A stretch of DNA of 64,000 nt from contig NZ_CAMYLS010000004.1 of NCBI RefSeq assembly GCF_947259345.1, positions 1-64,000 of the forward strand, read 5' to 3'. This DNA comes from an uncultured Maricaulis sp. Its GTDB lineage: Bacteria; Pseudomonadota; Alphaproteobacteria; Caulobacterales; Maricaulaceae. Below the pieces are notes generated by a model, which saw only the letters and a list, made by a program, of their open reading frames with translations, did not search any database and was not told the DNA's origin. This document shows, piece after piece, positions 1 to 64,000 of this stretch (the stretch's first letter is position 1; each line of letters starts with the position of its first letter). A program made the position numbers and the translations under genes.

Positions 1-172
1 CTGATCGCACGCCCTGCCGGAGTGTCGGGCTGTCATCCCCGCACGCGGACAGGCTCCGCACGCTTCCGGGCACAAGTGACTGAGCTCGCGCCTCCCGTCC
101 CGAAAACCACAGGCATTATCGCTTGGGTTGGAGAGGGTGCGGATAAGTTTTCTTCAAAACCCGCCCCACACA

Positions 173-278
173 CCGTCATCCCGGCGCAGGCCGGGACCCA
201 GTCTGCGACGCAAGCTGTTGCCAAGATTGGGAAATCCGCGCCTGCGAGACTGGGTCCTGACTTTCGTCAGGATGACGG
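173..278. repeat. Extragenic palindromic repeat unit 1
   Basis: A nested inverted repeat. CCGTCATCC at 173-181 is mirrored by GGATGACGG at 270-278, and GGACCCAGTCT at 194-204 by AGACTGGGTCC at 247-257. This is the look of the REP/BIME-like palindromes common between genes of GC-rich alphaproteobacteria. A third GTCATCCCC start lies at 32-40. No convincing gene is seen in 1-466: short reading frames here run through the repeats and resemble no family I know. Function is unknown; such elements often sit at 3' ends of transcripts. Confidence 0.75.
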
Positions 279-318
279 TTTTGCGGTAAAGGGCGGGGAT
301 AAACTCCCCGTCTGCCAC

Positions 319-438
319 CTTGTCATCCCCGCTGGATGTCCGGCGCAGGCCGGACGCAAGGCGGGGACCCAAGTGTTCGACCAGCTAGGTCCCTGATCTT
401 CGCCCGGCCTGCGCCGGGCGTCCGTCAGGGATGACAAG
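319..438. repeat. Extragenic palindromic repeat unit 2
   Basis: A second nested palindrome of the same family as unit 1. The outer arms are CTTGTCATCCC (319-329) and GGGATGACAAG (428-438), perfectly complementary over 11 bases. The inner arms are CCGGCGCAGGCCGG (340-353) and CCGGCCTGCGCCGG (404-417), perfect over 14 bases. It ends 28 bases from the stop of the minus-strand ATP-grasp gene, so it probably lies in or after that transcript's 3' end. Confidence 0.75.
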
Positions 439-466
439 CGTTGTGTTGACGGATCACGCCCCCGCG

Positions 467-1363
467 TCAGGACGGCAACCCACGCAGCAAGACCTCCAGC
501 GCGTCGGCAAACACCTCGCCGATCTGCGGCCCTTGCTCCGGATAGAGATAGGGCTCGATCAGTTCGATCTCGATCAGGGCGAGCTTGCCATCCAGGCCGC
601 GCAACATGTCGACCCGGGCATAAAGGAGGTCACCCTCGATGCAATCAAGGACAGATCGGGCAAGGGCGAGTTCCTCGGCGCTGGGCAGATGGACTTCCTC
701 ATGCCCGCCATATTCCGACTGCACACGGTAATCGCCCTTGGCCGGAATTTTCCGCGCGCAATGAGAGAATTCGCGGTTGAAGAAGAGAAAGGCATATTCA
801 CCCTCCTCGGCAACGGCCGGCAGAAAGGGCTGGATCATGCACTCGGCCGGCGGCAAGTCCGCCGCAGCCGGAAGCGCCGCGCCCCGACGAATACGCGCCT
901 GACGCCAGGCCCCGGCACCCAGAACCGGCTTTACGACAATATCGTCCGCCCCCAGCGTCTCGAAAGCCGCCGCGATGGTCTGCGCATTGGCGGCGTCGGA
1001 CCAGACCGTCGGGATCATCGGCGCGCCGCGGGCGGCCAGATCCTTGAGGTAGGTCTTGCGACTGTTCCAGCGCACCTGGTCGAGCGGATTGAACAGGCGG
1101 CTCTCACGATCACAGCGCTCGAGCATCGCCAAGAAAGCGTCCGGCTTTTCCATATAGTCCCAACAGGTGCCGATCATGACGGCGTCAAACTGCGACGGGT
1201 CAAAATCAGGCGCATCCCAGATCACCGGCTCGAGATCGATGCCGCGCTGGGCGCAGGCCGGCTGCAGGGCGGCGATTTCAAGCTCGTATTCCCAATAATC
1301 CTTGCGGGCATCGGGATGGTCGCGAAGCATGCAGCTGGCGGTAAGAAAGGCGATCCGGGTCAT
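467..1363 (-). CDS. ATP-grasp domain protein
   Basis: A 298-residue protein beginning MTRIAFLTASCM. It looks like an ATP-grasp ligase of the RimK/glutathione-synthetase-like group. An N-terminal Rossmann-like part includes the segment MIGTCWDYMEKPDAF. A central ATP-binding part carries DDIVVKPVLGAGA, and the C-terminal segment ALIEIELIEPYLYPE is typical of Mg-ATP ligands. Similar proteins of unknown substrate occur in Caulobacter relatives and resemble the cycloserine enzyme DcsG in fold. The start at 1363 is chosen because the frame upstream of it overlaps the divergent kinase gene and is arginine-rich nonsense. Substrate unknown; confident of fold only. Confidence 0.75.
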   Translation of the reverse strand: MTRIAFLTASCMLRDHPDARKDYWEYELEIAALQPACAQRGIDLEPVIWDAPDFDPSQFDAVMIGTCWDYMEKPDAFLAMLERCDRESRLFNPLDQVRWNSRKTYLKDLAARGAPMIPTVWSDAANAQTIAAAFETLGADDIVVKPVLGAGAWRQARIRRGAALPAAADLPPAECMIQPFLPAVAEEGEYAFLFFNREFSHCARKIPAKGDYRVQSEYGGHEEVHLPSAEELALARSVLDCIEGDLLYARVDMLRGLDGKLALIEIELIEPYLYPEQGPQIGEVFADALEVLLRGLPS

Positions 1364-1455
1364 GACGGGCTGGCTAGCCGGAGCGCATCGTGACGGCAAG
1401 CCTTGTTCTCGACCGGCGCTGCGTTTAACCCTGCCATTCTTGCCAGCTGAAATGG

Positions 1456-2472
1456 ATGATACCGATGTCCGAGACCCGTTTTGACGTGCTTGCCGTAGGC
1501 AATGCCATTGTCGATGTCCTGTCGCCCGCGACAGACAGCTTTCTGGCCGCTGAAGGCATTGCCAAGGACGCCATGACGCTGATCGACGAGGATCGGGCAC
1601 GAACCCTCTACGCAAGCATGCAGCCGGGCAAGGAAGCCTCCGGCGGATCGGCCGCCAACACCGTCGCCGGAATCGCATCGCTGGGCGGCAGGGCCGCCTA
1701 TATCGGCAAGGTGGCCGATGACCAGCTGGGCGAGATCTTCACCCATGATATCCGCACGATCGGCGTCCATTTCGACACGCCTCCGCTCAAGGACGGACCG
1801 GCGACCGCACGCTGCCTGATCAATGTCACCGAAGACGCGGCCCGCTCCATGTCGACTTTCCTGGGCGCTGCGGCGCTGGTGACCGAGGACGATGTCGAGG
1901 CCGGCGCTGCGGACTTGCAAGCGTCTGAAATCATTTATCTGGAAGGCTATCTTTTCGATCGCGAAGAGGCCAAGCGCGGCTATGTCGCGGCAGCCGAGAT
2001 GGCAGCTGCCCACAAGCGCCGCACCGCGCTGACCCTGTCTGACCTGTTCTGCGTCGAGCGCCACCGGACGGCTTTCCGCCATCTGGTCGCGCATCATATC
2101 GACATCCTTCTGGCCAATGAGGCCGAGATCAAGGCGCTCTACGAGACCGAGGATTTCGACGCGGCCATGGCCCAGGCCCGCCAGGACGTGGCAGTCGTGG
2201 CCGTAACGCGTTCAGAGAAGGGCGCCGTCATCGCTCGCGGTGAAGAAATGGTCACGGTCGCCGCGGAACCGGTCAGCAAGCTGGTGGATACGACGGGCGC
2301 CGGCGATCTCTTTGCGGCCGGATTTCTGCTCGGTCTGGCCCAGAGGCGCTCACTGGCAGAGGCGGGACGAATGGGCGCGATTTGTGCGGCAGAAATCATC
2401 TCTCACTACGGCGCGCGTCCGGAAACCGGATTGAAAACACTCGCTGAAGCAGCCGGGATCGCCTTTGAATGA
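1456..2472 (+). CDS. PfkB-family kinase, probable adenosine kinase
   Basis: A 338-residue ribokinase/PfkB-family protein. The N-terminal motif GNAIVDVLSP, the glycine-rich GGSAANTVAG substrate loop and the C-terminal signature DTTGAGDLFAAGF (D278 onward, catalytic base D284) are intact. The overall pattern is closest to alphaproteobacterial proteins annotated as adenosine kinase (adenosine + ATP to AMP), but PfkB substrate specificity cannot be read from sequence. An in-frame ATG at 1465 (MSETRFDV) is an equally good start. It is divergent from the ATP-grasp gene, with 92 bases between starts. Confidence 0.85.
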   Translation: MIPMSETRFDVLAVGNAIVDVLSPATDSFLAAEGIAKDAMTLIDEDRARTLYASMQPGKEASGGSAANTVAGIASLGGRAAYIGKVADDQLGEIFTHDIRTIGVHFDTPPLKDGPATARCLINVTEDAARSMSTFLGAAALVTEDDVEAGAADLQASEIIYLEGYLFDREEAKRGYVAAAEMAAAHKRRTALTLSDLFCVERHRTAFRHLVAHHIDILLANEAEIKALYETEDFDAAMAQARQDVAVVAVTRSEKGAVIARGEEMVTVAAEPVSKLVDTTGAGDLFAAGFLLGLAQRRSLAEAGRMGAICAAEIISHYGARPETGLKTLAEAAGIAFE

Positions 2473-2499
2473 AGGTATTCCGGGCATTTGTCTAAAAAC

Positions 2500-2589
2500 T
2501 TAATGATTTAACTCCAGCATTTTAACCACAATTCAAGTGGTTGCTGAGATGCTGATCGCTGAGAACGGGTGAGTATCCTTATTCACCCG
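2500..2589. promoter_or_regulatory. Inverted repeats upstream of GGDEF-EAL gene
   Basis: The AT-rich 167-base gap before the GGDEF-EAL gene carries two short dyads: AACCAC/GTGGTT (2524-2529, 2537-2542) and CGGGTGA/TCACCCG (2566-2572, 2583-2589). Three TTAA tetramers lie at 2500, 2508 and 2522. The gap probably holds the promoter of the downstream gene. I cannot assign a regulator. Confidence 0.4.
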
Positions 2590-2639
2590 GTGTTTGGTGG
2601 CGATTACGCGACCTTACGGGGGCGCGTTCAGGGGTTAAA

Positions 2640-4733
2640 ATGGCACCCATCCGCAAAGCGGTTGCTCGAGTCATGCGTTCGCTGGTGATGAAGTTCACAC
2701 TTCTGACCGGTGCGCTGATCTTCGCAACAACACTCATGCTGATGACGCTGGAGAGCGTGTCTGCGCAACGCGAGACACGAAACCTCCTTATCGAGCGTTC
2801 GGTTGCGACGCTGCAGGCTTCGGCCAGCCGGCTAGCCAATCCGATCTCCACAAATGACGCAACCTATGTCGATCTTTATATTGAAGAACTGATCAACTCG
2901 ATCGGCGCGTCCCAGCTTTATGTACTAAACAATCGCCGTGAAGTGCTCGGCGAAGCCTATGATGACGATCGCGAGCAGGGGCAGCTTCGCGCCGCCGACA
3001 TCGCCGTCATGTCACTCGGCGCCGGCGACCTTCGTTATGATCTCCATGATGACCTGCTGGAGGTATCCGCGCCGGTATACACCCAGTCTCGCCGGCTGGT
3101 TGGCGTCGTTTACATGCAGCAGCCGCTGATCGAGCTGGCCGCGTCACGCAATGCCGCGATCCAGCGCCAGACCCTGATCGCCCTGTTTGCCCTGGGCATT
3201 TTCCTGCCGCTGGCCGCGTTGATCGTCGGTCGCGCCCTGCGCCCGGTCCAAACCCTCACCGACGCCGCACGCCTGGCCTCGTCGAAGAATCTCGACATGC
3301 GTATCAAGGTGAAGACCGGCGACGAGCTGGAAGTACTGGCCAATGCCTTCAACCGCATGTTTGCCCGCCTCGACGGCAATCTGAAGCGCATCCATCGCCT
3401 TGCCTATGTGGACCTGGTGACCGAGCTGCCGAATCGCGAACGTTTCCGCAAGGAAACCGAGCGCGTGGCTCGCAAATCGCTGGAAGTCGGCTCCTCCGGT
3501 GCCGTGCTCTTCCTCGACCTTGACCGTTTCAAGCGCGTCAATGACTCGCTGGGCATCGGCGAGGGTGACCGCCTGCTGGAAATGGTTGGACGCCGCCTCT
3601 CCGAAGTCACGCGTGGCTGTGATCTCGCTGCCGGCAATATCGAAGATCCATCCATGGTCGCCCGTCTGGGCGGGGATGAGTTCACCGTGCTGCTGCCCAA
3701 TATCGAGGACAGTGCCGACGCGGCGCGCGTCGCCAACAAGCTGGTCGACGCCATTCGGCTGCCGTTCGAGATTTCCGGTCACCAGGTCTTCCTCGGTGTG
3801 TCTATCGGGGTGGCTGTGTTCCCGCAGGATGGTGCCGATCCGGAAACGCTGATGCGCCATGCCGACCTTGCCATGGCCCATGCCAAGCGGGCCGGCGGAT
3901 CGGCCGCCCAATTCTTCGAGCCGAGCATGAACCAGTCCGCCTTCGAGCGTCTGGTGCTGGAAAACGAGCTGCGCGACGCAGTCGCCCAGGACCAGCTGGT
4001 GGTCTTCTACCAGCCGAAGGTCTTGATGAAAGATGGCGCCTGTGCCGGAGCCGAGGCCCTTGTGCGCTGGCAGCATCCGACCGCCGGGCTTCTGTCCCCG
4101 GGCGCCTTCATCGAGGCTGCCGAGGAATGTGGCCTGATTGGCGAGATCGGTGACTGGGTCCTGCGCGCCGCTTGTCGCGAAGCCGCCGCCTGGCGTGAGC
4201 GCGGGCTGGAAATTCCGGTCGCGGTCAATGTCTCGGCCATGCAGTTTGATCGTGACGGATTCTCGGACTCCGTGCTGGAAGCCCTGGCCGCGGCCAATCT
4301 TCCGCCGCACCTGCTTGAGCTCGAACTGACCGAATCCATCGCCATGGAAAATCCCGAGCGTGTCATTGAACAGGTCCAGCCGCTGCGCGACCGGGGCGTC
4401 AATTTCGCCATTGATGATTTCGGGACCGGCCATTCCTCGCTCGCCTATCTGACGCGGATGCCGTTCGACGTGTTCAAGATCGACCAGAGCTTCGTCCGCG
4501 ACATGACCACGGATCATCATGCCCGCATCGTGGTCGAGACCATTCTCGCCATGGCCAAGTCGCTGAAGCTGGAAACCGTCGCTGAAGGTGTGGAAACAGC
4601 GGAGCAATACGAGATGCTGCGCAGTCAGGGTGCGACCCTGGCCCAGGGCTTCCTCTTTGCCCGGCCGATGCCGGCCAGCGACTTTGTCGCCTTCGCCTCG
4701 GACAGTCATTCCGACCGCGCCGTCAACGAATAG
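2640..4733 (+). CDS. Membrane c-di-GMP signalling protein (HAMP-GGDEF-EAL)
   Basis: A 697-residue inner-membrane protein. A transmembrane helix at about residues 15-37 precedes a periplasmic sensor region. A second helix at about 178-198 leads into a HAMP linker containing the conserved phrase ALRPVQTLTDAAR. The cytoplasmic part has a GGDEF domain with an intact GGDEF at 344-348, then an EAL domain with EAL at 472-474, DDFGTGHSSL and KIDQSFV. Both catalytic signatures are intact, so it could make or break c-di-GMP. The RxxD inhibitory-site candidate (RGCD) lies 15 residues before GGDEF instead of the usual 5, through a short insertion. It stands alone, transcribed toward hslV. Confidence 0.92.
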   Translation: MAPIRKAVARVMRSLVMKFTLLTGALIFATTLMLMTLESVSAQRETRNLLIERSVATLQASASRLANPISTNDATYVDLYIEELINSIGASQLYVLNNRREVLGEAYDDDREQGQLRAADIAVMSLGAGDLRYDLHDDLLEVSAPVYTQSRRLVGVVYMQQPLIELAASRNAAIQRQTLIALFALGIFLPLAALIVGRALRPVQTLTDAARLASSKNLDMRIKVKTGDELEVLANAFNRMFARLDGNLKRIHRLAYVDLVTELPNRERFRKETERVARKSLEVGSSGAVLFLDLDRFKRVNDSLGIGEGDRLLEMVGRRLSEVTRGCDLAAGNIEDPSMVARLGGDEFTVLLPNIEDSADAARVANKLVDAIRLPFEISGHQVFLGVSIGVAVFPQDGADPETLMRHADLAMAHAKRAGGSAAQFFEPSMNQSAFERLVLENELRDAVAQDQLVVFYQPKVLMKDGACAGAEALVRWQHPTAGLLSPGAFIEAAEECGLIGEIGDWVLRAACREAAAWRERGLEIPVAVNVSAMQFDRDGFSDSVLEALAAANLPPHLLELELTESIAMENPERVIEQVQPLRDRGVNFAIDDFGTGHSSLAYLTRMPFDVFKIDQSFVRDMTTDHHARIVVETILAMAKSLKLETVAEGVETAEQYEMLRSQGATLAQGFLFARPMPASDFVAFASDSHSDRAVNE

Positions 4734-4829
4734 CGCCCCGGCGCTGCCAGGCGTCCGGCAGCATCAGCCCTTGATCCGCTCCGCCGTGTCGGCCACATGC
4801 TTGTGACGACATCATCCGGAGACCGGTCC

Positions 4830-5396
4830 ATGACGCACGCCTCAACCCCCGACTATGCCGATGCCAGCCTGTGGCGCGGCACCACCATCATCGCCGTGCG
4901 CAAGGATGGCCGTCTGGTCGTGGCCGGTGATGGTCAGGTCTCTATCGGCCCGACCGTGATGAAGGGCAATGCCAAGAAGGTGCGCCGCCTGGCCGGCGGT
5001 GATGTGATTGCCGGTTTCGCCGGCGCCACAGCCGACGCCTTCGCCCTGTTCGAGCGGCTGGAAGGCAAGCTGGAGCAATATCCCAAACAACTTGCCCGCG
5101 CCTGTGTCGAACTGGCCAAGGACTGGCGCACGGATCGCTATCTGCGTCGCCTCGAAGCCATGCTCATCGTCGGCGACAAGGATGCGACCTATCTGCTGAC
5201 CGGCGCCGGCGATGTCCTGGAACCGGAAGATGGCGTTGTCGCTGTCGGGTCCGGCGGCAATTTCGCCCTCTCCGCCGCCCGCGCCCTCTATGAGTACGAA
5301 GCCGACCCGGAAGTCATCGCCCGCAAGGCGATGGCGATCGCCGCCCGGATCTGCGTCTACACGAATGAAAACCTGACGATTGAAGAGATCAGCTAG
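4830..5396 (+). CDS. hslV: ATP-dependent protease subunit HslV
   Basis: A 188-residue proteolytic subunit of the HslVU (ClpYQ) protease, a threonine hydrolase forming a double ring in the cytoplasm. After a 17-residue propeptide the chain reads [19 protein letters not shown], so Thr18 is the predicted N-terminal nucleophile. The phrases [11 protein letters not shown] and [14 protein letters not shown] are family hallmarks. The start at 4830 (MTHAST) is preferred over the upstream ATG at 4797 because it gives the usual alphaproteobacterial propeptide length. Its ATPase partner hslU is not adjacent but 2.65 kb downstream, behind three unrelated genes. Confidence 0.95.
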
Positions 5397-5476
5397 GTTG
5401 CGAAACCGCGCGCCCGCGATCTGGCTTTGCGATAGGCTGCCCACATGATCGAACTTGGCGCACGAGGCAGAACGCC

Positions 5477-6559
5477 GTGATCCTTCACATTCTCGCAGCG
5501 CTCGGCCTGATCCAGGGCCTGGTCCTGGCCACAGCCCTGTTTCGGGCCCGCAATCGCAATCCGGTCGGATTCGCAGCCCTCCTGATAGCTCTGGTCGCGG
5601 CGATGGCGATCGTCGTCGAGGACTGGTTTGTCCAGACGGGTGCCTGGCGGGAATTCCCCCATGTCCTGCGCGCTACGACCTGGATGCCCTATCTGATCGG
5701 ACCAGGTGTCTGGCTGTTCGCCCGCTCGCTGGCGCGGCCATTCGAGCTAGGCTGGTCGACCCTTCACTTTCTCCCGGCGGCAATGGCGCTCGCTTACTTC
5801 CTGCCCTTCTATGCGCGCTCGGGAGCCGAGAAGATCGCCTTCGTCAACGCGACCCATACCATACCGCTGGATACCAGCCTGCTCGGCCTGACCAAGGCGA
5901 TCGCTCTGCTGGGCTATCTGACCGCCACACTCTGGGTGCTCTGGCGACTGCCCCGCTCAACGCTTGCCCGCAGCGCGTTCTGGTCGGTCCTGGGCTTCCT
6001 CGTCTTCGTCTTGCTGGTCGCCGCCGGATTTGCCACCGAGCATCTGGTTGACCGTCTGCCAATTTCCTCCGACCTGCTCGCGGCGACCGGACTTGCCATC
6101 TTCCTGTACAGTCTGTCTCTGGTCGTTCTGATCAACTGGCGCGCCTTCGCCATCAATCCGGCGGGCGACGACCCGACGAAGCCACCGCGGGACGGCGGCG
6201 GCTTGCTGGACGTGGAAACGACCGAGCGGCTCTTCGCCCAGATCAGTCGTGCGGTAGCATCGGCGCGCCTGCATGAGGAACCGCAATTGACGGTCTCGCG
6301 CCTGGCCGAACGGACCGGCTTCCAGCCGCACTACCTGTCCTATGTGATCAATGCGCAGACGGGACTGAATGTGAAGGCCTGGCTCAACACCCTGCGGGTC
6401 GAAGACGCCAAACAGCGCTTGGTCGCCGATCAGGATGAGTCCATTCTCTCCATCGCGCTGGCCTGCGGGTTCAACAGCAAGGCGGCTTTCAACCGATCCT
6501 TCAAGGCCGTCACCGGACAATCTCCGACCGGATTTCGCGCGTCTCATTTTGTAAAGTGA
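5477..6559 (+). CDS. AraC-family regulator with membrane N-terminal domain
   Basis: A 360-residue protein with a GTG start; GAGGCAG at 5464-5470 is a plausible ribosome binding site. The first 230 residues contain about seven hydrophobic helices. The last 110 residues form an AraC/XylS-type double helix-turn-helix domain, including LTVSRLAERTGFQPHYLSYVIN and SIALACGFNSKAAFNRSFK. This membrane-anchored AraC layout is common in alphaproteobacteria and Bacteroidetes; its ligands are mostly unknown. It lies between hslV and a secreted hydrolase gene that starts 52 bases downstream, so it may control that hydrolase (inference). Confidence 0.85.
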   Translation: MILHILAALGLIQGLVLATALFRARNRNPVGFAALLIALVAAMAIVVEDWFVQTGAWREFPHVLRATTWMPYLIGPGVWLFARSLARPFELGWSTLHFLPAAMALAYFLPFYARSGAEKIAFVNATHTIPLDTSLLGLTKAIALLGYLTATLWVLWRLPRSTLARSAFWSVLGFLVFVLLVAAGFATEHLVDRLPISSDLLAATGLAIFLYSLSLVVLINWRAFAINPAGDDPTKPPRDGGGLLDVETTERLFAQISRAVASARLHEEPQLTVSRLAERTGFQPHYLSYVINAQTGLNVKAWLNTLRVEDAKQRLVADQDESILSIALACGFNSKAAFNRSFKAVTGQSPTGFRASHFVK

Positions 6560-6611
6560 CGCGAAAGGCGCCGGCGGTGCGGCCAGGATCCAGGTCCTGT
6601 CCCGTCCTGTC

Positions 6612-7481
6612 ATGGAGCGCCTTTTGCAAAATCATCTGCGCCACCTTTTCCTCGCAATATTCGCCAGTTTCACCCTTACCGCGCCCATGGGGGCTTACTC
6701 GCCGGCCCAGCCACCGGTCATACCTTTCGAAGCGGCCACACCAGAAGGCCGGATAGCCGGCGAGATCCACCAAATTCCGGGCTCGAGCCCCGACACCATC
6801 CTCGTCATTACCGGCGGGTCCGGCGTCGGCATTCGTGCCGATACAGCGGCAGCGATCGGTCTCTTCTTGAGTAAAACAACCGCGGTGGCCATCTATGACC
6901 GTCGCGGCTTCGGCGACTCGTCCGGTATCGCGACCACGCCGACAACAGCCAATACCGCCTGGCTTATTCCGGCCCTCGGGTCAGACCTGATCGCGATCAC
7001 AAGCCATCTCGATGGGCTGGGCTATGACCGGATCGGCATTCTCGGATCAAGCATGGGCGGATGGGTCAACGCCTCGGCAGCCGCCCGGTCTGACCTGATT
7101 GATTTCGCGATCAACCTGGTCGGCGGTGCGACCTCGGTCTCGCGCTCCGATACATTCGACGCCCTGACCAACACCGGGCTGTCGATCGGTGCCGCGCTCG
7201 CAATGACACCGGGCCGGGCTGAAGCAATCGGATACGACCCCGCTTGCGACCTCGCCCGGGCGTCGATCCCGATGCTTTGGGTGCTGGGTGAGCGCGATGA
7301 CAGCAATCCGTCGCAGCTCGATATCGATGTGATCGAGCGGCTCGCCGCGGCGGGGCAGCCATTTCAGTACATTCTTGTTGAGCGGGCGGACCATAATTTC
7401 CTGAATGTGGAGTCCGGCGAGATCATACTCGATTGGGTCCCCGACACGCTCCGCTTCATGGAATCCGCCAGCGCTGAATGA
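6612..7481 (+). CDS. Secreted alpha/beta hydrolase
   Basis: A 289-residue alpha/beta-hydrolase-fold protein. The N-terminus (HLFLAIFASFTLTAPMGAYS) is a likely signal peptide, so it acts in the periplasm or outside. The nucleophile elbow GSSMGG places the catalytic serine at Ser147. LWVLGERDDSN carries a candidate acid, and VERADHNFLNVESG a candidate histidine near the C-terminus. The oxyanion region has ITGGSGVGIRAD and YDRRGFGDSS. Substrate unknown. It follows the AraC-type regulator gene on the same strand and may form an operon with it. Confidence 0.8.
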   Translation: MERLLQNHLRHLFLAIFASFTLTAPMGAYSPAQPPVIPFEAATPEGRIAGEIHQIPGSSPDTILVITGGSGVGIRADTAAAIGLFLSKTTAVAIYDRRGFGDSSGIATTPTTANTAWLIPALGSDLIAITSHLDGLGYDRIGILGSSMGGWVNASAAARSDLIDFAINLVGGATSVSRSDTFDALTNTGLSIGAALAMTPGRAEAIGYDPACDLARASIPMLWVLGERDDSNPSQLDIDVIERLAAAGQPFQYILVERADHNFLNVESGEIILDWVPDTLRFMESASAE

Positions 7482-7547
7482 GGCGCTCATCCCGCTCTGC
7501 ACCCGTGTGGGCCCTGGCCAGGATTAAGCGCGTATTTCCAACATCAA

Positions 7548-7967
7548 CTAGCTCGCAAACACCTGCGCCTCATCCCGAAACGTCTTGAATTCCAGAGCAT
7601 TGCCGGCCGGGTCACGGACGAAGAACGTGCCCTGCTCGCCGGGCTCGCCCTCAAAGCGCACATAGGGATCGATGATGAAGTCCTGGTTGGCAGCCTTGAG
7701 ACGAGCGGCGAGCACTTCCCAGTCCGACCAGTCCAGCAACAGACCGAAATGCCGAACCGGGACCTGTTTCCCGTCCACCGCACCGGCAGACACGGACGCA
7801 CACTCTTCCGGCGCCAGATGCGCCACGATCTGGTGCTCATGGAAGTCGAAATCGACCCAGTTCGCACTGGATCGCCCCTCACGACAACCCAGCAGTTCGC
7901 CGTAGAATTTCCGCGCCGCAGCCAGGTCATTGACGGGGAAAGCGAGGTGGAAACGCGGACGGGTCAT
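7548..7967 (-). CDS. VOC (glyoxalase-like) family protein
   Basis: A 139-residue single-copy vicinal-oxygen-chelate protein beginning [21 protein letters not shown], the typical first beta-alpha unit. It ends with [16 protein letters not shown], the conserved metal-site strand. The histidines in FHLAF and HFGLLL and the glutamate in ALEFK are likely metal ligands. Members include dioxygenases and glyoxalases; this one is close to uncharacterised proteins annotated as extradiol-dioxygenase-like. It is convergent with the hydrolase gene and divergent from hslU, 79 bases away. Confidence 0.85.
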
Positions 7968-8046
7968 TGGTTTATGCCTTTCAGGTCTGGTTTTGCGGAG
8001 CGCCCCTGATTACATCAGTGGAAGCGCTAGCAATGCAAAGACGATA

Positions 8047-9354
8047 ATGACCGATTTTTCTCCCCGCGAAATAGTCTCCGAACTCGACCGCTTCATTGTC
8101 GGCCAGGGCGATGCCAAGAAGGCGGTCGCCATCGCCCTGCGTAATCGCTGGCGCCGACGGCAGCTGGACGAGACCCTCGCGGAAGAGGTTACGCCGAAAA
8201 ATATCCTGATGATCGGGCCAACGGGCGTCGGCAAAACCGAAATATCCCGCCGTCTGGCCAAGCTGGCCGGCGCGCCCTTCATCAAGGTCGAGGCCACGAA
8301 ATTCACCGAAGTCGGTTATGTCGGTCGCGATGTCGACCAGATCGCGCGCGACCTTGTGGAAATCGCCATTTCCATTGTCCGCGAGAAGAAACGTGAGGAC
8401 GTAAAGGCGAAGGCGCATGCCGCTGCCGAGAATCGCGTTGTCGACGCCCTTGTCGGACCCGGCGCCAGCGAGGCGACACGCGAGAGCTTCCGCAAACGGC
8501 TTCTGGCCGGCGAACTGGACGACAAGGACGTCGAGATCGAGCTGGCCGACAGCGCCTCACCCATGCAGATGATGGACATTCCGGGCATGCCCTCGGGCGG
8601 GGCCGGCGTGATCAATCTCGGTGATATCCTGGGCAAGGGTTTCGGACAGAAGACCAAGACCGTTCGCATGAAGGTCAAGGACGCCTATGAGCCCCTGATC
8701 AATGAGGAGGCCGACAAGCTGCTCGATGACAGCCAGATTACCGCGGAGGCCATCAAGCTGGCCGAGAATGACGGCATCGTCTTTCTTGATGAGGTCGACA
8801 AGATCGCGGCACGCGCTGATGCCCGCGGCGGTGATGTGTCCCGCGAGGGCGTGCAGCGCGACCTTCTGCCCCTGATCGAGGGAACCACGGTGGCGACCAA
8901 GCATGGCACCATCAAGACCGACCATATCCTTTTCATCGCGTCGGGCGCCTTCCATGTCGCCAAACCCTCGGACATGCTGCCGGAATTGCAGGGCCGCCTG
9001 CCGATCAGAGTCGAACTTTCTGCCCTGACTGAAGCCGATCTCAAGCGCATCCTGGTTGAACCGGAAGCCAGCTTGATCAAGCAGTATGTCGCCCTGATGG
9101 GCACGGAGGGCGTAACGCTGGACTTCACCGATGACGCCATCGACGCACTCGCCGCTCTGGCCGCCGAGGTCAATGCGAGTGTCGAGAATATCGGTGCCCG
9201 CCGGTTGCAGACCGTGATGGAGAAACTGGTCGAGGAGATATCCTTCACCGCGTCGGATCGGTCAGGTCAGACCATCACCATTGATGCGGACTATGTCGCC
9301 GAGCATGTCGGCACGCTGGCCAAGAATGCCGACCTGTCGAAATTCATTCTTTGA
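8047..9354 (+). CDS. hslU: ATP-dependent protease ATPase subunit HslU
   Basis: A 435-residue AAA+ unfoldase that feeds HslV, with the usual family length. It starts [20 protein letters not shown]. Walker A is GPTGVGKT (57-64) and Walker B is [12 protein letters not shown]. The pore motif appears in [12 protein letters not shown], and the extreme C-terminus DLSKFIL is the tail that docks into HslV. An upstream in-frame start at 7930 would add 39 unlikely residues overlapping the VOC gene, so 8047 was chosen. Confidence 0.96.
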
Positions 9355-9392
9355 GGATTGGCGCCACGCAAGGCCGCAATTGGCTGACCTGG

Positions 9393-9980
9393 TCAGTCGC
9401 GGTTTCGCGTTCTCAGCGTGACATAAAAGGCGCCGCTGCCACCATGGCGGGCATGGGATTTCGCGAATCCTGACACATACTGACTAAACTCAGGAAGTCC
9501 CAGCCATTCCGGGAGCTTGCGCCGCAAGACGCCGGGTTCTTCAACCTGTTCCCACGGCGCCACTTCGCGTTCACGCGACTTGAAACCCTTGCCGGTAATC
9601 ACGAGCACGGTGCGATAGCCGCTGGCGAAGGCCATTTGCAGGAAATGGCGCAGGGAGCGCAGTGCCTGATCCTGGGTCAGCCCGTGCAGATCGATCCGAC
9701 CATCAATGTCGAGCCGGCCGCGGCGGACCCGTTTCTCGCCGGAGCGGTCATGCGGGACAGGCGGGTCATAAGCCGCCGGCGCGCGGGGCGTGACCGGCAG
9801 GCGCAGCCCTGTTTCATAAGCGCGGGCTGCCGTGTCCATCTTGTCTTTTTTCTGCGGAGCAGCGTCCGGCTCGGAGCGCTCTAGCGCGGCCATGCGATCC
9901 TCGGACAGCGGCTTCACCGACTTGGCCACACGCGTCCACAAGGCACGCTCCTCCGGCCGCATGGTGCGTTTGCGCGACAT
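9393..9980 (-). CDS. Smr-domain protein
   Basis: A 195-residue protein with a C-terminal Smr (small MutS-related) domain: RIDLHGLTQDQALRSLRHFL followed by RTVLVITGKG and the final GGSGAFYVTLR. The Smr fold is a nicking endonuclease or RNase-like module. The stand-alone alphaproteobacterial version has a basic, disordered N-terminus like this one. It is 3 bases downstream of mltA and likely co-transcribed with it. Biological role unproven. Confidence 0.88.
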   Translation of the reverse strand: MSRKRTMRPEERALWTRVAKSVKPLSEDRMAALERSEPDAAPQKKDKMDTAARAYETGLRLPVTPRAPAAYDPPVPHDRSGEKRVRRGRLDIDGRIDLHGLTQDQALRSLRHFLQMAFASGYRTVLVITGKGFKSREREVAPWEQVEEPGVLRRKLPEWLGLPEFSQYVSGFAKSHARHGGSGAFYVTLRTRNRD

Positions 9981-9983
9981 GCG

Positions 9984-11225
9984 TCAGGCCGGCTCGGTGT
10001 CGGCGAAAAGACGCGCCACAACCGTGTGCGGCAGGAGCACGACCCAGCTGGCGGTGGCACGGGTCGTCCCCGCCCGTCGCTCGGCCGTCTCACCCCAGCC
10101 CCAGAAGAAGTCGCCTCGCAGCGGTCCATTGATCGCCCCGCCGGTATCCTGGGCGACGACAAGGCCATGCCAGTCGTCGAGCTCCGGCAGGTCCGCCGAT
10201 ATCCAGACCGGCACACCCTGCGCCATGATGCCGGTATCCACCGCGATCGAGGCCATCGGCGTCAGCGGGACACCGGCGGAGCCGCGCGGCCCCAGCGACG
10301 GGTCATCCAGACTTTCGCTCTGGAAGAAGACATAGCGCGGATTAACGCCAAACAGCTCAGCGGTGGCTTCCGGACCATGCTCGTTCAACCAGGCTTCAAT
10401 GCCCTGTTTGGAGGCGGCATGCGGTTCCAGCTGACCCCGATTGATCAGTTCGCGACCAATGGAGCGGTAAGGCAGGCCGTTATGGGCGGCAAAGGCTGCA
10501 CGCTCTTCACGGCCATCGGCAAAGACCAGCCGACCCGAGCCCTGGATTTGCAGGAAGAAGACATCAATCGGGCGACCCCAGGCAAAGACTTCGCCGGCAT
10601 TGCTGGCCTCGATCGTGGTGCGATCCTTGTACGCAACCAGTTCGCCCTCACGGACCTCACCGACAATGCGACGACCCGACAGGCTTTCGTCGAAACGTCC
10701 CAGGTCAACGGTGACAAGATCATCCGGCCGACGGCGAAGCGGTTGGGTAAAGCCGGGTTGGCGCGTCCGACGCACCTCGACATAGGGCTCGTAATATCCG
10801 GTCAGCAGACCGGTTTCGCGGGTTTCCCCCGTTTCCGCCTCGCGGGCGAGCAGCCGCACGGGCGTGAAGACGGCTTCCAGACTGGCACGCGCGGCATCGG
10901 ACCCGTCCCGTGTCATGGCCGCGGCGGCACAGGCGCCGCGCCAATCCTCCACCCGGCCAGCCCATTCGGCGCGCGGATTGAGCGCATCACTGTCGGCCCG
11001 GCGACCCAGCCGCTCGCAACTTCGGCGAAAGGCTTGCAGCGCTGGCGCCAGATCCTCACTCTCCCAACCAGGCAGGTCGGTCCAGAGGACAGTTTGAAAA
11101 TCAAGGGTTTCCGGGCGTTCTGCGACCGGAATTTCCGGTTCGGGCTCAGGCTCCGGTGTCGAGGGCTGGCAAGCCGCCAGCAGCACGACGCCGATCAGGG
11201 CGAGCCGATCAGACCGCCGCAACAC
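9984..11225 (-). CDS. mltA: Membrane-bound lytic murein transglycosylase A
   Basis: A 413-residue lipoprotein with a GTG start. The lipobox LLAAC puts the lipidated cysteine at position 19, followed by a proline/glutamate-rich linker. The MltA barrel phrase LLTGYYEPYVEVRR and the C-terminal 3D-type catalytic region with VAQDTGGAINGPLRGDFFWG (catalytic aspartate in QDTGG) are present. The enzyme cleaves peptidoglycan to 1,6-anhydromuropeptides at the outer membrane. It overlaps the Tim44-like gene upstream by 17 bases. Confidence 0.95.
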   Translation of the reverse strand: MLRRSDRLALIGVVLLAACQPSTPEPEPEPEIPVAERPETLDFQTVLWTDLPGWESEDLAPALQAFRRSCERLGRRADSDALNPRAEWAGRVEDWRGACAAAAMTRDGSDAARASLEAVFTPVRLLAREAETGETRETGLLTGYYEPYVEVRRTRQPGFTQPLRRRPDDLVTVDLGRFDESLSGRRIVGEVREGELVAYKDRTTIEASNAGEVFAWGRPIDVFFLQIQGSGRLVFADGREERAAFAAHNGLPYRSIGRELINRGQLEPHAASKQGIEAWLNEHGPEATAELFGVNPRYVFFQSESLDDPSLGPRGSAGVPLTPMASIAVDTGIMAQGVPVWISADLPELDDWHGLVVAQDTGGAINGPLRGDFFWGWGETAERRAGTTRATASWVVLLPHTVVARLFADTEPA

Positions 11226-11829
11226 GGGTCAATACCCAATTGGGATTGCCGGTATCGGTGCGGCGTTCGAACAGCCAGTCTTCGGTGACGGTCGAAAGAT
11301 GGCCCAGGTCGCCGGCGATCAAAACCTCGTCCGCATCGCGGGTTTCGGTGGCGATCTCGGCGATAAAGCGCACCTTGATACGCGCGGTTTCGCCCTCGAG
11401 GCTGGCCTCGGTAATCTCGGCCGAACGAATCCGTTCAATTTCGGTTTTGACCGTTTCACCACGATCCGCGCGTTGGTCAATTGCGGTGGTGTAACGTTCG
11501 AGGACTTTTGCTGCCAGGAGCGGTTCGAGCGTCTTTCGATCACCGGCGGCAAAGGCCTCAACGATCATCGTGTAGGCGCTGCGAGCACCCTCGAGGAAGA
11601 CTGTTGGGTCAAATCGCGGATCAACCGCTGCAATGGCTTCCAAGCCGGCCGCAGCCGGGCCTTCAAACGCGGGGCGCAATCCGGGCGGCTGACCGGCCTC
11701 TCCCGGTTTCGCGGCTTTCTCGCGAGGCGTCGGGGCCTCCATGTGACCTTCCCGGCGCCCCAGAACCGTATAGAGACGATAGGCGAAGAAGATCGCGACT
11801 ACACCGCTGAGAAGTGTCCAGATATCCAT
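11209..11829 (-). CDS. Tim44/TimA-like protein
   Basis: A 206-residue protein with one N-terminal membrane helix (MDIWTLLSGVVAIFFAYRLY) followed by the VLGRREGH segment. After a low-complexity linker comes a Tim44-like C-terminal domain, around VFLEGARSAYTMIVEAFAAGD. Bacterial homologues of mitochondrial Tim44 (TimA in Caulobacter) are inner-membrane associated; whether they help protein export is unclear. The genomic position next to secB is conserved in Caulobacter relatives. The start at 11829 was chosen because the helix begins there; the frame upstream is not family-like. Confidence 0.85.
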   Translation of the reverse strand: MDIWTLLSGVVAIFFAYRLYTVLGRREGHMEAPTPREKAAKPGEAGQPPGLRPAFEGPAAAGLEAIAAVDPRFDPTVFLEGARSAYTMIVEAFAAGDRKTLEPLLAAKVLERYTTAIDQRADRGETVKTEIERIRSAEITEASLEGETARIKVRFIAEIATETRDADEVLIAGDLGHLSTVTEDWLFERRTDTGNPNWVLTRVAAV

Positions 11830-12042
11830 ACGGCTCGCTATACCTTTGCTGAGCTGACACGCCTTGCCGCCACGCGCCAAGACATCGTTCCAATCCCTGA
11901 TATAGGCCCTATTTGGTCAGACGTCAGCCTCTTCGCTGTGGTCTTGCCAGCTTGCCGGTAGGCGGTCGCCATGCTAACGGGCGCGCTCTCATTGACCCGG
12001 CCGCCCATGGCCAGATGCTTACAGACCCATCCGGGGAGTTCC

Positions 12043-12567
12043 ATGACCGACGCACCCAACATGCCCGCTGACGACGCGGCCGCCCAACAGCCGCAGCTGC
12101 GCGTCCTTGCGCAATACGTGAAGGACCTCTCCTTCGAAAACCCGGGCGCCCCTGACACGCTGCGTCCCGGCCAGGCAACGCCGGCGATCGATCTGGGCAT
12201 TGATGTCCAGGCCCGCGCCGTCGGTGACGATACCTATGAGGTCGTACTGACCGTGAACGCCAAGGCGACCCGCGAGGAGACTGTCGTTTTCATCGCCGAG
12301 CTTGCCTATGCCGGCCTCTTCCAGCTGGCCAATGTGCAGGATGCCGAACGCGAGCCCTTCCTGCTGATTGAATGCCCGCGTCTGATCTTCCCGTTCGCGC
12401 GCCGCGTCCTTGGCGACACTACGCGTGATGGCAATTTCCCGCCGCTCATGCTGGATCCGGTCGATTTCGCGGGCCTGTATCGCGCCCAGCTGGCCAAACG
12501 TGCCGCCGCTGTGCCGGGTTCGGAAGGCGGAAGCAATGGCAATGGCGACCCGGCCGCTGCAAACTAG
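12043..12567 (+). CDS. secB: Protein-export chaperone SecB
   Basis: A 174-residue SecB homologue, the tetrameric cytoplasmic chaperone that keeps preproteins unfolded and hands them to SecA. Recognisable phrases are QYVKDLSFENPGAP, AELAYAGLFQL and ECPRLIFPFARRVL. It has an acidic N-terminal extension and a Gly/Asn-rich tail. The start at 12043 (MTDAPN) was chosen over 11971 since the extra 24 residues are unlike the family. It is divergent from the Tim44-like gene and convergent with dnaQ. Confidence 0.96.
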   Translation: MTDAPNMPADDAAAQQPQLRVLAQYVKDLSFENPGAPDTLRPGQATPAIDLGIDVQARAVGDDTYEVVLTVNAKATREETVVFIAELAYAGLFQLANVQDAEREPFLLIECPRLIFPFARRVLGDTTRDGNFPPLMLDPVDFAGLYRAQLAKRAAAVPGSEGGSNGNGDPAAAN

Positions 12568-12583
12568 GCCTTTAAACCAGGCC

Positions 12584-12602
12584 GGACCAACGCAAATGGT
12601 CC
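12584..12602 (+). terminator. Weak hairpin after secB
   Basis: GGACCA (12584-12589) and TGGTCC (12597-12602) form a 6-bp stem with a 7-base loop, 17 bases after the secB stop and touching the convergent dnaQ stop. No clear T run follows, so termination is only possible, not shown. Confidence 0.3.
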
Positions 12603-13294
12603 TATTGAAACGAGAGTTTCTTCCAGAGCGCGTGATCGCCCATCTCGTCGACAAAGGCGTCATGGGCGGCGCGCTCTGACGCTGTCTGGCCCTGGTTCAA
12701 CGCTGTTGGACGCGGCGGCCGGGCGGGAAATTCAACCGCATTACTGGTCGACGAACCCTTGCCGCTGAGATCCAGCGCCCGGGTTCGCCCACCCATCAGC
12801 TCGAGATAGACTTCCGCCAGAAGCAGGGAGTCGATCAGGGCGCCGTGCTTGTCGCGCGTGTCGAGCGAGATATCGAAGCGTTTGCACAACGCGTCCAGGG
12901 ATACATACGAGCCCGGAAATTTCGCCCGCGCGATCCGGGCCGTATCCTTGAATCGGTCATCGGCATAGATATCCAGGCCCAGGCGCGCCAGCTCCATATT
13001 GATGAAGCCGCGGTCAAACGGGGCATTGTGAGCGACAAGGGTTGCATCCCCGACAAAGGCGACAAAGTCCGGTCCGACTTCGTCAAAGAGCGGCTTGTCA
13101 GCCAGAAATTCTGTCGTCAGCCCGGTAATCTCGACCACTTCCTTCGGCACGGAGCGCTGCGGATTCACATAGGCATGGAATGTCTTGCCGGTCGGGATGT
13201 AATCGATCACCTCGACAGCGCCCAATTCGGTGATGCGATCGCCGGTATTGGGATCCAGGCCCGTGGTTTCCGTATCGAAGACTATTTCACGCAT
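12602..13294 (-). CDS. dnaQ: DNA polymerase III epsilon subunit
   Basis: A 230-residue proofreading 3'-5' exonuclease of the replicative polymerase. The Exo I motif is MREIVFDTETTGLDP, with VEVIDYIPTGK and the Exo II region LVAHNAPFDRGFIN. Exo III is KHGALIDSLLLAEVYLEL. The C-terminal tail HALWKKLSFQ is typical of alphaproteobacterial DnaQ. The start at 13294 matches the family N-terminus. An alternative ATG at 13327 overlaps the coaE stop in an ATGA arrangement and would add 11 residues. It belongs to the coupled set with coaE, aroE, maf and the PPSR gene. Confidence 0.94.
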   Translation of the reverse strand: MREIVFDTETTGLDPNTGDRITELGAVEVIDYIPTGKTFHAYVNPQRSVPKEVVEITGLTTEFLADKPLFDEVGPDFVAFVGDATLVAHNAPFDRGFINMELARLGLDIYADDRFKDTARIARAKFPGSYVSLDALCKRFDISLDTRDKHGALIDSLLLAEVYLELMGGRTRALDLSGKGSSTSNAVEFPARPPRPTALNQGQTASERAAHDAFVDEMGDHALWKKLSFQ

Positions 13295-13323
13295 TCCGGC
13301 CGCCCCGCCTGAGTTTGCTGACT

Positions 13324-13932
13324 TCATGAATTGGCGTCAGTCGCCCTGGCTCTGAGTGCCTTGACGATTTCAGCCACCTGTCTCTTTGCATCAGGAATTC
13401 CACCTGATGTTTCAACGATATGATCCGCCCTTTCGAGCTTGATCGAATCGTCCAGCTGACGCGCGATTATGGCGTCCAGCTTGGCCTTGGTCATGCCCGG
13501 TCGCTGCAGGACGCGCGCGCGCCGCACCTCGTCCGGCGCATGCACGACAATGACGGCATCAACCCGCTTGTCTCCTCCTGTCTCAAACAGAAGGGGCACA
13601 TCGAACACCAGGATTTCGTGGCCGGCTGCCATTTCGTCAGCCACGAACGCTTCCCGCGCCGCGCTCACGAGCGGATGCACGATCTCTTCGAGAATCTCGA
13701 ACCCGTCCGGGTCGGTCTTCAGCGCTTCCGACAGACGGACCCGGTCAATTGCGCCATCCACGACAACGCCCGGAAAGGCGCGTCCAACCGGCTCAACGGC
13801 CCCGCCGCCTGGCGCGTAGAGCGCATGCACAGCGGCATCGGAGTCGAAAACAGGGATGCCCGCCTCCCTCAGCAATTGAGCCGTCGCCGATTTGCCCATG
13901 CCGATGGACCCGGTCAGCCCGACGCGCAGCAT
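13324..13932 (-). CDS. coaE: Dephospho-CoA kinase
   Basis: A 202-residue P-loop kinase for the last step of coenzyme A synthesis. Walker A is GLTGSIGMGKS near the N-terminus, followed by GIPVFDSDAAVHALY, DVPLLFETGG and QRPGMTKAKLDAIIARQ, all family hallmarks. Its start overlaps the aroE stop by one base (TAATG), indicating translational coupling. Confidence 0.96.
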   Translation of the reverse strand: MLRVGLTGSIGMGKSATAQLLREAGIPVFDSDAAVHALYAPGGGAVEPVGRAFPGVVVDGAIDRVRLSEALKTDPDGFEILEEIVHPLVSAAREAFVADEMAAGHEILVFDVPLLFETGGDKRVDAVIVVHAPDEVRRARVLQRPGMTKAKLDAIIARQLDDSIKLERADHIVETSGGIPDAKRQVAEIVKALRARATDANS

Positions 13933-14774
13933 TATGACGCCTCCAGATAGCGCACGAGTTGGCCACGCAGATCGGGCAGAGCCGGTACCGGCTGGCCGTA
14001 AAAGGCCTCGAAACTCGGCCGTGCCTGGCCAATCAGCATGTCCAGACCGTCTATCGCGGTCAGACCGCGCGTCGCCGCTCCGGTGAGAAAGCCCGTCTTC
14101 AAAGGCGTATAGACACTGTCGAAGGCAATACTACCCGGGCTGACCCGATCCCAGTCCAGAGTGAGCTCTTTGCGGCCCTTGAGGCCAAGTGAGGTGGCAT
14201 TGATAATCAGCGTGCGATCAGCGAGCACATCATCACGTGCCTCCCAGGGAATGAGGCTTGCGCCTGGCGCAAGATCTCGTGCCAATCCTTCAGCCCGCGT
14301 CAGATTGCGATTGCACAGGGCGAGGTCAGTCACGCCAACTGTCAGGAGCGCGTAAACCAGGGCACGAGCCGCACCTCCCGCTCCCAGAACCAGTGCCTTG
14401 GCCCTGTCATAATTGATATTGGCTGGTTCAAGCGCGTACAGGAATCCAGCGATATCGGTGTTGTCGGCGTGGATCTCCATACCCTTCATTGTCAGGAGAT
14501 TGGCCGCGCCGACGGCGCGCGCCGACGCAGTGGCGGTATCGGCCAACTCAAGCGCGGCCTCCTTGTGCGGCAAGGTCACATTGAGCCCGACACACCCAGC
14601 CCGGGCAAGACCGATTACCGCGCGATCGAAATGCTCCGGGGCGATCGGAAAAGGCGCATACTGCGCATCGAGGCCTGCCGCCTCGATCCAGAGTCTCATC
14701 AGGATCGGCGAGAGCGAATGGCTGACCGGGTCGCCGGCCACGCCGGCCAGCCTGGCTGCACCGGTCGGAATCAT
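13932..14774 (-). CDS. aroE: Shikimate 5-dehydrogenase
   Basis: A 280-residue NADPH-dependent enzyme reducing 3-dehydroshikimate in aromatic amino acid synthesis. The substrate loop GDPVSHSLSPILMRLW, the catalytic lysine region NVTLPHKEAA, the NADP site VLGAGGAARALVYAL and the DMLIGQARPSFE segment are all present. The start ATG overlaps the maf stop by 4 bases (ATGA). Confidence 0.95.
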   Translation of the reverse strand: MIPTGAARLAGVAGDPVSHSLSPILMRLWIEAAGLDAQYAPFPIAPEHFDRAVIGLARAGCVGLNVTLPHKEAALELADTATASARAVGAANLLTMKGMEIHADNTDIAGFLYALEPANINYDRAKALVLGAGGAARALVYALLTVGVTDLALCNRNLTRAEGLARDLAPGASLIPWEARDDVLADRTLIINATSLGLKGRKELTLDWDRVSPGSIAFDSVYTPLKTGFLTGAATRGLTAIDGLDMLIGQARPSFEAFYGQPVPALPDLRGQLVRYLEAS

Positions 14775-15361
14775 CGCGTCAGGACTCCCTCATCACGCAG
14801 GATTTTCGCCAGCGGCAAGAGCGGCAAACCGAGAATGGCATAGTAATCGCCTTCTACCCGTTCGAACAATTGCGCACCCAAACCCTCATAGGCATAGGCT
14901 CCGACACTTTTTGTCAGGGCATCACCCGCCTCGATCAGATAAGCTGACAGGAATTCATCCGAGAAATCACGGACATGGATGGTGGATGTCTGCTGGTGGG
15001 TCCACACGGCTTTTCCATTTCGCAACAAGGCGAGACCGGAATGCAGACAATGCGGACGCCCGCGCATGCGGCGCAGACGTTCTGGCGCGAGCGCGACATC
15101 AGGAAGCTTGTCCAGCAAATCCCCGTCAAGCTCCATGGTCTGGTCGGCACCCAGAACCAGATCATCAGGATGGGCCTGGGAAACCGGTCGGGCCTTCGCT
15201 TCAGCCAGGACCAGCGCCATATCCCGCGGTGACAGATCGGTCCGTTCCGATTTGATCTCGCTTTCATCCACATCCGACTTGATAACCGAGAAGGGGATGT
15301 GGGCCTGCGTGAGAATATCCGCCCGGATCTGGCTGCCGGACGCGAGAATGAACCGGGTCAT
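14771..15361 (-). CDS. maf: Maf family nucleoside triphosphate pyrophosphatase
   Basis: A 196-residue Maf-like protein, a house-cleaning pyrophosphatase for non-canonical nucleotides, historically linked to septum inhibition. It begins FILASGSQIRADILTQ and carries DLVLGADQTMEL, the conserved aspartate region, and VGAYAYEGLGAQLFERVEGDYY near the end. The threonine after the SxS/R motif and the position of the E/D residues fit the family. ATGA overlap with the PPSR gene upstream. Confidence 0.93.
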   Translation of the reverse strand: MTRFILASGSQIRADILTQAHIPFSVIKSDVDESEIKSERTDLSPRDMALVLAEAKARPVSQAHPDDLVLGADQTMELDGDLLDKLPDVALAPERLRRMRGRPHCLHSGLALLRNGKAVWTHQQTSTIHVRDFSDEFLSAYLIEAGDALTKSVGAYAYEGLGAQLFERVEGDYYAILGLPLLPLAKILRDEGVLTR

Positions 15362-16197
15362 ACCGTCATGTTCCGCTTTTCCATAAGTAGATTGATGATC
15401 TTGGCGGCCGTTTCCTCGATTGATCGTCGCGTCACATCAATAGTTGGCCATTTATGCTTGGCATACAGACGCTTGGCGTAAAGAATCTCTTCTCGGACCG
15501 CGAAATCATCGATATAGTTGGTATCGCGATCCTCATTCAGGCTGAGCAGGCGATTCCGACGGATCTGGACGATTCGCTCGGGGGAAGCCGTCAAGCCGAC
15601 AACCAGCGGGTTGCGCAAGTTGAAAATTTGCGGCGGCAAAGGCACACCCTTCACCAGCGGAATGTTCGCAGCGCGATAGCCACGATGAGCAAGATAGACA
15701 CTGGTTGGCGTCTTGGAGGTCCGGCTGACACCGAGAAGCACAATGTCCGCTCCCTCGAAATCATCGCCCTGGCCGTCATCATGCGCCATCGCATAGTTCA
15801 GGGCATCGATCCGGCGGTAATAATCCGCATCCAGCGACCGTTGCGCGCCGGCGCGGCTCGCAACAGGCCGGCCGAGATAGGAACTCAACGTCGCCAGCAT
15901 CGGATCCAGGATGGCAATCGCCGGTACGCCCAGTTCAACACAACGGGTTTCCAGCTCACGGCGCAAATCCGCATTGACGATCGTGTACATGACCACCCCC
16001 GGATAAGCTTCGACTTCATCCAATACCCGGTCCAGCTGCTTGGATGACCGGACCAGCGCATAGAGGTGTTCGAGCGGGCTGGTGCCTTCAAACTGGGCGA
16101 CCGAAGCTCTCATGACTTCCATGAGGGTCTCACCGGTGGAGTCCGAAACCATATGGATATGAAAGCAGGTGTCGAAAGGAGAGTTCGATGGGAGCAT
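15358..16197 (-). CDS. PEP synthase / PPDK regulatory protein (kinase-pyrophosphorylase, DUF299)
   Basis: A 279-residue bifunctional regulator that switches phosphoenolpyruvate synthase or pyruvate phosphate dikinase by ADP-dependent phosphorylation and Pi-dependent dephosphorylation. The N-terminal HMVSDSTGETL and the central P-loop-like LLGVSRTSKTPTSVYLA are diagnostic, as are IPLVKGVPLP and VGLTASPERIVQIRRNRL. The start at 16197 (MLPSNSP) is chosen because the frame upstream lies in the presumed origin. In C. crescentus the equivalent gene is the first on the Cori side opposite hemE, matching this position. Confidence 0.92.
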   Translation of the reverse strand: MLPSNSPFDTCFHIHMVSDSTGETLMEVMRASVAQFEGTSPLEHLYALVRSSKQLDRVLDEVEAYPGVVMYTIVNADLRRELETRCVELGVPAIAILDPMLATLSSYLGRPVASRAGAQRSLDADYYRRIDALNYAMAHDDGQGDDFEGADIVLLGVSRTSKTPTSVYLAHRGYRAANIPLVKGVPLPPQIFNLRNPLVVGLTASPERIVQIRRNRLLSLNEDRDTNYIDDFAVREEILYAKRLYAKHKWPTIDVTRRSIEETAAKIINLLMEKRNMTV

Positions 16198-16641
16198 GGG
16201 ATCGATCACCGGTTCGCATTTACTAATTGTTAATAAGTTGGGCTGTTTTCCCCAGCACCACAATTGGCACCGACAGGCTGTGAGTAGTGCCCGGTCTTAC
16301 CATGAACAACCCACAGCCCTTCCCACAGTCTGCCAGAGCGTGGAAATTACTGTGGAAGATCGAGCAACCCGCTTCGACCGAAAATGTCGTTGTCCACGAT
16401 TCTTCCACATTGCCACATTGACCTATGAGTTTGAAAAAAATGGTTTAATCAAACTTGTCGGAAACCGGGACCAGGAGAGCTGTGGAGGGATAACATACGG
16501 GTTTGAAAACCGGAACAACGGGGAAAATCCCAAGCATCCACATCGTCCACACCCCAACAATCTTCTACAATCAATATATTCTTTTTAGAGAGATGAAGGG
16601 GAGCGATTGATCCGGTGGGAATTGATGCCTAAGCAGGGCGA
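16198..16641. other. Candidate chromosomal origin of replication (oriC)
   Basis: This 444-base gene-free, AT-richer gap lies between the PPSR gene and hemE, the same position as Cori in Caulobacter. Sites resembling the DnaA box (TTATCCACA) include TTGTCCACG 16390-16398, TCTTCCACA 16401-16409, the same 9-mer on the minus strand at 16351-16359, GCATCCACA 16534-16542, TCGTCCACA 16543-16551 and CCCTCCACA (minus) 16481-16489. A TCCCCA short box lies at 16249-16254. An AT-rich stretch (AATCAATATATTCTTTTTAG) before hemE could unwind. GTTTGA and TCAAAC flank an A/T-rich segment around 16431-16454. Genes on both sides mostly run away from it, as expected for leading strands. No strict TTAA-N7-TTAA CtrA site was found inside. 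Confidence 0.8.
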
Positions 16642-17679
16642 ATGAATGACATGATCGAAAAACCGCTCCTCCGGGTTCTCGCTGGTGAAACCGTCAGCCC
16701 ACCGCCTGTCTGGCTCATGCGCCAGGCAGGGCGCTATCTTGCCGAATATCGCGAAGTCCGTTCTCGCGCGAAGAACTTCATCGATTTCTGTTTCTCTCCG
16801 GATCTGGCCGCTGAAGTGACTCTGCAACCAATCCACCGGTTCGGGTTCGATGCAGCGATCCTGTTTGCCGACATTTTGCTGGTCCCGATCGCGCTGGGTC
16901 GCAAGGTCTGGTTCGTGACCGGTGAAGGCCCGAAGCTCGAACCCTTCGATGTACGCGATTTTGAACAGCTTACGCTCGATCAAACCGAAGCCGTTCTGTC
17001 ACCGGTAGGTGAGACGCTCAAACGGGTTGTTCCCGCGCTTCCGTCCCAGACCACGATGATTGGCTTTGCGGGGTCCCCCTGGACCGTTGCGACCTACATG
17101 GTCGAGGGTGGCGGTTCGAAAGACCGGTTCAAGGCCCGAGTGGCGGCCTGGGAGCATCCCGAGGCTTTTGACGGCATGATGGACCGGATTGCTGACGTGA
17201 CAGCAGAATACCTGATCATGCAGGCCCGGTGCGGAGCTGAAGTCCTCAAACTGTTCGACAGCTGGGCAGAAGGCCTGCCGGAACCTCTGTTCGAGCGTGT
17301 CATCATCCGACCGACGCGCCGTATTATCGAAGCCGTCCGGGCCGCTGGTGTGGATGTCCCGATTATCGGCTTTCCGCGGGGCGCCGGCACGCTCTATCCG
17401 CGCTATGCCCGGGAAACCGGTGTGACGGCGATCGCGGTCGATACGGGTGTGGATCCGGCCTGGATCCAATCGGTCCTGCCGGACGGCATGCCAGTCCAGG
17501 GGCATCTGGATCCGGCCGTGCTGCGCGCCGGAGGTGCAGCGCTTGACGGTGAGGTGGACCGTTTGCTGGATAGTTGGGCGGGTCGGCCCCATATCTTCAA
17601 TCTCGGCCACGGCATTACACCGGATGTGCCGGTTGCCCATGTTGAGCAATTGCTGGCGCGGATTCGCAATCGCGCCTGA
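16642..17679 (+). CDS. hemE: Uroporphyrinogen decarboxylase
   Basis: A 345-residue enzyme converting uroporphyrinogen III to coproporphyrinogen III in heme synthesis. Signatures are PVWLMRQAGRYLAEYR near the N-terminus, AAILFADILLVPIALG, GFAGSPWTVATYMVEG and GFPRGAGTLYPRYA. The start at 16642 (MNDMIEKP) directly borders the candidate origin; an in-frame ATG at 16651 is an alternative. In Caulobacter hemE is also the origin-proximal gene and its promoters lie inside Cori. Confidence 0.97.
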   Translation: MNDMIEKPLLRVLAGETVSPPPVWLMRQAGRYLAEYREVRSRAKNFIDFCFSPDLAAEVTLQPIHRFGFDAAILFADILLVPIALGRKVWFVTGEGPKLEPFDVRDFEQLTLDQTEAVLSPVGETLKRVVPALPSQTTMIGFAGSPWTVATYMVEGGGSKDRFKARVAAWEHPEAFDGMMDRIADVTAEYLIMQARCGAEVLKLFDSWAEGLPEPLFERVIIRPTRRIIEAVRAAGVDVPIIGFPRGAGTLYPRYARETGVTAIAVDTGVDPAWIQSVLPDGMPVQGHLDPAVLRAGGAALDGEVDRLLDSWAGRPHIFNLGHGITPDVPVAHVEQLLARIRNRA

Positions 17680-17704
17680 TTGACCTGAGCTGAAGGAGCC
17701 GAGG

Positions 17705-18745
17705 GTGAGTGAAGCGCGCAAGAAATTGGCGGTCGTCCTGTTCAATCTCGGCGGGCCCGATGGTCCGGATTCGGTTCGTCCCTTCTTGCGCAATTTGTTT
17801 CGGGATCCGGCGATTATCCAGGCGCCCGGGCTGATCCGGGAAGCCCTGGCACTCTTCATCTCGACCGTTCGCACCAAGGAAGCGCAGGCCAACTACGCCA
17901 AAATGGGCGGCGGATCCCCGCTTCTGCCGGGAACAATTCGCCAAGCCAACGCTCTTGCCGACGTCCTTGCACCACAATGGCCTGATTATGATATTCGTGT
18001 CTGGCCTGCGATGCGCTACTGGCACCCTTTCACCGAGGATGTAGCCAAGGAAGTGAAAGCCTGGCAGCCGGATGAGGCGGTCTTGTTGCCGCTCTATCCG
18101 CAATTTTCGACCACGACGACCGGCTCATCCCTGACCGCCTGGCGCAAGGCTGGCGGGCCAGAGACCCGGGCCTTGTGTTGCTATCCGACCGAGGCTGCAT
18201 TTGTTGACGCGCATGCTGCGTTGATCCGCAAAACCTGGGAGAAGGCGGGTCGTCCTGAAAATATGCGCCTGCTCTTTTCCGCTCATGGTCTGCCGAAAAA
18301 GATCATTGATGCCGGTGATCCCTATCAATGGCAGGTCGAGCAGACCGCAGCTGCGGTGATGCGGCAGCTACCGGACTTTCCCGATCACCAGATTTGTTAT
18401 CAGAGCCGGGTCGGCCCGCTTGAGTGGATTGGTCCGTCGACCGAGGATGCAATTGAAGCGGCGGCCAGGGATGGAAAATCCATTCTGCTTACACCTATCG
18501 CTTTTGTCTCGGAGCATATCGAGACCCTGGTCGAGCTGGATGAGGAATACGCCGAGATTGCGGAGGAATTGGGTGTGAAATCCTATCTCCGGGTTCCTGC
18601 GCTGGGTGATGACCCGATCTTTATCGAGGGTTTGGCCAATATGGTCGGCCAAGCGCTGAACGGTCCGGGCGGACTGCGACCAGAGGCCGGTGAGCGGATT
18701 TGCCCGGCTGACTGTTCGGCTTGCCCGTGCCAGTCTGTCACCTGA
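17705..18745 (+). CDS. hemH: Ferrochelatase with C-terminal Fe-S-type cysteines
   Basis: A 346-residue ferrochelatase inserting Fe2+ into protoporphyrin IX. It starts at GTG with AAGGAGCCGAGG upstream. The family motifs LFNLGGPDGPDSVRPFL, YPQFSTTTTGSS, FSAHGLPKKI and SRVGPLEWIGPSTED are present. The C-terminus ICPADCSACPC gives cysteines 333, 337, 340 and 342, and Cys158/159 lie in RALCCYPTE. This pattern matches the [2Fe-2S] ferrochelatases known from Caulobacter. It follows hemE by 25 bases, so they are probably one operon. Confidence 0.96.
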   Translation: MSEARKKLAVVLFNLGGPDGPDSVRPFLRNLFRDPAIIQAPGLIREALALFISTVRTKEAQANYAKMGGGSPLLPGTIRQANALADVLAPQWPDYDIRVWPAMRYWHPFTEDVAKEVKAWQPDEAVLLPLYPQFSTTTTGSSLTAWRKAGGPETRALCCYPTEAAFVDAHAALIRKTWEKAGRPENMRLLFSAHGLPKKIIDAGDPYQWQVEQTAAAVMRQLPDFPDHQICYQSRVGPLEWIGPSTEDAIEAAARDGKSILLTPIAFVSEHIETLVELDEEYAEIAEELGVKSYLRVPALGDDPIFIEGLANMVGQALNGPGGLRPEAGERICPADCSACPCQSVT

Positions 18746-18777
18746 TCTGAACACTCTGGGCCGGGACCTCATTCGCC

Positions 18778-19233
18778 ATGTTGATTGCCGCTTATGACTG
18801 GTTGCGGGCTTTCCATATTCTTGCCGTGATCGCGTGGATGGCGGGTCTGCTCTATCTGCCACGGCTTTACGTCTATCATTGCGAAGCTACGCCGGGCGGC
18901 GAGCTGGACGAGACACTCAAACTGCAGGAACGGCGTCTCCTTAAACTCATCATGAATCCTGCCATGATCGTGGCCTGGCTGTTTGGTCTGGCCCTGGTGT
19001 GGGCCAATGTTGAACGGGCCGGCGGATGGTCGATCTTTCTGGGTTGGGCCTGGTTGGCGAAATTGCTTCTGGTGTCTGCCATGACCGGTCTGCATCATGT
19101 ATTTGCCGTCCGTTTCAAACGCTTCGACGCCGGCACCAATGACTGGCCACACAAGCGCTATCGCATCCTGAATGAAATTCCCTTTATCCTCGCGATTGCC
19201 ATCGTGCTGATTGCCGTGGTGGCGCTGGCCTGA
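18778..19233 (+). CDS. hemJ: HemJ-type protoporphyrinogen IX oxidase
   Basis: A 151-residue membrane protein with about four helices. It begins YDWLRAFHILAVIAWMAGLLYLPRL; the histidine in FHILAVIAW is the conserved heme ligand. HHVFAVRFKRFD and RILNEIPFILAIAIVLIAVV follow, as in UPF0093/HemJ. It oxidises protoporphyrinogen IX, the step just before ferrochelatase. It lies 32 bases after hemH in what looks like a hemE-hemH-hemJ operon. Confidence 0.9.
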   Translation: MLIAAYDWLRAFHILAVIAWMAGLLYLPRLYVYHCEATPGGELDETLKLQERRLLKLIMNPAMIVAWLFGLALVWANVERAGGWSIFLGWAWLAKLLLVSAMTGLHHVFAVRFKRFDAGTNDWPHKRYRILNEIPFILAIAIVLIAVVALA

Positions 19234-19470
19234 CCAATTGACAGGTCGCGTGGAGGATCAAGCAGCGCTTGACGATCCTGACCCTGCATGGCAAGGGTTT
19301 CTCGACTCCTTTTTCAGGATCCCTCCTTCGTGACGTGAGACGCGTGAACCACAGCGCGCCCGTCTGCTCCTCAATTCTCGGGTTACCTCCGCTCTGGCGG
19401 CACCCGGTTTGCCTGATCGCGCAAGGTTCGTTTTGGACCCGGTGCTTCTGTTTGAGCTGATAGTAAAACC
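19234..19470 (+). promoter_or_regulatory. rho leader region
   Basis: A 237-base gap between hemJ and rho. It contains GATCCTGA and TCAGGATC (an 8-base dyad around 19276-19321) and long pyrimidine-rich runs. Long, C-rich leaders upstream of rho are known to mediate Rho autoregulation in other bacteria. Here that is only suggested by length and composition; no small gene is evident. Confidence 0.35.
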
Positions 19471-20781
19471 ATGACCGACGAAACCACTGTACCTGTGCCT
19501 GCCCTGCTTGAAGGTGTGGAGCGGATGACGCTTCAGGGCCTGAAGGAAAAGAAGCCGACCGAGCTGTTGGAATTCGCCGAGGCGCTCGAGATCGAGAACG
19601 CATCCTCGCTGCGCAAGCAAGGCATGATGTTCGCCATTCTCAAGGCCCTGGCCGAACGGGATGTCGAGATCCATGGCGGCGGAGTCCTGGAAGTTTTGCA
19701 GGACGGATTCGGTTTCTTGCGCTCGCCTGAATCCAATTATCTGGCCGGTCCGGATGACATCTATGTCTCGCCGACCCAGATCCGGAAATTCGGCCTGCGT
19801 ACAGGCGATACCGTCGAGGGCGAAATCCGGAGCCCGCGTGATGGCGAGCGCTATTTTGCGCTGCTGAAGGTCTCGACGATCAATTTCCAGGATCCGGAAT
19901 CAGCGCGTCACAAGGTTCATTTCGACAATCTGACACCGCTCTACCCCGAAACGCGCTTCAATATCGAGCTGGCTGACCCGACGGTGAAGGATCGCTCCGG
20001 CCGGGTGATCGATATCGTGGCACCGCTCGGCAAGGGCCAGCGCGGCCTGATCGTGGCGCCGCCGAGGACCGGTAAAACCGTTCTTCTGCAAAACATCGCG
20101 CATGCCATCGAGAGCAATCATCCCGATTGTTATCTCATGGTTCTGCTGATCGATGAGCGCCCCGAGGAAGTGACCGATATGCAGCGGACCGTAAAGGGTG
20201 AGGTGATCTCCTCAACCTTTGACGAGCCGGCAACACGGCATGTCCAGGTCTCCGAGATGGTGATCGAAAAAGCCAAACGTCTCGTTGAGCATGGCCGTGA
20301 TGTCGTGATCCTTCTGGACTCGATTACGCGTCTGGGTCGCGCCTACAACACGGTTGTACCGTCCTCGGGCAAGGTTCTGACCGGTGGTGTGGATGCCAAT
20401 GCCCTGCAACGCCCGAAACGCTTTTTCGGCGCTGCGCGGAATATCGAGCATGGCGGTTCACTGACCATTATCGCGACGGCGCTGATCGATACCGGTTCGC
20501 GCATGGACGAAGTCATCTTCGAGGAATTCAAGGGTACGGGTAACTCGGAAGTCGTTCTGGACCGGAAGGTCGCCGACAAGCGCGTCTTCCCGGCGATCGA
20601 CATTCTCAAATCCGGGACGCGGAAAGAAGAGCTTCTGGTCGACAAGGGTCAGTTGCAGAAAATGTATGTCCTGCGCCGCATCCTCAATCCCATGGGTGCC
20701 CAGGACGCGATCGAGTTCCTGCTCGACAAGCTGCGTCAGACCAAGACGAATGACGAGTTCTTCGACTCGATGAACACGTAA
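19471..20781 (+). CDS. rho: Transcription termination factor Rho
   Basis: A 436-residue hexameric RNA helicase. The N-terminal RNA-binding half contains [20 protein letters not shown] and [16 protein letters not shown]. The ATPase half has Walker [21 protein letters not shown], the Q-loop [13 protein letters not shown], and the secondary site [19 protein letters not shown]. The C-terminus [15 protein letters not shown] is conserved. The length is close to the 419-residue E. coli protein. Confidence 0.98.
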
Positions 20782-20796
20782 CAGAGACGATTGCGT

Positions 20797-21771
20797 TCAG
20801 GGGGCCAGGATACTGGCCCCCGTCGTCTTTCTCGCTTCCAGATCTTCATGGGCCTGTACGGCATCGGCCAGCGCATAGCGTTGATTGATCCGGATCGACA
20901 GGGCGCCGCGGGCGACCGCATCAAAGACATCTGCCGTATTGGTGGCGAGCGCGTCATCGCTGGCAACATAGTGAGCGAGCGACGGTCGCGTGACGTAGAC
21001 CGAGCCTTTCTGCGTCAGGATGCCAAGTTCGACGCCTGTCACGGCGCCTGACGCGTTGCCGAAACTGGCAAGCAGACCTCGCGGCCGCAAACAATCGAGC
21101 GAGATCGCGAATGTATCCCGCCCAACTCCGTCATAGACGACCGGAACGCCCTCTCCGCCTGTCAATTCTCGTACCCGGGCGACCACATCCTCCTGCGAAG
21201 AATTGATCATGTGAGCAGCGCCCATCGACAAGGCCAGCTGGCATTTCTCGGCCGTACTGGCCGTCCCGATCAGCGTTACACCCAGATCGCGGGCCCATTG
21301 GCACATCAACAAGCCCACCCCACCTGCCGCGGCATGATAGAGGACGGTGTCGCCGGCTTTGACCGGAAAGGTCTCCTTCAGAAGATACCGCGCTGTCATG
21401 CCTTTCAGCATGATCGCCGCCGCTTCTTCCATGGATACCGCGTCCGGGATGTTCGCCAGTCGGCCGGAAGCGACCGTGTTGTACTCGGCATAAGCGCCGA
21501 TAGGTCCATTGCCATAGGCAACCCGGTCGCCAAGCGCGAATTGGGTCACGCCATCGCCTACCGCATCGACATGCCCGGCGGCTTCGAGACCAATTCCGCT
21601 TGGCAAGGAGACTGGATAGAGGCCGGAGCGGTGATAGGTGTCGATGTAGTTCACGCCAATGGCCTCATGCCGGACTCGAACCTGGCCGGGGCCGGGGGCC
21701 GTGACCTCGACAGGTTCGAGCTTCATGACAGAAGGACCACCGGTCTGGTGAATTCGGATCGCCTGGCTCAT
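20797..21771 (-). CDS. NADPH:quinone reductase, zinc-free MDR family
   Basis: A 324-residue medium-chain dehydrogenase of the QorA type. It has IGVNYIDTYHRSGLYPVSLP near the N-terminus, the NADPH-binding AAAGGVGLLMCQWARDLG, and the C-terminal ISLDCLRPRGLLASFGNASG. Zinc-ligand cysteines are absent, as in quinone oxidoreductases (ubiquinone or quinone reduction to semiquinone). It follows the glycerophosphodiesterase gene by 58 bases on the same strand. Confidence 0.92.
   Translation of the reverse strand: MSQAIRIHQTGGPSVMKLEPVEVTAPGPGQVRVRHEAIGVNYIDTYHRSGLYPVSLPSGIGLEAAGHVDAVGDGVTQFALGDRVAYGNGPIGAYAEYNTVASGRLANIPDAVSMEEAAAIMLKGMTARYLLKETFPVKAGDTVLYHAAAGGVGLLMCQWARDLGVTLIGTASTAEKCQLALSMGAAHMINSSQEDVVARVRELTGGEGVPVVYDGVGRDTFAISLDCLRPRGLLASFGNASGAVTGVELGILTQKGSVYVTRPSLAHYVASDDALATNTADVFDAVARGALSIRINQRYALADAVQAHEDLEARKTTGASILAP
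20800..20821 (+). terminator. Intrinsic terminator after rho
   Basis: GGGGGCCAG (20800-20808) and CTGGCCCCC (20813-20821) form a perfect 9-bp stem closed by a GATA loop, 18 bases after the rho stop. It is followed by GTCGTCTTTCTC. The hairpin lies inside the last codons of the convergent quinone reductase gene. The T run is imperfect. Confidence 0.6.
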
Positions 21772-21829
21772 CGGTTCTGCCTCATCTCATTGGTTTCGGA
21801 AGAATAATGAGAGTCATCCGGTGCTCTGA

Positions 21830-22699
21830 CTAGGCTCGACATTGCGCGATGCGAGCTTGCAGAGCGTCTCGCCCACCCAGAGAGGCGACGGCTGCGTCGA
21901 CATTATCGATGGACAAGAGCTCAATTCCTGCCTCGATCGCTTCCAGATAAGGTGTTGCGCTTCCGTCTTCGCGGCGGAACAGCCCGACGGATGTTTCAAG
22001 ACCTCGGCTCGCCAGGACGGCGTCGCGAGGTGCGTCCAGGGCGCCGGTGCCGAGCCAGAAATAGCTTGCTTCGAGATTCACGCCGGCTGCGCGCAGCGCG
22101 ACCAGCTCGTCCGGTACGGACAGGAGCAGACCGGCATCAAGCGCATGGATAGCGGCGGCATCGTCGACGGTATAGGCAATGATGGCGACGTGGTCGCGGG
22201 CGTCATTGGCGTCGATCAGGGCGACAATCTCGGACGGCGTAACGGATTTGAGATCGAGATTGAGAACGAGGCCGGTCTCGCGGGCGAGCGTGAACACGGC
22301 TTCCAGGCGCGGGATGCTCTGGTCGGTGAGCTCGCCATTGCTGTCGAGGAGGCGCAGGTTCGAGAGGTCCGACCAGCTCCGACCCTCTACTCGACCCTCG
22401 CCGGTCGTTGTGCGCTCGAGCGTGTCATCATGCAGCAGGTAGTAGACGCCGTCATTGGAGCGGCGGACATCTATTTCGGCATAGAGGACACCATTGTCGA
22501 CAAGGCGGTGCAGGCTGGACAGGGCGTTTTCGGGATAGCCCGGTGCCGGCCCTCCGCGGTGTGCGGCGAGCATGGCAAATCCGTTTTCTCGGAAACATGT
22601 CAGCGACGCTGCCTGGTCTGAAAGGCGGGGCTCCGCTGACGGTGCAGGCTGGCTACACGCGCCGAGCAATAGAAGAAGGGCAGGCAAGGTTCTGAGCAT
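21830..22699 (-). CDS. Glycerophosphodiester phosphodiesterase lipoprotein
   Basis: A 289-residue GDPD-family enzyme hydrolysing glycerophosphodiesters to glycerol-3-phosphate and an alcohol. The N-terminus LLLLLGACSQP is a lipoprotein signal (Cys15). Catalytic residues are seen in AAHRGG, GYPENALSSL, YAEIDVRRS and LLHDDTLERTT (His-Arg, Glu, Asp and His). It probably sits in the periplasm anchored to a membrane. It is divergent from the GST gene, with a 146-base gap. Confidence 0.92.
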   Translation of the reverse strand: MLRTLPALLLLLGACSQPAPSAEPRLSDQAASLTCFRENGFAMLAAHRGGPAPGYPENALSSLHRLVDNGVLYAEIDVRRSNDGVYYLLHDDTLERTTTGEGRVEGRSWSDLSNLRLLDSNGELTDQSIPRLEAVFTLARETGLVLNLDLKSVTPSEIVALIDANDARDHVAIIAYTVDDAAAIHALDAGLLLSVPDELVALRAAGVNLEASYFWLGTGALDAPRDAVLASRGLETSVGLFRREDGSATPYLEAIEAGIELLSIDNVDAAVASLGGRDALQARIAQCRA

Positions 22700-22810
22700 G
22701 ACAAGGTCCAGGTCGGGATTGGCTTTGGTCGCGTTTGTATGGATGGGATGCGACTATTCTTGTTGGTCGCCGGTCTCCTGACGGGCTTCAATGGGAATTC
22801 AATCAGAAGA

Positions 22811-22830
22811 ATGACCGATGTGTCGGTCAT
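22811..22830. promoter_or_regulatory. Perfect dyad upstream of GST gene
   Basis: ATGACCGA (22811-22818) and TCGGTCAT (22823-22830) form a perfect 8+8 inverted repeat with a TGTG spacer. It ends 15 bases before the GST start at 22846, overlapping the expected transcript start or leader. The size and symmetry fit an operator for a dimeric repressor (TetR/MarR-like), but no adjacent cognate regulator of that type is seen. Confidence 0.55.
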
Positions 22831-22845
22831 CGGGGAGATAACATC

Positions 22846-23478
22846 ATGGTCGAGACTTCACCACTTCGCCTCTATCACGCGCCGCGGACCCGCTCGGTGC
22901 GTGTCCGCTGGCTGCTCGAGGAAATGGGACTGCCCTACTCGCTCGAAACCGTCGCCTTCGCCAAGCGACCGGCGGGGGATGAGAATTATGCGCAAATCCA
23001 TCCGCTCCGGAAAGTCCCGGCGCTCGAGGACAAGGGGCGGGTCATGTTCGAATCCGTCGCCATCCTGCAATACATTATGGGGCGCTATGGTCCGACGGAG
23101 CTGGATGTCAGACCGGACGAGACGGATTACGACCTCTTTTTGCAATGGCTGCATTTTGGTGAGAGCGGCATGATCATGCCCGTTTCGCTCTTGCTGGCCC
23201 ACACCATGCTGTTGCCGGAAAAGGTGCGTAATCCGGGCATCGCGGCGTCAGCGCGGGCCGATACGACAAAAGCCCTGACCATGCTGGCCGAGCATGGATT
23301 GAAGGATCGGCAATATCTGGCCGGGGACCGCTTCACCGCCGCGGACATCTCGGTCGGGTACATGCTTTTCCTGTTGAAGCTTATCAAGCAGTTCGATGAG
23401 TCGCCGGACGCAGTGAAGGCGTATTTCGAGCGGATTACGGCGCGGCCCAGCTGGGCGATCGCCAGCGCGACAGACTGA
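22846..23478 (+). CDS. Glutathione S-transferase family protein
   Basis: A 210-residue cytosolic GST. The thioredoxin-like N-terminal domain begins LRLYHAPRTRSVRVRWLLEE and has the cis-proline region IHPLRKVPALEDKG and FESVAILQYIM. The alpha-helical C-terminal domain contains LAGDRFTAADISVGYML. The start at 22846 follows a GGGGAGA ribosome binding site; a longer frame from 22735 would run through the operator-like dyad and lacks family similarity. Substrate unknown. Confidence 0.9.
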   Translation: MVETSPLRLYHAPRTRSVRVRWLLEEMGLPYSLETVAFAKRPAGDENYAQIHPLRKVPALEDKGRVMFESVAILQYIMGRYGPTELDVRPDETDYDLFLQWLHFGESGMIMPVSLLLAHTMLLPEKVRNPGIAASARADTTKALTMLAEHGLKDRQYLAGDRFTAADISVGYMLFLLKLIKQFDESPDAVKAYFERITARPSWAIASATD

Positions 23479-23501
23479 GTGATGTCTCTGCGGGGAAAAA
23501 A

Positions 23502-23548
23502 GAGCGGTTCATGGATCGGTTGAAAGGGGGCCTGTCCATGAACCGCTC
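23502..23548 (-). terminator. Strong intrinsic terminator, minus strand
   Basis: GAGCGGTTCATGGA (23502-23515) and TCCATGAACCGCTC (23535-23548) form a perfect 14-bp stem with a 19-base loop. Read on the minus strand the hairpin is followed directly by six T residues (plus-strand A run at 23495-23500). It should end transcripts coming from the LytTR gene, whose stop is 139 bases upstream, and may also stop readthrough from the convergent GST gene. Confidence 0.75.
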
Positions 23549-23686
23549 GCATTCCGACCGGGCTTCGCACTGATCGGAGCGGCATCCAACGGACCCCGTT
23601 CGCCTTGATTAGTCGGGTCGGTCTGTTCGCGGAAGCTCGTACCTTGCAAGATGTGATGAGTGAGGTGGTTGCGGTGACGAATACCG

Positions 23687-24538
23687 TCAGCCGAGCGCGC
23701 GCTGGTCCAATTGCTCCCGCACCTCGGCGCGATAGCGGTCTGATACGGGCAATTGCACGCCATTTGTCAGCTCGACGATCCGGTAGCTCTCGCCGCGTGA
23801 ACGGGCCACGCTGATACGGGTCGGGTTGACGAGGTGCGAACGGTGGATCCGGACAAAGCCCGCGTCTGACAGGGCGTCCACGAGTTGGGCCATGGTCGTT
23901 CTGTGCAGGACATCTCTGTCAGCCAGGTGCAGGGCTATGTAATTGCCCTGGGCTGTTGCGCCGAGGATGTCGCGAACGGGCACGTATTCGACACGGCCGC
24001 TTGATTTGACCGCCAGCGTGCCGAAATCGGGTCTGCGAAATTCACGAGGATCGATGACAGGTCGCATTTGACGGCCGAAGAGGAAGGCCAGGACGAAAAA
24101 GACGACATCCCAGAGGAAGGCCTGCATGCCCAAATCGGCGAGTGTCTGGAAGGGCGTGCGTTCCGTGCCGACGGAGAAGGCAATCGCGGCATAGACGGCC
24201 ACGCCGCCCATGCCGAGAAAGCCGGCGATGGCGGCGGATTTGGCGGTTTCCGCGAAATCTGAGTTGGCGTGGCGGGCGCCAATCTTGAAGACAATGGGAA
24301 ACAGGAAGAGCCAGGGAAGCATGCCCCGCGTCCACCCGAGTATGTAGGCGTGGTAGGCACCTGCAGACTCTGCTCGAACGGCATCGATCCAGTTGGCCGT
24401 GGCAAAAAGCCATACCGCACTGACCCAGACGAGCGTCGTGATAACCAGGAAGGGTGAGCGAAGCGGAAAGCCGGTAAGGCGGACTTCGCGGAGATCGTCA
24501 ACGAGGGCCAAGGGTTCTGTCCGGTTGAAGGCGGGCAC
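23687..24538 (-). CDS. Membrane-anchored LytTR-domain transcription regulator
   Basis: A 283-residue protein with a GTG start. The first 160 residues have four hydrophobic helices, including LVITTLVWVSAVWLFATA and MLPWLFLFPIVF. The C-terminal 100 residues are a LytTR DNA-binding domain: YVPVRDILGATAQGNYIALHLADR, then VRIHRSHLVNPTRI and ELTNGVQLPVSDRYRAEV. Such proteins act without a receiver domain, presumably sensing at the membrane. Target genes unknown; the next upstream gene on the same strand is a dienelactone hydrolase 86 bases away. Confidence 0.88.
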   Translation of the reverse strand: MPAFNRTEPLALVDDLREVRLTGFPLRSPFLVITTLVWVSAVWLFATANWIDAVRAESAGAYHAYILGWTRGMLPWLFLFPIVFKIGARHANSDFAETAKSAAIAGFLGMGGVAVYAAIAFSVGTERTPFQTLADLGMQAFLWDVVFFVLAFLFGRQMRPVIDPREFRRPDFGTLAVKSSGRVEYVPVRDILGATAQGNYIALHLADRDVLHRTTMAQLVDALSDAGFVRIHRSHLVNPTRISVARSRGESYRIVELTNGVQLPVSDRYRAEVREQLDQRALG

Positions 24539-24624
24539 CCTTAGTGCCGTATTCGGCCAGCGCAGGGCAAGTGTCTTTACGCTAACAATTGCGAGAGGCT
24601 GGCCGGCCTCTTGTCGTTTCCCAC

Positions 24625-25323
24625 TCAGCTCAAGGCGTCATGCAGGAAGCGAATGGTGAGCCCATTGGCGCGACCGGCGCTGGTCGCGCTGTAGTGAAGT
24701 CCGTCCGGGCGGGCAAAAGCGTGATCTTCGTCCGGATAATCCTCGAGTCGTATGGTTGGGTGGGGGTCGAAGGCTCTGTGGATTTCGGCCTGGGCCTCGG
24801 CCGGAACAAATTGGTCCTTGCCGGCGATATGCAGAAGTAGCGGGCGATCCAGATCCTTCGCCTCGTCTAGCCGGGCTTCGATTCCGACGCCGTAATAGCC
24901 GACGGTCGCCTCACTATCTGTACGGCAGGCGGTCAGGTAGGCGAGCAGGCCGCCGAGGCAATACCCCATCGCGCCTGCCTTGCCGGTGCAGGCCGTGTCC
25001 GCACGCAGGGTGGCGAGAGCGTCAGCGATATCGCGCATCCCGGCTTCGACATCGAATTGCTGGAAAAGCTGAAACGCGCGTTGCAGCTCCGGTTCAACGT
25101 GATCATCGAGCTCGATCCCGGGTTCGATTCTCCAGAACAGGTCCGGACAGAGCGCCACGAAACCGGCCTCGGCCAGGCCGTCGCAGATCTGGCGCATATT
25201 GGCATTGACCCCGAATATCTCCTGTAACACCAGCACGCCGGGTCCGCTCCCGGAGGCGGGCAGCGCGCGATACGCGGAAAATTCTCCATCCCGTCCCTTG
25301 ATGTGGATATATTGACCTGCCAT
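24625..25323 (-). CDS. Dienelactone hydrolase family protein
   Basis: A 232-residue alpha/beta hydrolase. The family features are GVLVLQEIFGVNANMRQICDGLA (oxyanion/Glu region), the nucleophile motif GYCLGG with a cysteine as in classical dienelactone hydrolase, and YPDEDHAFARP carrying the catalytic histidine; the acid lies near KDQFVPAE. It is divergent from the small DUF6489-like gene, 48 bases apart. Natural substrate unknown. Confidence 0.9.
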   Translation of the reverse strand: MAGQYIHIKGRDGEFSAYRALPASGSGPGVLVLQEIFGVNANMRQICDGLAEAGFVALCPDLFWRIEPGIELDDHVEPELQRAFQLFQQFDVEAGMRDIADALATLRADTACTGKAGAMGYCLGGLLAYLTACRTDSEATVGYYGVGIEARLDEAKDLDRPLLLHIAGKDQFVPAEAQAEIHRAFDPHPTIRLEDYPDEDHAFARPDGLHYSATSAGRANGLTIRFLHDALS

Positions 25324-25371
25324 GGGGGCCTCCTGTTGAGTGCTCTTGCAGCCAGTTCAAGCGAGGCCGGT

Positions 25372-25620
25372 ATGAAGGTCAAGATCGACATTGAATGCAG
25401 CCCCGAGGAAGCGCGCAGCTTCCTGGGCCTGCCGGACGTCACCCGCATCAATGAAGCCATGGTTGATGAGGTGGTGCGCCGGACGGAAGCCAATCTGGAG
25501 TCCATGGAGCCGGAAGCGCTGATGCGGCAATGGTCGACCGTCGGTGGAGAAATGACCAATCAATTCATGGACATGATGCGTCAGGCTGGTGGCGTCCCGA
25601 AATCGGGAAAGGGCAGTTAG
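25372..25620 (+). CDS. Small DUF6489-like protein
   Basis: An 82-residue acidic protein, MKVKIDIECSPEEARSFLGL..., with an amphipathic helical tail ending NQFMDMMRQAGGVPKSG. Similar short proteins precede mnmE in Caulobacterales and related groups and are annotated as DUF6489. The start at 25372 follows GCGAGGCCGG. No enzymatic motif is visible. The stop is 4 bases before the proposed mnmE TTG start, suggesting coupled translation. Confidence 0.75.
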   Translation: MKVKIDIECSPEEARSFLGLPDVTRINEAMVDEVVRRTEANLESMEPEALMRQWSTVGGEMTNQFMDMMRQAGGVPKSGKGS

Positions 25621-25624
25621 TCCA

Positions 25625-26941
25625 TTGAATACAACTGTTTACGCGTTGGCGACGCCGGCTGGCCGGTCTGGCGTGGCGGTGATCCGCCTGTCCGGTGCCA
25701 ATGCCGGAGCGATTCTGGACGCGCTGGCGGGTCTCCCGCGCCCGTCGGCCCGCCAGGCCTCCCTCAGATCCCTGCGCTCCGTTGATGGTTCGGTGATGGA
25801 CCGGGGTCTGGTGATCTGGTTTCCGGGGCCCGCGAGTTTCACGGGTGAAGACAGTGTCGAGTTTCATGTTCACGGCGGTCCGGCTGTCATCGAGGCCATG
25901 CTTCACGCGCTCGACGAGTCCGGAGCGCATCCCGCGGAGGCCGGGGAATTTACGCGCCGTGCCTTCGAGAATGAGAAAATTGATCTGACCGAGGCCGAAG
26001 GTCTCGCCGATCTGATCGAAGCCGAAACCGAAGGGCAGCGGAAGCAGGCTCTGGCCCAGATGTCGGGCTCCTTGCGCCAGCTTTATGACGGTTGGCGGGA
26101 CCGTCTCATCAGCGCCATGGCGTCGATAGAAGGGGAGATTGACTTCCCGGATGAGGAGGATGTCCCGGATGCGCTCTCTCATACGGCCTTTGCCCCCCTC
26201 AGCGAGTTGATCTCGTCGATGTTCGCTCATCTCGATGATGGGCGCCGTGGCGAGCGGATCCGGACGGGGTTCTCGATTGCCCTGATCGGGGCCCCGAATG
26301 CGGGTAAATCGAGTCTGCTCAATCGGCTGGCTCGGCGGGAAGCGGCGATCGTCACGGATATTCCCGGTACCACGCGGGACATTGTTGAGGTTCAGCTGAC
26401 CCTGTCCGGCTTCCCGGTCGTGATTTCGGATACGGCGGGCCTTCGTGAAGCGGTGGATGCGATCGAGGCTGAGGGTGTACGCCGTGCGCTGGACCGGGCT
26501 GAGCATGCCGATCTGCGGATCGGTGTCGCGGATGCGCGATCCAAGGAAGAGTTGAAGGATTTGCAGGGCCGTCTTGCCGATGGCGACCTGCTTGTTCTGA
26601 ACAAGCTGGATCTTGCACCTGGTGCCGAGCGTGACGGGACGTATCCGCTCAGTGCCAAATCGGGTGAGGGCGTTGAGGCGCTGGAGCGTCGGATCGAGAC
26701 AATTGTGCGGGACAGGCTGTCGTCGCGGGAAATGCCGGCGCTGAGTCGGGTCCGTCATCGGCGGGCGGTGGAATCGGCGCTGGAGGCGCTGGCGCGATGT
26801 CGGGACAATCTCGCTCTGGCACCGGAGCTGGCCGGCGAGGATGCACGCCTTGCGGTGCGAGCCCTGGAAAGTCTCACCGGACGGGTCGATGTCGAGGACG
26901 TGTTGGATCGGGTATTCTCTCAGTTCTGCATCGGGAAATAG
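25625..26941 (+). CDS. mnmE: tRNA modification GTPase MnmE
   Basis: A 438-residue protein that works with MnmG to make cmnm5U34 in tRNA wobble positions. The N-terminal domain begins NTTVYALATPAGRSGVAVIR. The G-domain has GAPNAGKSS (G1), TTRD (G2), DTAGLRE (G3) and NKLD (G4). The chain ends in FCIGK, the catalytic C-terminal cysteine motif. The best family alignment gives a TTG start at 25625, just after the preceding gene. An ATG at 25589 would add 12 unlikely residues overlapping that gene. Confidence 0.95.
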   Translation: MNTTVYALATPAGRSGVAVIRLSGANAGAILDALAGLPRPSARQASLRSLRSVDGSVMDRGLVIWFPGPASFTGEDSVEFHVHGGPAVIEAMLHALDESGAHPAEAGEFTRRAFENEKIDLTEAEGLADLIEAETEGQRKQALAQMSGSLRQLYDGWRDRLISAMASIEGEIDFPDEEDVPDALSHTAFAPLSELISSMFAHLDDGRRGERIRTGFSIALIGAPNAGKSSLLNRLARREAAIVTDIPGTTRDIVEVQLTLSGFPVVISDTAGLREAVDAIEAEGVRRALDRAEHADLRIGVADARSKEELKDLQGRLADGDLLVLNKLDLAPGAERDGTYPLSAKSGEGVEALERRIETIVRDRLSSREMPALSRVRHRRAVESALEALARCRDNLALAPELAGEDARLAVRALESLTGRVDVEDVLDRVFSQFCIGK

Positions 26942-26962
26942 ATCGCGATTAAGCTTGCCGTC

Positions 26963-26978
26963 TGTTTCACGTGAAACA
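26963..26978. other. parS: parS centromere site 1
   Basis: TGTTTCACGTGAAACA, a perfect copy of the 16-base parS palindrome bound by ParB. It lies in the 122-base gap between mnmE and mnmG, about 10.5 kb from the candidate origin. Confidence 0.97.
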
Positions 26979-27063
26979 TCGCGATGCTGATCTCGACTCT
27001 AGAGGGCGAAGGTCTTATGTAGACCGGCTTCAATCTACCTGGATCCGGATCGGAATCGCTCCC

Positions 27064-28923
27064 ATGAAAACCTGGGATGTCATTGTCATTGGTGGTGGCC
27101 ATGCGGGCTGCGATGCCGCCGCCGCGTCTGCGCGCCTGGGCGCCAGCACGCTATTGATGACCCACAAGCTCGAGACCATCGGGGAGATGTCTTGCAATCC
27201 TGCCATTGGCGGGTTGGGCAAGGGTCATCTGGTTCGCGAGATTGACGCGCTTGATGGCGTGATGGGCCGAGTGGCGGACGCCTCCGGGATCCAGTTCCGA
27301 CTGCTGAACCGGTCCAAAGGTCCTGCGGTACGAGGCCCGCGCACGCAATCGGACCGGGCGCTTTACAGGGCCGCCATGCAGGCTGAGTTGGCGGCAATTC
27401 CTGACCTTGAGATCGTCGCGGCTGCCGTTGAAGACCTCCTCTTTGATGGGGGTGTTTGTACGGGTGCTGTCGATGCAGATGGCGTGTCCCATCATGCGCG
27501 GGCTGTGGTCCTGACCACCGGGACTTTTCTGCGCGGCTTGATTCACAAAGGTTGCGAGCGAATTCCGGCAGGCCGGGCCGGTGAGGCGCCGTCAATCGGT
27601 TTGTCAGACACACTTTATGGGCTCAATCTGCGCATGGGCCGGTTGAAGACGGGCACGCCGGCGCGTTTGCGGAAGTCGTCGATTGATTGGGAGTCGCTGG
27701 AGCAGCAAGCGGCGGATGAAGCGCCCGTACCGTTTTCCTTTCTAACGGAGACCATCACGGTCCCGCAGGTCAGCTGCGCCGTCACGCGCACCACGGAAGC
27801 GACTCATCAGATCATCGCCGACAATCTTGGTCAGTCTGCTGTCTATTCCGGTGCCATCGCAGGGCGCGGCCCACGTTATTGTCCGTCGATAGAAGACAAG
27901 GTCGTTCGTTTTGCGGACCGGTCCCAGCATCAGGTTTTTCTGGAGCCCGAGGGTCTCGACGATGACACGGTCTACCCGAATGGAATTTCCACTTCTCTGC
28001 CGGATGAGGTTCAGCAGGCTTTTCTCCAAACCATTCCGGGTCTCGAAGCGGTCGAGGTGAAGCGCTACGGCTATGCCATCGAGTATGATTATGTGGATCC
28101 GCGCGAACTCGATGCGACTTTGCAGATGCGCAAGCGCCCGGGGTTGTGGCTGGCGGGCCAGATCAATGGGACGACCGGTTATGAAGAAGCCGCCGCCCAG
28201 GGTCTGATGGCCGGTGCCAATGCGGCACTTGCGGCGACGGGTCGTGCGCCTTTCGTCCTGAGTCGGTCAGACGCCTATATCGGGGTGATGATCGATGATC
28301 TGATCACCCGTGGTGTGAGCGAGCCTTATCGCATGTTCACCTCGCGCGCCGAGTATCGTCTGACCTTGCGGGCCGATAATGCTGATCAGCGTCTTACGGG
28401 CAAGGCCGAGCGTCTTGGTCTGAGCGGCGAGGTCCGAAACACCGTATTTGCTGAAAAGATGTCCGAGCTCGGCCGACTTCGCACGCGTGTTAAAGACCTG
28501 TCCCTGACGCCGAATGAAGCGGCGCGTCATGGCCTTTCTGTCAATGCCGACGGCAAGCGCCGGTCTGTGTCTGACATGTTGGCTTACCCGGGCGTGGATT
28601 GGGCCAAGACGTGTGAAATCTGGCCTGAGCTGGCAGGTGCGCCCAGAGCTGTGGCGGAGCAGATCGAAATTGATGCGCTCTATGCCGGCTATATCGATCG
28701 GCAGCAGGCCGACATCCTCGCCTTCCGCAAGGACGAGGCCGTTCATCTTCCGCGGGATCTTGATTATGCCGGGATTGGCGGTCTTTCCAATGAAGCGCGG
28801 GAGAAACTTGAAGCCGCTCGTCCGGAGACGCTTGGCCAGGCGGCCCGCATTGAAGGTGTCACGCCCGGTGCTTTGACGGCCGTTCTGGCTCACGTGAAAC
28901 GTCGTGGACGGGAGGCCAGCTAG
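27064..28923 (+). CDS. mnmG: tRNA uridine 5-carboxymethylaminomethyl modification enzyme MnmG
   Basis: A 619-residue FAD protein, partner of MnmE. The dinucleotide-binding motif [21 protein letters not shown] is followed by [22 protein letters not shown] and [14 protein letters not shown]. The two redox cysteines are seen in CNPAIGG and VSCAVTRTT. Later landmarks include [36 protein letters not shown] and the C-terminal YAGYIDRQQ. The start at 27064 is the family start; an upstream in-frame ATG lies inside parS. It abuts rsmG with no gap. Confidence 0.97.
28886..28901. other. Degenerate parS-like site
   Basis: TGGCTCACGTGAAACG matches parS at 13 of 16 positions, including the whole CACGTG core and right half. 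It lies near the end of mnmG, 55 bases before the perfect site in rsmG. It may be a weaker ParB site. Confidence 0.55.
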
Positions 28924-29547
28924 ATGGATCGCGAGGATTTCGGGCGCGAAACCGGTGTTTCACGTGAAACACTGGACGGCTTTGACCAGTGGCGCGCGCT
29001 TCTCATCGAGACCAACGCGCACACGAATCTGATTGGCCGGTCGACGCTGGACCAGTTCTGGCACCGTCACGCCCTGGATAGTTACCAGCTCCTGGAGCAC
29101 ATATCGACCGATGTGAAGAAGGTCGCAGACCTGGGCGCCGGCGCCGGTTTCCCCGGTATCGCTCTGGCTCTCGGATTCCGCGATCGCGGCCAGGCGGCCA
29201 GCGTCACCATGGTGGATTCCGTCGGCAAGAAAGTCGCGTTTCTCCGCAAGACGATCTCAGCGCTCGATCTTGATGCCGAGGCCCGATCTGTCCGCGTGGA
29301 AACGCTGGATCCGGCGGAAGGCTTTGATCTGGTGACCGCGCGCGCCTTTGCGCCTCTGAATAAATTATTGGGCTATGTCGCGCCCTTGTTGAATAACAAG
29401 GCTCAAGGTCTCTTTTATAAAGGGCAAAACTATCGGGATGAATTGACCGCCGCCCGTAAAAACTGGACATTCGATCATGAAGTCATACCCAGTCGGACCA
29501 GTGACGGTGTGATCCTGCGTATTCATGAGGTGGAACGTGCCAACTGA
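28924..29547 (+). CDS. rsmG: 16S rRNA (guanine527-N7)-methyltransferase RsmG
   Basis: A 207-residue SAM-dependent methyltransferase (GidB). It has [22 protein letters not shown], the SAM motif [17 protein letters not shown], and [17 protein letters not shown]. The phrase [10 protein letters not shown] near the N-terminus is encoded by a parS site. The ATG directly follows the mnmG stop. Confidence 0.96.
28956..28971. other. parS: parS centromere site 2
   Basis: A second perfect TGTTTCACGTGAAACA, located inside the 5' part of rsmG as in many bacteria. It is 566 bases upstream of the parA gene start. Confidence 0.97.
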
Positions 29548-30382
29548 CGTCCAGCGCGCCAAGGCGCCCCGTGTCATTGCTGTTGCCAATCAGAAGGGGG
29601 GCGTGGGCAAGACCACAACCGCCATCAATCTCGGCACGGCCCTGGCCGCGATCAAGCAGAAGGTCGCCATCATCGACCTCGACCCGCAGGGGAATGCGTC
29701 TACCGGGCTTGGTGTGCCGCCAAACAAGCGCGGGCTGACATCCTATGACGTGCTGGTGGGGGGTGACTCCCTGAAGTCCGCCATGGTTCCGACTGTTGTG
29801 CCTGGCCTTTCCATCGTCCCCTCGGACGAGCTCTTGTCGGGAGCCGAACTCGAACTGGCGGATGACCAGCGCCGGTCCTACAGGCTCAAGCGCGCCATTG
29901 ATCAGAGCATGCAGGCGCTGGGCCCGGACGCAGCCGGCCTCGACTATATCCTGATTGACTGCCCACCATCGCTGAACGTCCTGACGGTCAATTCCCTGAC
30001 CGCATCCGATGCGATCCTCGTGCCGCTTCAGTGCGAGTTTTTTGCCCTCGAAGGCTTGTCCCAGCTTCTCAAGACGATTGATCGTGTGCGCGGACATCTC
30101 AATTCTCGCCTCGATATCCAGGGTGTCGTGCTGACCATGTATGACAGCCGCAACAACCTGTCTGCCGAGGTTGCCGCTGACGTTCGCGAGCATTTTGGGG
30201 ACAAGGTCTACAAGACGATGATCCCGCGCAATGTGCGGGTCTCCGAGGCGCCATCGGTCGGCAAGCCCGTCCTGCTCTATGACCTGCAGTGCTCGGGATC
30301 TCAGGCCTATATCAGTCTGGCCAAGGAAATCGTCCAGCAGGAACGCAAGCGGCGACGCGAAGAACAAGGTGAAGTGGCATGA
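29537..30382 (+). CDS. parA: Chromosome partitioning ATPase ParA
   Basis: A 281-residue deviant-Walker ATPase that moves ParB-parS complexes to the cell pole. The Walker A motif is [17 protein letters not shown], then [29 protein letters not shown] and [21 protein letters not shown] start at 29537, inside the end of rsmG and 6 bases after GAGG, gives the usual short N-terminus; an ATG at 29525 is an alternative. The stop overlaps parB by 4 bases. Confidence 0.96.
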
Positions 30383-31302
30383 GTGCGAGCGAAAAGAACA
30401 AGCGCCTCGGGCGCGGATTGTCAGCCCTGCTCGGCGAAACCGATACCGAGGGCTACAGCGCACCGGAAGCTGAATCGACAGAAAGCGGCCGGTCATCCCG
30501 GGATGGTGTCCGCATGATTCCAATCGAGCTGATCACCCCAAACCCGGATCAGCCACGAAAGACAATCACCGAACCCGAACTCAACGCACTTGCAGACTCG
30601 ATTGCAGACAAGGGCATTGTCCAACCCATTCTGGTCCGTCCCGTCGATAGCGGTGCGCGCTTCCAGATTGTTGCCGGTGAACGTCGTTGGCGGGCCGCTC
30701 AACGGGCCCGCTTGCATGAAGTGCCGGCCTTGGTCCGTGAGCTCACCGACCGAGAAACGCTTGAAATCGGTATTGTCGAAAACGTCCAGCGAGCAGATCT
30801 CAATCCGGTTGAAGAAGCCCATGCATACCGCCAGCTGATCGACAGGTTTGGGCACACCCAGGAAGACGTCGCGCACGCCGTTTCCAAAAGCCGCAGCCAT
30901 GTCGCGAACATGATGCGCCTCCTGTCACTTCCTGACTCTGTGCTGTCCTGTCTGGCTGAAGGCAAGCTCTCTGCCGGTCATGCCCGGGCGATTGCCAATG
31001 CACCCGATCCTGCTGCCCTGGCAGAGCAGATCATTGATCGCGGCCTGTCTGTTCGCGAGGCCGAAAAGCTCGCTCGCGCGGCCCAGAACCCAAGCGCGCC
31101 GGAAACCAAGTCGGCCGCCAAATCTCGTGCTGACAAAGATGCTGACACGCGGGCGCTGGAAGCAGATATCACGGCCCGACTGGGTCTGTCCGTCGATATT
31201 CGTCATAGTGCGAGAGGCGGAGAATTACGGGTTCAGTACAAGACGCTCGAGCAATTGGATGATGTTTGCCGTCGTCTGAGTGCCGATGGCGTCCGCGGTT
31301 AG
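30379..31302 (+). CDS. parB: Chromosome partitioning protein ParB
   Basis: A 307-residue parS-binding CTPase. The N-terminal KRLGRGLSALLGE is the ParA-stimulating segment. The CTP-binding/ParB domain includes IELITPNPDQPRK, QPILVRP, the GERRWRAA box and IVENVQRADLNPVEEA. The helix-turn-helix reads QEDVAHAVSKSRSHVANMMRLL. The C-terminal dimer domain ends SADGVRG. The stop directly abuts the convergent holA stop with no intergenic base. Confidence 0.97.
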   Translation: MSASEKNKRLGRGLSALLGETDTEGYSAPEAESTESGRSSRDGVRMIPIELITPNPDQPRKTITEPELNALADSIADKGIVQPILVRPVDSGARFQIVAGERRWRAAQRARLHEVPALVRELTDRETLEIGIVENVQRADLNPVEEAHAYRQLIDRFGHTQEDVAHAVSKSRSHVANMMRLLSLPDSVLSCLAEGKLSAGHARAIANAPDPAALAEQIIDRGLSVREAEKLARAAQNPSAPETKSAAKSRADKDADTRALEADITARLGLSVDIRHSARGGELRVQYKTLEQLDDVCRRLSADGVRG

Positions 31303-32355
31303 TCAGCGACCAATCTGGGCCGCGCCCCGGGCCAGGCGAAGCAGAAGGTCGCCGACGAGCGCTTCAGCTGGCGCGCCGGACCGCTTCACGGATCGCTCTG
31401 CATCGAAGGCGAGTTGTCGTGCGTGGTCCAGCCGTCGGCCACGCCACAGTGAGAGCTGTCGCTTGAATGTGTCGGCCTGTGGCCCGAAGCGCGGTGCACC
31501 GCTGCGCGCGATGGCTCCATCATTTCCACCGGCCGCATGCACAGAGCTGAGTTGATCGAGGCGGCGTTGCAGAGCGCGAAGTATGCCGACTGCTGATCCA
31601 CCGGCTGTGATCGAGCGATGATAAGCACTATCCGCCTTCGTCAGTTGACCGAGCAAGGCGGGCGCCAGGACAGAGTCGAGCTGAGCCTCGCCCTGGTCCG
31701 CTGCAATCGCCTCGATATCCGCCCGGGTGACCGTGTTGTCGCTTTCGTCGCGCTGACTCGCGAGTCCCTTGTACAGGATCAACTTCTCAATCTCGCCCCG
31801 GGCCAGCGCGCGGTCACCTTCAAGTCTCGGCAGCCAGGTGTCACGCGCATCACTTGCAAGATTAAGTGACTCAACCTTGAGCATATCCACACAAAGGGAT
31901 TCGAGTGAATGGGTGTTATCAGTATAACACGCTATAGATATTGCCTTTTTTGCCGGTTCAAAGGATTTTCTAAGCTTCCCTCGCGGCGTTAAGTCTCCGG
32001 ACTCGACCAGCAGCACCGCTTCCGCCGCGAGAGAGCCGTCTTCCAGGGCCTTGATCAGCTCTATGATCGGGCCGCTACCGGTTTCGCCGGTCAATCGCAC
32101 ACGAACCAGGCGCCGGCCGCCAGTCAGCGACATGGCCGCCATCGCATCCGCAAGCCCGGCCGGGTCAGATTTGAGATCCTCTTCGGTGAGCTGGGTCAAT
32201 GCGAAGGGATCATCAGGATCCTCAAGAACAGCCTTGACCAGCGTCTGGGCCCGTTCATGGGTCAGACCGCGATCGGGTCCATAGATCAGATAAGCGCGAA
32301 TAGCCGGGTCTGGCTTGCGAACTCGGGCATCAGCGTCACGCGCCGTCGCCTTCAC
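31303..32355 (-). CDS. holA: DNA polymerase III delta subunit
   Basis: A 350-residue clamp-loader delta subunit that opens the beta clamp. It shows YLIYGPDRGLTHERAQTLVKAVL at the N-terminus and the HolA-like middle part with RRLVRVRLTGETGSGPIIELIKAL. The C-terminal domain contains GILRALQRRLDQL and QLSLWRGRRLDHARQLAF. It overlaps lptE by 4 bases (ATGA) downstream of leuS, forming leuS-lptE-holA. Confidence 0.93.
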   Translation of the reverse strand: MKATARDADARVRKPDPAIRAYLIYGPDRGLTHERAQTLVKAVLEDPDDPFALTQLTEEDLKSDPAGLADAMAAMSLTGGRRLVRVRLTGETGSGPIIELIKALEDGSLAAEAVLLVESGDLTPRGKLRKSFEPAKKAISIACYTDNTHSLESLCVDMLKVESLNLASDARDTWLPRLEGDRALARGEIEKLILYKGLASQRDESDNTVTRADIEAIAADQGEAQLDSVLAPALLGQLTKADSAYHRSITAGGSAVGILRALQRRLDQLSSVHAAGGNDGAIARSGAPRFGPQADTFKRQLSLWRGRRLDHARQLAFDAERSVKRSGAPAEALVGDLLLRLARGAAQIGR

Positions 32356-32855
32356 TGGCTATCGGCGTCCTGCAGCGCCCGGACGAGCTGATTGGCAATT
32401 CGTTCGGCGGCCAGCTGGGCGGCTCGCTCGGTCGCATCACGTTCCGCTGCAACAGTCGCATAAACGGAGCGCGGGACATTGTAGGATGCCTCTGAACTGA
32501 CCGTTCCGGTCATTACCGGATCCGTGTCGCCATCGCGGTAGAGACCATAATCGACGTCCAGACCGATCGCATAACGCGACACTGCCGCATCTGCGCCGAC
32601 GCCGAGGGGTGAACGGGTAATGTCACTCTCGGTACGCAGCGTGAACGGGCCGCTGGCATGGCGGGCGCCCATCCGCTCCAGCAACGCTTCCTGAAGGTGG
32701 AAATCAACCTGCTCCCGTCCGGTTTGGACTCGAATGTCGGACAAACCCTGTGCGACGCCATGGCTGCCATACATTGGCGAAAAGCCGCAGCTTGAAACAA
32801 GCAGCCCGGCGGCTACCGCGAGACTGGCAAGAAGAGCGTGGCGGCTGGAACCCAT
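32352..32855 (-). CDS. lptE: LPS-assembly lipoprotein LptE
   Basis: A 167-residue outer-membrane lipoprotein, plug of the LptD barrel that inserts lipopolysaccharide. The signal peptide ends LLVSSCGFSPMYG, with the lipidated cysteine followed by the typical GF-PMYG phrase. The C-terminal helical stretch ERAAQLAAERIANQLVRAL is conserved. It starts 4 bases after leuS, the usual alphaproteobacterial order. Confidence 0.9.
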   Translation of the reverse strand: MGSSRHALLASLAVAAGLLVSSCGFSPMYGSHGVAQGLSDIRVQTGREQVDFHLQEALLERMGARHASGPFTLRTESDITRSPLGVGADAAVSRYAIGLDVDYGLYRDGDTDPVMTGTVSSEASYNVPRSVYATVAAERDATERAAQLAAERIANQLVRALQDADSQ

Positions 32856-32859
32856 AATC

Positions 32860-35457
32860 TTATCCTGCGACGATATTCACGATACGATCAGGTACCACGA
32901 TAACTTTGCGAACACTAAGCCCTTCAAGGGCCCGCTGTACGGTTTCGTCCGCCATGGCCTGGTTCTGGATGACCTCCTGGCTGGCACCTTTGGGTACATT
33001 GATTTCGGCCCGACGCTTGCCATTGACCTGCACCGGCATCACCACACTGTCATCAACCAGCAAGGCCGGATCGGCTTCGGGCCAGGCTGCGTTGATGACC
33101 AGGCCTTCGCCACCGAGCGTTTCCCAGCATTCCTCGGCCAGGTGCGGGATGAAAGGCGCGATCATCCGAACCAGAATGCCCAGGGCTTCAGCCTTGGCGG
33201 CGATTCCGGGCGCATCCGTCGGCTCATACTTGCGCAGGACATTGACGAGGTCATGGACCTGGGCGACGGCCGAATTGAACCGGAAGCCTTCGATGGCATC
33301 CGTTACGGTCTGCAAGGCCTTGTGGGCCGCTCGGCGAACCCCGAGCGCATCTCCGCTCGCATCAGCCGCGACAGCGAGCGGGCCGGGTGCACCCTCGGGC
33401 AAGGAGGTGACGGTCGACCAAAGCCGTTGAATGAAGCGCCAGACGCCTTCAACGCCGCTATCAGTGTACTCGACATCGCGCTCGGGCGGAGAGTCGGACA
33501 GCACGAACCAGCGTGCGGCATCCGCTCCGTAACTCTCGATGAAGGCATCCAGATCGACGACATTCTTCTTCGACTTGGACATCTTTTCGATGGAACCCAC
33601 TGTGACCGGCTTGCCGGTGGCGATCTCGATCGGCCCGTCCGCGCCTTGATCCACCTCGTCGGGCAAAAGCCATTTGCCGTCCGACGATTTGTAGGTCTCG
33701 TGCGTCACCATGCCCTGGGTGAACAAGCCGGCAAAGGGCTCGCCGGAAGTCATGTTCATCAGCCCGGCATCGTTCAGTGCACGTGTGAAAAAGCGCGCAT
33801 AGAGGAGGTGAAGGATCGCGTGCTCAATGCCGCCAACATACTGGTCAACCGGCATCCAGTGTTCTGCATCGCTCGCCAGGAAGGGCGTGTCTTCGACCCA
33901 GGGCGAGGTGAAGCGCAGGAAATACCAGGACGAGCAGACAAAGGTATCCAGCGTGTCCGTCTCCCGGCGGGCCGGCTTGCCGCAGGACGGGCAATCGGTG
34001 TCTTTCCAGGTTGGGTGGCGTTCCAGCGGGTTGCTGGGATGATCAAAGGTGACGTCCTCAGGCAGTTCGACCGGCAATTGATCGTCCGGAACCGGAACCA
34101 CACCACAATCACCACAATGAACAACCGGGATCGGGCAACCCCAATAGCGCTGGCGAGACACCAGCCAGTCGCGCAGCCGGTAGCTGGTCGCCCCTTCACC
34201 AAGTTTCAGGCCTTCAAGCTCGGAAATGGCGCGCTCAATCGCGTCGTCGGTGGAAAGTCCGTCCAGAAAGCGCGAGTTATAGATCGTGCCGGGCCCGGTA
34301 TAGGCCTCATCCTCGATGACATGATCATCGACCGACGCATTGGGCGGCAGCACCACCGGGTTGACGGCGAGGTCATATTTGCGGGCGAAATCCAGGTCTC
34401 TCTGATCACCGGCCGGCGAGCCAAAAATGGCACCCGTGCCGTAGCCGGATAGCACGAAATTGGCGGACCAGACCGGCAATTCCCAAGTCTCATCAAAGGG
34501 GTGCTTGACGGTGATGCCGAGGTCGACGCCGCGCTTGGGCGCCTTTTCGATTTCTTCCGCCGTGGTGCCCATGCGCGCGCACTCATGCATGAAGCGATCA
34601 ATCTCCGGATCGTCCGCGGCGAGCGCCTTGACGATGGGGTGATCGGGCGCCAGCGCCAGGAAACTGGCGCCAAACAGTGTATCGGGCCGCGTCGTGAAGA
34701 CGTCGATCGTATCGCCGAACTGGGTGGCCAGGTCGCTATCCGTCAATGGGAAACGGACTTCGGCGCCTCGAGAGCGACCGATCCAGTTGGACTGCATCGT
34801 GCGGACCTTGTCCGGCCAGCGATCCAGCTCTTCCAGCGCGTCGGTCAGTTCATCGGCGTATTCCGTGATCTTGAAGAACCACTGATCCAGCTCACGCTGG
34901 ACAACGAGCGCGCCCGAACGCCAGCCGCGACCATCGATAACCTGCTCGTTTGCCAGAACGGTCTGATCGACCGGATCCCAATTGACCTTGGCGGTCTTGC
35001 GGTAGACCAGCCCGCGCTCCATCAGCCGCGTAAAAATCGCCTGCTGGTGTCGGTAATAGGTCGGATCGCAAGTGGCGAACTCGCGGCTCCAGTCAAGCGC
35101 AAGGCCGAGGCGTTGCAGTTGGCCGCGCATGGCGTCGATATTGTCATGGGTCCACGCGCCCGGATGCACGCCGCGATCGCGTGCGGCATTCTCTGCCGGC
35201 AGGCCGAACGCGTCCCAGCCCATTGGATGCAGGACGTCGAAGCCGCGCGCACGCTTGTAGCGGGCAACAACATCGCCCATGGCGTAATTCCGGGAATGGC
35301 CGACATGAATCCGCCCGGACGGGTAGGGAAACATCTCCAGGACATAGTATTTCGGTTTCCCACCTGAGGCTTCAGGACCCAGAGCCCTGAAAGCGTCACA
35401 GGCGTCCCAGGCCGCCTGCCACTTGGGTTCGGCCTCGCGTGGATTGTATCGTGTCAT
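32860..35457 (-). CDS. leuS: Leucyl-tRNA synthetase
   Basis: An 865-residue class I aminoacyl-tRNA synthetase. It has the HIGH-type motif [12 protein letters not shown], the editing domain with [21 protein letters not shown], a zinc-type insert with CGDC and [11 protein letters not shown], and the KMSKS loop [14 protein letters not shown]. The anticodon-binding C-terminal domain ends [17 protein letters not shown]. Full length for the family. Confidence 0.97.
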
Positions 35458-35512
35458 GTCTGGCCCGCGGCCGCGCCGCGCCCCCGGTAATCGATCAGGC
35501 TAAGCTGCCTGA

Positions 35513-36007
35513 CTAGTTTTCCAGTTGCGAGATTCGCAGTTGACGCGCGCGGGTCAGGATTGCGTTCTCGATATCATACGCAGTCTGGCCGCTGGTCTCC
35601 GCATCAATCCATTCGCCGCTTTCGCTGCGAACCTGACGGAAGACACTCACGGCCAGCGCGTCGGCACGCAAGCGCGTATCGAGGATGTATACTGTGAGCT
35701 TGAAGCGCTCGCTCGCCATCTGCGGATTGGCATACCAATCAGTCACAATGACGCCGCCGAACGGATCCACTTCAGCCAGTGGCATGAAACTGATGGTGTC
35801 CAGGCTGGCGCGCCAGAGAAAGCCGTTCACGCCAATGCCTTCCGGCTCGACCACGCGATTGCTGGCCAACGGGTTCGGTAATGAAGGCAGGCGCAGTCCA
35901 GACGATTCCGACGACGATTCCGCCGTGTCGGCATTGCGCGAGGCGCAGGCCGGAAGTGTGAGAATGGCGGCAGAAAGGATCAATCCAAGAATCCGACGGT
36001 CCGACAT
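35513..36007 (-). CDS. DUF3576-like lipoprotein
   Basis: A 164-residue protein. MSDRRILGLILSAAILTLPAC is a lipoprotein signal with cysteine at position 21. The mature part contains NGFLWRASLDTISFMPLAEVDPFGGVIVTDWY, the hallmark of DUF3576 proteins found next to leuS in alphaproteobacteria. Function unknown; the conserved neighbourhood with leuS and lptE suggests an envelope role. The start at 36007 was chosen because the longer frame to 36172 has no signal and no family resemblance. Confidence 0.85.
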   Translation of the reverse strand: MSDRRILGLILSAAILTLPACASRNADTAESSSESSGLRLPSLPNPLASNRVVEPEGIGVNGFLWRASLDTISFMPLAEVDPFGGVIVTDWYANPQMASERFKLTVYILDTRLRADALAVSVFRQVRSESGEWIDAETSGQTAYDIENAILTRARQLRISQLEN

Positions 36008-36271
36008 GTGCCGTGACTCCTTCGAAACAAACGGCGAAAACGCTCGAGAAACTGCAGGACGCGAATGCGCCTCAGGTTTTGAAAGACTTGTATAACACGC
36101 GAATTCGCGCGCGCCAGCGGCGAAAGGCACCCGATCAGGCGTGACAAACCTGCAACATATTTTGGTGAACACGCCGTCAACTCTTTCCCGGCGCTTGACC
36201 GGAGGCGCGTGCTCACCTCCTTTAAGGCGCGACGTCCGGGGGGACGGGGCCGATCGGCGGGACCGCGAGCG

Positions 36272-37558
36272 ATGAGAAGGACAACCAGCGCGATCTTCTT
36301 CGCCGCTTTGTCCGGAACACTTGCGGGCCCGCCGGCATTCTCCCAGCCTCCGGATTCTCCTTACATTTCAGCGTCCGCCGCATCGGATTCATTTGGCCTG
36401 GACCCCGGGAACACTCTCGACTGGCGGGCCGATCTCGGCCTGGTCCTGTTGGCGGGCGACACCCCGACTGACCACCCCGCCTGGCTGGGCGATATCGAGC
36501 TTGGCGTTGAATTCGAGAGCTTCACGCAAGGCGGTCGACGCTGGGGCTGGGTCCTGGCCGGTCACGCTGAACGTGACCAACACCTCTCTGCCCGCGGTGG
36601 TCGCACTGGCAATTGCCCCGCAGGACGCGGGGATTGTGCGAGCCTGAACACACTAAACCCAACCTTGATCCCGATCGCCGCTGACAGTGGACTGTTCAGC
36701 GATGGCCTCGAAACTGGCAGTCGAGTTCGTGCCATGATTTCTCACGCTTACCTCTTCGCTGACACGGGCTGGGGGGAGCTGAGACTTGGCTATGGGCCAG
36801 GCGCTGCGCGGCTCGATCCTGTGAGGGGTCCGGCAACGGCGCGCCTGACTCGGGCAGATGGCGGCCACCTGGTTGCCGCCAGCCCCGGCGCGATCCGGAC
36901 GGAAAGCCATTTGTCCGGCCAGGACCCCAAGCTGGTGTTTCGCTCCATCGCGCTGGGTCAGGAAAGCAGTGTCGGCACGCTTCGCGCGTCGGTATCCTTC
37001 ACGCCGGAGGTCAGGCTGTGTGGCGTGGACGCATGCCCGCGTCGAACGGGACCCGGAGGCCAGGTCGGATCTATCAACAAAGCTGTCTCCGAGCTGGCCC
37101 TGACGTACGAAATTCGCCGCGGCGACCATGAATGGTCGGCGAGCTTCGCCACCAGCCAGGCCGGCGACATGGATGGCCCGGCCGGCTTCGACCCGGTCAG
37201 CAGTGTCGATGCCGGTCTGTCCTGGCGCTGGCAGGATTGGCGCGCAGGTGGACGTTGGCGGCACAGCAATAATGGTCTTGCGGGCGGCGGTGCGCTGGAG
37301 GCCTGGTCGGTCTCCGCGGGCTGGGAACAAGGCGACTGGCTCTCCACGCTCGAATACGCCACCTCGAGTGATGATTTCGTTCATCAGGACACACGAGTCT
37401 GGCAGGCGGCGACATCGCGCCTCATCGGGGACCATGGATTGGTCGCAATCGGAGTTCAGTCTGCCGCGACAGACAATCCGGTGCTGACCCGCGCAGGACG
37501 ACGCCAGGCGAGTGCTCACCACACCACGGCCTTTGTCGAGCTCGGTTGGCGATATTGA
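36272..37558 (+). CDS. Outer-membrane beta-barrel (porin-like) protein
   Basis: A 428-residue protein with signal peptide MRRTTSAIFFAALSGTLAGPPAFS. The mature chain alternates polar and hydrophobic residues in many short strands, is rich in Gly, Trp and Tyr, and ends VELGWRY. A terminal aromatic residue is the usual signal for barrel assembly. The layout (LRLGYGPGAARLD, YEIRRGDHEWSASFATSQ, WQDWRAGGRWRHSNNG) resembles Gram-negative porins of the Porin_4 type; I cannot name its solute. It is divergent from the DUF3576 gene across 264 bases in which I see no gene. Confidence 0.7.
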   Translation: MRRTTSAIFFAALSGTLAGPPAFSQPPDSPYISASAASDSFGLDPGNTLDWRADLGLVLLAGDTPTDHPAWLGDIELGVEFESFTQGGRRWGWVLAGHAERDQHLSARGGRTGNCPAGRGDCASLNTLNPTLIPIAADSGLFSDGLETGSRVRAMISHAYLFADTGWGELRLGYGPGAARLDPVRGPATARLTRADGGHLVAASPGAIRTESHLSGQDPKLVFRSIALGQESSVGTLRASVSFTPEVRLCGVDACPRRTGPGGQVGSINKAVSELALTYEIRRGDHEWSASFATSQAGDMDGPAGFDPVSSVDAGLSWRWQDWRAGGRWRHSNNGLAGGGALEAWSVSAGWEQGDWLSTLEYATSSDDFVHQDTRVWQAATSRLIGDHGLVAIGVQSAATDNPVLTRAGRRQASAHHTTAFVELGWRY

Positions 37559-37662
37559 CAAATCCGCCACAGGACTTGGACTTCTTTCATCCTTGCGGCA
37601 GATTCTGTTTGGGTCGGTCAAGACCGCTGCGCTACAAATATTGGGCGTGAGGGAGAAGTACA

Positions 37663-38094
37663 ATGATCTGGCGGGCTAATCCGTTTGAAATCATTGATAG
37701 AAAGTCGACTGTGGCCGGAGTGGCCGCGGCGATGATCCTCTTTGCTCCGGCCGCATTGGCTCAGGACAACACCACAGAAACGGACGCTGTTGCGCCGTGG
37801 TATGAGGCTTTCACACTCTCCATGGCCGAGGCTCCGACGCCGGAATTGGATGAAGCCACCACCTATGATCTGGAGTTTGGTGAGCGCTGGGGCGTGACAC
37901 TGGGCACTCTGGAGCGGTCAGATCCGCGCCTTGATGATGATCTGACTGCGGGCGCCTTTGTCACCTTTGGTGACCGCATTCGTCTGGGTGGCCAGGTTCG
38001 CTTTGCTTCGCCCGATGACAGCTTCTTCGTTCGCAATACCGACGAGGAAGAGCGTCAGCCGGAAATCAAGTTCGAGTCGGCTCTGCGCTTCTGA
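37663..38094 (+). CDS. NtrZ-family periplasmic protein (probable)
   Basis: A 143-residue exported protein; AGGGAGAAG precedes the start. A hydrophobic signal (VAGVAAAMILFAPAALAQ) leads to a small mature domain with APWYEAFTLSMAE, ERWGVTLGTLERSDPRLDDDL and a C-terminal GGQVRFASPDDSFF...PEIKFESALRF. That final pattern is like the NtrZ family, which in Caulobacter is reported to restrain the sensor kinase NtrY from the periplasm. The identification rests on remembered motifs. Its 3' end overlaps the convergent ThiE-like gene by 29 bases. Confidence 0.6.
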   Translation: MIWRANPFEIIDRKSTVAGVAAAMILFAPAALAQDNTTETDAVAPWYEAFTLSMAEAPTPELDEATTYDLEFGERWGVTLGTLERSDPRLDDDLTAGAFVTFGDRIRLGGQVRFASPDDSFFVRNTDEEERQPEIKFESALRF

Positions 38095-38701
38095 TTGCGC
38101 CGACCACCGCTACACCCGAAATTCCCAGACCTACCAGCCGCTTGATCGTGCGTGTATTGACCCCGCCGAGCGCGTAGATCGGGGTGGATGACCTTTTACT
38201 CCAGGCGGATAATGCCAACGGACCCATTGGATGACCGGCGCTTGAACTGGCGCTGACAAAAACGGTTGAGACCAATACCGCGTCGAGCCCGCTCGACTGG
38301 GCGCGAGACAGGCCCGCGGGCGAGTGCACCGAGCCCGTGAAAAGCCCTGTATGGCCGCGCGCGCGTTCCCGGTGTGCCTCCGCCAGCATGCGTTCCGGCC
38401 AGTGAACGCCGTCTGCCTTGCAATCCCGGGCCAGCGCGGCGTCACCGGAAATCAGGACCCGGACGCCACGCGCCTGTGCCAGACGCACGGTATCGTGCGC
38501 AATGGAAACGCGATCCGGCGCGCCGTAATGGCGATAGATCAACGCACTGCCCGGCGGCAGGTAGCGGGCCAGCGACAGCGGGTCGGGCTGGCGGTCCGGA
38601 TCCGTCAGGGCGAGCAGGGCGGGTGTCCTGGCGTCACATTCGCCACGCAAGCGCGCAGCTGCGCTTGCCAACTTTCGCGCTGCATCGTAGGGCGACGTCA
38701 T
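38066..38701 (-). CDS. Thiamine-phosphate-synthase-like protein
   Basis: A 211-residue ThiE/TenI-type TIM-barrel protein. It has PALLALTDPDRQPDP, ALIYRHYGAPDR, RVLISGDAALARDCKADGVHWPE, TGSVHSPAGLSRAQ and the phosphate-binding PIYALGGVNTRTIKRL. True ThiE proteins condense HMP-PP with thiazole phosphate. Here the usual HLGQ-type residues are replaced by VHWPE, as in a Caulobacterales subgroup of uncertain activity. The start codon overlaps that of divergent yggS by 2 bases. Confidence 0.8.
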   Translation of the reverse strand: MTSPYDAARKLASAAARLRGECDARTPALLALTDPDRQPDPLSLARYLPPGSALIYRHYGAPDRVSIAHDTVRLAQARGVRVLISGDAALARDCKADGVHWPERMLAEAHRERARGHTGLFTGSVHSPAGLSRAQSSGLDAVLVSTVFVSASSSAGHPMGPLALSAWSKRSSTPIYALGGVNTRTIKRLVGLGISGVAVVGAIRSAEPTRT

Positions 38702-39377
38702 GACTGATACTCCGGATATACAAGCCCGCCGCGCGGCCTTGCTCGACGATATTCAGGCAACCGCACAGGATGCCGGCCGCTCTCCCGATAGCATCAAACT
38801 GGTCGCGGTTTCCAAACGCCAGCCTGAAGCGCGGTTGGAGGCGGCCCTCACCGCCGGCCAGCGTGTTTTCGGCGAGAACCGCGTGCAGGAGGCCCAGGCG
38901 CATTGGGCCGAACGCCGGGCCGCTTGGCCGGATCTCGAACTGCGCCTGATCGGCCCTTTGCAGTCCAACAAGGCCGCCGAGGCCGTCGCCCTGTTCGATG
39001 TCATAGAAACTCTCGATCGGGAGAAGCTGGCCAAGGCGTTGCGCAAGGAGATGGACATCCAGAAACGCTCACCTCGCCTTTTCGTACAGGTCAATACGGG
39101 CGACGAGCCCCAGAAGGCCGGAATCGCGCCGTCCGAAGTCGCCGATTTCGTTGGCCGGATGCGCACCGGGTACGGCTTCGCCATTGATGGTTTGATGTGC
39201 ATCCCGCCGGTCGAGGAGCCGCCCGGCCTGCATTTCGCGCTCCTCGCCAAGCTCACAGCCCAGCTGGACTTGCCAGAAATGTCCATGGGCATGAGCTCCG
39301 ACTATCCCACTGCCATCCGTCTCGGCGCGACCTCCGTGCGCCTGGGAACGGCTTTCTTCGGCTCCAGGGACAGCTGA
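38700..39377 (+). CDS. PLP homeostasis protein, YggS family
   Basis: A 225-residue pyridoxal-phosphate-binding TIM barrel. It has IKLVAVSKRQP (the PLP lysine), RVFGENRVQEAQAHW, LRLIGPLQSNKAAEAV, DGLMCIPP and the C-terminal MGMSSDYPTAIRLGATSVRLGTAFFG. These proteins buffer free PLP. The ATG at 38700 shares two bases with the opposite-strand ATG of the ThiE-like gene, so each promoter must lie inside the other gene. Confidence 0.92.
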   Translation: MTDTPDIQARRAALLDDIQATAQDAGRSPDSIKLVAVSKRQPEARLEAALTAGQRVFGENRVQEAQAHWAERRAAWPDLELRLIGPLQSNKAAEAVALFDVIETLDREKLAKALRKEMDIQKRSPRLFVQVNTGDEPQKAGIAPSEVADFVGRMRTGYGFAIDGLMCIPPVEEPPGLHFALLAKLTAQLDLPEMSMGMSSDYPTAIRLGATSVRLGTAFFGSRDS

Positions 39378-39388
39378 TAGCCCTGTCG

Positions 39389-39889
39389 CTAGGTGATTGT
39401 CAGCGTATCGCCTGCCCGCAAGGCCTTGAGCAGGGCGCGGACATGGTCCGGATCCAGGGCGACGCAGCCCTCGGTCGGCATGTAGTCGTCGCGCTTGCAG
39501 TGCAGGAAAATCGCTGATCCGGCCCCGGACACGGGCGGATCATCGTTGTGGCCGAGGATCAGGATGATGTCGTAGAGCCCGTCATCCCGCCACAGGGTCT
39601 CGTGCGAGGCGGGATAGGGCCGACGGACGGGCCGGTTATAGGCGGGATCGTCCGGAGCATCACACCAGCCGTCACTCTCCTGCAGGGGGCGGCAGGCCAG
39701 TCTTGTTTCAGGGCGCGCGACGCGATCGGCGCGATAGAGCACCCGTCGCACTGGGTAAGTGCCCAGCGGCGTGGCGCCGTCACCTTCACACTTGTCTGAC
39801 GCCTTCGTGACTCCCGCGCGGCCCAAGGCTGCGCGTACCTTGCCGTTCTCCAGCACGAGGTGGCCATTGCGGCTGACTTGCCAATCCAT
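39389..39889 (-). CDS. L,D-transpeptidase (YkuD) family protein
   Basis: A 166-residue YkuD-fold protein. The catalytic signature runs HCKRDDYMPTEGCVAL with the nucleophile at Cys142, and EGDGATPLGTYPVRRVLYR is the N-terminal strand region. There is no clear signal peptide, as in the short cytosolic-looking members of this family. YkuD enzymes form 3-3 peptidoglycan cross-links or anchor lipoproteins. It is convergent with yggS. Confidence 0.88.
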   Translation of the reverse strand: MDWQVSRNGHLVLENGKVRAALGRAGVTKASDKCEGDGATPLGTYPVRRVLYRADRVARPETRLACRPLQESDGWCDAPDDPAYNRPVRRPYPASHETLWRDDGLYDIILILGHNDDPPVSGAGSAIFLHCKRDDYMPTEGCVALDPDHVRALLKALRAGDTLTIT

Positions 39890-40140
39890 TCAGGAATCGT
39901 ATCTGGAAACGCGGTGGTCGGCGAGGGACATCCGGCACTGAAAAGTGCGCGTGTCCACTTCGCCTCCCCCACCACGGAGCTTTGTCCGGGCAACCGGACC
40001 TGTCATTAACCAAGCAAGTTCAAGGCCAGACCGGGCACACACAAAACTGGGCAAATCTGACCGAACCAGCAAAATCTGCCGGGCAGAATCTGCCACTCGG
40101 CAGGAATTGCCTTGTGAAACGAAATGGGCATGATCAACGC

Positions 40141-40827
40141 ATGAACGCGCAAAAAACAATTCTGATCGTCGATGATGACGAAGACCTTCGTGAAGCGCTC
40201 GTCGAGCAATTCGCCCTGCATGAAGAATTCCGCACCCTGTCCGCCGACACGGCCGGTGGGGGAATGGGGATCGCCCGCAATGAGCGCGCTGACCTTGTCC
40301 TGCTGGATGTGGACCTGCCGGACATGGACGGGCGCGAGGCCTGCCGCCTGATGCGCAAGAACGGGATCACCGCCCCGATTGTCATGCTGACCGGTCAGGA
40401 CACGGATGCGGACCAGATCCTCGGTCTCGAGTCCGGCGCCAATGATTATGTCACCAAGCCGTTCAAATTCTCGGTTCTGTTGGCGCGGGTTCGGGCCCAT
40501 TTGCGCAGTCATGAGCAGAGCGAGGATGCCGTTTTCCAGGTCGGTCCGTATGAATTCCGGCCGTCGATGAAGCTCTTGCTGACATCGGACGAGAAGAAGA
40601 TCCGGTTGACCGAGAAAGAAACCAATATTCTCAAATATCTCTACCGGGCGGGCGGCAAGCCGGTGCCGCGCGACGAGCTGTTGCACGAGGTCTGGGGTTA
40701 TAATCCGGCGGTGACCACGCACACGCTGGAGACCCATATCTACCGCCTGCGCCAGAAGATAGAGCCTGATCCCGCGCACGCGCGATTGCTGGTCACGGAG
40801 AGCGGCGGCTACCGATTGCAAAACTGA
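40141..40827 (+). CDS. cenR: OmpR-family response regulator, CenR-like
   Basis: A 228-residue two-component response regulator. The receiver domain has the acidic pocket DDDED, the phosphoacceptor Asp56 in LVLLDVDLPDMDG and the lysine in YVTKPFKF. The winged-helix domain has IRLTEKETNILKYLYRAGG and THTLETHIYRLRQKIEPD. Its sequence and its place about ten genes from parB match Caulobacter CenR, an essential envelope regulator partnered with CenK. No kinase gene is nearby. The start at 40141 is family-like; an upstream frame to 39982 is not. Confidence 0.8.
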   Translation: MNAQKTILIVDDDEDLREALVEQFALHEEFRTLSADTAGGGMGIARNERADLVLLDVDLPDMDGREACRLMRKNGITAPIVMLTGQDTDADQILGLESGANDYVTKPFKFSVLLARVRAHLRSHEQSEDAVFQVGPYEFRPSMKLLLTSDEKKIRLTEKETNILKYLYRAGGKPVPRDELLHEVWGYNPAVTTHTLETHIYRLRQKIEPDPAHARLLVTESGGYRLQN

Positions 40828-40841
40828 AGCGGGTAGCCGCC
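40804..40841 (+). terminator. Inverted repeat across the cenR stop
   Basis: GGCGGCTACC (40804-40813) and GGTAGCCGCC (40832-40841) form a perfect 10-bp stem spanning the stop codon. No T run follows, so it is a possible terminator or a 3'-end stabiliser. Confidence 0.4.
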
Positions 40842-40847
40842 TGAGGA

Positions 40848-41660
40848 TTAATCGCCCAGGGTCAGCACGACCGGTGCGTGGTCTGACGGCTTTTCGCGGC
40901 TGCGTTCGTCCTCCCAGATCCGGAAGGCGTCGCGGCCGCCGGCCAAGGCCCGGTCGCGGGCGGCGGGTGCGGCCCAGATATGGTCCAGGCGCCGGCCGCG
41001 ATTGGCCTTGCGCCAATCCTTCGCCCGATAGCTCCACCAGGTGTAGATCTTCTCGTCCATCGGGATGAGTTCCCGGGCCACGTCCGAGAATTGGCCGGCT
41101 TGCCGGATGCGCTCCAGCGCTTCGGTCTCGACCGGCGTGTGCGAGATCACTTTCAGCAATTGCTTGTGTGACCAGACATCGTGCTCATAGGGCGCGATGT
41201 TGAAATCGCCGACCAGGATGAGCGGCGCATTATCGGCCGCGCGCTCGGTAAAATAGCGTTCGATCCGCTCGAGAAAGGCCAGTTTGTGGGAAAAGCGCGG
41301 ATTGATCGCCGGGTCCGGCTCGTCTCCGCCTGCGGGAATGTAGAAATTATGGAGTTCCAGGCCTTCCACACCTACCCGTTGGTGCCGGGCCTCGCCGCGA
41401 GGGCAAAGGTCGCAATCGCCCAGATCCTCCAGCGGGTACTTCGACGCGATGGCGACGCCATGCATGCCTTTCTGGCCGCGCACATGGAAATGCCTGAAAC
41501 CCATTTCGCGGAAAGTGTCCTCCGGAAACTGGTCGGTCTGGCACTTGATCTCCTGCAGGCAGAGTACGTCCGGATCGGCTTCGCGAACCCAGTCTGCGAT
41601 GAGTGGGACGGCGCGCAGGCGCACGGAATTGATGTTCCAGCTGGCAAGGGTAAGCGGCAT
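40848..41660 (-). CDS. xthA: Exodeoxyribonuclease III
   Basis: A 270-residue Mg-dependent AP endonuclease/3'-5' exonuclease of base-excision repair. Landmarks are ASWNINSVRLRAVPLIADWV, VLCLQEIKCQTDQFP, ILVGDFNIAPYEHDVW, YTWWSYRAKDWRKANRGRRLDHIWA and KPSDHAPVVLTL. The catalytic Glu, Asp-Asn and His are all present. Confidence 0.96.
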   Translation of the reverse strand: MPLTLASWNINSVRLRAVPLIADWVREADPDVLCLQEIKCQTDQFPEDTFREMGFRHFHVRGQKGMHGVAIASKYPLEDLGDCDLCPRGEARHQRVGVEGLELHNFYIPAGGDEPDPAINPRFSHKLAFLERIERYFTERAADNAPLILVGDFNIAPYEHDVWSHKQLLKVISHTPVETEALERIRQAGQFSDVARELIPMDEKIYTWWSYRAKDWRKANRGRRLDHIWAAPAARDRALAGGRDAFRIWEDERSREKPSDHAPVVLTLGD

Positions 41661-41687
41661 GACAGGCTTTCGGTCTAAGGGTCCGGA

Positions 41688-42296
41688 TCAGAGGATATTA
41701 TAGGTCGCGCCGGCGAGGCCGACCGGCCAGCGCCCGCGCGCGAACAGGCGCCAGCGTGCAAGGAAGGGGTGGGGAGGTTCGTCATCCTCGGCCTCGGCCA
41801 GAATGACCAGGGCGGCTCCATTGGCGGCCTGGGCCAGCGCACCGGCGGCGGCATTGACCAGGGCCATGTCCTCGACGTCATCCATGGCGGCGGCGTCTTC
41901 GACGATGTCCCGTGCGCTGTCGCCGGTCTTCTGCGCCACCATGGACAGCGCGGCGTGCACGGCTTCCTCATCGAGGCGTTCCAGGACCCGGGACACCAGG
42001 CCGGTGCGCAGCATTTCCTCGGCTTCCCAGCTGACCGGATCCCGATCGAGCGTCTCGGCAGCGCCGGCGGCCTCTTCCCAGTCCGAGAGGACGGCGGGGT
42101 CGGCGTCGGGGAAACCCAGACCGTCAAGATAGGCGCGGGCGAGGAATTGTTCGCGCTCATCCAGCGGCTCGCCGAGGCGGGCGAACCAGGAATTCGAGTT
42201 CAGGCTCTCGGCGAAGGCTTTCGCCTTGTAGAGCAGCGGAATTTCTTCGAGCAGGCGCGGGATGTCCGCGTCATCGGGATCATCATGGAATTGCAT
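41688..42296 (-). CDS. Conserved-looking hypothetical acidic protein
   Basis: A 202-residue protein I do not recognise by name. It is strongly acidic and alanine-rich, mostly helical, with DDADIPRLLEEIPLLYKAKAFAE at the N-terminus and WRLFARGRWPVGLAGATYNIL at the C-terminus. There is no signal peptide or membrane segment. Codon use and GC match its neighbours. It is 27 bases from xthA on the same strand and may be co-transcribed with it. Confidence 0.75.
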   Translation of the reverse strand: MQFHDDPDDADIPRLLEEIPLLYKAKAFAESLNSNSWFARLGEPLDEREQFLARAYLDGLGFPDADPAVLSDWEEAAGAAETLDRDPVSWEAEEMLRTGLVSRVLERLDEEAVHAALSMVAQKTGDSARDIVEDAAAMDDVEDMALVNAAAGALAQAANGAALVILAEAEDDEPPHPFLARWRLFARGRWPVGLAGATYNIL

Positions 42297-42606
42297 GAGG
42301 CGTATTTAACCCTCATTCCCGCCGCGCAACAGGGCGAAGGTGCGTGTGATCGGGTTGATGGTGTCCCCAAACGAATTGCGCCCGGTCTCGAGGGGGAGGA
42401 GACCGGGCGCAAAGCCATGCGCTTGTCTGTTCGAGCGCAGCGCCGGGAGGGGATCAATCCGGCGCGACTGAGGTCAGGATCCGCAAGCGGGGGGACGACG
42501 CCGATCCATCGCCTCTCAGTCAGCGTAACAATAACGCCACAGCGTCCGGTCTTTTACAAATAAAAAATGAGAAAGGAATTGCGTGTGTCGAAAAAGCCTC
42601 AATTGA
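42297..42606. other. 310-base gap with two inverted repeats
   Basis: No gene is seen between lolA and the acidic protein gene. The gap has a very strong hairpin at 42376-42412 (annotated separately) and a second dyad, GACTGAG at 42466-42472 with CTCAGTC at 42515-42521. An AT-rich stretch (ACAAATAAAAAATGAGAAAGG) lies near 42556-42576. It probably contains the lolA terminator and the promoter of the acidic protein gene. Confidence 0.45.
42376..42412 (-). terminator. Strong hairpin downstream of lolA
   Basis: TTGCGCCCGGTCTC (42376-42389) and GAGACCGGGCGCAA (42399-42412) form a perfect 14-bp stem with a 9-base loop. On the minus strand it is followed by TTCGTTTGG, a poor but T-containing tail. 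It lies about 195 bases after the lolA stop and about 80 bases before the next minus-strand gene. Terminator or leader attenuator are both possible. Confidence 0.5.
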
Positions 42607-43278
42607 TCATCGACCACGACGGGAATCGCGGCGGTCTTCGGGTTCCGGAATGACGAATAGGCGCGGGTTGAGGCGCATGCCAGACTGCACATCAGTCAGG
42701 CTGACCCGCGTAATTTCCCCAAGCGCATCCGTGACATACCATTCACGCAGTTCGTAATTCGGTTCCGCAAAGACGAACATGATTTCGCCTTCCATCTCCC
42801 CCGACGGGTCGCGCAGTGTGAGATACAGAAATCCGAACTCACGCTCCATCGAGACGATGGCCGCGTCGGATTCGATGTCAATTTCTGGTTTGAGCAGCCA
42901 CCAGAGCGGGGTTGAGCGCAGCGGTATCCGGTCGACGGTTTCCAGCGCCTGGTCTTCCACCGCGACCGTGGTGCCATCGGCAATGATGCGCAACGGATTG
43001 GGATCATCATAGTCGAGGCGCAGCCGACCCGGCCGCGCCAGGGCCAGATTCCCCTCCGCGAACGATCCGTCCGGCGCAATCTGGATAAAGCGTGACTGGA
43101 GCGTCTCCACCGAGTTCAGATAGGTGTTGATCCCGGCCAGGACTTGATCCCGGTCGAGCTCGGCACCGGATGTGTCCGAAGACGCCTGAGCCGCCGACTC
43201 TGCCAAGTCAGGCTGCTCAGCCGCCGCAGCTGGGTCGGAGGCCTGCAGAAAGGCCAGGGAAGCAAGCAGTATAATCAT
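42607..43278 (-). CDS. lolA: Outer-membrane lipoprotein carrier protein LolA
   Basis: A 223-residue periplasmic chaperone carrying lipoproteins from LolCDE to the outer membrane. It has signal sequence IILLASLAFLQASDP and then INTYLNSVETLQSRFIQIAPDGSFAEG. The LARPGRLRLDYDDPNPLRIIADG strand pattern and the C-terminal ITRVSLTDVQSGMRLNPRLFVIP are typical. The start at 43278 fits the signal peptide. Confidence 0.92.
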   Translation of the reverse strand: MIILLASLAFLQASDPAAAAEQPDLAESAAQASSDTSGAELDRDQVLAGINTYLNSVETLQSRFIQIAPDGSFAEGNLALARPGRLRLDYDDPNPLRIIADGTTVAVEDQALETVDRIPLRSTPLWWLLKPEIDIESDAAIVSMEREFGFLYLTLRDPSGEMEGEIMFVFAEPNYELREWYVTDALGEITRVSLTDVQSGMRLNPRLFVIPEPEDRRDSRRGR

Positions 43279-43354
43279 GATGCCAAGCTGGCCCGGGAAT
43301 GCGGCGTGAGCAAGACCGCGATGTTCATGTCCTGCTCAGCCGCAGCACCCCGTT

Positions 43355-44245
43355 TCAGTTGCGGCCCAAGTCCGGATAGCGGACCTCATAGGCGGAGAGT
43401 CGGGAAGATCGCCAGTGCGGCGCAAAAATGAAGCGCCCGTCCGGCGTTCCGCCGATCGAGTTGAGCATGATCTCCTCATCCTCATACCCGTCAAGGACGG
43501 TCAGACCCTGGGCTTCGGACCAGTGCAACAGGCGACCGCGAAGGTCGCTGAGCACAAGTCCGCCGCGACCATCAGTGACCACACCGTCGAGCGAGCCTTC
43601 ATTCTCCAGCAGGACAGTCAGATCGAGCGTATCGGGGTCGATCCGGATCAGCCGACCTTCCCCGCTGGAGGTGACAACATAGATCCAGCCATCGACATAC
43701 TCCACGCCATTGGCGCCAGTGAAGCGATCATCGTCGAAAACCCGCTCCCATTCGCCGTCCTGCAGCGTGTAGAGGGCCCCCCCTCGCGTATCTGTGATCC
43801 AGATACGGCCACTCGGGTCGATGGCGATATCGTTCAGCACGACATCGTCATGAGCGAAATCCCAGCGCTCGAGTTCCGCGCCTGTATCCAGGTCCATGGC
43901 CACGAGGGTCCGGGCGCCTTCAATCATGAAGAGGCGACCATTGGCGGACACAATACCGAGCGGGCTGACATAGCCCTCGACCCAGCGGCCCTGCCATTCC
44001 CCGGTCACCAGGTTCAGGCGGGAGAGGAAACCGTTCGCCTCCGGCTCTTCGGACTCGCTGGCGGGCCCCTGATTGCCGATATAGGCCCAGTCACTGCCTT
44101 CCGGCACGTGCACGGCTTCGGGCCGCTGTACATTTTCGGTGCGCCATAGCTCGATCGCCGACGGTCTGTCCTGAGCGACGGTGCTCGCTCCGGCCAGCGC
44201 AAGGCCGGCCGCGATATAGATCATTTTCAAGATGCGTCCCCTCAT
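43355..44245 (-). CDS. Exported beta-propeller (SMP-30/NHL-like) protein
   Basis: A 296-residue protein with signal peptide ending AGLALAGASTVAQDR. Repeated strands such as GSDWAYIGNQG, NGRLFMIEGARTLVAMDLDTGAE, IAIDPSGRIWITDTRGGALY and VDGWIYVVTSSGEGRLIRIDPD form a six-bladed propeller of the SMP-30/strictosidine-synthase-like type. Substrate unknown. The start at 44245 was chosen for the signal sequence; the frame extends to 44299. It lies between ftsK and lolA on the same strand. Confidence 0.8.
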   Translation of the reverse strand: MRGRILKMIYIAAGLALAGASTVAQDRPSAIELWRTENVQRPEAVHVPEGSDWAYIGNQGPASESEEPEANGFLSRLNLVTGEWQGRWVEGYVSPLGIVSANGRLFMIEGARTLVAMDLDTGAELERWDFAHDDVVLNDIAIDPSGRIWITDTRGGALYTLQDGEWERVFDDDRFTGANGVEYVDGWIYVVTSSGEGRLIRIDPDTLDLTVLLENEGSLDGVVTDGRGGLVLSDLRGRLLHWSEAQGLTVLDGYEDEEIMLNSIGGTPDGRFIFAPHWRSSRLSAYEVRYPDLGRN

Positions 44246-44317
44246 TCCTGCCCCCCAGCGTCCGCAAGCTCGCAGGTGCTTGGTTCCAGGGCCATTCACG
44301 AACCGGTGAGGACCGGC

Positions 44318-46741
44318 TCAGCTATCGCCATGTTCCGGCAGGTAGATCTCGCGGCGGCCGGCATGGTCGGCGGGGCCGATCATGCCTTCTTCTTCCAATC
44401 GCTCGATCAGCGTGGCGGCGCGGTTATAGCCAATCTGCAGGCGGCGCTGGATATAGGAGGTCGACGCTTTGCGATCACGGGCCACGACGGCAACGGCCTG
44501 GTCGAACAGGGCATCTCCACTGCCTTCGCCGTCATCCATGCCGGGCAGACCGCCCTCGTCATCATCCCCGCCCGCTGTGACCGCTTCGAGATACTCCGGC
44601 GCGCCCTGCTTTTTCAGGAAGGCTGCTACGTCCTCAACCTCCTTGTCCGAAACGAAAGGACCGTGAAGGCGCCGCAGTCGGCCACCGGAGGCCATGTAGA
44701 GCAGGTCGCCCATGCCGAGCAGCTGTTCAGCGCCCTGCTCGCCCAGAATGGTGCGGCTGTCGATCTTGGAGGTGACCGAATAGGAGATCCGGGTCGGGAA
44801 ATTGGCCTTGATCGTGCCGGTGATGACATCGACCGAGGGGCGTTGTGTGGCTGTGACCAGGTGAATGCCGGCGGCGCGGGCCATTTGAGCCAGGCGCTGG
44901 ACGGCGCCTTCGATCTCCTTGCCGGCGACCATCATGAGATCGGCCATTTCGTCGATCACGACGACGATATAGGGCATTTTCTCGGCGGTAATGGTCTCGG
45001 TCTCGAAGACCGGTTCGCCGCTTTCCTTGTCATACCCGGTCTGGACCGTGCGTGAGAGTTCCTCACCGCTCGCCAGGGCTTCGGCCACGCGCTCATTGAA
45101 GCCGGCGACATTGCGCACACCGACCTTGGACATGCGCAGATAGCGGCTCTCCATCTCGCGCACAGCCCATTTCAGCGCGACGACGGCCTTCTTGGGATCG
45201 GTGACGACCGGGCTCAGAAGGTGTGGAATGCCGTCATAGACCGAGAGTTCCAGCATTTTCGGGTCGATCATGATCATCCGGCAGTCTTCCGGCGGCAGCC
45301 GGTAGAGCAGGGACAGGATCATGGCATTGATACCGACCGATTTGCCCGAGCCCGTGGTGCCGGCGATCAGCAGGTGCGGCATGCGGGCAAGGTCGGCGAC
45401 AAAGGGTTCGCCGCCAATCGTCTCACCGAGCGCGAACGGCAGTTCGGCCTTGGCGTCCTCAAAGGCCTTGGAATTGAACAGGGCGCGCAGGAAAACAGTT
45501 TCGCGTTTGGGGTTTGGCAGTTCGATCCCGATCGCATTGCGGCCGGGGACGACGGCGACGCGCGCGGCCATCGTGCTCATCGAGCGGGCGATATCATCGG
45601 CCAGATTGATGACGCGCGAGGACTTCACCCCCGGTGCGGGTTCGAATTCATACAGGGTAACGACCGGGCCGGGGCGCACCTGGACAATTTCGCCCTTCAC
45701 GCCGAAATCCGACAAAACGCCTTGAAGAAGCTCAGCATTCTGGCGCAGGGCCAGTTCGTCGACGGCGTCATTGCGCACGCTCGGCTTGGTCAACAAGTCC
45801 AGCCGCGGCAGTTTGAACCCTTCGCTGCGCGCGAAGGGCAGCGCCCCCTGGGCTTCCCTGACATCCCGATCCGATGCCTTGGACTTGCGCGAGGGAGCCA
45901 CCTTGACCGACGGGTTATGGGGAGAGGGGTCCGGCTCGCCGGCGCGTGCCGCGGTGGGTGCAGGTCCGGAGTCTGCGGCCCGCATGGCGCGTCTCAGAAC
46001 GGGTTCTTCGTGGCGGTCTCCGTCCGGTTCATCCTCGTCATCTTCGTGCGCCTCTCGACCCCATCCGCCGAGGCGTCCGCGCAATTGGTCGAACCAGACC
46101 CGCAGCGTGGCCCAGGCCAGGCCGCCGGCATCCACCGCATTGGTGAGGTCGCGGGCGCGCAGGCCGAAGGTGAAGAAGATACCGGCAATCGACAGAAGCA
46201 GCGCAAAACCGGCCGCCAGGGCGACCGGCACAGGCAAATCCAGTCGCGCCGGCAGTGAGGCCAGTGAGGTCAGTGCGGCATCGCCGATCACGCCGCCCAG
46301 ACCCGGCGCAAGTGGCCAGGCTTGCGGTACGGGCAAGGATGCGACTGCGGCGGCAAACCCGGTTGTGCCCAGCCCGGCGAAAAACCAGCGGAAAATCGCC
46401 ACTGACCCGCTGCGAGGCTGCGGCGTTCGCCAGATCAGGATGCCGCCCCAGATGGCAAGGGCGATGGCGGGTCCGCCCGCCGCCCAGCCGAGTGCCTGCA
46501 AGAAGGCGTCACTGACGGTCGCACCCGGGCGCCCCATCCAGTTTCCGATTTCGCCATCCGACGCGACATTCCAGCTTGGATCGAGCACGTTGTGGGTCAG
46601 CAGCGAGACCATCAGGAAGACACCGCCAGCCAGCATCAGGCAGCCAAAGGCAATATCTGCAAGGCGCAGCCGCCAGCGCGGCGTCGGCTTGGCTACGGCC
46701 TTGGGAGTCTTGGCTTTGCGGGTCGAAGGTTTGCGGCTCAT
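44318..46741 (-). CDS. ftsK: DNA translocase FtsK
   Basis: An 807-residue septal DNA pump. Four to five N-terminal helices anchor it in the membrane. A charged linker follows (about residues 225-315). The motor domain has AGTTGSGKSVGINAMILSLL (Walker A), VVVIDEMADLMMVAG (Walker B) and TQRPSVDVITGTIKANFPTRI. The C-terminal gamma winged helix STSYIQRRLQIGYNRAATLIERLEEEG reads KOPS/polarity motifs. It resolves the terminus at division and delivers DNA to XerCD. Confidence 0.96.
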   Translation of the reverse strand: MSRKPSTRKAKTPKAVAKPTPRWRLRLADIAFGCLMLAGGVFLMVSLLTHNVLDPSWNVASDGEIGNWMGRPGATVSDAFLQALGWAAGGPAIALAIWGGILIWRTPQPRSGSVAIFRWFFAGLGTTGFAAAVASLPVPQAWPLAPGLGGVIGDAALTSLASLPARLDLPVPVALAAGFALLLSIAGIFFTFGLRARDLTNAVDAGGLAWATLRVWFDQLRGRLGGWGREAHEDDEDEPDGDRHEEPVLRRAMRAADSGPAPTAARAGEPDPSPHNPSVKVAPSRKSKASDRDVREAQGALPFARSEGFKLPRLDLLTKPSVRNDAVDELALRQNAELLQGVLSDFGVKGEIVQVRPGPVVTLYEFEPAPGVKSSRVINLADDIARSMSTMAARVAVVPGRNAIGIELPNPKRETVFLRALFNSKAFEDAKAELPFALGETIGGEPFVADLARMPHLLIAGTTGSGKSVGINAMILSLLYRLPPEDCRMIMIDPKMLELSVYDGIPHLLSPVVTDPKKAVVALKWAVREMESRYLRMSKVGVRNVAGFNERVAEALASGEELSRTVQTGYDKESGEPVFETETITAEKMPYIVVVIDEMADLMMVAGKEIEGAVQRLAQMARAAGIHLVTATQRPSVDVITGTIKANFPTRISYSVTSKIDSRTILGEQGAEQLLGMGDLLYMASGGRLRRLHGPFVSDKEVEDVAAFLKKQGAPEYLEAVTAGGDDDEGGLPGMDDGEGSGDALFDQAVAVVARDRKASTSYIQRRLQIGYNRAATLIERLEEEGMIGPADHAGRREIYLPEHGDS

Positions 46742-46847
46742 CCTGTCGTCCTAACGCTGCAAGTCTTCCCGGGCGGTAAACAAAGGTTAACAGCGCTGCG
46801 ACGCTCTGGCCGCTTTTCACCGTCAACAAAGCGCTTATTCTGCCTGC

Positions 46848-48122
46848 ATGATGAAGTCAGCAGAATTTGATGGCGATGTTGTGATCGCCGGCGGTGGCCT
46901 GGCCGGCATGACCCTGGCCCTGGCCATGGATCAGGCCGGGCTGAGTGTGGCCCTTGTCGACGCGCTGGAGATCGAGGACCAGCTGGCGCCGAGCTTTGAT
47001 GGTCGGGCCTCAGCGCTTGCTTATACGTCCTGGCGCATGTTCGAAGCTCTGGGCGTGGCCGAGTTTCTCAAGCCATACACCCAGCGGATCGAGCATATCC
47101 TGGTCTGCGACGGGCGCCCCTATGGGGGCGATAAGCCCGGTGGACCCGGCCCGCACACACTGCATTTCGATCGCCGCGAGATCTCCGAAGGCGAACACGG
47201 TGAGCCGCTCGGCTGGATGGCGGAGAACCGGCATTCCCGTTTCGCCCTGATCCAGGCCATCAAGGCCCGCCCGGGCATCAAGGTCTTTGCGCCGGCGCGG
47301 GCGGAGCGGCATGAGACGCGCGGGGACGGCGTCGACCTTTTCCTGGAGGATGGCCGCTATCTGTCCGGCCAGCTTCTGGTTGCCTGTGACGGCAAGTTTT
47401 CGCCCCGACGCCGGCAGGAAGGAATCCGTACCGCCGGTTGGCAATATGGTCAGAAAGGCCTTGTTGCCACGGTCCGACATTCCGAGCCGCATAATGGCGT
47501 GGCCTATGAGTATTTCCTGCCGTCAGGCCCCTTTGCCATCCTGCCGCTTCCTGACAACCGGGCCTCCCTCGTCTGGACCGAGCCGGATGCCGTTGCCGAT
47601 GCGCTGAAGGACGCTCCGGAGGCCGTCTTCCAGGAAGAGCTCGAGAATCGCTTTGGTGATTTCCTCGGCGATGTGCGTCCGGAAGGGCCGCGTTTCGCCT
47701 ATCCGCTGGGGCTGAAATATGCCGAGCGATTCTGCGAGGAGCGTGTGGCCTTTGTCGGCGATGCGGCACGCGGCATTCACCCGCTCGCGGGGCAGGGCTT
47801 CAATCTGGGTATTCGTGACGCCGCCGCCTTGGCCGAAGTGGTTGGCGAGGCCCGGCGCGTCGGTCTGGATATCGGCGCACTCCTAACGCTGCGGCGCTAT
47901 GAGGATTGGCGCAAATTTGACAGTGCGACGCTGGCAGCGGGGACGGATATCTTCAACCGGCTCTTCTCGAACGATATCGAGCCGCTTCGCCAATTGCGCG
48001 GCTTGGGCCTGTCCCTGGTCAACAAGATCGGCCCGGCCCGGCGCTTTTTCATGCGCCAGGCTGGCGGCGAAACGGGCGATCCGCCCCGACTGCTCAAGGG
48101 TCAGCGTCTGGATGCTGCTTAA
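46848..48122 (+). CDS. UbiH/UbiF-family FAD-dependent hydroxylase
   Basis: A 424-residue flavoprotein monooxygenase for ring hydroxylation in ubiquinone synthesis. The FAD motif VVIAGGGLAGMTLALAMDQAG sits at the N-terminus (glycines 15-20). The DG motif LLVACDGKFSPRRR lies mid-chain, and GDAARGIHPLAGQGFNLGIRDAAALAE is the second FAD/Ubi signature. Which ring position it acts on is not clear. It is divergent from ftsK across 106 bases. Confidence 0.9.
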   Translation: MMKSAEFDGDVVIAGGGLAGMTLALAMDQAGLSVALVDALEIEDQLAPSFDGRASALAYTSWRMFEALGVAEFLKPYTQRIEHILVCDGRPYGGDKPGGPGPHTLHFDRREISEGEHGEPLGWMAENRHSRFALIQAIKARPGIKVFAPARAERHETRGDGVDLFLEDGRYLSGQLLVACDGKFSPRRRQEGIRTAGWQYGQKGLVATVRHSEPHNGVAYEYFLPSGPFAILPLPDNRASLVWTEPDAVADALKDAPEAVFQEELENRFGDFLGDVRPEGPRFAYPLGLKYAERFCEERVAFVGDAARGIHPLAGQGFNLGIRDAAALAEVVGEARRVGLDIGALLTLRRYEDWRKFDSATLAAGTDIFNRLFSNDIEPLRQLRGLGLSLVNKIGPARRFFMRQAGGETGDPPRLLKGQRLDAA

Positions 48123-48149
48123 GCGACCGGCTTTCGGGGCGCGACAGGA

Positions 48150-48698
48150 TCAAAACGGGTTGAGCGTATACCCGTCCTGCTGCAGCAAGGCGTGGGCGGT
48201 CATCGCTGAGAGCGCCATTTCCACGCCAGGCAGAAGGTCTTCGCGCGAAACGTCGTAATAGGCCGCACTCTGACCGCAGACGATCACCCGAACGCCATGC
48301 GTGAGCAGGGTCGCGACCAGGTCCGCATTGCCGGCCGCGCTTTCGCCGGCGACGTCATGCACGGCGCCGCCATGAATGACGATGGCGAGGTGGAGGTTAC
48401 CTGCTTCAACGCCGTTGGCGACATGCATGTTGAGAAAGCGCGCGGCGCTGGTCAGCGTGCGGTTGAGGCTGTCGGTATCGGAGCGCGTGGCGCTGTCGAA
48501 GGCGATCTGGAAGACGCTGTTGTCCGGCAGGGCCGAGGTCATGTCGACAGCGGCGATTTGACCATAATCAGCGATCAGCGGCCCGGCCCCGAAATCCTCT
48601 GGCCCGGCCAGGGCCGGTGCGCTCTGGAGTGCAATGAACAGGCTCGTCGCAGCGAGCAGGGCAGGTCGCGCGGTACGCGGAATGATGGCAGGCAACAT
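48150..48698 (-). CDS. Exported DsrE/DsrF-like protein
   Basis: A 182-residue protein with signal peptide TARPALLAATSLFIALQSAPALA. The mature domain has NSVFQIAFDSATRSDTDSLNRTLTSAARFLN, LHLAIVIHGGAVHDV and LLTHGVRVIVCGQSAAYYDVSREDLLPGVEMALSAMTAHALLQQDGY. These fit the DsrE/F-like sulphur-relay fold, including the conserved cysteine in VIVCGQS. Periplasmic DsrE-like proteins are of unclear function. Confidence 0.82.
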   Translation of the reverse strand: MLPAIIPRTARPALLAATSLFIALQSAPALAGPEDFGAGPLIADYGQIAAVDMTSALPDNSVFQIAFDSATRSDTDSLNRTLTSAARFLNMHVANGVEAGNLHLAIVIHGGAVHDVAGESAAGNADLVATLLTHGVRVIVCGQSAAYYDVSREDLLPGVEMALSAMTAHALLQQDGYTLNPF

Positions 48699-48764
48699 GA
48701 AGGTCTCCGGACTGTCTTGCCATCAATTTAGCGCGGTCCGGCGGCCTTGTCCCTCAACTGTCCT

Positions 48765-49742
48765 TCAGCGTGGGCCCCGTATGGCATCTAGCGCGCGCGC
48801 GATTCGCAGGCTGTTTGAGGCCAGCGAGGGGTGAGGCGCACCGCCATTGAGGTGAGTGACCATGCCTTCCACGTGCGGCAGCTGAACCGGATCCGGATTG
48901 TCGATCATGATCCGTGTCGTGCCGGCCTCGGTGACCACTTCGAGGGCGGCATCGTCGAAGACCGAGAAGCGAATCTCGCCATGCGAGCCCAGAATGCGCA
49001 CATGATCCTCATGTCCGAAGGCGGCGAAATTCCAGAACCCGCTGCCGGTCGCCCCGTTTGCATGCTGCCAACTGGCCGCAAATGCGCTGGGGCTGGTGTA
49101 GAGTGTGTGTTGGTGAGTTGCTTGCCCGGAAGCCTCGACGAGCGGGCCAATCAAATGGTCGAACAGGTCGAGCCCGTGACAGGCGAGATCGTCAAAATAG
49201 CCACCCGGCGCCGCCTCGATTTCCGTTCGCCAGTTCGGCAGGCCGGCGAGATCGGTTGCGTTGGGCTCGCGGGTCAGTCGCCACTCAACATGCCGGACCG
49301 CCCCGATCTCGCCGGCGTCAATCCATGCACCAATTTGGGCGAAGCGCGGCAGACTGCGTCGGTAGTAGGCCACAAATAGCGGCTGACCGGCGGCTTCAAA
49401 AGCGCTGGTGATGGCCTCCGTCTCGACCCCGGTATTGGCCAGCGGCTTTTCGATACAACAGGGTTTGCCCGCGCCGGCGACCTTTTCAGCGAGTTCCGGG
49501 TGGGAAGCAGGCGGTGTGGCGATATAGATCGCATCAACCGTATCGTGGTTCAGCAGGTCTTCGAGGTTCGCGCAAACCGTCGCGACCCGGTGCCTGGCGG
49601 CATAGGCTGTCGCCTGTTCCGGGCGCCGGGCCCAGACCGCGACCAATTCGCTGTTCCGGGCCTGCTGGTAGGCCGGGCCACTCTTGCGCTCGGTCACGTC
49701 ACCGCATCCGATCATGCCCCAGCGCCAGGTCTTTGCGGTCAT
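48765..49742 (-). CDS. Gfo/Idh/MocA-family oxidoreductase
   Basis: A 325-residue NAD(P)-dependent sugar or cyclitol dehydrogenase. It has the Rossmann motif GMIGCGDVTERKSGPAYQ and AIYIATPPASHPELAEKVAGAGKPCCIEKPLA, which includes the catalytic lysine in EKP. The C-terminal sheet domain has FDDLACHGLDLFDHLIG. Substrate unknown. It shares its strand with the DUF971 gene 24 bases away. Confidence 0.9.
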   Translation of the reverse strand: MTAKTWRWGMIGCGDVTERKSGPAYQQARNSELVAVWARRPEQATAYAARHRVATVCANLEDLLNHDTVDAIYIATPPASHPELAEKVAGAGKPCCIEKPLANTGVETEAITSAFEAAGQPLFVAYYRRSLPRFAQIGAWIDAGEIGAVRHVEWRLTREPNATDLAGLPNWRTEIEAAPGGYFDDLACHGLDLFDHLIGPLVEASGQATHQHTLYTSPSAFAASWQHANGATGSGFWNFAAFGHEDHVRILGSHGEIRFSVFDDAALEVVTEAGTTRIMIDNPDPVQLPHVEGMVTHLNGGAPHPSLASNSLRIARALDAIRGPR

Positions 49743-49765
49743 ACCCTGTGTCCTCGCCGGTTGAA

Positions 49766-50074
49766 TCAGCGCGCGGCTTCTCCCAGCGCATAAAGATAGT
49801 CCCAGGTGAAAATCCCGCTGTCATGTCCATCATCGAAGGTCAGGCGGACCGCATAACGTCCGACAGGCTCCGCAGCTGTGATGCCGACATTCTCCTTGCC
49901 GGTGACGATTTTCTTCTGGCCGGCGCCATGGCCCTGGACTTCAGCGCTCGGGCTTTCCACGCGCAAGGTCTCGAACGGGATCGAGAAACTCTCCCCGTCA
50001 TCAAAGCGGGCATGAAGGGCCTTGTCGGTGCTTGAAAAGTCCAGCTTCTCGGGCCAGGGGCGTGACATGGTCAA
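49766..50074 (-). CDS. DUF971 protein (gamma-butyrobetaine hydroxylase N-domain-like)
   Basis: A 102-residue protein with [27 protein letters not shown], the core of DUF971. This domain also forms the N-terminus of gamma-butyrobetaine hydroxylases and occurs in iron-sulphur-related scaffolds. Its closing part is [28 protein letters not shown]. Function unproven. It overlaps the Trm112-like gene by 4 bases. Confidence 0.88.
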
Positions 50075-50268
50075 TCCTCAAGTCTGCGGGCTTCGTCGGG
50101 CAGCATGATGGGGATGCCATCGCGCACCGGATAGGCGAGGCCGGCACCCTTGGAGATCAGCTCATTGGCCTCGCGATCAAAGTGCAAAGTCTCGCGGGTC
50201 ACCGGGCAGACCAGGATTTCCAGGAGTTTCGGGTCGATCTCGCGGGTCTCGGCGTCGCTCATGGACAC
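50071..50268 (-). CDS. Trm112-family protein
   Basis: A 65-residue protein of the Trm112/YcaR type: [20 protein letters not shown] followed by [26 protein letters not shown]. Trm112-like proteins support methyltransferases in eukaryotes; the bacterial role is unclear. Only one cysteine of the zinc-type CPxC motif is present. ATGA overlap with the DUF971 gene. Confidence 0.88.
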
Positions 50269-50273
50269 TCTCC

Positions 50274-51191
50274 TCAGGAAAACAGGATGGCGGACAGACG
50301 GCGACGTCCGTCACGGGTCACTTCGGAGGCCGGGCCGGCCGCGTCGAAGACTTTCAGAAGCAGGGTCCGCGCGGCCTGCTCATTCCATTCGCGATCCAGC
50401 GCGGTGATAGCGATCAACTGGTCGACCGCGCCCTTGTGATCGCCTGCCGCAACGAGCGCTTCGGCAAGGTCATAGCGGGCCTGGAGATCACTGGAATCCG
50501 CCGCAACAGCCTGGCGCAAAGCCGCTGTGGCTGCATCGTCGGCGGGGGCACCGGTTGCCAGTTCCAGCGCCGCGCGGGCACCGTCGATCGCGGGATCATC
50601 GGCGCGGTCTTCCGGCACTTGTGCGAGAATTTGTCGGGCCTTGTCGGCATCTCCGGCTTTCAGCCAGACCCGGACAAGTCCGGCTATGGCGCCGGGATGG
50701 CCGGGGTCGGACTGCAGAACCGTCCCGAAATCCTGGGATGCGCCTTGCAAGTCCCCGGTTTCGATGGCGGCGAGACCCCGTTCGACCATGGCGCGGATTT
50801 CCGCCTCGCTGGGTCCCTTGCCGGAAATGCGGCCGATGAAATCCTTGATCTGGCTTTCCGGAAGCGCACCGGTAAAGCCGTCCACCGGCTGGCCATTCTT
50901 GAAGGCATAGACTGCGGGGATGGATTGAACCCGCAATTGCTGGGCGATGCCCGGATTCTCGTCGATATTGATTTTCACCAGTTTGACCGCGCCGCCTGCG
51001 TCATGGACGCATTTCTCGATCATCGGGCCCAATTGCCGACAGGGGCCACACCAGGGCGCCCAGAAGTCAACGATGACCGGAACATCCTTGGACGGTTCGA
51101 CGACATCCTGCATGAAGGTGCGATCCGAGGAATCGCGCACCAGGTCGTCTTGGGCCGTGCCTTGTCCGTTGTCGCCGCCGATAAGGGTCAT
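50274..51191 (-). CDS. cnoX: Thioredoxin-TPR chaperone (CnoX/YbbN)
   Basis: A 305-residue protein with an N-terminal thioredoxin domain, [21 protein letters not shown] (active-site Cys48 and Cys51), and a C-terminal TPR-like helical part built of repeats such as [34 protein letters not shown]. CnoX proteins are holdases that protect proteins during oxidative stress; the retained CGPC motif suggests redox activity as in Caulobacter. It is 5 bases upstream of the Trm112-like gene, so probably one operon. Confidence 0.9.
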
Positions 51192-51276
51192 GCCGGTTTC
51201 CTTGTCTTTGCCTGGTTCATTGCCGCGGTCTGGTATGACTGACTAAGTGGCCTCTGAGGCACGCGGATGCAAGCGG

Positions 51277-51798
51277 TCACTGCGCCGCATCTTCTGCTGC
51301 CGCGAGGGCGCCGAGGTCCAGGATCTCCGGTTCGCGATCCGTGTCCCGCACGAAGCGAAGAAGGTCGTCCGCGGCAATAGCGGTCGTGGCGTTGTTCGAA
51401 AGTGGATGGAAATTGACGATGTCATGCGCCATCAGCGCCGCATCGAGCACGAAGCGGACCCGGACGTCCGGATCATTCATCAGCGCAAAGGCCGTGACCG
51501 AGCCCGGCGTGACTCCGAGCGTTTCGAGCAGGAGTTCGGGTTTCCCGAAAGACAGGCGCCCACAGCCCAGGACTGTGTGCAGCTTGTTGATGCGGATGCT
51601 GGTTTCGGCCAGGGCCGAGATCAGGATGAGGACACCCTTCTTGTCTTTCAGGAACAGGTTCTTGGTATGCCCGCCCGGCATGTCATCCTTCATACCCTCG
51701 CCTTCGGCGACGGTGAAGATGGGTGGATGCTCATGGGTCTTGTGAGCAATACCGAGAGCATCAAGGCGTGCGAAGAGGTCAGTGCGGCTGGCGATCAT
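51277..51798 (-). CDS. YbaK/ProX-type aminoacyl-tRNA deacylase
   Basis: A 173-residue trans-editing domain protein of the ProXp-ala/PrdX group, which hydrolyses mischarged Ala-tRNA(Pro). Landmarks are [34 protein letters not shown] with the catalytic lysine, [24 protein letters not shown] and [14 protein letters not shown]. Confidence 0.92.
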
Positions 51799-51918
51799 GA
51801 CCTTGTTGAAGCGCGGCTGCAGATGATGTGCAAGAGGACGGAAACAGACGCTTGCAATCTTCGAAGCTTTGCGCGATATACCCCGCTCCCCGGCGGGGCC
51901 ATGCCCTGCCAGTCGTGA

Positions 51919-51993
51919 GCGGGCGTAGCTCAGGGGTAGAGCGTCACCTTGCCAAGGTGAATGTCGTGAGTTCGAATCTCATCGCCCGCTCCA
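51919..51993 (+). tRNA. tRNA-Gly (anticodon GCC)
   Basis: A complete cloverleaf of 75 bases with encoded CCA. The acceptor stem GCGGGCG pairs with CGCCCGC. The anticodon arm is TCACC-TTGCCAA-GGTGA with GCC at 51951-51953. The T arm is GTGAG-TTCGAAT-CTCAT. The D arm contains GCTCAGGGGTAGAGC. Confidence 0.98.
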
Positions 51994-52056
51994 TTCTCTT
52001 CCCCATTTTGATTCCTGGTCCGGTTTGATCGCTTGGCTGTCAGGCCGGTCCCGGCC

Positions 52057-52218
52057 TCAGGACAGTTTCAGTTCGCGCTGACGCACATAGGCGTCATGGC
52101 GCGGATCCCGGGCGCGCAATACCGGTCGCGTATTGAAGAGCAGGTGCGGCAGTCCAATCCGCAAGGCCGCAGGGGCCTGGATGTGGGGTCGCGGGGTCTT
52201 GTTCGGACGCATGGTCAT
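52057..52218 (-). CDS. Small basic protein with strong ribosome binding site
   Basis: A 53-residue frame starting MTMRPNKTPRPHIQAPAALR and ending VRQRELKLS, rich in Arg, Lys and Pro. AAGGAGG lies 6 bases before the ATG, close to an ideal ribosome binding site, which is the main reason to believe it. The longer frame to 52251 ignores that site. An inverted repeat AGGCCGG-TC-CCGGCCT (52042-52057), flanked by CTGTC/GACAG, sits at its 3' end. I recognise no family. Confidence 0.6.
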   Translation of the reverse strand: MTMRPNKTPRPHIQAPAALRIGLPHLLFNTRPVLRARDPRHDAYVRQRELKLS

Positions 52219-52375
52219 GAAAGCCTCCTTGCCATGAAAGAGCATGGTCACACGCCAGAAAGGCAGGCACGGGGCAGCGGCAAGGCCATTTCCCGGCCAT
52301 TGCGTTCATCGTTCGATCAGGTTTGCGGGAAAGGTGTGTCGTCCGCGCCCGACCCAAAGGCCGGGCGCTGAACAA

Positions 52376-52762
52376 TCAACTGGCAAGGGAACGCAGCAGA
52401 TCGATTACGCGTCGTCTGACCGTCTGGTCCTTGATGCCGGAAAAGGCTGACGCCAGAGCCAGGCCGTCCGGGCTGGCAATGAAATCATACAGAGTGTCGG
52501 AATCGCCGCCCTTGAGCTCGGACGAGCCATCCTCTTCCAGGCCTTCGAAGAAGTAGGAGACCGGGACTTCCATGACTTTGGCGACATGGAACAGGCGGCT
52601 GGCGCCAATCCGGTTGGTGCCGCGTTCATACTTCTGGACTTGCTGGAACGTCACACCGAGCTTTTCGCCCAATTCCGACTGGCTCATTTCCAGAAGGCTG
52701 CGCCGCAGCCGCAGTCTGGCCCCGACATGCTGATCAATACTGGTTGGGCCTCGTGCACTCAT
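52376..52762 (-). CDS. XRE-family transcription regulator
   Basis: A 128-residue protein with a Cro/CI-type helix-turn-helix: VGARLRLRRSLLEMSQSELGEKLGVTFQQVQKYERGTNRIGASRLFHVAKVMEVPVSYFF. The C-terminal 55 residues are a helical tail ending KDQTVRRRVIDLLRSLAS. Close relatives are common in alphaproteobacteria, some under cell-cycle or symbiotic control. It starts 7 bases after the LysR-type gene and is likely co-transcribed with it. Confidence 0.9.
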   Translation of the reverse strand: MSARGPTSIDQHVGARLRLRRSLLEMSQSELGEKLGVTFQQVQKYERGTNRIGASRLFHVAKVMEVPVSYFFEGLEEDGSSELKGGDSDTLYDFIASPDGLALASAFSGIKDQTVRRRVIDLLRSLAS

Positions 52763-52769
52763 CGCGTCC

Positions 52770-53741
52770 TCACGTCTGTGGTTTGATGACTTCTACGTCG
52801 CAGAACTCGCTCGGATGGCAAAACTCTTCGCGGAACCAAGGGTGGAGTCTACGGTTGAACAGTTCTGCAATCCAGTCGGCAACGCACTTTATTCTCGATA
52901 TTCCAAGACTGCCTGGTGAATTCTTGAGCCAGAAACGGACGTCTTGATGAAAGTCATAGTCAAGAACAACCAGCTCATCCGGATACAAGGAGGCCAGATA
53001 GGTTGGTGCCATGGCAATTCCACCTCCATGGCGAATGGTTTCAAATAGCACCGAACTGATGTCCGCAGTGAAGGAATATCTTACAACCTCATCCGTTGCT
53101 GTGGCCTTTCGCTGCCACAGGTGGAGTGAGGGGTCGTACTGTTCCAGCCTCAAGAATCGCAGTGTCAGAACGTCTTCCAAGGAGCGTGGGGCGCCATAGG
53201 TCGCGATAAACTCACGTGACGCCATGGGCATGTAGTGGATGCTTCCCAGGGCTCGGGCCTCGGTATCCATTGATTTGTCCGGCGTGAAGGTCAGGCTCAG
53301 GGCTGCGGCCGTATCGCCCGCGGGCACTGAACGGTCATTGATCAATTTGAGGACGATTTCCGGATTAACGCGTTGGAACTCCGGGATATGGCGGGCCAGC
53401 CAATAGGTCGCCAGCCCATCGGGAACACGCAGGGAAACCTGCCCCGCAAGGCTGCGATCCATGCCCGCGATTTCGGTCTCAAGCCGCTGCGCGGAACGCT
53501 GCATGGTCACCGCGTAATCCAGCGCTGCTGCGCCGGCCCGGGTCAGGACGACACCGTCCGCACGCCGCTCGATCAACTGCGATGAGAGCCGACTTTCCAA
53601 TTGGCGCATTCGCTTGGAAACCGTGGATTGCTGACACCCCAGCACGGTCGCCGCCGCGCTCATGGAGCCGGTCGTGGCGACGGCATGGAAGATCTGCAGG
53701 TCGTCCCAGTCGAAGACGTTGCGACGAAGATCGCTATCCAA
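52770..53741 (-). CDS. LysR-type transcription regulator
   Basis: A 323-residue regulator. The N-terminal winged helix reads LQIFHAVATTGSMSAAATVLGCQQSTVSKRMRQLESRLSSQLIERR. The remainder is a type-2 periplasmic-binding-like effector domain, including VSLRVPDGLATYWLARHIPEF. The frame begins at a TTG (53741). It is divergent from the GNAT operon at 53831, the classical LysR arrangement, so it probably regulates that operon (inference). Confidence 0.88.
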   Translation of the reverse strand: MDSDLRRNVFDWDDLQIFHAVATTGSMSAAATVLGCQQSTVSKRMRQLESRLSSQLIERRADGVVLTRAGAAALDYAVTMQRSAQRLETEIAGMDRSLAGQVSLRVPDGLATYWLARHIPEFQRVNPEIVLKLINDRSVPAGDTAAALSLTFTPDKSMDTEARALGSIHYMPMASREFIATYGAPRSLEDVLTLRFLRLEQYDPSLHLWQRKATATDEVVRYSFTADISSVLFETIRHGGGIAMAPTYLASLYPDELVVLDYDFHQDVRFWLKNSPGSLGISRIKCVADWIAELFNRRLHPWFREEFCHPSEFCDVEVIKPQT

Positions 53742-53794
53742 GTTAAGACTACCCCCTATTCCAACTTCGCCGAAGAAGAAGTAGCTCGCCGGTG

Positions 53795-53810
53795 TTAACG
53801 AAGAATTAAC
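53795..53810. promoter_or_regulatory. CtrA-type binding site
   Basis: TTAACGAAGAATTAAC fits the CtrA full-site consensus TTAA-N7-TTAAC exactly. With the preceding G it is also a 5+5 palindrome. It lies 54 bases from the LysR start and 21 bases upstream of the GNAT-like gene start (53831). It is the only exact TTAA-N7-TTAA pair I noticed among the non-coding gaps of the window. Confidence 0.7.
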
Positions 53811-53830
53811 TACATGGCGGAGTGTGCGTA

Positions 53831-54469
53831 ATGGTGAGTGAAGGGCAGCGTCTCAGCGCCGCGAAGACAGGGTTCGAGTTTCCCCTCGAGCGGCTTGACC
53901 AGGCCTTTGGGTCCTTGGATTTCAAGCCTGTTAAGCTGTCCGAGATCGACGAGTTCCATGCCCTGGCCAACGATCTGATCGATGGCGAGATCGCCAGTGC
54001 GCAGGATATCGGCCGGGTTCAGGAATGGACCCGTCGCTCGCTCCACATGCGTCGCTGGAATGGCAGGCCTGACGGTTTCGTTGCCTCAATCCCGCTTAGC
54101 GAATCCGGCGTTTCCGCACTCCTCAGGGGCGAATTCGGTTTCGCGAATGCGCGTCGTGAGTGGGTATGCGGGCTCGAGGAAAGGGCGGCGGCGCTCCTGT
54201 CATGGGGTCTGGCAGGCCGGACGCCACATGCGCAAGCCGCCGCCTTGCGGGCGCTCCTGGTCGGTTGGCGCGGCTTCTATGACGATGTTCGTGTCTATGC
54301 GCGGGCGCGGACGACCGAGGGTAAGGCGCTGATGCGGCGCTTGAATTTTGAGATTTGTGCTTATCCGGACGGTGAAAGCCCGCTCTATGGCAGCACCGGC
54401 TTCCCGAAGAAGCTCGGCGACATGCTGTTAAAGCGGACCGTTCTCGGCGAATGGGAGGCTGCTTCGTGA
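53831..54469 (+). CDS. Degenerate GNAT-like protein
   Basis: A 212-residue protein starting MVSEGQRL. The middle and end look like a diverged N-acetyltransferase fold: RPDGFVASIPLSESGVSALL, then VRVYARARTTEGKALMRRLNFEICA, typical of the last GNAT strands. The usual acetyl-CoA Q/RxxGxG/A loop is not clear. I cannot name a family. It is first of a three-gene operon: its TGA overlaps the GTG start of the next gene (GTGA). Confidence 0.6.
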   Translation: MVSEGQRLSAAKTGFEFPLERLDQAFGSLDFKPVKLSEIDEFHALANDLIDGEIASAQDIGRVQEWTRRSLHMRRWNGRPDGFVASIPLSESGVSALLRGEFGFANARREWVCGLEERAAALLSWGLAGRTPHAQAAALRALLVGWRGFYDDVRVYARARTTEGKALMRRLNFEICAYPDGESPLYGSTGFPKKLGDMLLKRTVLGEWEAAS

Positions 54470-55068
54470 AAAACGCGATACCCGATAGTCTGGAAGTGAC
54501 CATCGCGCGCTCGCTCGACCAGGTGGTCATGGCGATGACCTTGCGCGGGGTCATCTATCTCGGCGAGCAATTCGCACCCTATGCCGAAGAGTATGACGGC
54601 AATGACTTTGTGGGGGCGGCGCATCTGATAGCCTGGCGCGGAAAGGAACCGGTCGGTGTCCTGCGCCTGCGCTTCTTTGCCGATTTCGCCAAGGTCGAGC
54701 GCGCCGCTGTCCTGCGACAGTATCGACGCTTCGGCGTCATGCGGGTGCTGATGCAGGAAGCCCAGCGTTACTCCGCGCGTCGCGGTTACAAGAAAATGCT
54801 CGGCCATGCCCAGCTCAATCGCGTGAAATACTGGCGGACCCACGGCTTCCGGATCCGGGCCGAGCGTCCCGAGTTCGGCTTCTCTGACTACAAATATGTC
54901 GAGATCGAGCGCGATCTGGTTCCGCCGGCCAATGCCATCACCATGAACACAGATCCCATGGTGGTCATCCGTCCCGATGGAGAATGGGACCGCCCGGGGC
55001 CATTTGACCTTTCGCTTGCGCGGATGCAAGAGGAAGAGGACGCGCGCAAGCCCGAGGAGGCCGCATGA
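54466..55068 (+). CDS. GNAT-family acyltransferase
   Basis: A 200-residue protein with a GTG start overlapping the preceding stop. The N-terminal half has AAHLIAWRGKEPVGVLRLRFF. The acetyl-CoA-binding region reads ERAAVLRQYRRFGVMRVLMQEAQRYSARRGYKKMLGHAQ, and KYWRTHGFRIRAERPEF completes the fold. The R/QxxGxG/A loop is only partly kept (RQYRRFGV). A 50-residue acidic C-terminal extension follows. Its stop overlaps the isochorismatase-like gene by 4 bases. Substrate unknown. Confidence 0.8.
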   Translation: MKNAIPDSLEVTIARSLDQVVMAMTLRGVIYLGEQFAPYAEEYDGNDFVGAAHLIAWRGKEPVGVLRLRFFADFAKVERAAVLRQYRRFGVMRVLMQEAQRYSARRGYKKMLGHAQLNRVKYWRTHGFRIRAERPEFGFSDYKYVEIERDLVPPANAITMNTDPMVVIRPDGEWDRPGPFDLSLARMQEEEDARKPEEAA

Positions 55069-55607
55069 CCTTTGCCGATCCCTGCCTGATCCTGCTGGAC
55101 TGTCAGCGCGACCAGGTGACCGGACCAAACGGAAAGGTCGATCCCGACAATCAGGCCGTGATTGATCGTATTGGTGACTTGCTGCGTCATGCCCGCCAAT
55201 CGGGATGGCGTGTCTGTCATTGCCAGTTCCAGGGCGAGGGATCAGCCGCCGGGCGCGCGCCGATCGACGGATTGCGGCCGACGGCCCAGGAGGCTGTTTT
55301 CAAACGTCGCGGCCTCTCGGCCTTCTCCGACCCGTTCTTCCACCAGGTATTGGCGCGCAGCGCCGGGTCGAGCGCACTGCTCGTCGGCTTTTCAGCGCCT
55401 TTCTCAATCCTGGCGACGGTTTTCGACGATGCCAATCGCGACAAGACCCTGACCGTTGTTCCCGAAGCGGTTGGTGCGCTGGCGGTCGAGCCTCGCGATG
55501 TCGCCGAGACCCGCTCCATGGCGTTTGATCTGGTTTCGCGTATGGCGCCGACCATGAGCTGGGATCGCCTGACCCAAGGCTGGTCGAGCGAGATGCCGGC
55601 GGTCTGA
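55065..55607 (+). CDS. Isochorismatase-fold protein lacking the nucleophile cysteine
   Basis: A 180-residue isochorismatase/nicotinamidase-like protein. The catalytic Asp12 (LILLDCQRD) and Lys80 (EAVFKRRGLSAF) are present. The cysteine normally found before the LATA-type helix is Ser114 in LLVGFSAPFSILATVF. It is therefore probably not a classical cysteine hydrolase; it could have changed chemistry or bind a small molecule. It is third gene of the CtrA-box/GNAT operon. Confidence 0.78.
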   Translation: MTFADPCLILLDCQRDQVTGPNGKVDPDNQAVIDRIGDLLRHARQSGWRVCHCQFQGEGSAAGRAPIDGLRPTAQEAVFKRRGLSAFSDPFFHQVLARSAGSSALLVGFSAPFSILATVFDDANRDKTLTVVPEAVGALAVEPRDVAETRSMAFDLVSRMAPTMSWDRLTQGWSSEMPAV

Positions 55608-55732
55608 CTACGGTCACCGAATACCGAGGCTGGTTCACAAGTGAGTGATGCGGCGGTTTCCTGTTCGAATTCATGAGAAATCTGCCCACTCCGGACTTTA
55701 AATCCGGAACCGGCTTTCTACATGTGGACTCG

Positions 55733-55893
55733 TAGCGGATAACGGCCGGTGCGGCTTTCCCCCAGCCAGCCAGGCCGAACCCGCTAGCGATGAACAGGCC
55801 TCTAAGTGCGTCCCCCCAGCCTGCCTATGAGGTCTGCCAGGCGCCGTCGGGTTCCCCTGTCCCTACCCGACGGCGCCGTTATCGCTACCTTTT
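55733..55893 (+). ncRNA. Candidate structured RNA, unclassified
   Basis: In the 400-base gap before the glutamate dehydrogenase gene a compact fold is possible. TAGCG-(G)-ATAACG (55733-55744) pairs with CGTTATCGCTA (55877-55887), closing a 155-base unit. CAGGCCTC (55795-55802) pairs with GAGGTCTG (55829-55836). GGCGCCGTCGGGT (55840-55852) pairs perfectly with ACCCGACGGCGCC (55865-55877). CGGCC/GGCCG (55743-55747, 55773-55777) can add another stem. CCTTTTCC follows the closing stem. Size and layout recall 6S RNA, but I cannot match conserved 6S sequence. Another weak hairpin, TCCGGA/TCCGGA, is at 55690-55708. Strand and expression are unproven; the rest of the gap shows nothing further. Confidence 0.5.
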
Positions 55894-56007
55894 CCAGCCC
55901 TGACAAAAAGAATGGCACGTTTGCGTTTTCAACGGCGTAGGCGGGTTGCGTGCATCTCAAACAGGACTAGGGTCGGTGCACAAACACAACAGTCCAGGGA
56001 GCGCCAC

Positions 56008-59000
56008 ATGGGGGCGGTCGTCGGAGTCGCGCACGCTTACAGCCGCGCAGATTTCATGGAGGCGGCGCGGAAGCGCTGGCTCGAGCTTTTCGGCGCCGAA
56101 TGCGGTGAGACCGGAAACTCTTTCTTCTCACAGATTTACGATGACGCACTTGCCGAGGATCTAGAGCGGGTTGGTCCGGCAGATCTCGCCGCACTGAGTC
56201 TGGATTTCTGGCAATTCGGCGCGACAAGGCCCGGCGACGACATTCTCGTCCGCATGAGAACCGCGACCCATGCGGATGGCACCGACCTGCCGCGTGACGT
56301 GCTGGAAATCATCGGGCGCGACCGACCTTTCATCGTCGACTCGGTGATGGGGGAGGTCGGGGCGCAGGGCCATGACATCACCGCGATGTTCCACCCGATT
56401 GTTCAGGTTCGCCGGGATAATAGTGGTGCGCGAGTCCCGGAAGGCGGTCGTTGCCTCGCCGAGTCCATGATCCAGGTACATCTTCCGCCGCTGGACGAAT
56501 TGTCACGCCGCACTCTGATCGAGGGCGTTACCGCGACTCTGGATGATGTCCGCGTTGCCGTTGAGGACTGGACCGACATGCGGGCCCAGATGGATGATGC
56601 CATCGCTCACCTCGCAGGTGCGCGAACCCATGCGTCACCAGACGAGCTGGCCGAGGCCATGGAATTCCTGCGTTGGCTGCGGGACGACCATTTCGCCTTC
56701 CTGGGCTGCCGGGTCTATGATTTCGAAGTCGATGATGACGGCTCGATGGCGCAGCGCCATCCGCGGGTCCGACCGGAAACCGGGCGCGGCGTACTGCGCG
56801 ATCCCGATCGCCATGTCCTCCGCAAGGGATCCGAACCCGCCGTCCTGACGCCGGCCATCGAAACCTTCCTGCGAGAACCCACCCCGCTGATCGTGGCGAA
56901 GGCCAATATGAAGTCGCGCGTCCATCGCCGCGTCTACATGGATTATATCGGTGTCAAACGGTATCGCGAGGATGGCGCCGTCATCGGCGAGGCCCGCTTT
57001 GTTGGCCTGTTTACCGCGGAAGCCTATGACCAGAGCGCTAGTGCCGTACCGCTGATCCGGCGCAAGGTGCGCCGCGTGCTGGAACGCGCCGGCAAGACGC
57101 CGGGCACGCACTCGGCCAAGAAGCTGCGCAATACCGTCGAGAATTTCCCGCGCGATGAACTCTTCCAGATGGACGAGAATGATCTGCTGGAAATCTCCCT
57201 GGGTATTCTGCACCTGCATGACCGCCCGCGAACAAAGCTCTTTATCCGGCGTGACCAGTTTGACCGGTTCGTCTCGGCCCTGCTCTTTGTCCCGCGTGAC
57301 CGCTATAACTCAAAGGTCCGCGAACAGGCCGGCGAATTGATCCGCGAAGCCTTTGGTGGCCGCCTCTCTGCCTTTTACCCACAATTCGGCGACAGCTCGC
57401 TGGCGCGTGTCCATTACATTATCGGCCTCAACCCGTTTGATCACCCGGAACCGGATACGGCGGAGCTCGAACGCAAGGTCGGTCGCCTGGCCCGCACCTG
57501 GGAAGACGATCTGGAAACCCATGTCCGCCGCAATGCCCCGGAAAAGATCCGGATGCGGATGGGCGCCTATCAGGACGCCTTCAAGGCCGGGTATCGCGAA
57601 CTCTATGATCCGGAGGAGGCGCTCGCCGATGTCCTCAAGATGGAATCGCTTGAGGGGTCGGAAAAGGTCGCCGTGCGCGTCTATCGCGAGGCGGATGACA
57701 ACGAGACGGACTTGCGCCTGAAGATCTATCGTGTCGGTCGGCCGGTATCGCTGTCGCGTGTCATGCCTGTGCTGGAAAATCTCGGCCTTTATGTGGTGCA
57801 GGAGACCGGATTTCCGGTGGATCGCCGCGGTGCTGATGGCGAGGCATTCGACCGGGCCCACGTCCATGATTTCGAGATGAAATCTGACGCGCTCAAGGGC
57901 CGCGACCTGGCGGAGTTGGCTCCCAGCCTCGAAGAGGCGCTGATGGCAGTCGCCGATGGCCGGGCCGAGGATGACGGCTTCAACCGCCTCATCGTCGAGA
58001 TCGGCGTGACCTGGCGTGAGGCCGCTTTCCTGCGGACTTGCGCCCGCTATCGCCAGCAGACCGGTCTCGACCCATCACAAGCGATCCAGGAAGAGGCGCT
58101 GGCCGCCTATCCGGGGATTGCGCGCGGATTGCTGGAACTGGCACGGGTCAAATTCGATCCCGATTTCACCGACGACCAGAAAGTAAGGTCGGATGCGGTC
58201 TGGGATGTTTCGGATTCGCTGCGCAAACAGCTCGATGATGTTGCCAGCCTCGACCACGACCGAGCTCTCCGGCGCATTTTTCACCTGATAGAAGCGACGC
58301 TGCGGACGAATTTTTATCAGAAGGGCGAGGACGGTCAGCCGAAATCCCGCATCGCGATCAAGATCGCCAGCGAGTTGCTGGAAGAATTGCCGCTGCCCAA
58401 GCCTTATCGAGAAATCTTCGTCTGGTCGCCGGATGTCGAGGGTGTCCACCTTCGCTTCGGCCCGGTCGCCCGTGGCGGCCTGCGCTGGTCTGACCGCCGC
58501 GACGATTTCCGAACGGAAGTGCTGGGTCTGGTCAAGGCCCAACAGGTCAAGAATGCGGTCATCGTCCCGGTCGGGTCCAAGGGGGGATTCTATCCGAAAT
58601 CCCTGCCCCGAAACGGTTCGCGCGAAGACGTGTTTGAAGCCGGTCGCGAAGCCTACAAGACCTTTATTCGCGGTCTGCTCGACCTGACCGACAATATTGT
58701 CGACGATGTCGTCATCCATCCGGACGGCACCGCGTGCTGGGATGATGACGATCCCTATCTGGTTGTCGCGGCCGACAAGGGGACGGCGACTTTCTCGGAC
58801 ACGGCCAATGGTCTCGCCACGGACGAGTTCGATTTCTGGCTCGGCGACGCTTTCGCGTCCGGCGGTTCGGCCGGCTATGACCACAAGAAGATGGGCATTA
58901 CGGCGCGGGGCGCCTGGGAATCGGTGAAGCGCCACTTCCGTGAGATGGGCAAGGACATTCAATCTGAACCCTTCACGGTGATCGGCGTCGGTGACATGTC

Positions 59001-60933
59001 TGGCGATGTCTTTGGCAATGGCATGCTCTTGTCGAAACAGATCCGCCTGGTCGCGGCCTTTGATCACCGGGACATTTTCATCGATCCCGATCCGGGCGAT
59101 CCGGAGACGATGTGGGAAGAGCGCAAGCGATTGTTCGACCTGCCGAGAACCTCCTGGCAGGACTATGACAAGTCCCTCATTTCCAAGGGTGGCGGAATCT
59201 TTGCCCGGTCGGCGAAGTCGATCCAGTTGAGCGCCGAGATCAAGGCACTCGCCGGTTTGACCAAGGATAGTGTCAGCCCGATCGAACTCATAAACGCCCT
59301 GCTGAAGGCCGACGTCGAGCTGATGTGGTTCGGCGGTATCGGCACTTATGCCAAAGCCACCTTCGAGCAGCATTGGGAAGTCGGCGACAAGACGAATGAC
59401 GGCTTGCGGGTGAATGCCAATGAAGTGCGGGCCAAGGTTATTGGCGAAGGCGCCAATCTGGGTTTCACCCAGGCGGCACGCATTGAATATGGCCGTCATG
59501 GCGGGCGAGCCAATGCCGACTTCATCGACAACTCGGCCGGCGTCGACAGTTCCGACCATGAGGTCAATATCAAGATCCTCCTGCGCCCGATGGTCCGCAA
59601 TGGCGATATGAGCCGCGACGCGCGCGACAAATTGCTGGAATCGATGACGGATGACGTCGCGACCCATGTCTTGCGTCACAATTACGATCAGTCCCTGGCG
59701 ATCTCGCTGGCCGAGCACACCTCGGCAGCGGACCTGGATGCGCATGAGCGCTTCATGGCGCGTCTCGAGGAGTTGGGTCAGCTGGACCGCGAAGTAGAGG
59801 GATTGCCCTCGGTCGAGCAGGTACGTGGCCTGAAGGCGCGGGAACAGGGCCTGACCCGGCCAGAGCTTGCCGTGCTCAACTCCTACGCCAAGATTACCCT
59901 GTTTGATCAGCTGGTGGCGTCCGACGTGCCGGATGACCCGCATTTCAGGTCCATGTTGGTCGGATACTTCCCCAAGGGTTTGCATGACTACCGCGACGCG
60001 ATGGAGGGACATCGCTTGCGTCGGGAAATCATCTCGACCGTCCTGGCCAACGAGATGATCAATCTGGGTGGACCGACTTTCATCCACCGCGCCATCGATT
60101 CCACGACCGCGGCAGTGCCTGCTATCGCCCGGGCGTTCGAAGCCGGTCGCCAGATCTTCGGTTTTGCCGAGATAACCAAGGCGATCAATGCGCTAGACAA
60201 CAAGGCGCCGGCCGCAGTCCAGGTTCAGCTGCACGAGGAAATCATCCGCCTTCTGCGCCGCCAAACCTATTGGCTGGTCCGTCGTGGTCGCAATCAGAAA
60301 TCTTCGGGTCCGGATTCCATTACCGAAGTGATCGAGGCCTATCAGCCCGGTGTCCAGAAGCTGCGGTCCATGGTGCACGAGATCATCTCGACGCATGAAC
60401 GTCGCGGCGTGAAGGCGCGCCAGAAGCGCTTCATCGAGGCCGGTGCCCCTGACGATATCGCGCTCGCTGTTGCCGAGCTGCGTCCGTTGACGTCCTCGAC
60501 GGATGTGATCGACATGGCGATGGGGTCTGACTGGCCGCTTGCCTCGACCGCATATATTTACCACGCGGTTGGCGCACGCTTTAAGTTCGACCGTTTGCGC
60601 GGCCTCGGTCAGGAAGTCTCCTCTGAACTGCATTGGGACCGTTTGGCCGTGCGGCGTCTCATGGAAGATTTCTACGCCAGCCAGCAAGCCTTTACCGCCT
60701 CGGCGATGCAGTTTGCCGTCCAGGCAGGCGGATCGTTGGCGTCCGGCGTCGAGGAGCCATCACGCGAATGGGCCGACGCACTGGTCGAAGCGTGGAACAC
60801 AATCAATGAGGAAGAGGCGGGTCGCGTCGACTCGGTTCAGCGGCAGCTCGATGAATCCGGCAGCTGGACCCTGTCCAAACTGGCCATTGCCTCGACCCAG
60901 CTCGGTGAGATGGCGGCCGTTGTTCAGCCGTGA
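56008..60933 (+). CDS. NAD-specific glutamate dehydrogenase, large type
   Basis: A 1641-residue L-GDH of the giant (GDH-180) class that converts glutamate to 2-oxoglutarate with NAD. AGGGAG precedes the ATG at 56008 by 8 bases; the frame open to 55912 has an arginine-rich, unlikely N-terminus. The N-terminal ACT-like half contains DRPFIVDSVMGEVGAQGHDI. The catalytic core has RFGPVARGGLRWSDRRDDFRTEVLG, KNAVIVPVGSKGGF, DPGDPETMWEERKRLFDLPR and EGANLGFTQAARIEYGRHGGR. The C-terminal part has RPELAVLNSYAKI. Alphaproteobacteria use this enzyme for glutamate catabolism. Confidence 0.96.
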   Translation: MGAVVGVAHAYSRADFMEAARKRWLELFGAECGETGNSFFSQIYDDALAEDLERVGPADLAALSLDFWQFGATRPGDDILVRMRTATHADGTDLPRDVLEIIGRDRPFIVDSVMGEVGAQGHDITAMFHPIVQVRRDNSGARVPEGGRCLAESMIQVHLPPLDELSRRTLIEGVTATLDDVRVAVEDWTDMRAQMDDAIAHLAGARTHASPDELAEAMEFLRWLRDDHFAFLGCRVYDFEVDDDGSMAQRHPRVRPETGRGVLRDPDRHVLRKGSEPAVLTPAIETFLREPTPLIVAKANMKSRVHRRVYMDYIGVKRYREDGAVIGEARFVGLFTAEAYDQSASAVPLIRRKVRRVLERAGKTPGTHSAKKLRNTVENFPRDELFQMDENDLLEISLGILHLHDRPRTKLFIRRDQFDRFVSALLFVPRDRYNSKVREQAGELIREAFGGRLSAFYPQFGDSSLARVHYIIGLNPFDHPEPDTAELERKVGRLARTWEDDLETHVRRNAPEKIRMRMGAYQDAFKAGYRELYDPEEALADVLKMESLEGSEKVAVRVYREADDNETDLRLKIYRVGRPVSLSRVMPVLENLGLYVVQETGFPVDRRGADGEAFDRAHVHDFEMKSDALKGRDLAELAPSLEEALMAVADGRAEDDGFNRLIVEIGVTWREAAFLRTCARYRQQTGLDPSQAIQEEALAAYPGIARGLLELARVKFDPDFTDDQKVRSDAVWDVSDSLRKQLDDVASLDHDRALRRIFHLIEATLRTNFYQKGEDGQPKSRIAIKIASELLEELPLPKPYREIFVWSPDVEGVHLRFGPVARGGLRWSDRRDDFRTEVLGLVKAQQVKNAVIVPVGSKGGFYPKSLPRNGSREDVFEAGREAYKTFIRGLLDLTDNIVDDVVIHPDGTACWDDDDPYLVVAADKGTATFSDTANGLATDEFDFWLGDAFASGGSAGYDHKKMGITARGAWESVKRHFREMGKDIQSEPFTVIGVGDMSGDVFGNGMLLSKQIRLVAAFDHRDIFIDPDPGDPETMWEERKRLFDLPRTSWQDYDKSLISKGGGIFARSAKSIQLSAEIKALAGLTKDSVSPIELINALLKADVELMWFGGIGTYAKATFEQHWEVGDKTNDGLRVNANEVRAKVIGEGANLGFTQAARIEYGRHGGRANADFIDNSAGVDSSDHEVNIKILLRPMVRNGDMSRDARDKLLESMTDDVATHVLRHNYDQSLAISLAEHTSAADLDAHERFMARLEELGQLDREVEGLPSVEQVRGLKAREQGLTRPELAVLNSYAKITLFDQLVASDVPDDPHFRSMLVGYFPKGLHDYRDAMEGHRLRREIISTVLANEMINLGGPTFIHRAIDSTTAAVPAIARAFEAGRQIFGFAEITKAINALDNKAPAAVQVQLHEEIIRLLRRQTYWLVRRGRNQKSSGPDSITEVIEAYQPGVQKLRSMVHEIISTHERRGVKARQKRFIEAGAPDDIALAVAELRPLTSSTDVIDMAMGSDWPLASTAYIYHAVGARFKFDRLRGLGQEVSSELHWDRLAVRRLMEDFYASQQAFTASAMQFAVQAGGSLASGVEEPSREWADALVEAWNTINEEEAGRVDSVQRQLDESGSWTLSKLAIASTQLGEMAAVVQP

Positions 60934-61796
60934 TCGGCGAAGGCTTCCTCCAGCCATAAAATGATGCGGGCGCGTGCTCTTTGAGCCGCGCCCGCATCGT
61001 ATCTCATTCGCGGATCCGGCGGACCGTTGCGCTCGTCGAACGCGTGGGTCACTTCAGGCCAGTATTCATAACCAAAGCGCCGCCCCGACTCGGCCGCCCG
61101 AATGACCAGACGCTGACAATCGCGCGCGGGCGCCACAACGTCACGTCCACCAAGAATGACATAGAGCGGAATTCCCGCACCAAACTCCCCTCCGTCGGCG
61201 CGGACAGGAAATCCGCAATACGGATATAACCCGATCGCCGCCCGAACGCCTGGTAGGGCGCGGTCCGGCTGGGGCGAGAGCGATGGCGCGGCGCGGCCCT
61301 CGGCGGCATAGGCGAGGGCTTCCAGCAGTGTCCAGCCGCCATGACTCCAGCCGATCAGGGCCAGGCGATCCGCATCGATGCCGGGCGTTTCGGATGCAAT
61401 CGCGATCGCGGCGGGGATGTCGGCGGCGCGCTCCTGTCCCCATAAGCGCTGGGCGGTACAGACCTGCGTCATGGCGGCGAAGCGCCCGATTCCGCGTGCG
61501 CTGTTGGAATCGACGAGCACAACCCCATAACCTGCCGCCAGGAGCGCGGCTGCATAGTCTTCCTGCACACTCCTCTGACCGCCGCATCCGTGCAGGAAGA
61601 TCGCCGCCGGTACCGGTCCATCGGCCATGGCTGGCAGCCGGATCTCGACGTGGTTACGCAGGAGCGCGGCCTGCGCGTCCAGCGTGCGCTCGGGTACGGA
61701 CCATCCGGTGAAATTTCCGATCGCGCAGGCTCCGAGCCCGGCCACAAGGACGAACAGGGCGATGAGGAGCAGGCGAGCAGGTAGGGGCCAAGACAT
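60924..61796 (-). CDS. Dienelactone-hydrolase-like lipoprotein
   Basis: A 290-residue alpha/beta hydrolase. The N-terminus MSWPLPARLLLIALFVLVAGLGAC is a signal with a lipobox-like end (Cys24). AAIFLHGCGGQRSV forms the oxyanion region and GWSHGGWTLLEAL the nucleophile elbow. VILGGRDVVAPARDC and YEYWPEVTHAFDE supply the acid and histidine. The last 10 bases overlap the end of the convergent glutamate dehydrogenase gene. Confidence 0.82.
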   Translation of the reverse strand: MSWPLPARLLLIALFVLVAGLGACAIGNFTGWSVPERTLDAQAALLRNHVEIRLPAMADGPVPAAIFLHGCGGQRSVQEDYAAALLAAGYGVVLVDSNSARGIGRFAAMTQVCTAQRLWGQERAADIPAAIAIASETPGIDADRLALIGWSHGGWTLLEALAYAAEGRAAPSLSPQPDRALPGVRAAIGLYPYCGFPVRADGGEFGAGIPLYVILGGRDVVAPARDCQRLVIRAAESGRRFGYEYWPEVTHAFDERNGPPDPRMRYDAGAAQRARARIILWLEEAFADHG

Positions 61797-61860
61797 GCCT
61801 GCACAGTGAAGCCATTGCGCCCTGTCGCGCAATGCTTCGTTGATTCACTTGCGACGCGCC

Positions 61861-63456
61861 TTAGTGGCGGAAGTGACGCATCCCGGTGAAGACCATGGCC
61901 ACGCCCGCTTCGTTGGCAGCCGCGATGACCTCTTCGTCCCGGATCGAGCCACCCGGCTGAATGACCGCTGTGGCACCCGCTTCCACCGCGGCATGCAGTC
62001 CGTCAGCGAAGGGGAAGAAGGCATCGGACGCACACACCGACCCCTGGGTCCTCGGTTCGTCCCAGCCATTCTCGGCAGCTGTCGCTTCAGCCTTGCGAAC
62101 TGCCAGGCGGGCGGCCTCCAGGCGGCTGGTCTGACCCATGCCAATCCCGGCTGTCGACCCATTGCGAGCATACACAATCGCATTGGACTTCACGTGTTTG
62201 ACGACTTTCCAGCCAAACAGGAGATCAGCCAGCTCAGCGTCGGTCGGCGCGCGCTCGGTCACGACTTTGAGGTCATCTGTGCCAATCATGCCGGTATCGC
62301 GCTCCTGAACGAGCAGGCCGCCAGCGACCGTTTTGGTCAGCCAACCGCCCTGGGCCGGATCCGGCATGCCGCCGGTCAGCAAAACCCGCAGATTGGATTT
62401 GGCCGAAAGGACCGCCAATGCATCCTCGTCTGCATCCGGTGCGATAACGACTTCGGTGAAAATCTTAACAAGCTCGCCGGCGGTATCGGCGTCGAGAGTC
62501 CGATTCATCGCAACGATTCCGCCAAAGGCTGAAATCGGATCGGCGGCGAAAGCTCTCTCATAGGCGACCGCCAGATCGTCATGCAGCGCAACGCCGCAAG
62601 GATTGGCGTGTTTGACGATGACCACGGCAGCCTTGTCATCGGATGCGAACTCGCCGGCCAGCTCGAAGGCGGCGTCCGCGTCGGCCAGATTGTTATAGCT
62701 CAGCGCCTTGCCCTGGACCTGGCGACCGGTTGCGATACCCGGCCGGTTCTCGGCGCTGGTGTAGAAGGCCGCATTCTGGTGCGGGTTCTCGCCGTAGCGC
62801 AGCGCTTGGGTCAGCGCCCCACCGAAAGCCCGATAGGCCGGGGCCGGGTCTTCCAGAGCATCCGCAAACCAGGCCGAAATCGCGGCATCATAGGCTGCGG
62901 TGCGAGCATAGGCCTTGGCAGCCAGCGCCTTCCGGAGATCAAGGCTGGAATGGCCGTCAAACTGAGCCATCTCGCCCAGGACGCGATCGACATCCTCGCC
63001 ATCGCAACAGACATTCACCCAGGCATGGTTCTTGGCTGCAGCGCGAATCATCGCCGGTCCACCGATGTCGATATTCTCCACACAATCCGCATACTCCGCG
63101 CCCTTGGCGACGGTTTCCTCGAACGGGTAGAGATTGACATAAAGCAGGTCGATATAGGGGATGCCGTGCTCGCTCATCGCGGCGCGGTCATCACCATTAT
63201 CGCGACGACCCAGTAATCCGCCATGCACACGCGGGTGCAGGGTCTTGAGACGGCCGTCCATCATTTCCGGAAAATCCGTGACCTCCGAGACGTCCTTCGC
63301 AGGAATGCCGGCATCCTTGAGAGCGCTCAGCGTGCCCCCTGTGGACAGGATTTCGACGCCAGCATCGGCGAGCTGGCGCCCGCGCTCGACAAGACCGGAT
63401 TTGTCGGAGACTGAAATCAGGGCGCGGCGGACGGGGGCGTGGTCATGGTCGGACAT
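61861..63456 (-). CDS. purH: Bifunctional AICAR formyltransferase / IMP cyclohydrolase
   Basis: A 531-residue enzyme for the last two steps of IMP synthesis. The N-terminal cyclohydrolase domain has [31 protein letters not shown] and [18 protein letters not shown]. The transformylase domain has [39 protein letters not shown] and the C-terminal [40 protein letters not shown]. Confidence 0.97.
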
Positions 63457-63518
63457 GGAATGGTCTCCATTGCTTCATGCCGTTGATCCGCGGCGAGGTA
63501 TCACGGCGGGCCATCAAG

Positions 63519-64000
63519 TCAATCTTCCTGGGCCGACGGGCGCAAATCGCACAGCGCCTCCAGTGCAGCGGATGCGCCGGGTGCATCGCCATTGCTGGCG
63601 GCCGTTACGACGGCATCCAGGCCAGCGCTGACCGCGTCCGCGTCGAGCTCTGGCCCGGTGACCGCCCAGACCCCATCTATCGACGTTTCTATCGTGCTTT
63701 CAAAATCATAGACCAGACGTTCATGACGTTTCTCGCCTGGACGAAGCCCTACGACGCGGATCGCGCCCGGCGCGTCAGGGTCGCGACCCCGCAGGCGCAG
63801 GAGCTGGCGGGCGAGCCGCATGATCAAGACGGGGCGACCCATGTCGAGAACGTAGAGGGCGCCATTGAGCGCCGGATCGGCCGCCGTTTGCGCCGCGGCG
63901 TCGAGCACCAGGCCCGAGGCTTCCTCGACAGTCATGAAATAGCGTGTGGCTTCCGGGTCAGTGACGGTAACCGCTTCGCCGGCCTCGATCTGCCGCTCGA
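63519..64000 (-). CDS. CapD-type nucleotide-sugar dehydratase/epimerase, C-terminal part (partial)
   Basis: The 3' part of a gene running off the window. Its visible end includes EAVTVTDPEATRYFMTVEEAS, the hallmark of UDP-N-acetylglucosamine 4,6-dehydratase-type proteins (CapD/WbpM/FlmA). It continues with LYVLDMGRPVLIMRLARQLLRLRG and VVGLRPGEKRHERLVYDFE. The protein would act in the cytoplasm or at the membrane in surface polysaccharide or glycan-sugar synthesis. The N-terminus and start are outside the window; the ATG at 63935 is internal. Confidence 0.9.
   Translation of the reverse strand, partial: ERQIEAGEAVTVTDPEATRYFMTVEEASGLVLDAAAQTAADPALNGALYVLDMGRPVLIMRLARQLLRLRGRDPDAPGAIRVVGLRPGEKRHERLVYDFESTIETSIDGVWAVTGPELDADAVSAGLDAVVTAASNGDAPGASAALEALCDLRPSAQED

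Follow-up and report, generated by a model that had tools for sequence, protein, structure and literature searches.

A possible LysR-controlled acyl-transfer module with two degraded enzyme-fold partners in Maricaulis and other Alphaproteobacteria

A LysR gene that lies divergent from its target enzyme genes is a very common arrangement. In the GNAT acyltransferases a loop with the motif [QR]xxGx[GA] holds the CoA, and among isochorismatase-fold proteins, whose hydrolytic triad is Asp-Lys-Cys, EntB and PhzD lack the Cys and retain the Asp and the Lys. A GNAT has been connected with a LysR-type regulator in Salmonella, where OatA acylates a small molecule and its overexpression raises the CysB (LysR) regulon (PMC6277577). 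The locus analyzed here combines proteins of these kinds, and all of the folds concerned (those of GNAT1, GNAT2, ISO and LysR, below) are already known. A search of titles and abstract beginnings in the open-licence literature found no description of this gene set, of paired GNATs of which one is dead, or of a triad-less isochorismatase-fold protein as an operon partner.

The locus lies in a 64,000-nucleotide (64-kb) stretch of DNA from an uncultured Maricaulis sp., all of which we call the window. Three genes follow one another on its forward strand: GNAT1 (positions 53831–54469, alternative start at 53822; a degenerate GNAT-fold protein of 212 AAs, assigned by an AlphaFold2 model and Foldseek), GNAT2 (54466–55068; an ElaA/YjcF-type acyltransferase of 200 AAs, PF00583 at 5.1e-9 and Foldseek), and ISO (55065–55607; an isochorismatase-fold protein of 180 AAs, PF00857 at 1.4e-25 and 90.8 bits against a cut-off of 27). 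The GNAT2 frame is read from a GTG downstream of GGAGG (there is an alternative ATG at 54451), and provided that this GTG is the start, the ORF coordinates agree with the four-base overlaps claimed in the earlier note on this DNA, GTGA at 54466–54469 between GNAT1 and GNAT2 and ATGA at 55065–55068 between GNAT2 and ISO. The three genes are predicted to be translationally coupled in this genome, and they are divergent from a LysR-type regulator gene on the reverse strand (52770–53741; 323 AAs from a TTG start, PF00126 at 3.9e-19 and PF03466 at 1.6e-16). The gene of a small XRE-family HTH regulator (128 AAs, PF01381 at 7.6e-11) occupies 52376–52762 of the reverse strand. One tRNA was the only RNA element found in the window at gathering thresholds, and no sigma-70 promoter-like or terminator-like sites were found within 53600–55900. 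All five genes of the region have dN/dS values of 0.01–0.23 against seven relatives; these ratios are rough because dS exceeds 1 in most pairs, and they point to strong purifying selection.

A GNAT2 profile search of genome contigs gave 475 relatives, of which the best 80 were examined; being the top of the GNAT2 ranking, these are a biased sample. They come mostly from Caulobacterales, with 30 of the 80 loci from Bradyrhizobium, and include Maricaulis, Oceanicaulis, Alkalicaulis, Aquidulcibacter, Phenylobacterium and Caulobacter ginsengisoli. Among these best 80, the divergent LysR gene, GNAT1, GNAT2 and ISO are found together in 71 of the 75 loci with enough flanking DNA; of the four exceptions, ISO was not found in L115, and L128, L129 and L136 have a fused GNAT1-GNAT2 gene without LysR or ISO. 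At E ≤ 0.001, GNAT1 is present in 45 and GNAT2 in 56 of 150 genomes of the host's order, although three weak GNAT2 matches among the 56 (1e-5 to 1e-3) could represent other GNATs. Within the host's class GNAT2 is found in 29 of 385 genomes (E ≤ 1e-20; the weakest may be other ElaA-like GNATs), and in the phylum in 18 of 398 genomes (E ≤ 1e-25), all 18 of them members of the host's class (the share of the 398 from outside the class is not given). A tblastn search with GNAT1 of 72,556 plasmid records gave no match at 1e-5. The identity matrices of the genes correlate with r of 0.87–0.97; the species tree by itself would produce such values, and we do not count them as evidence of co-evolution. 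No additional pathway gene turned up repeatedly near the unit in the 27 groups of loci compared. Apart from XRE genes and a nucleotidyltransferase gene (below), six further groups of neighbours each occur in three to five of the 27 groups, and we do not count any of the six as pathway genes; those that were scanned encode a histidine kinase and various types of ABC-transporter component. By eye, an isoaspartyl-peptidase-like gene lies near the unit in the f1 relatives.

The clearest information on which genes belong together comes from within Maricaulis. LysR, GNAT1, GNAT2 and ISO are each present in 17 of 19 genomes, and it is the same two, G093 and G153, that lack all four, so these genes are kept, lost and ordered together. 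In both genomes the flanking YbaK, XRE and NAD-dependent glutamate dehydrogenase genes are all in place, and remnants of LysR survive at 38–41% identity, covering residues 177–313 in two pieces in G093 and residues 275–316 in G153. A single event in a shared ancestor may account for both losses. Since the four genes are absent together and a lysR stub is left behind, LysR most likely serves the operon. The XRE gene behaves differently: it is present in 19 of 19 Maricaulis genomes, 87–99% identical in the other 18, and these include the two that lack the operon. The earlier note had made its reading depend on conserved linkage, to be sought for all five genes; such linkage holds for the four and fails for XRE, and we reject a five-gene unit, the XRE gene being by this distribution a conserved neighbour with a life of its own outside the co-inherited unit. 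XRE-family genes lie near the cluster in eight of the 27 locus groups compared, and these are different paralogues, so that a looser XRE link in Caulobacterales is possible.

GNAT1 has no match in Pfam or NCBIfam at E ≤ 1, and GNAT families are absent from the Pfam matches of 43 GNAT1 members at the same threshold. Its AlphaFold2 model (pLDDT 91.9, pTM 0.86) is matched by Foldseek to PDB entries with a best E of 1.5e-5 and TMq of 0.38–0.51, and nearly all of the matches listed are N-acetyltransferases or their complexes. GNAT1 is thus predicted with confidence to have a GNAT fold without a sequence-family match; the label of degenerate GNAT that it had been given agrees with the model, and it is the fold that carries the label, Pfam being silent. 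The CoA loop motif is present in one of the 43 members, and the window protein is not that one.

GNAT2 is clearly a GNAT and, by its closest structures and its signature, belongs to the ElaA/YjcF type. Profile searches match it to 1q2y, SACOL1063 and ElaA, its AlphaFold2 model has a pLDDT of 92.6, and Foldseek aligns this model with the ElaA/YjcF family at TMt of 0.83–0.92 (0.92 for SACOL1063); the matches listed, led by SACOL1063, YjcF, PA0115 and ElaA as the closest folds, name no LuxI-type synthase. The signature EQ..PY..D.DG.D..G is common to GNAT2 and E. coli ElaA. Seven residues, R32, E47, R72, K81, E83, R84 and R92, do not vary among the 42 GNAT2 sequences, and most of the members shown carry beyond the GNAT domain a conserved C-terminal tail, RPEGxWDxPGxLDxSxxR, which is ordered in the model (confidence blocks of 88–98 over residues 151 to 200). 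The full CoA loop motif, [QR]xxGx[GA], is present in only five of the 42 sequences (its first part, [QR]xxG, in 17), and the window protein lacks the full motif; with an incomplete loop in 37 of 42 members, GNAT2 itself may be something other than an ordinary acetyltransferase. It nevertheless remains the likeliest catalyst of the unit.

In ISO the columns of the Asp-Lys-Cys triad are occupied by Asp12, Arg81 and Ser114. The alignment bears out the earlier observation that Ser114 replaces the catalytic cysteine and adds that the catalytic Lys is replaced as well, by Arg81. The full triad is present in none of 38 ISO sequences, the window protein included; 26 of the 38 have D-R-S or D-R-T, four keep the Lys and two have Cys at the Cys column. 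The protein had been called cysteine-less, which is true of the catalytic column and not of the rest of the chain, where there are cysteines at positions 7, 13, 51 and 53. One of these, Cys13, adjoins Asp12, so the check for a cysteine elsewhere in the active site gives a divided answer, with the Cys column Ser and the Lys lost on the one hand and a candidate for a displaced cysteine, which may act there, on the other; the position beside Asp12 is Cys in 12 and Leu in 20 of the 38 sequences. The conserved D-R-S/T could mark a changed, rather than a dead, active site. Of the solved relatives, 4h17 (profile match at 2e-28) and 8cib also align a Ser with the Cys column, with the Lys retained.

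Variant loci show which parts of the unit are constant. GNAT1 and GNAT2 form a single ORF in five loci, with GNAT1 N-terminal in all of them; such a natural fusion argues for contact between the two proteins where they are separate. Both LysR and ISO are missing from three of these five. GNAT1 is replaced, in seven loci from four further alphaproteobacterial families (L203–L206 and L210–L212), by a protein of 417–482 AAs with an N-terminal half that is hydrophobic by eye and a nucleotidyltransferase domain (PF01467 is above its cut-off in three of the four scanned, and NadD-type enzymes are matched weakly); three of the seven have ISO as the next gene, and three others contain a second GNAT2-like gene. 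In three f40/f55 loci LysR and GNAT2 were the only members of the unit found. No ISO was found in five g11 loci or, among the five g16 loci whose context is complete, in L087 and L090; in g16 loci L054, L055 and L058 GNAT2 is followed by a protein of 117–130 AAs that resembles a shrunken ISO, with weak profile matches of 13.4, 11.0 and 4.3 bits and a profile-profile probability of 74% over 83 columns; the one g16 short protein that was scanned had no Pfam match. In our reading of 20 wider loci, LysR is full-length and divergent in 12, nearby in another orientation in six (three of which have an additional short divergent LysR-like ORF) and not found in two. What stays constant is thus the pair of LysR and GNAT2, and GNAT1 and ISO appear to be dispensable in some lineages, which counts against a module of all four.

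The gap between LysR and GNAT1 contains, as had been noted before, a perfect palindromic CtrA box, GTTAA-N7-TTAAC (53794–53810, predicted from the exact pattern). It is the only place of its kind (TTAA-N7-TTAAC, at 53795–53810) in the 64 kb, where 0.01 was expected and none of 100 shuffles reached two matches; the two overlapping matches, one on each strand, arise because the box is palindromic. Exact TTAA-N7-TTAA occurs in 13 of 130 distinct upstream regions against 0.8 expected from the background rate (genomes present in two collections are counted twice in the 130). Of the Maricaulis regions, 14 were aligned; the box is exact in eight of them, and GTGTTAAC is retained in three of the remaining six; L094, omitted from that alignment, lacks the exact box and brings the count to eight of 15. 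Two boxes are present in the f1/g6 locus L052, and a single box, at a different distance, in each of the fused loci L129 and L136, which are richer in AT. No box was found in the Bradyrhizobium regions examined, even with one mismatch allowed, and it is therefore lineage-specific and no general part of the system. The box lies 21–36 bases upstream of the GNAT1 ATG; for an activator positioned at -35 this is too close, except with a very short leader, and CtrA would therefore be as likely to repress the operon, or to control lysR, as to activate the operon.

We tentatively favor, at somewhat less than even confidence, the interpretation that these genes make up an alphaproteobacterial acyl-transfer module, self-contained and under LysR control, in which two partners are degraded enzyme folds. 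GNAT2 would be the working subunit, acylating a small amine from a donor bound to CoA or to a carrier protein; GNAT1 would be its partner, a GNAT without catalytic activity, the two fitting together like the halves of a two-domain GNAT; ISO, an isochorismatase fold minus the hydrolytic triad, would be a binding or regulatory subunit; and LysR would sense the substrate or product and control the operon across the shared promoter, while in this Maricaulis clade the CtrA box between the two promoters would link expression to the cell cycle. We infer this chemistry, complex and sensing; what is in hand is joint inheritance, gene order, folds, missing residues and selection. A small-molecule acylation and sensing pathway was also the earlier overall interpretation, and it fits the folds and the LysR layout; its four-gene linkage has held up and its XRE member has dropped out. 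An ordinary detoxification or catabolic operon, in which an environmental amine or amide induces LysR, GNAT2 acetylates the amine or amide and ISO is a hydrolase with an altered Asp-Arg-Ser/Thr site, is a possible though rather unlikely alternative. The commonness of the LysR-divergent layout, the D-R-S/T of 26 of 38 ISO proteins, the Ser at the Cys column of 4h17 and 8cib (which do keep the Lys) and the Cys beside Asp12 in 12 of 38 all agree with it, but the unit has no recurrent transporter or additional catabolic gene at its side, the Lys is retained in just four of 38, and a working enzyme would hardly survive the shrinkage to 117–130 AAs apparent in the three g16 loci. That the genes are unrelated neighbours held by synteny alone is extremely improbable: the YbaK, thioredoxin and NAD-GDH flanks are indeed conserved inside Maricaulis, but the same four genes recur in Bradyrhizobium and Phenylobacterium, whose flanking genes did not group with the Maricaulis ones, and the loss of all four from between flanks that stay contradicts it. 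Defense against phages was also considered and rejected, as no PADLOC model matches GNAT1, GNAT2 or ISO (LysR has one weak match at 0.029, and the HTH part of XRE is matched by 17 models).

The small LysR-GNAT2 core raises the alternative that GNAT2 makes an N-acyl signal, as do synthases of the LuxI/FeeM type, with LysR as its receptor and GNAT1, ISO or the nucleotidyltransferase tailoring or binding the signal. The incomplete CoA loop of 37 of 42 GNAT2 proteins would suit it, and a carrier-protein-using, signal-making GNAT2 is possible from the sequences. The FeeM profile (PF21926) matches 21 of the 42 at E ≤ 0.1 and no match is seen with E. coli ElaA, the single control; its 27-bit cut-off is passed by two of 19 GNAT2 proteins scanned singly (L203 with 27.4 and L046 with 35.4 bits), and it is the best Pfam match of the L046 protein. 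However, the window GNAT2 is not among the 21, the matches span about positions 80–145 of 158 (about 40%, in the half common to GNATs) but for one weak match at 31–52, the LuxI profile Autoind_synth (PF00765) finds one of 42 at 0.047, and the fold neighbours listed (SACOL1063, YjcF, PA0115, ElaA) include no named LuxI-type synthase. We therefore do not accept GNAT2 as a FeeM or LuxI family member, its FeeM matches being half-profile and mostly below cut-off, and we consider the signal alternative improbable. A bolder and likewise doubtful version is a new synthase-receptor pair, in which the tailed, loop-degraded GNAT2 makes an N-acyl metabolite sensed by LysR, and in which different lineages modify or retain this metabolite by means of added proteins, either GNAT1 with a dead isochorismatase or a membrane nucleotidyltransferase; if true, Alphaproteobacteria would have an acyl-signal system that is so far uncharacterised and that is connected to CtrA in some Maricaulis. 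Lastly, all three operon proteins could be non-catalytic, forming a small-molecule or CoA sensor complex that feeds LysR. Their motifs are degraded in all three under strong purifying selection, as this would predict, but the seven GNAT2 residues invariant in 42 of 42 and the full loop of five of 42 speak against it, and we regard it as quite unlikely.

The favored acyl-transfer module probably runs an acylation reaction with two of its three operon proteins lacking the usual catalytic residues. Inheritance and loss as one in marine prosthecate bacteria and soil Bradyrhizobium imply one joint job for the four genes, in which two operon proteins have retained their folds and shed the usual catalytic or cofactor residues. 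The system is small enough for deletion, and nature supplies ready-made comparisons in the two genomes that have lost it and in its fused, reduced and replaced forms.

Among described systems, OatA/CysB is the nearest functional precedent found, in that a GNAT influences a LysR-controlled regulon there, and the abstract on it mentions neither a paired GNAT nor an isochorismatase fold (PMC6277577). With the FeeM synthase some GNAT2 members have partial profile similarity; unlike the FeeM and LuxI synthases, GNAT2 gives only half-profile matches that are mostly below cut-off, and none for the window protein. ISO has the domain of the isochorismatase-like hydrolases (PF00857; 4h17, 3hu5, 8cib) and differs from them in the Asp-Lys-Cys triad, found in 0 of 38 sequences. 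GNAT2 resembles ElaA, YjcF and SACOL1063 (5z6n, 1q2y, 5jph), whose fold it shares at TMt of 0.83–0.92 together with the ElaA signature; unlike the ElaA control it has the ordered tail RPEGxWDxPGxLDxSxxR, and unlike that family it is accompanied by LysR, GNAT1 and ISO.

The small HTH regulator of the XRE type whose gene neighbours the LysR gene (window 52376-52762, minus strand) keeps 87-99% identity throughout the other Maricaulis genomes, whereas for the adjoining LysR the more distant of these genomes give only 57-74%; the XRE protein looks like a core regulator with targets of its own. At the relatives' loci L054 and L055 (genomes G135 and G065) the cluster has several small XRE genes nearby, at distances of up to about 6 kb; they make up 4 of the 7 XRE matches in G135 and 4 of the 8 in G065. 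Short LysR-like ORFs also occur: at three f52 loci an ORF of 185 aa with a weak LysR-profile match adjoins GNAT2 divergently (L213 4918-5475, minus strand; L214 6413-6970 and L216 4715-5272, both plus strand), and a full-length LysR gene lies past it in all three.

Where Maricaulis genome G093 has lost the operon, a gene stands at the site (L221 8516-9874, plus strand) that encodes an outer membrane protein of the alginate-export type (PF13372). In the window itself, an open frame of 670 codons (58075-60087, minus strand) runs antisense to the gene for glutamate dehydrogenase; this frame is probably a by-product of codon usage.

Genomes G100, G112 and G132 each carry the GNAT1-GNAT2 pair twice, in diverged copies. 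In four other alphaproteobacterial families the expected place of GNAT1, between LysR and GNAT2, is taken by a different gene (L203 6244-7494 and L206 6213-7592, minus strand; L204 4600-5856 and L211 4455-5747, plus strand), whose product joins a hydrophobic N-terminal region to a nucleotidyltransferase domain (PF01467) that is weakly NadD-like.
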